IMG/VR virus record: IMGVR_UViG_3300009285_001298
Location: 1 to 22,784 of that record
Origin: a virus
DNA length: 22,784 bases
Direction: 5' to 3' (one strand)
The notes under the pieces are model-generated. The model was given only the letters and a program-made list of their open reading frames with translations. It was not told the origin of the DNA and made no database searches. The translations under genes were made by a program, and so were the position numbers. Of this stretch, positions 1 to 22,784 are shown one piece after another (position 1 is the first letter of the stretch; every line of letters begins with the position of its first letter).

Positions 1-134
1 GGTATACCAAGTATCCGGCGGCGGGTGCGCCGGTGACGAAGCATGGCGGGCGAGGCCCGCTCGCGGATGGGCGCAAGACTTCTGGCCCGAAAGGGACATA
101 CCCTCGCGTGATGACGCCGATGTCCGAGCGGTAA
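1..134 (+). CDS. 3' end of an unidentified protein (partial)
   Basis: The frame starting at base 3 is open from the window edge to a TAA at 132-134, giving 43 codons rich in Gly, Pro, Lys and Arg and ending MTPMSER. Its stop overlaps the ATG of the small terminase gene as TAATG, the coupling seen at several other junctions here, which supports it being a real gene end. The tail is basic and looks disordered. No family is recognised. The gene would lie just upstream of the packaging genes, where phages often carry small DNA-binding proteins, but nothing in the visible residues shows that. Confidence 0.5.
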   Translation, partial: YTKYPAAGAPVTKHGGRGPLADGRKTSGPKGTYPRVMTPMSER

Positions 135-631
135 TGCCGAAACGCAACTGCGCCCAACGGCGCAGTTTTACGCCACGCCAGTTGAAGTACAAGCACAACC
201 GACTGCTGGGGATGAGCCAGTACAATGCCGCGATTTCGGCGGGGTATAGTCCCAAAACGGCGACCCATGCGTGTGATGTGGATCGCGTTGTAAAAAGTAG
301 TATGTATGAGGAGTTTGAACGGGCCGGGCTGACGGGGAAAGTGCAGGCCCAGCAGATCACCGAGATGGCCCTCACCGCGTCAAAGATTCAGAACGCGACG
401 CTCCTCGTGAAGTCCGATGAGACTGGCAAGATGGTGGCCGTCAAGTCCTCCGATGATTTCATCGAAGTGCCAGACTATGCGAATCGGTTGTCCGCGCACA
501 AACTCGCCGCGCAGTTGAAAGGCCAGCTCTCCGACGCTCCGGTCGTGGATCAGTCCCAGCACCTGACGTTCACGATCGTGACCCCCCAGGTCGAAGATGG
601 CGCGTCCACGCCCGTCGCCGTTGCCCTCTAA
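134..631 (+). CDS. Terminase small subunit (putative)
   Basis: A 165-residue protein. Residues ~12-50 have the pattern of a small-terminase helix-turn-helix: a basic run with F-x-P-R-Q-L, then a G-M-S-Q-Y-N-A-A-I-S-A-G-Y-S segment followed by K-T-A-T-H-A. This resembles the DNA-recognition domain of Terminase_2-type subunits. The middle (~60-130) looks helical and would serve oligomerisation. In this family the protein forms a ring that recognises the packaging site and recruits the large subunit. The start ATG overlaps the upstream stop (TAATG), and the 3' end overlaps the large terminase gene by 35 bases. Position directly before an unmistakable large terminase is the strongest support; the sequence match alone is moderate. 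Confidence 0.75.
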   Translation: MPKRNCAQRRSFTPRQLKYKHNRLLGMSQYNAAISAGYSPKTATHACDVDRVVKSSMYEEFERAGLTGKVQAQQITEMALTASKIQNATLLVKSDETGKMVAVKSSDDFIEVPDYANRLSAHKLAAQLKGQLSDAPVVDQSQHLTFTIVTPQVEDGASTPVAVAL

Positions 632-2015
632 GCCCGTCCGTGAGGTCACGGTGTTCTTGACCCAGGCGCAAGCGAAGGCCTGGGCTCCGCTGCTCTCCCC
701 CGACGACGTGGCGGTGCTGTACGGCGGGGCGAAGGGGGGGGCGAAGACCTTCCTGCTCTGCGTGTGGGCCTTGGTCTACGCCGAATCGCTCATCCAGCGG
801 TGGGGACTGACCCCCTCCACGACGCCGCTCCCGGTGGGGTTTCTGGGTCGCAAGCGGTCGGTGGATTTTCGGAAGACGACGTTGGAAACGTGGAAACGGG
901 TCATCCCCCCGGAGAAGTACCGGTTGCACGATAACGAACACGAACTCATTATCATGGAGACCGTCAAGATTCTCTGCGGCGGGTTGGACGATCAGCAGCA
1001 TATCAACAAGTTCAACTCGGCGGAGTTCGCCTTCTTCGGGATTGACCAAGCCGAAGAGACGGAGCGGCATGATGTGGATGTGCTCCAGGCCGCGCTCCGG
1101 CTGACGGTCGGCGGGGTGACGCCCGCCTATAAGCAGTTGTTCACGGCCAATCCGTCGGACGGCTGGCTGAAGCAGGACTTCATCACCGCGCCCAAACCGC
1201 AGCATGTGTTCATCCCGGCGAAGTACACCGATAACCCCCATCTGCCTGTCAACTACCGGCAGACCTTGGAAGCCGCCTTTGGCTACAACGATCCGCTCCT
1301 CCGGGCCTACCGCGATGGGGATTGGTCGGCCCTCGAAGCGTCGAATACCCTACTCACGCAGGCCGTGTTGGCGCGGGTGCAGGGCGTCCAGCATCATCCG
1401 ACCGAGATCCGCCGCGTCGTGTCCTGCGATCCCTCGTTAGGTGGGGATGAGTGCGTGATCGTGCTCGTCGAGAACGGGCGGATTGTGGAACAACAGGTGC
1501 ACCACGAACGCGACCCGATGAAGATTGCGGGGTACATGCAGATTCTGGCGCATCGGACGGCGACCCCACACTATGCCACGGACACGACCGGCGGGTTGGG
1601 GGAAGCCATCAACGCCCGGCTCCGAGAACTCCATCCCACGGCGTGGGTGCGCTCCGTGAATGCGTCGGAAGCCGCCGACGACCCGGAGCATTACGCCAAC
1701 GTCCGGGCGGAGATGTGGTGGGCGGCGCTCCGGGCGTTCCAAGACCAGACCGTCCCGTACCCGGAGGACGAGGAGTTGCGTCGGCAACTGACGGCGGTGC
1801 GGTTCAAGGTCGTGAACTCGAACGGGAAGATTCAGCTGGAACCCAAGACCGAGACCAAGACCCGACTGGGCCGGTCGCCGGATCGGGCGGATGCCTACGT
1901 CCAAGCTCTGTACATCCTCCCACAGACCCCTCCTATCCTTCAGCGTGATCGGTGGGCAGAGCCCGTCGGTCGGGGTGAGGTCGGGGTGAATATAACCAGC
2001 GCAATGGCCGCCTAA
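597..2015 (+). CDS. terL: Terminase large subunit (ATPase and nuclease)
   Basis: A 472-residue packaging motor that pumps DNA into the prohead and cuts the concatemer. The N-terminal ATPase has a Walker A loop GGAKGGAKT at ~43-51, a Walker B with D150 (FFGIDQAEE) and a coupling-type TANPSDGW at ~183. The C-terminal RNase H-like nuclease has three acidic sites: D278 (CDPSLGGDE), D329 (ATDTTGG) and D429/D432 (PDRADAY). The length is normal for the family. The P-loop has Ala where the invariant Gly before Lys is usual (GGARGGGKS in many relatives). The start at 597 lies inside the small-subunit gene and has only a weak ribosome binding site; a GTG at 651 with GAGG five bases upstream is an alternative that keeps all motifs. 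Confidence 0.95.
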   Translation: MARPRPSPLPSKPVREVTVFLTQAQAKAWAPLLSPDDVAVLYGGAKGGAKTFLLCVWALVYAESLIQRWGLTPSTTPLPVGFLGRKRSVDFRKTTLETWKRVIPPEKYRLHDNEHELIIMETVKILCGGLDDQQHINKFNSAEFAFFGIDQAEETERHDVDVLQAALRLTVGGVTPAYKQLFTANPSDGWLKQDFITAPKPQHVFIPAKYTDNPHLPVNYRQTLEAAFGYNDPLLRAYRDGDWSALEASNTLLTQAVLARVQGVQHHPTEIRRVVSCDPSLGGDECVIVLVENGRIVEQQVHHERDPMKIAGYMQILAHRTATPHYATDTTGGLGEAINARLRELHPTAWVRSVNASEAADDPEHYANVRAEMWWAALRAFQDQTVPYPEDEELRRQLTAVRFKVVNSNGKIQLEPKTETKTRLGRSPDRADAYVQALYILPQTPPILQRDRWAEPVGRGEVGVNITSAMAA

Positions 2016-2104
2016 TGTGTGACTTCTGCCAAGCCGAGAAACGACAAGGTGAGCATGAATCCCCCTGTGACTGCGCCTGTCACAAGGGCGGGAGGGCAGC
2101 GTAA
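2015..2104 (+). CDS. 29-residue Cys-rich microprotein, zinc-knuckle-like
   Basis: A short frame exactly fills the gap between the terminase and portal genes. Its ATG overlaps the terminase stop (TAATG at 2013-2017) and its TAA overlaps the portal ATG (TAATG at 2102-2106). The 29-residue product has Cys at 2, 5, 18, 20 and 22 and His at 14 and 23, giving CxxC-x12-CxCxCH, which could bind a metal such as zinc. No ribosome binding site precedes it, so translation probably depends on ribosomes finishing the terminase gene. The GGGAGG just before its end serves the portal gene. No family is recognised. It could be a packaging or portal cofactor, or only a coupling leader; the dual overlaps and the cysteine pattern argue against chance. 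Confidence 0.6.
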   Translation: MCDFCQAEKRQGEHESPCDCACHKGGRAA

Positions 2105-4008
2105 TGGCACGTCGTCGTACCGCCCCTAGCGCTGACCCGCGTAGTCCTTCCCTTGATCCCCTCGCGAATGAAATCCTCGAACGGTGGAAGACTGTCTCAG
2201 AGCACTACGCGGATTGGAACGAAGAGGCCAAGGATGACTACGCCTTTGCCTTGGGAGATCAGTGGAGCGACGAAGACCGCACCACTCTCAAAGCCCAGAA
2301 GCGCCCATGCCTGACGTTCAATCGCATCAAGCCCTTACTCAATTTGGTCAGTGGCTATCAACGGGAGAATGCCGCCCGGATCAAGGTTAACCCAGAAGGT
2401 GGGGAAGACCGCATCTTCTCGGAAGTCTGTGACCGGCTGATTAAGGCCCTCGATAAATGGGCGCATCTTGATTACGTCATGTCCTACTGGTTTGACGACG
2501 GGGCGACGTGCGGCAAGGGGTTCATGGAAGCGGTCTTGGAATATGAGAGAGACCCGGTACGGGGCGATCTGTACCTGAAACAACTCTCTCCCTATAGTGT
2601 CTTGCCAGACCCAGATCATTTGGACTACGACCTGAATCGTGGGGCGCGGTACGTCTTCAAGCACGTCCGGTTGTCCCGACAGACCCTGCTCGACCTCTAC
2701 CCCAAGGCGAAGTCGCTCATCAGCGGGTTCATCAAGGACGTGGATGATCCGGTGCTCAACGGCATGGGGTTGCTGACGAAGGAGGGCGGGGACGACGACT
2801 ACGGCAACCGCCCGTCGAAGTCCTCGATCACCCGAGCGTCCGACGCCGTGGTGGAGAACGCTTTCGAGGGCGACACCCACTACACCGTCAAAGAGTACTG
2901 GCGGCCCAAGCGCGTGCCGCAGTACTTTGTGTTGAACGTGCAGTCGGGGGATCCGGTGTACTTCGAGACCGAGGAGGAGGCGCAACTCTTCCTTGCCGAG
3001 CAACAGGCCAAAACCCCAGGGTTTGGCACGGTCGAATCTCGCCAGGTCAAGCAGATGTGGGTGGCGGCCTACATTGCGGGGCATGTCGTGCAAGATGTGA
3101 AATCTCCGTTTGAACCGCACTACCACGGCTACCCGTTCTTCCGGTATTTGGCCGACTGGATTCCCAACGCGGACGACGAGACCGTCCGGGTGCAGGGGAT
3201 TGTCCGGGCGCTCAAAGATCCCCAGCGGGAGAAGAATAAGGCCAAGTCCCAGACGCTACACATTCTGAACACGCAGGCGAACTCCGGCTGGGTGGGGGAT
3301 GAGGACGCGCTGACCGACGAGGGCTGGAAGAAGCTCCAGACGATGGGCGCGACGCCTGGCGTGGTCGTCCGCAAGAAGAAGGGCGCGGAGTTGCGGGAGA
3401 TTCTCCCCAAAGGCCCGAATCAAGGTCATCTCGTGCGCGAGCAACAGGCAGACGAGGAGTTTACCAAGATTTCAGGGATCAACCCTGACCTCCTAGGATT
3501 CAATGAGAAGACGGCGTCGGGGCGGGCCATTTCCCTCCGCATTCGCCAGGCCGTGTTGTCCTTGGTGCGGTTGTTCACCAACTACCGCTACTCGAAGGAA
3601 ATCTTGGGGAACTTTTTGTTGGAGATGGTGCCCGCGCTGTTCGACACGAAGAAGTTGTCGCGCACCCTCGGCCCAGCGTATCTCGCCAAAGCGGTGGATC
3701 CCCAGAAGTACCCGCAGGGGTTGGACGTCGGGCATCTCGACGGGTTCCTGACCTTGATTAAAGACCACCGCTACGACGTCTATGTGACCGAAGCGGATCA
3801 GAACCAGACCATCCGCTTTGAAATCTTCCAGGAGTTGACCGAACTCTTGAAGGCGGGAGCCCCGATCCCGATGGACTTGTTAATCGAATATTTAGACCTA
3901 CCAAATTCGGAGGAGGTAAAGCAACGCATTCAACAAGCACAAGCCCAGCAAGCCGCGACCATGGCGGCTGGTAAACCGGGGACACCCCCCGCAGGAGCCC
4001 AACAATGA
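2104..4008 (+). CDS. Portal protein, P22-type
   Basis: A 634-residue head portal, the dodecameric ring at the capsid vertex through which DNA enters and leaves. The order of conserved segments fits P22-like portals: an early GDQWS/RP-x-LTFN-x-I region (~50-80), L-x-N-x-V-x-GYQRENAARIKV (~82-100), SPYSVLPDPD (~160), a central FRYLADWIPN and a VRALKDPQREKNKAKS helix (~345-385), then GFNEKTASGRAI (~462) before a long helix with RLFTNYRYSKEILGN. The C-terminal ~35 residues are Gln/Ala rich (QQAQAQQAA) and low in complexity. The length is usual for the family. The start follows GGGAGG with suitable spacing, and the stop overlaps the next gene as ATGA. GC content falls toward the 3' end and into the next gene. 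Confidence 0.9.
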   Translation: MARRRTAPSADPRSPSLDPLANEILERWKTVSEHYADWNEEAKDDYAFALGDQWSDEDRTTLKAQKRPCLTFNRIKPLLNLVSGYQRENAARIKVNPEGGEDRIFSEVCDRLIKALDKWAHLDYVMSYWFDDGATCGKGFMEAVLEYERDPVRGDLYLKQLSPYSVLPDPDHLDYDLNRGARYVFKHVRLSRQTLLDLYPKAKSLISGFIKDVDDPVLNGMGLLTKEGGDDDYGNRPSKSSITRASDAVVENAFEGDTHYTVKEYWRPKRVPQYFVLNVQSGDPVYFETEEEAQLFLAEQQAKTPGFGTVESRQVKQMWVAAYIAGHVVQDVKSPFEPHYHGYPFFRYLADWIPNADDETVRVQGIVRALKDPQREKNKAKSQTLHILNTQANSGWVGDEDALTDEGWKKLQTMGATPGVVVRKKKGAELREILPKGPNQGHLVREQQADEEFTKISGINPDLLGFNEKTASGRAISLRIRQAVLSLVRLFTNYRYSKEILGNFLLEMVPALFDTKKLSRTLGPAYLAKAVDPQKYPQGLDVGHLDGFLTLIKDHRYDVYVTEADQNQTIRFEIFQELTELLKAGAPIPMDLLIEYLDLPNSEEVKQRIQQAQAQQAATMAAGKPGTPPAGAQQ

Positions 4009-5123
4009 TTACCAATTCAGAAGCACCCACGAAAGAAGAACGAGAGATTATGAAGACGAACACTCTTCCACCGAAGGGTTATAAGGGCGTGGTTGTTCCA
4101 GAGGCGAAGACTGAAACTCAAGAGACTGAAACTCAAGAGACAGAGAACCCAACGCCGGCACCCGTGACGCCTGTCCCAACACCAGAAGAACCGACGCCAG
4201 TGCCGGCGACAGTACCGGCTGCCTCACCAGTACCTACTCCTGAGGTACCGTCACCAGACGATGTGTTTGTCCGGCTGGAGCGGGAACTTCAAAAACCAGA
4301 CGGGCAAGCCGATTTGGCGGGGTTTAACACGCGTGAGAAGGCGTACTTCCACCAGATGCAACGGGATCGCAAGGCCAAGCAGGACGCGATCCGGGAACGG
4401 GATGAAGCCTTGTTCCGTGAGGCCCAGCGGGTGAAGGCCGAGACCGACGCGACCACGGCTCCGCCCTCACCGCTCGACGAGCTGGCGAAGCGCGACCCGA
4501 CCGATTTTCTCACGGTGGGGGAAGTCACCAAACTCTTGAAAGCCCCACCCACCCCGTCGGTGCCTGCCGTGGCCCCTCCGGGTGGCCTCGATCCGGTGCA
4601 GACGCGGTTCTTGACACTCTGTGATGCCGAGGCTCGGTCGCTCCATCCCGAGGACTACGACGCGGTGATGGAGTTGGTGCCCGACCTCATCAGTAAAAGC
4701 CCTGAGCATTTGAAGTCCCTCGCCGACGCGTATCGTCGTGGCGAGAATGTCGCGGATGTGACCTACACGCTGATTCGGCGTGACCCGGCGTTCGAGACGC
4801 TCTGGCCCGTGGCGCAAACGCGGAGCGCTGCCAAGAGATCTCCGATGCCGCCGACGGCTCCTGTGAAGGAGCCACCTCCTGTCGCCCCCCCACCGGCTCC
4901 GTCGGCGGCGGCTTCCTCCGCGCAATTGGCGTTGGACACCAATGCGAATAAACCCAAGACGACGGGTCATGCCCCGTCCGGCTCAGATACCCCGCCTGAC
5001 CAATTGACGTTGGATCAGATTGCGGCGATGTCCCAGCGCGAGTTCGGCCAGTTGCCGAAACGGACGCGGGATGCGTTTCTGAAACGGTATGGGGGCGGCC
5101 CGCCGCCACGCTACGATGATTAA
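4005..5123 (+). CDS. Scaffold-like protein between portal and capsid
   Basis: A 372-residue, highly charged protein. Residues ~30-85 are a Pro/Thr/Glu-rich, disordered-looking stretch containing a tandem TETQE repeat. Residues ~90-150 form a probable coiled coil rich in Arg, Glu and Lys. A Pro-rich linker follows, and the C-terminus is short, basic and helical (QREFGQLPKRTRDAFLKRY) before a GGGPPPRYDD tail. Location between portal and coat gene and this composition are typical of internal scaffolding proteins, whose basic C-terminus contacts coat protein; homology is not recognisable by eye. The start at 4005 is chosen because AGGAG lies seven bases upstream and it overlaps the portal stop as ATGA. 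An ATG at 4050 is a weaker alternative. Confidence 0.7.
   Translation: MITNSEAPTKEEREIMKTNTLPPKGYKGVVVPEAKTETQETETQETENPTPAPVTPVPTPEEPTPVPATVPAASPVPTPEVPSPDDVFVRLERELQKPDGQADLAGFNTREKAYFHQMQRDRKAKQDAIRERDEALFREAQRVKAETDATTAPPSPLDELAKRDPTDFLTVGEVTKLLKAPPTPSVPAVAPPGGLDPVQTRFLTLCDAEARSLHPEDYDAVMELVPDLISKSPEHLKSLADAYRRGENVADVTYTLIRRDPAFETLWPVAQTRSAAKRSPMPPTAPVKEPPPVAPPPAPSAAASSAQLALDTNANKPKTTGHAPSGSDTPPDQLTLDQIAAMSQREFGQLPKRTRDAFLKRYGGGPPPRYDD
4109..4138 (+). repeat. 15-base perfect tandem duplication
   Basis: The unit GACTGAAACTCAAGA occurs twice in direct succession at 4109-4123 and 4124-4138. It is in frame in the scaffold-like gene and encodes TETQE twice. A third, degenerate start of the unit (GACAGAG) follows. 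It looks like a recent slippage expansion in a disordered linker. Confidence 0.95.
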
Positions 5124-5127
5124 GGAG
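5122..5127 (+). promoter_or_regulatory. Ribosome binding site fixing the capsid start
   Basis: AAGGAG sits seven bases before the ATG at 5135 and overlaps the stop of the preceding gene. The in-frame TTG at 5129 would sit only one base from this site, so the ATG at 5135 is the real start. The strength of the site fits a highly expressed coat protein. Confidence 0.85.
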
Positions 5128-5134
5128 ATTGACG

Positions 5135-6160
5135 ATGGCTGCGACTGCGAGTAATAGCGCCCTCCGTCCAGAACTCTGGAATAAGACGCTTTGGGCGGAT
5201 GTCCGGGACAATCTGTACATGACCCGGTTTGTGGGGACGGCGAACACGTCCATGATCCAAGAACTCACCGACCTCAAAGCCGCCAAGGGGACGAACATCT
5301 CCTTTGGGCTTGGGGCCAAGATTGCCGCGTCGGATGCGGGCGTGTCGGGCGACACCGCCTTGGAAGGCAGTGAGGTGGCGATGACCGATTACGACGAAGA
5401 TGTGGCGATCAATCAACTCCGGCAAGGCGTGCTCTTGACCGGCGAGTTCGATGAACAACGGAATATGTACGACCAGCGGGAGAATGCCAAGAACCGGCTG
5501 GCGGATTGGTGGGCCGAGCGGATTGACCAAGAGCTGTGTGACAAGCTCTGCGGCAAGACGACCTCGACCTTCGCCAACACACCGACGGCGGCGGCGTCCA
5601 GCCGCACCGTGCGGGCGGGCGGGGCGGGGTCGATCGGGGCCATTACCACGGCCATGAAGATGGACACCAAAGTCCTGGATCGGGCCAAGCAGGTGGCGCT
5701 CGTGACGGATGCGGGCACCCCGGCCTTGCGGCCGCTGCGCATCAATGGGAAGCAGTATTTCGTGGCGATCCTCCATCCGTACGACGCGACCAATCTGCGC
5801 CAAGACCCGGTGTGGTCACAAGCGCAGCGGGACGCGAACGTGCGGGGCGAGGACAACCCGATCTTCTCCGGGGCGTTGGGGGTGTGGAACGGGATTATCG
5901 TGCATGAGCACGAGTATATCTTCCGCACCAACGATGGGTCGGCCTCCGCGCAGGTCGCCCGGAACGTCCTCTGCGGCCAACAGGCGGGGGTGATTGCCTG
6001 GGGCAAGTCGGTGAATTGGGTCGAGAAGACCTTCGACTACGGCAACCAGTGGGGCGTGAAGGTGGGCGCTATCTTCGGCTGCATCAAGCCGATGTTCAAC
6101 GCGGTGGACTATGGGGTGGTGACGATGTTCGCGGCGTCCGACACGGCCAGCACGGCCTAA
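5135..6160 (+). CDS. Major capsid protein, N4-gp56/DUF4043-like
   Basis: A 341-residue coat protein. It shows the family's typical arrangement: an N-terminal LRPELWNKTLWADVRDNLYMTRF segment, a K-G-T-N-I-S-F-G-L strand with a G-V-S-G-D-T-A-LEGSE loop at ~60-85, then D-V-A-I-N-Q-L-R-Q-G-V and a helix with FDEQRNMYDQRENAKNRLADWWAERID (~100-135) ending in LCDKLCG-like residues. The C-terminal half is the strand-rich capsid core with HPYDATNLRQDPVW and VNWVEKTFDYGNQWG. The length fits the family. It follows the scaffold-like gene by 11 bases and has the strongest ribosome binding site in this area. A GC-rich hairpin follows the gene. Confidence 0.88.
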   Translation: MAATASNSALRPELWNKTLWADVRDNLYMTRFVGTANTSMIQELTDLKAAKGTNISFGLGAKIAASDAGVSGDTALEGSEVAMTDYDEDVAINQLRQGVLLTGEFDEQRNMYDQRENAKNRLADWWAERIDQELCDKLCGKTTSTFANTPTAAASSRTVRAGGAGSIGAITTAMKMDTKVLDRAKQVALVTDAGTPALRPLRINGKQYFVAILHPYDATNLRQDPVWSQAQRDANVRGEDNPIFSGALGVWNGIIVHEHEYIFRTNDGSASAQVARNVLCGQQAGVIAWGKSVNWVEKTFDYGNQWGVKVGAIFGCIKPMFNAVDYGVVTMFAASDTASTA

Positions 6161-6179
6161 CCGAAGTTGACCTGGATGC

Positions 6180-6209
6180 GGAGGGCGGGGTCGGACGGCT
6201 CCGCCCTTC
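6180..6209 (+). other. GC-rich hairpin after the capsid gene
   Basis: Arms 6180-6188 (GGAGGGCGG) and 6201-6209 (CCGCCCTTC) pair over nine positions with one G-U wobble and a 12-base loop. No T-run follows, so it is not a standard intrinsic terminator. It may slow transcription or protect the capsid message 3' end. The next gene has its own GGAGG at 6222-6226. Confidence 0.4.
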
Positions 6210-6230
6210 GCTCAACCCTTCGGAGGTCGT

Positions 6231-7256
6231 ATGGCACAACGCATTGAATATGACGGGCTGTGGTGGAAAGACCTGTTTGATGTCTTGAACGAGCTGGTCG
6301 GGAATTGGAATGCGTTCCTGGCGAAGCTGGACCTTGACACCGGCGATACCACTTGGCACGTGGATTACGATGTGGCGTCCCCCACGATTGGGACGGGGGC
6401 GCGGACAGACCTGTCGCCACGAGCGATGCCCACCGGGAAGCTCATCGAGCTGTTGAAGACGTTTAAGACGAATTTCAACGACACCCTCGATGCGATCAAC
6501 GGGGATGACGGCATTGCCGGGACGACGATCTTCACGGATCAGAAGTTGTCCACCACGACCGCTGCGGAGTTGATGGATGTCGCCAATGCGCGGGCCAAGG
6601 CGTTGGGGTACCATCAAGATGCCCTCGTGCGGTTCGTGGATGAGTGCGTGGACAATTTCAACAAAGTGCTGGATGCGTGTGACGCCGACGCGACCCTGAC
6701 CGATACCGACTACTTCAGTCTGTACGGGATCACGGATATCGTGGTCGCCTCCAGTTCGTCGTCGAGTTCGGTGTCGAGTTCGAGCAGTTCCTCGTCCTCG
6801 CGATCGTCGAGTTCCAGCAGTTCGTCGAGCAGTTCCTCCTCGTCATCGAGCAGCCGCTCCTCCAGCTCCTCGTCGTCGAGCAGTTCGAGCCGGTCGAGTT
6901 CGAGTTCCTCCTCGTCGAGCCGGTCGAGCAGTTCGTCCAGCTCCTCCCGGTCGAGTAGCAGTTCCTCGTCGAGTTCCTCGTCTCGGTCGTCCAGTTCCTC
7001 GTCCTCGTCGAGCAGTTCGTCCTCCAGCTCGTCCCGATCCAGCAGTTCGAGCAGCTCGTCGAGTTCCAGCCGGAGTTCCTCGTCCTCGTCGAGTTCGTCG
7101 TCGTCGAGTAGTTCCTCGCGGAGCAGTTCCTCCAGTTCGTCGAGTTCGAGTTCCTCCTCGTCGAGCCGGAGTTCCTCGTCCTCGTCCAGCAGCTCGTCGA
7201 GTTCTCGGAGCAGTTCGTCTAGCTCCAGTTCGTCGAGTTCGCAGGCCATTACCTAA
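6231..7256 (+). CDS. Virion-module protein with long poly-Ser/Arg tail
   Basis: A 341-residue protein with two clearly different parts. Residues 1-173 are ordinary in composition and probably mostly helical, with an N-terminal LWWKDLFDVLNELVGNWNAF segment. Residues 174-337 are serine with 11 spaced arginines and one valine, followed by QAIT and the stop. No known family is recognised for the N-terminal part. The position directly after the coat gene suggests a head-associated or attachment protein displaying a flexible tail. A Ser-rich tail of this size could be a stalk, an O-glycosylation acceptor or a cation/polyanion-binding brush. A GGAGG at 6222-6226 supports the start. A second gene at 17521 has the same kind of tail. 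Confidence 0.8.
   Translation: MAQRIEYDGLWWKDLFDVLNELVGNWNAFLAKLDLDTGDTTWHVDYDVASPTIGTGARTDLSPRAMPTGKLIELLKTFKTNFNDTLDAINGDDGIAGTTIFTDQKLSTTTAAELMDVANARAKALGYHQDALVRFVDECVDNFNKVLDACDADATLTDTDYFSLYGITDIVVASSSSSSSVSSSSSSSSSRSSSSSSSSSSSSSSSSSRSSSSSSSSSSSRSSSSSSSSSRSSSSSSSSRSSSSSSSSSSSRSSSSSSSSSSSSSSSSRSSSSSSSSSSSRSSSSSSSSSSSSSSSRSSSSSSSSSSSSSSSRSSSSSSSSSSSSRSSSSSSSSSSSQAIT
6750..7241 (+). repeat. Poly-serine/arginine coding tract 1
   Basis: 164 consecutive codons encode serine except for 11 arginines, spaced by runs of roughly 8-18 Ser, and one valine. Serine is written with TCG, TCC, AGT, AGC and TCT in an irregular mixture, with TCN and AGY codons interleaved. A slippage-derived repeat would keep one codon or a regular unit, so the amino-acid sequence rather than the DNA repeat appears to be maintained. 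On the reverse strand the tract reads as open Asp/Glu/Leu-rich frames, which are shadows. Confidence 0.95.
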
Positions 7257-7268
7257 CGGGAGGCGCTC

Positions 7269-7571
7269 ATGCCACGCGATCCACGATTGGCGGAGTCGGG
7301 CGTTCTCACCGAGAACGTGACGGTCAAAGAGTCTCCAGGGCTGGTGGTGTCCATCACCATCGCGTTTACGGGGGCCACGGCGGGGGCACGGTGTTACCTG
7401 CGCGACGGGACGGATGGGGCCGCGCCGGTGGCGGTGCCGTTTGTGTTGGGGGCGTCCAATGGGACGATCACCAAAGAATGGCCGGAAGGCAAACTGTTTG
7501 AGACCGGGATTTATTGGGACAATGGCCCGGCGGCCCCGGACACGGTGTTCGCCGAACTGACGTTCAAGTAA
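7269..7571 (+). CDS. Small beta-rich virion-module protein
   Basis: A 100-residue protein with alternating hydrophobic strands: SPGLVVSITIAFT, ARCYLRDGTDG, PFVLGASNGTITKEWPEG, ETGIYWDNGPAAPDTVFAELTFK. It is probably a compact beta-sandwich. Its location downstream of the capsid gene suits a decoration or head-completion protein, but no family can be named with certainty. The start is supported by GGGAGG about six bases upstream. The ribosome binding site plus start (GGAGGCGCTCATG) is identical to that of the second poly-Ser gene at 17521. It ends just before a strong hairpin that precedes the sugar cassette. Confidence 0.75.
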   Translation: MPRDPRLAESGVLTENVTVKESPGLVVSITIAFTGATAGARCYLRDGTDGAAPVAVPFVLGASNGTITKEWPEGKLFETGIYWDNGPAAPDTVFAELTFK

Positions 7572-7574
7572 CCT

Positions 7575-7617
7575 GAGGGAGGCGGCGGGGGGCTGGTCGG
7601 CGGCCCCTCGCCCACGG
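7575..7617 (+). promoter_or_regulatory. Shine-Dalgarno separated from start by a hairpin
   Basis: GAGGGAGG at 7575-7582 is a strong ribosome binding sequence but lies 35 bases from the ATG at 7618. Between them, 7584-7593 (GGCGGGGGGC) pairs with 7603-7612 (GCCCCTCGCC) in a ten-pair stem with one G-U wobble and a nine-base loop. If folded, only about six unpaired bases separate the ribosome binding site from the ATG, which is ideal. A structure bridging a distant Shine-Dalgarno is known for T4 gene 38. No T-run follows, so it is less likely a terminator. Confidence 0.5.
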
Positions 7618-8694
7618 ATGCCTGACGAACGGATTGAGATGTTCCGGCCGTACGTGCCGTATGAGGAGTGTCTGGCGGCATTAGGGGCCGTCCTCCGCAC
7701 CCGCTGGATTGGCGAAGGCCCGCAGGTCAAGGTCTTCGAGCGGGCGTTTCGTCAGCAGTTCAACGTGCCGTATGCCGTGTCCGTGAACTCCGGCACGTCC
7801 GCGTTGGACACCGCCTACGATTTGCTCGACCTCCAGGCTGGGGATGAAGTGATTACGACCCCCTTGACCTGCACGGCCACGAACCTGCCGTTGATTCGAC
7901 GGGGGGTGAAATTGGTTTGGGCGGATATTCTGCCCACGACCCTGTGCATTGACCCAGAGGATGTCCGCCGCAAGCTCACGCCCAAGACCAAAGCCGTGGT
8001 GCAAGTCCACCTCGGCGGGATTCGGGCGGAGGTGGAGGACGTGGGGGTGCCCGTGGTGTCGGATGCCTGCCAAGCCCTCGGGATCTTCGTCGGGCATTAC
8101 ACCGCGTGTTCCTTCCAGGCCATCAAGCACTTCACCACGGGGGACGGGGGGATGCTGGTCTGTACCGATCCGAAAGCGGCCCATAAAGCCCGGCTCCTGC
8201 GGTGGTTCGGGATTGACCGGGAAAAGAAGGTCAACAGCGGGTGGCAATCGTACAAAGACCGCAAGATGACGTTCCAGATTGAACTGCCGGGGACGAAGCG
8301 CCAGATGACCGATCTGGATGCCGCGTTGGGCCTCGTCGGGTTGGCCCATTACGACCGAATATTGGCGCATCGAAAGACGCTGTTTGACCGCTACCGCGAG
8401 CGCCTGACGGGGGTGGAGGGGATGACCCTCGTGGATGGCTCCCGCAATACCTATTGGCTCTGCACCCTCTTGGTCGAGCGGCGGGAGGCCTTGGTGCAAA
8501 AACTCTTTGAGGCCGACGTGGACACGAATCTTGTGCAGTTGCGGAACGACATTCAACCGATCTTCGGCCACAAACGTCAGGACTTACCCGTGATGAATGC
8601 GGTGGAATCGAAGTATCTCTCGGTGCCGTTGGGGATGCACGTGTCCCTCGACGACGTGGACTACATCTGTGACACGATTCGGGCGGGGTGGTGA
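7618..8694 (+). CDS. DegT/DnrJ/EryC1/StrS-family sugar aminotransferase
   Basis: A 358-residue PLP-dependent enzyme of the family that transfers an amino group, usually from glutamate, to a nucleotide-activated keto-sugar. Diagnostic features are NSGTSAL at ~57-63 (phosphate of PLP), T-T-P-L-T-C-T-A-T-N at ~80, D149 in SDACQALG (pyridine nitrogen) and K170 in SFQAIKHFTTGDGG (Schiff-base lysine). GDGG replaces the commoner GEGG. The length is near normal (about 370). No dehydratase or nucleotidyltransferase is nearby, so its keto-sugar substrate must come from the host or from genes outside the window. It opens the cassette after a hairpin and overlaps the next gene as TGATG. An internal ATG at 7639 is a possible but poorly supported start. 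Confidence 0.92.
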   Translation: MPDERIEMFRPYVPYEECLAALGAVLRTRWIGEGPQVKVFERAFRQQFNVPYAVSVNSGTSALDTAYDLLDLQAGDEVITTPLTCTATNLPLIRRGVKLVWADILPTTLCIDPEDVRRKLTPKTKAVVQVHLGGIRAEVEDVGVPVVSDACQALGIFVGHYTACSFQAIKHFTTGDGGMLVCTDPKAAHKARLLRWFGIDREKKVNSGWQSYKDRKMTFQIELPGTKRQMTDLDAALGLVGLAHYDRILAHRKTLFDRYRERLTGVEGMTLVDGSRNTYWLCTLLVERREALVQKLFEADVDTNLVQLRNDIQPIFGHKRQDLPVMNAVESKYLSVPLGMHVSLDDVDYICDTIRAGW

Positions 8695-11522
8695 TGGTCA
8701 CCTGTCCCGTGTGCAAAGACCCTGTGCCGAAGTGGGGCGGGGTGCGGAACGGCCATCTGATGCTAACGGAAGATGCCGAGGGACACAAGCATGTCCACGG
8801 TGACCTCGAACGGAAAGGCATTATGCAGGGGTTGCTTGAGAACGCTCAGGAAGTCATCGGCATGCCGGTGGTGGCGACCGCTCAAAAAACGCTCCCCAAG
8901 GAAGTGGTCTTCCATAGCCGGATGCGGATCGGAGATTCGCTGGTCATGACCTGCGGGATTCGCGACTTCAAGGCCGCGTTCCCCTCCGTCCGGGTGGGCG
9001 TCAACTCCACGGCCATGCACCTCTGGGATCACAACCCGGCGGTGGATCGGACATTGCTCCAAACCAAAGAGAATACGGTCAATATCGGGACTGGCTGGTT
9101 GACCACCGCCAGTAATCGGCTCGACTGGCACATGACCAACGCCCATCGGGTCTCGATTGAACAGGCGTTGGGGGTGTCCATTCCGCAAGGGGTGTCCCGC
9201 CCCGACATTTGGTTGACCGAGGAGGAATACCATGCGCCCCGCGTCTTCAAAGCCCCGTACTGGCTCATTGTCGTTAACGGCGAAAAGGGCTGGGGATGCA
9301 AGATGTATCCCTTCGAACGCTGGCAAGCAGTCATTGACCAGAACCCTGACCTCACATTTGTCCAACTCGGCACCAAGGGCGACAATCCTCCGCGATTACA
9401 CGGGGCAAACGTGGTGGACTACGTCGGACGCACAGAGGATAAACTTACTGGAGTACGCGATCTCTTTACGTTGTTCCTGAACGCCGAGGGTTCGTTGGGG
9501 TTGGTCAGCTTCCACATGCACCTGTCGGGGGCGCTCTGGAAACCCGCCGTCGTGGTGGCCGGGGCTCGTGAACCCGCGCACTTCACCAAGTACGAAGGGC
9601 ATCAATACCTCGAAAATGGGGGCACGTTGCCCTGTGCGGTGACGGCGTGTTGGCATTGCGATCTTGACCGGTGTACGAACCTAGTGACCCATCAAGGCGC
9701 TTCACTGGTTGAACCTTATATAGACAACGCGCAGGTGTTGTTCACAAAAGAGAACGATCCTGATGGAATTAAGCGACAGGCGTGGATCAAGGAGCAGAGG
9801 AACGCTCTGGCTCCGGCACGAAGACCTAAGTGCGTTGACCTGATAGAACCCTCTGACATTACCCGCGCCATACGCTCGTACTATCGCGGGGGCCGTCTCC
9901 GGCTCGATCAGCCGTCCGGCCCGACCCCGAAGAAATTCTGTCATGTGGTGCCGACGCCGGTGTCGGTGGCCGTCCCGTCCGGCCCGTCCTTACAAGACCG
10001 GATCACCCAGCAGTACGGGTCCCGCTACGCCTTCAAGTTCGGCGGCGGGTCGCTGACCGAAGGCGATTGGCGGTTTCTCGACCGGCTCATCACCGAGCGC
10101 GTGGTGAAGACCGTCTTGGAGTTTGGGGCCGGGTTGTCCACCTTGCTCTTCGCCGAGAAAGTCCAGGTCACGACCTACGAGACGATGAATCACTGGATTG
10201 CGCGGCTGAAGGCCGAGAAGCCCGACCTGGATATTCGTCAGTGGGATGGCAAAGACACCCCCATTGATCAGCCGTATGACTTGGCCTTTGTGGATGGGCC
10301 GTCGGGGGGCGAGAACCGGGAGCATAGCGTGCGGCTGGCGGCCCAGCACGCCCGGATGGTGGTCGTGCATGACGGCGGATTCGCCCCAGAACAGGGCTGG
10401 CAGACCAAGTACCTGCGCGGCGTGTTCACGGGGCCGGAGAAAGCTGGCGATCGGGGTCGCTTCTGGGAACGCCCGCATACCCCCGCGCCCGCGCCGTCGC
10501 CGGACTTCGTGTTGGGGGACGAACCCAGCGTCCAGAGGGGCTTATCCATCAAGGTCGTGTCCACGGCCCGTGGCTGGGGAGGGTGTGCGCGGTCGCTGAC
10601 CACCCTGATGGCGTTGATGGTCAAGGCCGGGCATGCGGTCGAGTTCATCCCGTTCCGCAACGCGGTGGGGTCGGCGGAGTTCCGGTCGGCGTTGGAGAAC
10701 GGCTTGGCCCCCGTCCACGTGACCCTCTCCTACGAGACGGTGCGCGATCCGTGCGACCTGCTCCTGGTCTACGCCGATGACTTCGTCTGGGAATTTGGGG
10801 CACCGGCGATGATGGACGCCCTCTCGACCCTCCACGCCCGGCAGAAGGTGATGGTGGTGAACTACCGGCGGGGGAAGATCGGGGAAATTCCCTGGACGCA
10901 AGGCTGGGATCAGTACCTCTTCCTGAACCGGGTGCAGGAAGCGGACTTCCGCCGGGTGTGTCCCACCGCCGCCAAGACCACGGTGATGGCCCCCTGCACG
11001 GACTTGGCTCCGTTCTTTGCGGTGACGCCGAATTACACAGCCCCCCTCCGGGTCGTCCGGCACAACAGCCAGGGCGACAGCAAGTTTGCCAAAGATTGTG
11101 CAACCAATATCCAAACGGTATTGGATGGACGGTTAGACACCACGATCCACATGATGCCAGGCCCCAGTTTCGTCCCGGTCTCTGACCGGTTCGTCCGCCA
11201 CAAGAAGAATGATCCACCCGTCCCGACCTTCCTGGCGTCTGGGAACGTCTTCTGGTACGCGCTTCCGACGGGGTACATTGACGCGGGGCCACGGGCCGTG
11301 ATTGAAGCGATGGCGGCCGGACTGCCCATCGTGGCCGACCCGTGGGGCGGCGTGGTGGATCGGGTGACGCCGGACTGTGGGTGGCTGGGGACGGTCGCCG
11401 AGCAGGTCGAGGTGTTGCGGACAGTGACGCCGGAGATCCTCCGAGAGAAAGGGCTGGCGGCCCGCCGGCGGGCCAAAGCCGAGTTCGCCGCGGAGCGGTG
11501 GTTAGAGGTGTTGGGGTGCTAA
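8694..11522 (+). CDS. Fusion: GT9-like + SAM methyltransferase + GT4-like
   Basis: A 942-residue protein. Residues ~1-45 have a zinc-ribbon-like CPVC plus a GHKHVHG cluster. Residues ~60-350 resemble GT9 (ADP-heptose:LPS heptosyltransferase) proteins: FHSRMRIGDSLVMT, GEKGWGCKMYPFERWQAVI, VQLGTKGD and a late LVSFHMHLSGALWKPAVVV segment. Residues ~430-590 form a class I SAM methyltransferase-like domain with VLEFGAGLSTLLFA at ~474-487 (E476) and FVDGPSGGENREHS. Residues ~615-942 resemble GT4, with GPRAVIEAMAAGLPIVADPWGG around E871. The protein probably adds at least two sugars and methylates or binds a nucleotide. GC content drops at ~9660-9780, near the first domain junction. ATG 8694 is chosen (TGATG overlap); GTGs at 8688 and 8691 are possible. 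Confidence 0.85.
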   Translation: MVTCPVCKDPVPKWGGVRNGHLMLTEDAEGHKHVHGDLERKGIMQGLLENAQEVIGMPVVATAQKTLPKEVVFHSRMRIGDSLVMTCGIRDFKAAFPSVRVGVNSTAMHLWDHNPAVDRTLLQTKENTVNIGTGWLTTASNRLDWHMTNAHRVSIEQALGVSIPQGVSRPDIWLTEEEYHAPRVFKAPYWLIVVNGEKGWGCKMYPFERWQAVIDQNPDLTFVQLGTKGDNPPRLHGANVVDYVGRTEDKLTGVRDLFTLFLNAEGSLGLVSFHMHLSGALWKPAVVVAGAREPAHFTKYEGHQYLENGGTLPCAVTACWHCDLDRCTNLVTHQGASLVEPYIDNAQVLFTKENDPDGIKRQAWIKEQRNALAPARRPKCVDLIEPSDITRAIRSYYRGGRLRLDQPSGPTPKKFCHVVPTPVSVAVPSGPSLQDRITQQYGSRYAFKFGGGSLTEGDWRFLDRLITERVVKTVLEFGAGLSTLLFAEKVQVTTYETMNHWIARLKAEKPDLDIRQWDGKDTPIDQPYDLAFVDGPSGGENREHSVRLAAQHARMVVVHDGGFAPEQGWQTKYLRGVFTGPEKAGDRGRFWERPHTPAPAPSPDFVLGDEPSVQRGLSIKVVSTARGWGGCARSLTTLMALMVKAGHAVEFIPFRNAVGSAEFRSALENGLAPVHVTLSYETVRDPCDLLLVYADDFVWEFGAPAMMDALSTLHARQKVMVVNYRRGKIGEIPWTQGWDQYLFLNRVQEADFRRVCPTAAKTTVMAPCTDLAPFFAVTPNYTAPLRVVRHNSQGDSKFAKDCATNIQTVLDGRLDTTIHMMPGPSFVPVSDRFVRHKKNDPPVPTFLASGNVFWYALPTGYIDAGPRAVIEAMAAGLPIVADPWGGVVDRVTPDCGWLGTVAEQVEVLRTVTPEILREKGLAARRRAKAEFAAERWLEVLGC

Positions 11523-12166
11523 CCTTTGCCGAGGTCTTTCACACGACGCCCCATGCGTTGAGTGTCAAGTATCCCCATTACTTGCCGATTTACGAGACGC
11601 ATCTGGCCCCGTTTCGAGGCCAGTCCGTGCAGGTGTTGGAGATTGGGGTGGGCTGTGGAGGGTTTCTCCAAGTGCTCCAGACCTATCTCGGCCCTCAGGC
11701 CATCGTGCGGGGGTTGGATGCGAACGTCGGGAATCTTATTCCAGAGATGATCCCCTCGGTGTTGACGGGGTTTCAGGAAGACACGGAAGCACACCGTCGG
11801 GTCTTTGAGGCCCTGCCGTCGCCGAGCATCATTATTGATGACGGAGGCCATCAACCCTATGAACAACTCGCCAGTTTCCGTGGGTTGTTCCCACGGCTGG
11901 CCACTCCCGGCGTGTACATTGTCGAAGATACCCAGTTCTCCTATGCGCCGAAGTATGGGGGCTATAAGCACCCGGGCACCTTCATCGAGTTTGTCAAAGA
12001 CCGTGTGGATGATCTCAATGCGTGGTGGGCGGAGCCGGGCGACCCGCAAGCCACCGACTTCACGAAAATGACCTTTGGGATCCACATCTACCCGAACTGC
12101 GTGGTCTTTGAGAAAACCCCCGTGTTGCTCTCGAGCGCCATCCGCGTGGAGGTGCCCCATGCGTAG
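11516..12166 (+). CDS. SAM-dependent sugar O-methyltransferase, MycE-like
   Basis: A 216-residue class I methyltransferase. Motif I is VLEIGVGCGGFLQVLQTYLG at ~40-59, followed by the acidic GLDAN. The segments IIIDDGGHQPYEQLASFRGLFPRL and GVYIVEDTQFSYAPKYGGY match the metal-binding DDG(S/G)H and LFP...YVVED pattern of the MycE family of macrolide-sugar O-methyltransferases. It probably methylates a hydroxyl of a sugar made or attached by the neighbouring enzymes; the true acceptor is unknown. The start is placed at GTG 11516, which has AGAGG upstream and overlaps the fusion gene by seven bases; a longer frame reaching back to 11342 is a shadow of that gene. It overlaps the next gene by eight bases. 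Confidence 0.82.
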   Translation: MLTFAEVFHTTPHALSVKYPHYLPIYETHLAPFRGQSVQVLEIGVGCGGFLQVLQTYLGPQAIVRGLDANVGNLIPEMIPSVLTGFQEDTEAHRRVFEALPSPSIIIDDGGHQPYEQLASFRGLFPRLATPGVYIVEDTQFSYAPKYGGYKHPGTFIEFVKDRVDDLNAWWAEPGDPQATDFTKMTFGIHIYPNCVVFEKTPVLLSSAIRVEVPHA

Positions 12167-12731
12167 CTCCTACGCGCCCGCCAAGTACGACGAGGTGTTG
12201 ACCCAGCTCGTCGTGGGGTTCCGACCCACCATCTGTGTGGAGCTCGGGGTGTTGGATGGCTTCAGTGCCTGTGCCTTGGCGGAGGGCCTCCGCACGAATG
12301 GCGCGGGACACCTGGATGCCTACGACTTGTTTGACCAGTACCCCTACAAGCACGGGGAACAGACGGCGGTGCAAGCGGAATTGGACGCCAAGGGCTTGAC
12401 CCCATGGGTCACGCTCCATCAAGCCGATGCCTATACCGTCCATGAGCGGTATGAGCATAATACGGTGTACGTGCTCCACGTGGACATCAGCAACGACGGG
12501 GAGACGATTCGCCGGATCATGTCGGCGTGGGACGAGAAGATGGTCATTGGAGGGGTGGTGATCTTTGAAGGCGGGTCGTCGGAGCGCGATCAGGAGCCGT
12601 GGATGCTGACGTATCAGAAGCCGCCGATCAAAACGGCCATCGAGACCGACCCTATCTTGAATAGCCGGTACGTGTACGCGACGTATTTGAAGTGGCCGAG
12701 TCTCACGACGTGTTTGAAGAAGAGGGCCTGA
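12159..12731 (+). CDS. Class I SAM methyltransferase (Methyltransf_24-like)
   Basis: A 190-residue protein with motif I CVELGVLDGFSACALAEGL at ~30-48, an acidic LDAYDLFD strand end, then a late VYVLHVDISNDGETIRRIMSAW and MVIGGVVIFEGG. This is the Rossmann-fold order of small Methyltransf_24/CmcI-like enzymes, with the glycine-rich loop slightly altered (E-L-G-V-L-D-G). GGAGG seven bases upstream fixes the ATG at 12159. It is embedded by overlap between the MycE-like gene and the MORN gene, so all three are probably co-translated. Likely substrate is a sugar or a sugar-linked group; the sequence does not decide it. Confidence 0.75.
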   Translation: MRSSYAPAKYDEVLTQLVVGFRPTICVELGVLDGFSACALAEGLRTNGAGHLDAYDLFDQYPYKHGEQTAVQAELDAKGLTPWVTLHQADAYTVHERYEHNTVYVLHVDISNDGETIRRIMSAWDEKMVIGGVVIFEGGSSERDQEPWMLTYQKPPIKTAIETDPILNSRYVYATYLKWPSLTTCLKKRA

Positions 12732-13198
12732 TGGCGATCCGACGAGAACTCTATCCCACGGGGCGCGTGTCGTGGGAAATCCCGTTAGATGCGGACGGAC
12801 GCTGGCACGGCGAGTTCATCCAATACTACCCCGATGGGAGTGTGGAGTGGGTGATTCCGTATGTGCAGGGCAAACGTCACGGACAGGCCTCCCAGCGTCA
12901 CCCGAACAACCGGCTGAAACTCACCCGCGAGTATGTGCAGGGGCAGAGGCAGGGCGTGGAACGTCTCTTTCAACAGGATGGGGCGACGCTAACGGAAGAA
13001 ACGCATTACGTCGAAGGCACCAAACAGGGTCGCCGACGCTGCTGGCGACCGGATGGCACGTTGGAGAGTGACGGGGAGTATGCCCACGACGTGTTGCATG
13101 GCGCGTTCCGTCGGGTGGCCCCCGACGGGTCGGTGATCCACACGGCCCAGTATACCCGTGGGCAGGCCACGGCACGGAGCGCCCATGACCGACGCTGA
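12731..13198 (+). CDS. MORN-repeat (YwqK-like) protein
   Basis: A 155-residue protein built from about six MORN-type units of ~22 residues, with repeated Y-x-x-G-(K/R)-x-x-(H/Q)-G motifs: ELYPTGRVSWEI, YYPDGSVEWVIPYVQGKRHG, YVQGQRQGVERLF, YVEGTKQGRRRCWRPDGTLESDGEY, DVLHGAFRRVAPDGS. MORN proteins form twisted beta-sheets used for protein or lipid contact. Database relatives are often labelled YwqK antitoxins, but no toxin neighbour is seen, so a structural or partner-binding role in the cassette is more likely. The start overlaps the previous stop as TGATG with AGAGGG upstream. The end overlaps the next gene by 14 bases. Confidence 0.8.
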   Translation: MAIRRELYPTGRVSWEIPLDADGRWHGEFIQYYPDGSVEWVIPYVQGKRHGQASQRHPNNRLKLTREYVQGQRQGVERLFQQDGATLTEETHYVEGTKQGRRRCWRPDGTLESDGEYAHDVLHGAFRRVAPDGSVIHTAQYTRGQATARSAHDRR

Positions 13199-13514
13199 CC
13201 GGATTGCCCTCAAGCGGTTTGTCCAACAGATCACGGAGCAACCCTGGCCCCTCGACCAACAGCCCTGTCGGGCCGAAGGGGTCTTCCGCTGGTGTACCGA
13301 CTGGGAACTGATTGAGCTCGGCAAGTGCTTGTTCTTGGGGGAGGCCACGTACCTGGCCGATCCGCCCCCGCGCCGGTTACGCTTCAATCCACTCTGGTCG
13401 CAGGACGCGATTGTCCAGGAAGCCCGGCGGTTGCTGACCGTCCATGCCGACTCGGTGGACACACTCCTCAGTGAACTCCAGTCTCGGAGGGCCTCTTATG
13501 CCCACGGTGGCTGA
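13185..13514 (+). CDS. Hypothetical 109-residue protein
   Basis: A small, mostly helical protein of 109 residues with several tryptophans (QPWPLDQQPCR, FRWCTDWELIELGKCLFLGEATYLADPPPRR). No family is recognised. Its ATG overlaps the MORN gene by 14 bases and its end overlaps the following methyltransferase by 17, so it is locked into the operon. Codon use is like that of its neighbours. A partner or chaperone for the adjacent enzymes is conceivable, but nothing in the sequence shows a function. Confidence 0.65.
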   Translation: MTDADRIALKRFVQQITEQPWPLDQQPCRAEGVFRWCTDWELIELGKCLFLGEATYLADPPPRRLRFNPLWSQDAIVQEARRLLTVHADSVDTLLSELQSRRASYAHGG

Positions 13515-14160
13515 GCATCCGGGCTCGCGGGATACGTTTGACACCTTGTCCTCTGGGCGCGACGGGTTGGAACGGTTTCGCATCCTCGAAGATGTGGGGC
13601 AGTATGTGCTCAACGGCGTCCAGGGCGACGTGGTGGAGATTGGCGTGGGGGAAAGCTCCTTTTTCCTGACCCGGCTCACCGACCGCTTCAAACGACGGAT
13701 GTGGCACTGCGATGTGTCCCCTGGCAAGATCGTGAACCCGATGACGATTCCTGGCTATTTGGGGGAGCCACGCACCTATCTGGAAGAGCGCGACTCCGTG
13801 CCTGAGACCCTGGCGCGGGTCATCTGCTTCGCGGGGACATCGGATGCGCTCTTCCGGAGATTTTCCATCGGCCCCGTGGCCTTGGCATTTATTGACGGGG
13901 ATCATACCTACGACCAAGCCAAGAAAGACTTTGACCACCTCTGGCCACTGGTGGTTCCAAACGGGGTCGTGGCCCTCCATGACACTTACCCACCGGATGC
14001 CGCGTGGACGGATGAGAATCATTGCGGAGAGGTCTACCGGCTCCGGCAAACCCTGGAAGCACGGGCGGATCTGGATTGTTTCACCTTCTCTCGTGGCACC
14101 GCCATCGGGGTGGGGATCACGTTCGTGCGGAAACGCGACCCGGATTACGCCTACCGATGA
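13498..14160 (+). CDS. Class I SAM methyltransferase, CmcI/Methyltransf_24-like
   Basis: A 220-residue methyltransferase. Motif I is GDVVEIGVGESSFFLTRL at ~42-59, followed by MWHCDVSPGK. ALAFIDGDHTYDQAKKDFDHLWPLV and GVVALHDTYPP give the IDGDH-x-Y and HD motifs of metal-dependent Methyltransf_24 enzymes. It is the third free-standing methyltransferase of the cassette. The start at 13498 is supported by GGAGG seven bases upstream and overlaps the previous gene by 17 bases. Its last 10 bases overlap the 3' end of the antisense HNH gene, which was apparently inserted right at this stop codon. Confidence 0.82.
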   Translation: MPTVAEHPGSRDTFDTLSSGRDGLERFRILEDVGQYVLNGVQGDVVEIGVGESSFFLTRLTDRFKRRMWHCDVSPGKIVNPMTIPGYLGEPRTYLEERDSVPETLARVICFAGTSDALFRRFSIGPVALAFIDGDHTYDQAKKDFDHLWPLVVPNGVVALHDTYPPDAAWTDENHCGEVYRLRQTLEARADLDCFTFSRGTAIGVGITFVRKRDPDYAYR

Positions 14161-14711
14161 GGTACCTGGCGACCATCAAAAATGATTTCCTGGGGCAGGA
14201 CGTTCTTGCCATACTCAAAACGCATGTGTGCAGATTGATTGGCAAAGGCCATCAGTTGATGAGGACGATTATCGGTTTTCCTTCCAAGGTGATGAACCAC
14301 TTCGGTTCGTTTCAACATTCGTCCAAGATATTTCTCGATATTCAATCGGTGTTCAGGAACATATCCACGAACAGTTGCCATTGGGTGAGAAGGAGATTTT
14401 CTCATCCTGTAGCCATCTCGAAGAACCGTCTCTCTCCATCGAGCGTTATTCCGTCCAGTGAATTGTTGGCGGTACTCAGGACGTTTCCACAGCGATTTCA
14501 GTTGTTGGCTTCGTCGCCTACGCCGGGCTGGATCACTCCAGACTTTTTTGAGGGTTCGGCGCAAGCGTTCCATCGGTTCATGATGGCTCCATATGTTTTG
14601 CATCGTGCGACGATGGCGAATTTTGACACTTGGTTGGTTCCAAGTACGAAGATTCGATTGCCTGATTTTCTCTCTAACTTGGCAAGTGTGGTGCGCTCCT
14701 TTGGGTGGCAT
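14151..14711 (-). CDS. HNH homing-type endonuclease 1 (antisense)
   Basis: A 186-residue protein on the opposite strand to the operon. Residues ~1-95 hold basic, repeated helices (VREKIRQSNLRTW, ERLRRTLKKVW, RSQQLKSLWKRP) like NUMOD3 DNA-binding modules. The HNH domain (~120-170) has GYVPEHRLNIEKYLGR, EVVHHLG, DNRP and AH-x-R-F, so the catalytic His pair, Asn and last His are present. It ends IIFDGRQVPHR. It is roughly 60% identical by eye to HNH 2 over the nuclease domain. Its local GC content is about 48% against 60% or more around it. The start at ATG 14711 is chosen because a promoter-like sequence ends seven bases before it; a TTG at 14747 would extend the frame. Its last 10 bases overlap the upstream gene. 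Confidence 0.87.
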   Translation of the reverse strand: MPPKGAHHTCQVREKIRQSNLRTWNQPSVKIRHRRTMQNIWSHHEPMERLRRTLKKVWSDPARRRRRSQQLKSLWKRPEYRQQFTGRNNARWRETVLRDGYRMRKSPSHPMATVRGYVPEHRLNIEKYLGRMLKRTEVVHHLGRKTDNRPHQLMAFANQSAHMRFEYGKNVLPQEIIFDGRQVPHR

Positions 14712-14718
14712 AAGGGTT

Positions 14719-14747
14719 ATTATGCATTGTTTGGTTGCAGAAAGCAA
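14719..14747 (-). promoter_or_regulatory. Possible leaderless promoter of HNH 1
   Basis: Reading the - strand, TTGCTT (14747-14742) and CATAAT (14724-14719) are separated by 17 bases and resemble sigma70 -35 and -10 boxes. The HNH ATG starts only seven bases past the -10, so the message would begin at or near the start codon. The -35 is weak, matching consensus at three of six positions. The layout matches the stronger promoter of HNH 2. Confidence 0.45.
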
Positions 14748-14749
14748 GC

Positions 14750-15787
14750 ATGAACGACTACGACCGCCTTAAATGGAAACTCTCTGGTATTGAGCCGTGG
14801 CAAGACAGTGCCGATGGCGCCGAGTATCGAGGCCCCGATGGGTATAGTCTCTACGATCTGTCCCTTGCCAATTCCATGCCTTGCGAACAACAGGTGGCGG
14901 TAGTTGTCACCGCATGGTCGGGACAGTTGAAGTGGCTGGCCGCGACCCTCGCATCCTACCGCCGGAGCGGGGCGTACGTCGTGCTGGCGTATGACCATCA
15001 TACCCCGCCGTGGATGGTCACGAGTACGGATCATCTGCTTCGCACATTTCCGAATCCACGGCATTACCAACTCGCATCCGCGGTGGTCTTCAAACACACC
15101 ACCTATGATTGCAATAAACGTGCTGGCTGGTTTTGGGATATTCGGTATGCCCAAGGCGTGCTCCGCAACTTCCCAAATTTGAAGCATATTTACGTCACCA
15201 ACGGCGACTGCGCGTGGGATCGTCCGGACGGTCTGCCGCAGTTGATTGACCTGTTGGGGACGGGCGACCTCCTGCCGGGCCAACAGTGGCATGAGACCTT
15301 TCACACGGCGTCCGTGCTCTACAAGGCCGACGCGTTTCACCGCATCGTTGATCATATGGCTGACCAGATGCGCGTCCCCATCATGGGGTCGCTGAGTGCT
15401 GAACGGCTCTTGCAAGAGGCAGTCAAGGCCCTCTCCTTACGGGTGGTGCCAGCACCATTGCAACCCCGTGACCCGACGGATGGCTCGGTGGATATGTACG
15501 CCCGGTATGGTCAGCAGTCCACGTTTCGTGAGGTGGTGGGGTTCAGAAATTTGTTCGCCGAATACGAAACGGCAGGGAATGAAGGCCGAGACGTGGCGTT
15601 TCTGAAACCCTACGTAGATTTGAATCCATTTTACTGGGGAGGCGAGGAACGAGAAACCGTCTGCCAGTATTGGGCCACGGGCGACCGACGGTACCTCTAT
15701 CAATGGCAAGATAGATGGGAAGATTCCGATTACAACCGATTGAGTTACCCCCTCACGCACTATGGGTCGGAGCCCATCTTCGCATGA
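14750..15787 (+). CDS. Putative GT-A-like glycosyltransferase, paralog 1
   Basis: A 345-residue protein. A strand-helix opening VAVVVTAWSGQLKWLAATLASYRRSG at ~50 leads to VVLAYDHHTP. A DxD-like site HIYVTNGDCAW follows (D153). This order is that of GT-A folds, where such residues bind the nucleotide-sugar metal. The C-terminal part has VGFRNLFAEYE and CQYWATGDRRYLYQWQDRW. It is a diverged paralog of the protein at 16543, matching in the same order across the whole length. It lies directly after HNH 1 and overlaps the next small gene as ATGA. The ATG at 14750 is chosen over a TTG at 14735. No strong ribosome binding site is seen (GAAAGC). Family assignment is tentative. Confidence 0.62.
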   Translation: MNDYDRLKWKLSGIEPWQDSADGAEYRGPDGYSLYDLSLANSMPCEQQVAVVVTAWSGQLKWLAATLASYRRSGAYVVLAYDHHTPPWMVTSTDHLLRTFPNPRHYQLASAVVFKHTTYDCNKRAGWFWDIRYAQGVLRNFPNLKHIYVTNGDCAWDRPDGLPQLIDLLGTGDLLPGQQWHETFHTASVLYKADAFHRIVDHMADQMRVPIMGSLSAERLLQEAVKALSLRVVPAPLQPRDPTDGSVDMYARYGQQSTFREVVGFRNLFAEYETAGNEGRDVAFLKPYVDLNPFYWGGEERETVCQYWATGDRRYLYQWQDRWEDSDYNRLSYPLTHYGSEPIFA

Positions 15788-15954
15788 GTGCCCGCCAGAT
15801 CAAGAAGCTCCGTCAGGAAGCCCGACGTGCCGGGCAGTCGTACAGCGTCAACACCGTCGTCCCTGCCTTCGTGCAGTATGTGAACCGACTGTCGTGGCAA
15901 CGCCGCTGGCAGGTCGCGTGGCGGGTGCTGTGTGGGCGGTTCACATGGTTGTAA
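15784..15954 (+). CDS. Small basic Trp-rich protein
   Basis: A 56-residue, strongly basic protein starting at an ATGA overlap with the glycosyltransferase-like gene. The N-terminal MSARQIKKLRQEARRAG is a charged helix. The C-terminal RLSWQRRWQVAWRVLCGRFTWL is amphipathic and Trp/Arg rich, as in membrane-surface or nucleic-acid-binding helices. No family is recognised. Its 3' end overlaps the antisense HNH 2 gene by 14 bases, so its original C-terminus may have been altered when that gene arrived. It is real by overlap and codon use rather than by homology. Confidence 0.6.
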   Translation: MSARQIKKLRQEARRAGQSYSVNTVVPAFVQYVNRLSWQRRWQVAWRVLCGRFTWL

Positions 15955-16507
15955 CCGTTCTCCCGTCAAAAATAATCTGGTGCGGAACCACTGGTAGATT
16001 TCTATGAAATCGCTTATGGGCGGTGTCATTGGCAAAGCATATCAGCATTTCAGGACGGTTATCGCTCGTAAGGCCCAAATGGTGCACAACCTCTGTGGGG
16101 TTCAAGTACCGACCGATGATGCGTTCCACGATCAACCGATGTTCCCTCACATAACCGCGTTGGGTTGCAAATGGATGATTAGGATTCAGTCGAAATCTGT
16201 AGCCACGTTTATTCGTGGTGATTCCGCCATTCCACGATCCATTATTTGCTCCAGTGAACTTGGCGCGAAACGCTGGCGACGCCCACAACTGTTTCCAGTT
16301 GGCGCTCATCTTTGCATGGCGCTGTGGATTCTTCCACGATCTCAGCAGCGATTTCCGATGCTTCGACTGCAACGATGGGTTACGCCATGCTCGACGATTG
16401 GACACCGTGACACGTCTGCGATGTTCAGGGCATTGCCATCGCTTCAACGCGGCCTCGCGCATTTTTTGAATGGTGTCTTGGGAGTGTTTCAGTCCTTTCA
16501 TGGTCAT
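15941..16507 (-). CDS. HNH homing-type endonuclease 2 (antisense)
   Basis: A 188-residue protein opposite to the operon. It starts MTMKGLKHSQDTIQKMREAALKRW, a NUMOD3-type module, followed by more basic repeats (RRRVTVSNRRAWRNP, KSLLRSWKNP, ANWKQLWASP). The HNH domain has GYVREHRLIVERIIGRYL, EVVHHLG, DNRP and AHKRF, with all catalytic positions kept. It ends IIFDGRTVTTM, almost the same as HNH 1. Free-standing HNH genes of this kind cut phage DNA lacking them and spread by homing. No Shine-Dalgarno precedes it, but a good promoter ends six bases before the ATG at 16507; the second ATG at 16501 is possible. It overlaps the upstream gene's 3' end by 14 bases. Its GC content is below that of its neighbours. 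Confidence 0.88.
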   Translation of the reverse strand: MTMKGLKHSQDTIQKMREAALKRWQCPEHRRRVTVSNRRAWRNPSLQSKHRKSLLRSWKNPQRHAKMSANWKQLWASPAFRAKFTGANNGSWNGGITTNKRGYRFRLNPNHPFATQRGYVREHRLIVERIIGRYLNPTEVVHHLGLTSDNRPEMLICFANDTAHKRFHRNLPVVPHQIIFDGRTVTTM

Positions 16508-16513
16508 ACGCTC

Positions 16514-16542
16514 AGTATACCAAAACTAGGGGTACAAGTAAA
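16514..16542 (-). promoter_or_regulatory. Sigma70-type leaderless promoter of HNH 2
   Basis: On the - strand TTTACT (16542-16537) and TATACT (16519-16514) are separated by exactly 17 bases, matching consensus at four and five of six positions. The ATG at 16507 begins six bases after the -10, so transcription should start at or next to it. On the + strand the same bases hold the AGGGG ribosome binding site of the following GTG-started gene, so the two functions share DNA. Confidence 0.65.
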
Positions 16543-17496
16543 GTGGGATTGACGAGAGCCGATTTGATTCGGAGCGGGCCTTGGTTAGAACGATCTGACG
16601 CCGAGTGGGAAGCTGAATTAGCGACTCGCCAAGCATGGATTGATCGAACGAGAGCCAATGACGTGTGGGCGACCAAGACGCTCAAACCGCTGGCCGTCCT
16701 CTTGACTTCCCACCAAGCGAACCGTCCATTCCTCAAAGCCTCGGTCGAAAGCCATGCGAAGTTGGGGTATTGGCTAACACTCGCCTATGACAGTTACGTG
16801 GATCCCACCTGGCCGACGCTCGACCACAACGCCTATCTGCCACCCAAAGACGTATTGGATCAAGTCAATCTCTTTTTGATGCCGACGTACCAAACATGGG
16901 GCGGACCTCTCTTCGCGTATTATTGGCTCCTCAAATGGGGTTCGGCAGCACTCCGAGACTTCGAGGTGCTGTACTGCGCGAACGGGGATTTTGTGTTGGA
17001 GAAGCCCGAAGGGTTTCCGGCCTTGCTCGCCTTGCTGGGGGATGCGGATATCCTCACCTCTGGGCCGGATCGCGATGATCCTCCTGCCGCCAATACCGCC
17101 GGGTTCTTGGTGCGGACTGACGCGATGCGTGCCATCGTCAAACACCTCCAAGACCATCTGGTGCCGTGGGAGCACTACGAGAAGCATACCCAGCGGGTGG
17201 GTAACATGGAGGGACGGTTGGGCTGGGCGATCAAAGACTTGGGCTTAAAGCAGGTGCGGGTCGAGCCGCCGACAGAAGATATGTTCCGCGAGCCAGGGCA
17301 TGGGACGTGGGCTGACCTCGTGGGCTTCCGCCACATTCATGCGGAACTCAACGCGGCCTACCGGCATGGAGGCATTCCGCCTCCGGTGAAGTATCTTGAC
17401 CCACGCTATACCAGTCCGAATGATTGGACCGTCTTGACCGAGTGGGAACGGACGGGCGATCCCGCCGTCCTGGAGGCGTGGCGTGCCCATGCGTAA
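16543..17496 (+). CDS. Putative GT-A-like glycosyltransferase, paralog 2
   Basis: A 317-residue protein with the same order of motifs as the gene at 14750: LAVLLTSHQANRPFLKASVESHAKLG, WLTLAYD, a DxD-like VLYCANGDFVLEKPEGFPALLALLGDADIL (D149, against D153 in the paralog), a long helical middle, VGFRHIHAELN, KYLDPRY and a final EWERTGDPAVLEAWRAHA. A nucleotide-sugar transfer role is inferred from the fold pattern and from cassette context; no named family is certain. The start is GTG at 16543, with AGGGG at 16528-16532 ten bases upstream. It lies directly after HNH 2, as paralog 1 lies after HNH 1. It ends the sugar cassette just before the second poly-Ser gene. Confidence 0.62.
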   Translation: MGLTRADLIRSGPWLERSDAEWEAELATRQAWIDRTRANDVWATKTLKPLAVLLTSHQANRPFLKASVESHAKLGYWLTLAYDSYVDPTWPTLDHNAYLPPKDVLDQVNLFLMPTYQTWGGPLFAYYWLLKWGSAALRDFEVLYCANGDFVLEKPEGFPALLALLGDADILTSGPDRDDPPAANTAGFLVRTDAMRAIVKHLQDHLVPWEHYEKHTQRVGNMEGRLGWAIKDLGLKQVRVEPPTEDMFREPGHGTWADLVGFRHIHAELNAAYRHGGIPPPVKYLDPRYTSPNDWTVLTEWERTGDPAVLEAWRAHA

Positions 17497-17520
17497 CCCC
17501 GACCGTCTGCGGAGGCGCTC

Positions 17521-18402
17521 ATGGCGGTGCTAGAGCAAAGCACGACAGGGGTTGATACAGGGGTAAACCTCAGCAGCGGACAGGATATGGCGATGAGTTT
17601 TGCGCATGCCGTAGACTCCACCGTGGATTCGATTGAGTTTCAAACCGGGGCGCAGACGACGGGTGGCACAATTACCGTTCGTCTTGAGACGGATAGTGCG
17701 GGCAAACCGTCCGGGACGCTGGCCTGGGCCAACGCGACGGGGAGTGTCGCGTCGGCGGCGGATTCGTGGTTGTCGGTGGTGCTCGCGGCGGCTGGGACGA
17801 TTCAAGACAACACGACGTATCATATCGTGTTGGAAACAGCGGACGCGGTCGTCGTCTGGCGGTTGGCGGCCGCCGGGGCATACGCGAACGGCAATTTGAG
17901 CTACAACGCGGGATCGCCTCCTTGGACGACGGATACGCGGGATGCCAATTTCAAGGTCAACGGGACGGAAAGTTCCAGTTCCTCGTCCTCGTCCTCCAGT
18001 CGAAGCAGTTCGAGTTCGTCGTCCAGTTCCAGTTCGAGCCGGTCGTCGTCAAGTTCCAGTTCGTCGTCCAGTTCCAGCCGGAGCAGTTCGTCCTCCTCGT
18101 CGAGTAGTAGTCGGAGCAGTAGTTCCAGTAGTAGCAGTTCCTCGTCGAGCAGTAGTAGCTCGTCGTCCAGCAGCAGTTCCAGCAGCAGCCGGAGCAGTTC
18201 GAGTTCCTCGTCGAGTTCGAGCGCGGTGGTGTGGCGTGATCGGACGGAGAACACCGGCACGTGGGCGGATCGCGCCGAAGCGTTGTCCTCCAGTTCCAGC
18301 CGCTCGTCGTCCAGCAGTAGTTCGTCCAGCAGTTCGTCGTCCTCGTCGAGCAGTTCCAGCTCCTCGTCGAGTTCCAGCAGTAGCAGTTCATCGAAAGGGT
18401 GA
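17521..18402 (+). CDS. Beta-sandwich protein with interrupted poly-Ser/Arg tail
   Basis: A 293-residue protein. Residues ~15-148 look like a jelly-roll of the kind annotated as choice-of-anchor R or carbohydrate-binding: MAMSFAHAVDSTVDSIEF, TITVRLETDSAGKPSGTLAWA, SWLSVVLAAAGTIQDNTTYHIVLE and a Trp-bearing VVVWRL. Residues 151-234 and 256-291 are serine with spaced arginines. Between them, 235-255 hold a short segment with W-R-D-R-T-E and W-A-D-R-A-E, an internal duplication. A beta-sandwich head on a Ser stalk suits a surface or fibre protein. GGAGGCGCTCATG at the start is identical to that of the gene at 7269. The same tail type at 6231 suggests both share a modification or assembly function. 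Confidence 0.8.
   Translation: MAVLEQSTTGVDTGVNLSSGQDMAMSFAHAVDSTVDSIEFQTGAQTTGGTITVRLETDSAGKPSGTLAWANATGSVASAADSWLSVVLAAAGTIQDNTTYHIVLETADAVVVWRLAAAGAYANGNLSYNAGSPPWTTDTRDANFKVNGTESSSSSSSSSSRSSSSSSSSSSSSRSSSSSSSSSSSSRSSSSSSSSSSRSSSSSSSSSSSSSSSSSSSSSSSSSRSSSSSSSSSSAVVWRDRTENTGTWADRAEALSSSSSRSSSSSSSSSSSSSSSSSSSSSSSSSSSSSSKG
17971..18393 (+). repeat. Poly-serine/arginine coding tract 2
   Basis: Two serine blocks at 17971-18222 and 18286-18393 are separated by 63 bases encoding a Trp/Asp/Arg/Glu linker. Arginines are spaced within the blocks. Serine codons are mixed between TCN and AGY types as in tract 1. The reverse strand and a second + frame stay open through it, but those frames are by-products of composition. 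Confidence 0.93.
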
Positions 18403-18405
18403 GCC

Positions 18406-19089
18406 ATGATCCTGAGCGCGTTTAAGACCTATGTGAAATACGATTTCAAACGGACGGATAAAGACACCGAGTTGGTGCAGGCGACCAACGATATGATCGC
18501 CTGGGTCGCGGCGTTGATGCCGATGGGGAACTATAAGTTCCAGTCCTATCTCTCGACGGTGACCGGCCAGGAAGATTACCCGCTCCCTACCGACTTGCTC
18601 CATCTTTATCATCCGGTACGGTTCCTTAAAGGCACCACGAGTGCGGATGAGGGCTATGACCTGATTCAATTGACGAAGACGGAGTACGACCAGCGGGAAC
18701 CGAATCCCAATCGGACGAGTCCGACCACCGGGACGCCGACCCACTACACGATCTGGTCGCGGCAGGTACTCCTAACACCCATCCCCGACGCCTCGACGTA
18801 CCTCATCGAGATCAACCGAGGCAAGAAACCGACGACCGTGGCGAATGACGCCGATGTCCATAACTTGGGCTCGGAGTGGGATCCCGTGTTGAAAGTCGGG
18901 GTCTTGGAACGCCTCTACGCGGGGATCGGGATGGTGGAGGAAGCCGCGTATTGGGCGGCGCAGTACAAGGAGATGACCGGCGGCCCGACGTTCGGCCAGC
19001 CGACAGGTTTCTGCAAGACGCTGTTCGACCGCGAGCGGGATGTCGAAGGGGTGGCTTCGGTCGGGCTGGTTCAGAACCACGACCTCTAA
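18406..19089 (+). CDS. Head-tail adaptor-like protein (putative)
   Basis: A 227-residue protein. Helical N-terminal residues (TELVQATNDMIAWVAALMPMGNY) are followed by FQSYLSTVTGQEDYPLPTDLLHLYHPVRF, a pattern common in phage adaptor and gp4/gp6-like connector proteins, where a strand is followed by YxLPxDxLxxxxV. A middle HYTIWSRQVLLTPIPDASTYLIEINRG and a helical C-terminus (YAGIGMVEEAAYWAAQYKEM) follow. In podoviruses such proteins join the portal to the tail machine. It begins four bases after the poly-Ser gene and is followed by the fibre gene after nine bases. Assignment is by pattern and position. Confidence 0.55.
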   Translation: MILSAFKTYVKYDFKRTDKDTELVQATNDMIAWVAALMPMGNYKFQSYLSTVTGQEDYPLPTDLLHLYHPVRFLKGTTSADEGYDLIQLTKTEYDQREPNPNRTSPTTGTPTHYTIWSRQVLLTPIPDASTYLIEINRGKKPTTVANDADVHNLGSEWDPVLKVGVLERLYAGIGMVEEAAYWAAQYKEMTGGPTFGQPTGFCKTLFDRERDVEGVASVGLVQNHDL

Positions 19090-19098
19090 GGAGCGACG

Positions 19099-19797
19099 AT
19101 GCCGAGTTATGTCGAGACGTATGATGAAACGAAACCCGCCGGGACGCGGGCGTTGTCGTTGGGGGATGACGATATCCGCGAGTTGAAGCGGGCGTTCCGC
19201 GAACGCCTCGCCACCGACCATAAGTTTGCCGCCGATGAGACGGGGCTGACCACCATTGGCTACCACCTGCCGGTCCATCTCATTGACAACACCACCGACC
19301 CGACCGCCGTGGCGACCACGGGGATTCTCTACAGCAAGACGGCCAGTGGGGTGATTGAGCTGTTCTACCTCGATGCGGCAGGGAACATCACGCAGATCAC
19401 GGCGTCGGGGGTCTTAGCGGGCGTCCCGACGGGGATGATTATCCTCTTCGATGGCGCGGCGTGCCCCACCGGGTATACCCGCGTCTCGGCGCTCGATGGG
19501 GCGTTGGTCAAGCTCGGCGCGACCTACGCCGCGCCTGCGGCCAGTGCGGCGTCGGAACTCCCGGCGCATCCCCATACCGGCCCGTTGCATCAACATCCGG
19601 AGTTCGCGCACGAGCACAATCTCCTCGTCCATGTGCCGGGTCAGAACATGGTCACCGGGCAATCAGGGGCGGGCAGTGCGACGAGTGGGATTGTGGCGTC
19701 CACGACCCCGAGTGATGCGGCGGCGGCGGGGACGGGCAATACGGGGAGTGCGGGCACCGGCACCGTGACGACGCTCTTGGCGTGCAAGAAGAACTGA
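19099..19797 (+). CDS. Collar-type tail fibre tip with three HxH motifs
   Basis: A 232-residue protein. Residues ~1-110 begin SYVETYDETKPAGTRALSLGDDDIRELKRAFRERL, an adaptor-like start common in phage fibre proteins. At ~114 GVPTGMIILFDGAACPTGYTRV matches the tail-collar motif in which a P-x-G-x-I-x-x-F and a C-P-x-G-(W/Y) stretch precede the receptor-binding tip. H157-P-H159, H164-Q-H166 and H171-E-H173 follow at exact seven-residue spacing. The remainder is Gly/Ser/Thr/Ala rich. In T4 the fibre tip uses HxH motifs of a trimer to bind iron along a needle. The same arrangement is inferred here, as a receptor-binding fibre. AAGGAG precedes the ATG. Confidence 0.75.
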   Translation: MPSYVETYDETKPAGTRALSLGDDDIRELKRAFRERLATDHKFAADETGLTTIGYHLPVHLIDNTTDPTAVATTGILYSKTASGVIELFYLDAAGNITQITASGVLAGVPTGMIILFDGAACPTGYTRVSALDGALVKLGATYAAPAASAASELPAHPHTGPLHQHPEFAHEHNLLVHVPGQNMVTGQSGAGSATSGIVASTTPSDAAAAGTGNTGSAGTGTVTTLLACKKN

Positions 19798-20048
19798 TGG
19801 AGACGGCGACCCTGTATGTGAGTGAATCGTGCCGGGTGTGTGATGGCGCGGCGACCCTGTTGAAACGCCTGGCCAGGACGTGGGGATTCGGCTATACGGT
19901 GGTCTCCACCGACCAGACGCCGTGTCCGTCGGTGCCTGCCGTCCCTGCCGTCGCCTTCCGTGGGGTGTTGTACGTCGGGGCGCGGTGGCCGCAGCGGTTG
20001 CGGCTGGCCCTGAGCGATCCCGCGGCCCTCCAGGTGGGAGCCGCCTGA
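19797..20048 (+). CDS. Glutaredoxin-like small protein
   Basis: An 83-residue protein of thioredoxin-fold size. Residues ~5-25 are TLYVSESCRVCDGAATLLKRL with a C12-x-x-C15 active-site pair at the start of the first helix. VPAVAFRGVLYVGARWP gives the cis-proline and second beta-unit of glutaredoxins. It could reduce or form disulphides, or act as a thiol-exchange chaperone during tail assembly. The start overlaps the fibre stop (TGATG at 19795) and its own stop overlaps the next ATG in the same way, so it is tightly coupled to two tail genes. Confidence 0.75.
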   Translation: METATLYVSESCRVCDGAATLLKRLARTWGFGYTVVSTDQTPCPSVPAVPAVAFRGVLYVGARWPQRLRLALSDPAALQVGAA

Positions 20049-21589
20049 TGCCGCTCCTGCGCAAAGGCATCCCGCTCCCCGCCAAGGGGGTGAACTTTGC
20101 CATTCCCTCAACGTTCGTGGGGGATGACTTCGGGTTCCCGTCCAACATGAGCTACAGCCGGGGCGAACTCCGCAAGCGGTACGGCAAGACGACCCAAGGG
20201 CAAACGGTGGAAGACGCCACCCCGATTATGGGGTTTGGGAAGCTGGAACTGCCGGGGAATCTCAAGTCCTTGGTCCGGGCGTCGCACGCCCGCCTCCAAC
20301 AGTTGAACACCAGTTCTGGGAATTGGGACAACATCGCCGCCACGCTCTTTACGGGCGGGAACACGGAGTTCTTTGACTTCGCCACGGCCACGGAAGACCT
20401 GTTCTTGCTCATCACCAACGGCGTGGACAAGATTCGCCAATGGACGGGGACGGGGAATGCCTCGGTCTTGGGGGGGAATCCCCCGTTGGCGAAGACGCTC
20501 ATGTACCTGTCGCCCTACCTGTTGATTGCCAACCTCACGGATGGAGGGACAGCGTACCCGTGGAAGATTCAGTGGCCGGACATTAACACGGGTCAAGCGA
20601 CGTGGAGCGGGGGCAATAGCGGCTCGGCCCTCTTGGCGGATGAGCCCTCCGCCATTCAGGTCATCCGAAAACTCAACGAGTTCGCGGCGGTCTACAAGAA
20701 AGAATCGGTCATCACGGGGCGGAAGGTGGATCCCCCGGATGTGTTCCGCTTCGAGACCATTCAGACGGGGCTCGGCTGCGCGGCCCCGAAGTCCGTGGTG
20801 GATGTCGAAGGCGTCCACCTGTTCATGGGCTTCAACGACTTCTACCAGAACACCGGAGCGCGGGTGGAATCCATTGGGGCGGCGGTGCGGGATGAAGTGT
20901 TTAGCGTCGTGGATCCCGATAAGTTCGACCGGTGTTTCGCCGTCCACGTCCAAGCCCTGCAAGAAGTGTGGTTCTTTGTGTGTCAGATTGGGTCAACCTG
21001 GCCGGAGCACGTCTGGAAGTACAAGTACAAACTCGGCTTCTGGTATCAAGACACCTGCGCCCCGATGAGCGCCGCAGGCCGGTGGGAGCGCACCTCGACC
21101 ATCCAGTGGAACGACGCGACCCAGACCTGGGATCAAGCCCAAGGCGCGTGGGATGCGTCGTCCACCGTGGACGCCTGGGAAGACATCATGTTCGGGCGGT
21201 CGTCCGGGGCGTGTGCCCGACTCGCCGCGTCCACCACGAATGACCAAGGGGTCGCGGTCAGTGGGGCGTATGTCACCAAAGACTTCACCGCCGACGAGTT
21301 GGAACGGCAGGAACGGTGGTTACAGTTCGACGTGTGGGCCTACGGGCCGGGGAAACTCTACGTGGATTACTCCACGGATTACGGGAGTACGTGGACGAAT
21401 ATCCCGTTCACCAGTACCCAGGCGTGGGCGGACACGACCAGTCTCGTCGCGAAGTATGAGTGGTACTTCGACGTGTGGGCCTCGCAGGTGCGGTTTCGGC
21501 TTCGCAATGCCGAGAGCGGGGAAACCTTCGTTTTGAACTCGATGGTGCCCTACTATCTGCCCCGCGACGAGGCGTGGACGCGCCGATGA
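20048..21589 (+). CDS. Tail-hub or stabilisation protein candidate (beta-rich)
   Basis: A 513-residue protein. Its N-terminus MPLLRKGIPLPAKGVNFAIPSTFVGDDFGFPSNMSYSRGELRKRYG is typical of large phage proteins whose repeated strands form a beta-propeller, with units such as FFDFATATEDLFLLITNGVDKIRQW, YLSPYLLIANLTDG and RKLNEFAAVYKKESVI. The C-terminal third (~375-505) repeats W-x-x-F-D-V-W-A segments and ends EAWTRR. It resembles, in size and place, P22 gp10-type tail proteins, but homology cannot be shown by eye. GGGAG and a TGATG overlap define the start; it overlaps the next gene as ATGA. Confidence 0.6.
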   Translation: MPLLRKGIPLPAKGVNFAIPSTFVGDDFGFPSNMSYSRGELRKRYGKTTQGQTVEDATPIMGFGKLELPGNLKSLVRASHARLQQLNTSSGNWDNIAATLFTGGNTEFFDFATATEDLFLLITNGVDKIRQWTGTGNASVLGGNPPLAKTLMYLSPYLLIANLTDGGTAYPWKIQWPDINTGQATWSGGNSGSALLADEPSAIQVIRKLNEFAAVYKKESVITGRKVDPPDVFRFETIQTGLGCAAPKSVVDVEGVHLFMGFNDFYQNTGARVESIGAAVRDEVFSVVDPDKFDRCFAVHVQALQEVWFFVCQIGSTWPEHVWKYKYKLGFWYQDTCAPMSAAGRWERTSTIQWNDATQTWDQAQGAWDASSTVDAWEDIMFGRSSGACARLAASTTNDQGVAVSGAYVTKDFTADELERQERWLQFDVWAYGPGKLYVDYSTDYGSTWTNIPFTSTQAWADTTSLVAKYEWYFDVWASQVRFRLRNAESGETFVLNSMVPYYLPRDEAWTRR

Positions 21590-21933
21590 GCCAACTGCGG
21601 ACGCGTCTCGTCCTGCCGACACCGACGACCGCCTATGAGCGGGCGTTGGATACCTCGCTGTTGAGTGCGTGGCGGGAGTTGGCCCAAATCCTGAACAAGG
21701 GGATGGAATTTTCTGACCAACTGAATGCACAAGAATTGACAGTCACCAGCGATGCCATGGCGGATACGGAGTTCTCCGCTGCGCACACGTTGAAACGGAT
21801 TCCCACCAGATTCGTGGTCGTAAGCCAAGATAAGGCGGGGGTTGTGTATCTCGGCGGGACGGCATGGACGACGAGTCTGGCGTACTTCAAATGTAGCGTG
21901 GCGAGTGTCGCGCTCAAGCTGCTGGTGTACTAG
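21586..21933 (+). CDS. Small virion protein with C-terminal beta domain
   Basis: A 115-residue protein. The N-terminal part to ~45 is helical (YERALDTSLLSAWRELAQILNKGMEF). The rest is strand rich: ELTVTSDAMADTEFSAAHTLKRIPTRFVVVSQDKAGVVYLGGTAW and SLAYFKCSVASVALKLLVY. The H-x-L-x-R-I-P-x-x-F-V-V-V-x-x-D-K-A-G pattern is one seen in small tail-associated phage proteins. Role is unknown. It overlaps the large upstream tail gene by four bases and precedes the next gene by eight, with its own stop next to that gene's AGGAGG. Confidence 0.6.
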   Translation: MSQLRTRLVLPTPTTAYERALDTSLLSAWRELAQILNKGMEFSDQLNAQELTVTSDAMADTEFSAAHTLKRIPTRFVVVSQDKAGVVYLGGTAWTTSLAYFKCSVASVALKLLVY

Positions 21934-21941
21934 GAGGCCCG

Positions 21942-22784
21942 ATGGGATTCTTTGGTGATTTGTTCAAGAGCAAGAAACAGACCACGACCCTGGAACCGAT
22001 GCAACCGGACTTCCAACAAGACGTGGGGAAGCAGTTGGCCGCGTGGTTGCAGTCGAACCTCGGTCGCTACACGGCGGGGGAGGCGTATCCCGGCACGTTC
22101 ACGGCGGGGAAAACCCCGTTTGAGACCCAAGGGCTGGGAATTCTCCAGAAGTATTTGGACGCTCCGGCCACCGGCGAGACGTTCGCTGCCGGGCAGTCGG
22201 CGTTGCGGGACACGCTGGGAGGGCGGTATACCGAGACGGCGACCTCCCCGGTGGTGCAGGCGTTGCAGGCCCTCGCGCAACAGAATCTCGGGGATCAACT
22301 GACACAGGCCCGAGGGCAGGCCGGGGCGCGAGGGAATTTCTTTTCCACGTCGGCCATGAAAGGCGAGCAGGATTTGCGAGAGCGGTCGCAGACGAACCTC
22401 AACGCGATCATCGCCGACCTACTTAACCAAGAGCGGGGGCGGCAGTTCCAGGCCATCCCGCAGGCGTTAGATTATGAGAAGTTCGGGGTGCAGGCCCCGT
22501 TACAACAAGTCCAGGCGTCGCAGACGTTAGGGAGTTTGGATCGCACCTTGACTCAAGCGGATTTGGAACGTCGGTATCAAGACTACACGCGGCAACGCGG
22601 CGAGTTGGGGGGCGTCCCGGCCCTCGCCAACCAGTTCTACGGGCAGGACGTGCCGTATGGCTTGAAGAGTTTGACGACGAAAGCCCCCTCGACCTTTATG
22701 TCCATGCTGGGCGAGGTCATCCCAGGGATCGGATCGTACAACACCCATCAGTACGGCTACACCCAGAACCAGACCTCGATTTCG
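21942..22784 (+). CDS. Long helical virion or ejection-type protein (3' truncated by window)
   Basis: The frame is open from an ATG at 21942, preceded by TAGGAGG, to the window end: 281 codons with no stop. The product starts MGFFGDLFKSKKQTTTLEP, then is Gln/Ala/Leu-rich and largely helical (QALQALAQQNLGDQLTQARGQ, AGARGNFFSTSAMKGEQDLRERS, LNAIIADLLNQERGRQFQAIPQAL, LDRTLTQADLERRYQDYTRQRGEL) and changes to Gly/Tyr/Gln residues near the edge. A short hydrophobic start and long amphipathic Gln-rich helices are common in internal head or DNA-ejection proteins of podoviruses. That identification is inference from composition and place in the tail gene order; the C-terminus is missing. Confidence 0.72.
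   Translation, partial: MGFFGDLFKSKKQTTTLEPMQPDFQQDVGKQLAAWLQSNLGRYTAGEAYPGTFTAGKTPFETQGLGILQKYLDAPATGETFAAGQSALRDTLGGRYTETATSPVVQALQALAQQNLGDQLTQARGQAGARGNFFSTSAMKGEQDLRERSQTNLNAIIADLLNQERGRQFQAIPQALDYEKFGVQAPLQQVQASQTLGSLDRTLTQADLERRYQDYTRQRGELGGVPALANQFYGQDVPYGLKSLTTKAPSTFMSMLGEVIPGIGSYNTHQYGYTQNQTSIS

Follow-up and report, generated by a model that had tools for sequence, protein, structure and literature searches.

Why should the gene that follows the major capsid protein gene of a phage end in an almost pure chain of serine? The question is raised by the window, the whole stretch of DNA analysed here, which is the complete 22,784-base virus record of a tailed phage encoding a terminase (phrog_2), a portal protein (phrog_156), a major capsid protein (phrog_334, E 1e-77, and PF13252) and an SU10-type adaptor. 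Coordinates refer to the plus strand unless marked (-). The capsid gene (5129..6160) lies immediately upstream of an open reading frame at 6231..7256, here called Ser-tail gene 1, which comprises an N-terminal domain (N-domain, 6231..6749), a serine tail (6750..7241) and four C-terminal residues, QAIT (7242..7253), followed by TAA. The 164-residue Ser/Arg tail described in an earlier sequence-only reading of this DNA has exactly these coordinates, and it contains 152 Ser, 11 Arg and 1 Val. The serine runs between the interrupting residues (interrupters) are 7, 9, 17, 11, 9, 8, 11, 16, 11, 15, 15, 12 and 11 residues long; the Arg spacing of ~8–18 residues given in that reading is right, but the first interrupter is the Val. 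Serine makes up 4.7% (289/6086) of the residues in the 18 other window genes taken for comparison, and at that rate the binomial probability of at least 152 Ser in 164 residues is about 10^-184, which is a formality. The two serine codon sets are interleaved as had been described, with 97 TCN and 55 AGY codons that show no clustering (77 class runs vs 71 expected). Codon periodicity is absent from the window tail (best of 60 lags, z = 1.8) and its tandem-repeat scores are weak. Exact internal repeats reach 31 nt, and none of 100 codon shuffles gave more than 29 nt, which implies that an old in-frame duplication contributed to the tail.

Relatives were gathered by searches with the capsid and the N-domain; a portal query was unproductive. 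Counting the window, 23 loci have a contig long enough to reach the tail, and in all of them the gene after the capsid carries a serine tail; in some relatives one small gene lies between the capsid and the tail gene. In L002, L009, L024, L071, L073, L078, L079 and L083 the contig stops before the tail. The complete tails are 76–194 residues long, those of L003 and L067 being cut by the contig end. All 23 are open, in frame and 78–98% Ser, with both codon sets mixed, and the presence of the tail is kept at 55–80% capsid identity. Among distant capsid relatives (34–50% identity) none of 23 has a Ser tail, although some of these contigs end soon past the capsid. In the relatives the tails end in QAVA, QAVV, QAVS, QAIS, QAVT, QSIG, ESIG, ESVG, ESL or ATA.

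The residues that interrupt the serines are informative. With L038 left out as a near-copy of L039, 22 tails give 2793 codons, of which 2530 encode Ser and 263 encode interrupters (R 104, C 62, L 26, K 23, I 10, M 7, V 5, Q 5, Y 5, F 4, N 4, E 4, H 2, T 1 and A 1). Thr, Ala, Pro, Gly and Asn together account for 6 of the 263, vs 48–59% expected from one-step changes of the actual Ser codons, and 112 of the 263 interrupter codons are two changes away from any Ser codon. These two figures imply selection on the serines and on the interrupters alike. Judged from the sequences, selection holds serine itself and not general flexibility. The idea that amino-acid composition is under selection is thus upheld across the family, where the tails stay in frame and serine-rich on mixed codons. 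Cys is the only common interrupter among the close substitutes of Ser.

The interrupters are also evenly placed. In the window tail the coefficient of variation (CV) of their spacing is 0.24, vs 0.93 for random placement (0/2000), and spacing is even at p<0.05 in 18 of 20 testable tails, the exceptions being L044 (0.052) and L082 (0.24); L003 and L081 have too few runs for this test. Neighbouring interrupters, as in CR, were counted as one in the data but separately in the random draws, a bias towards regularity in Cys-Arg tails; such pairs are absent from the window tail. A Cys-Arg pair, or Cys every few residues, serves as interrupter in L004, L036, L041, L042, L043, L067 and L088–L095. Tails with QA-type ends are interrupted mostly by Arg, Lys and Cys, and tails with ES-type ends by Leu, Met, Phe, Ile and Glu with some Arg and Lys and no Cys, except that of L081, which has only 2 Lys. 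The sequence-only reading had offered two roles for the arginines. According to the first, the spaced arginines anchor the tail to DNA, lipid or a polyanionic glycan, which would suit their even spacing, their place as the commonest interrupter (104/263) and the fact that they are all of the window's interrupters but a Val. Relatives nevertheless use Leu, Met, Phe, Ile, Glu, Gln, Lys or Cys instead, and the tails of L008 and L044 have neither Arg nor Lys. Arg anchoring as a family-wide function is ruled out by these interrupter identities, and we regard an anchoring role as quite improbable. The second role, that the arginines mark units, is half right: the spacing is more even than random, but the identity of the marking residue varies.

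What sets this identity seems to be something that acts on all tails of one genome, to judge from the sequences compared. Serine tails carried by non-homologous proteins of one genome have similar interrupters, with a Jensen–Shannon divergence (JSD) of 0.18 within genomes vs 0.63 between them (13 tails, 5 genomes, 0/10000). One tail of L004 has 24 Cys and 5 Arg and the other 35 Cys, 6 Arg and 1 Tyr; L043 uses Arg and Cys in three genes, and from the tails of three L044 genes Arg, Cys and Lys are all absent. Copying of DNA between tails was rejected as the cause, since the longest common exact stretch is 14–25 nt within genomes and at most 23 nt between them. The exception is one 113-nt pair in L044, and with one of the pair removed the result is still 0/10000. 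Base composition was likewise rejected as the cause of the hydrophobic interrupters (Spearman correlation with GC –0.26, p 0.23, 22 tails).

The DNA beneath the tails behaves differently from the protein. The near-twins L069 and L070 differ in 10 of 318 capsid codons; their tails align, with some uncertainty, as 49 identical codons, 41 synonymous, 5 changed and 9 gapped in whole codons. The many TCN/AGY switches between them point to block turnover rather than point mutation. Exact in-frame internal duplications of 67 nt (L044), 36 nt (L069) and 34 nt (L006) are also present. Exact repeats and frame-disrupting changes in relatives had both been named in advance as evidence against protein-level maintenance. 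The former do occur, all in frame, and none of the latter was seen. Duplication and recombination would thus make the tail DNA, while selection keeps its product serine. The statement that slippage alone is inadequate holds for the mixed codons and the lack of periodicity, but duplication does build this DNA. Pure slippage is out by the interrupter statistics, the aperiodic window tail and the comparison with codon shuffles. A reading in which DNA-level repeat expansion is everything and the product has no function could draw on the in-frame duplications and the very fast turnover between L069 and L070. It is hardly credible in view of the mixed codon sets, the aperiodic window tail, the 23 tails in frame, the 112 interrupter codons two steps from Ser and the persistence of the tail at 55–80% capsid identity. 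Across all family tails, TCN and AGY codons alternate more often than in shuffles (1548 vs 1204.5, pooled z 15), possibly through avoidance of slippage or a load split between two Ser-tRNA sets. No tRNA genes were found in 14 sources. The end of L067 and the start of L088, which come from the same sample, have 126 nt in common inside the Ser tail, and the two may be pieces of a single phage that assembly split within the tail.

The N-domain that carries the tail is built from a long helix that recurs three times. Aligned against one another with hhalign, the repeats score a probability of 93–97 and represent three diverged copies of a helix-plus-loop unit; the AF2 model places the helices at residues 11–37, 68–91 and 129–152 (pLDDT 69.6). 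The N-domain had no match in Pfam, PHROGs or the PDB sequences, and none among PDB and BFVD folds, the latter a weak test with a model at this pLDDT. A single-sequence search of viral contigs returned nothing, nor did searches of genome contigs or, with the L004 homologue as query, of phages. By these sequence comparisons it is an orphan family.

Downstream of the tail lies a block of genes that bears on its function. A conserved 100-aa gene (7269..7571), found downstream of the tail in relatives too (tblastn), is followed by a DegT-type sugar aminotransferase (7618..8694; PF01041 E 5e-71; nearest NCBIfam PseC, below cut-off) and by a 944-aa enzyme (8688..11522) made up of a glycosyltransferase family 9 (GT9) domain (about 8817–9911) in which four Cys are invariant, a middle part and a C-terminal end of GT group-1 type. 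The GT9 domain shares 29.7% identity with its counterpart in L056 (E 6.5e-35), which itself matches PF01075 over cut-off (E 2e-9). The middle part looks like a class I methyltransferase without a family match, and the C-terminal end matches PF13692/PF00534 below cut-off. Next come methyltransferase-like genes (11519–12166 and 12075–12731, PF13578 E 3e-14 and 1e-15; 13444–14160, PF01728 E 0.005, below cut-off) with a MORN-like gene among them (12692–13198; MORN_2 PF07661 E 1e-6, just below cut-off), for which tblastn found no counterpart in the relatives. The protein of 16543..17496 is predicted to be a GT-A-fold glycosyltransferase, its AF2 model (pLDDT 76.7) matching by Foldseek (E 2e-6, prob 1.00) and by VIA (Z 13.5, 163 residues, rmsd 2.6). 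A 350-aa paralogue (14735..15787; 24–27% identity, common invariant AYD and N-x-D) is, by this paralogy, a probable GT-A glycosyltransferase as well. Two antisense ORFs within the block, 14151–14747 (-) and 15941–16507 (-), look alike and are possible homing endonucleases; the first has a weak HNH_3 match (E 0.007) and the second none.

Beyond the block come a second serine-tailed gene (17521..18402), which is unrelated to the first, and the head-tail adaptor (18406..19089; PF24175 SU10_adaptor E 6.5e-14). The second gene starts with a choice-of-anchor R domain (17521–17970; NCBIfam NF041539, 31.7 bits, cut-off 30), and its Ser/Arg tracts (17971–18222 and 18286–18393), which the sequence-only reading of the first tail did not mention, are separated by WxDR repeats (18223–18285), so that its tracts have material on both sides. 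At the same position, L054 has a laminin-G domain and L056 an F5/8C domain before the tract. WxDRxE repeats follow second-tail Ser tracts in L046 (16090–19199), L050 (551–1336), L054 (14360–18023) and L057 (3–1324). In the cultured Paracoccus phage vB_PmaP_KLEP18-1, which has the same capsid family (30–38% identity) and the same order of terminase, portal, capsid and adaptor, the gap between capsid and adaptor holds three small genes only (gp12–gp14). By this comparison the tail and sugar genes of the window are an island. The capsid relatives of the window phage presumably also include Bcep22-like podoviruses. Searches of cultured phages with the GT9 enzyme, the 100-aa protein, the second-tail protein and the WxDR end gave no match.

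The content of the block varies with the type of tail end. In all 7 loci with QA or QS ends that extend far enough, DegT comes after the tail, and a methyltransferase-GT9 gene without DegT is present in 9 of 9 ES-end loci with enough sequence. On the capsid tree the match of end type and block type counts as one well supported independent pair, and a single clade of ES ends is not rejected (AU p 0.072). Other sugar genes in relatives include a dTDP-glucose 4,6-dehydratase-like gene in L050 (which passes the cut-off of PF16363 but falls short of the NCBIfam one) and a UDP-GlcNAc 2-epimerase in L058 (over its NCBIfam cut-off). GT2 (PF00535) was found in none of 16 records.

The link between GT9 enzymes and serine tracts extends beyond the family. 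A GT9 domain profile built from 12 aligned members matches heptosyltransferase II (1psw) in the PDB (E 4e-4), and all 36 aligned domains keep the four Cys without exception. A scan of viral contigs with this profile gave 47 loci; after removal of 12 on known family contigs and of ten (L113–L122) that had the same scan score as L112 and were grouped with it, 25 records remain. Ser tracts occur in the fetched stretch of 14 of these and elsewhere in five more (L098, L099, L101, L112 and L124), found by pattern and then translation, which gives 19/25. The six records in which no Ser tract was found (L096, L097, L100, L102, L103 and L110) are all fragments. When L088, L103 and L111, which have window-type virion genes, are left out, the count is 17/22; L088 is also the record that shares sequence with L067. 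The same pattern found Ser tracts in 0 of 30 control records (24 from a terminase set and 6 distant capsid relatives), and against these controls, chosen regardless of other glycosyltransferases, Fisher p is 6e-10 for 19/25 and 1.2e-9 for 17/22, the co-occurrence being read one way only, from GT9 to Ser tracts. In 80 control loci there are 5 weak frames on the antisense strand, with 18–20 Ser in 30, and none higher. The tracts lie on the same strand as the enzyme in 14 of 14 loci. An earlier Ser-tract protein query was blind even to a known tract and hence uninformative. The 273,563-base record of L099 (G026) has many separate Ser-tract stretches, at 2.1 kb and at 260–272 kb, and a GT9 gene. 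That GT9-carrying phages usually have Ser tails suggests particles coated with sugars attached to serine.

There are precedents for an enzyme of this kind beside a protein acceptor. TibC and AAH, which act with TibA and AIDA-I, are GT9-like enzymes, and TibC is a dodecamer. TibC is reported to transfer heptose onto Ser, not Thr, of autotransporters and to have a four-Cys iron finger, Cys-339/342/358/370 (PMC4358343). The phage locus resembles these systems in having a GT9-type gene beside a presumed acceptor and four Cys near the C-terminal end of the GT domain, and a Ser-not-Thr acceptor preference would fit the selection on the phage tails. It differs in that the acceptor there is a beta-helix, while here it would be a near-pure Ser chain on phage proteins, and in Cys spacing, which is C-x2-C-x15-C-x11-C in TibC and C-x4-C-x7-C plus a distant fourth Cys in the phage GT9 domain. 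Because acceptor and Cys spacing differ, we do not claim membership of the TibC–TibA family; the likeness would be one of working. By this analogy, the near-absence of changes from Ser to Thr, as a TibC-like enzyme would impose, leads us to take the tails as acceptors. The serine-rich repeat glycoproteins of streptococci are another comparison, having a Ser-rich acceptor beside their own glycosyltransferase genes, with alternating Ser-x repeats, GtfA/GtfB and an accessory Sec system. The phage tails are like them in the Ser-rich chain beside glycosyltransferase genes, but no alternating Ser-x repeat or cell-wall anchor was seen. Virion glycosylation is attributed to the mycobacteriophages Che8 and Rita in work cited by PMC11256854, where phage-encoded glycosyltransferases are taken to modify particle proteins. 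In that account the major capsid protein bears the sugar, whereas here Ser tails are the presumed acceptor and the enzymes are encoded between capsid and adaptor. Searches of open-licence literature, judged by title and opening of the abstract, turned up no description of Ser-tail acceptors with a linked GT9 enzyme; one survey gives 115 residues as the longest of its low-complexity regions in phages (PMC6821194).

We infer, as the probable but by no means certain reading, that the Ser tails are disordered acceptors for phage-encoded serine O-glycosylation and form a mucin-like coat on the particle, the tail proteins probably being particle proteins. The TibC-like GT9 enzyme would put the first sugar on the tail serines inside the infected cell, and its extension or branching would fall to the GT-A proteins together with the C-terminal GT domain. 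The DegT, dehydratase and epimerase genes would make an unusual activated sugar, and the methyltransferases would cap the glycan. Attached to head or tail through their front domains, the chains would form sugar-covered stalks or a coat resembling mucin. The single interrupters, placed about 8–17 residues apart, would divide the chain into acceptor blocks suited to the genome's own enzyme. Alternatively, the sugar block could modify the host surface. This would leave the tails as unmodified flexible spacers that give binding domains reach, with the sugar block serving some other purpose of this sort, an explanation that we consider unlikely but worth weighing. Its best evidence is in the second tails, with the laminin-G and F5/8C domains before the tract and the WxDR repeats behind it, and in Saccharophagus degradans (S. 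degradans), where polyserine linkers are reported to separate functional domains in many carbohydrate depolymerases (PMC2386152). Those linkers are like the phage tracts in adjoining carbohydrate-binding domains. Tail 1, however, is terminal and joins nothing, ending 4 residues before the stop; its interrupters are even and genome-specific, and it is of phage origin with a linked GT9 gene. A spacer selected for flexibility would tolerate Gly, Thr, Asn, Ala and Pro, which make up only 6 of 263 interrupters, and it leaves the co-occurrence with GT9 (17/22 vs 0/30) unexplained. Selection specific for Ser would fit a serine kinase too, and the tails could then be polyphosphoserine chains binding metal or cations, for which phosvitin is the comparison. 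The block proteins scanned include no kinase family and have sugar enzymes instead, and although a host kinase is possible, we hold phosphorylation to be very improbable.

More tentatively, the O-glycosylation that we favour may be one case of a mobile system of virion modification, a wider reading that we think rather doubtful as it stands. A GT9 enzyme with a four-Cys finger and poly-Ser tails would be paired in unrelated tailed phages of up to 273 kb. The tail would be a portable module of stalk proteins, lectin-like proteins and those adjacent to the capsid, and the evenly spaced interrupters would be genome-specific punctuation read by the enzyme, giving each phage its own pattern of glycan blocks.

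Few phages are known to have glycosylated particles, and in those it is ordinary capsid protein that carries the sugar. If the proposal is true, a dedicated poly-Ser acceptor served by a GT9 enzyme of its own would account for a group of low-complexity genes seen in uncultured phages, and the tail would be a simple portable protein tag for hyperglycosylation. Tests of how phages evade surfaces or stick to them would become possible as well. The tails themselves show selection acting residue by residue in a low-complexity tract, while the underlying DNA turns over with hardly any constraint.
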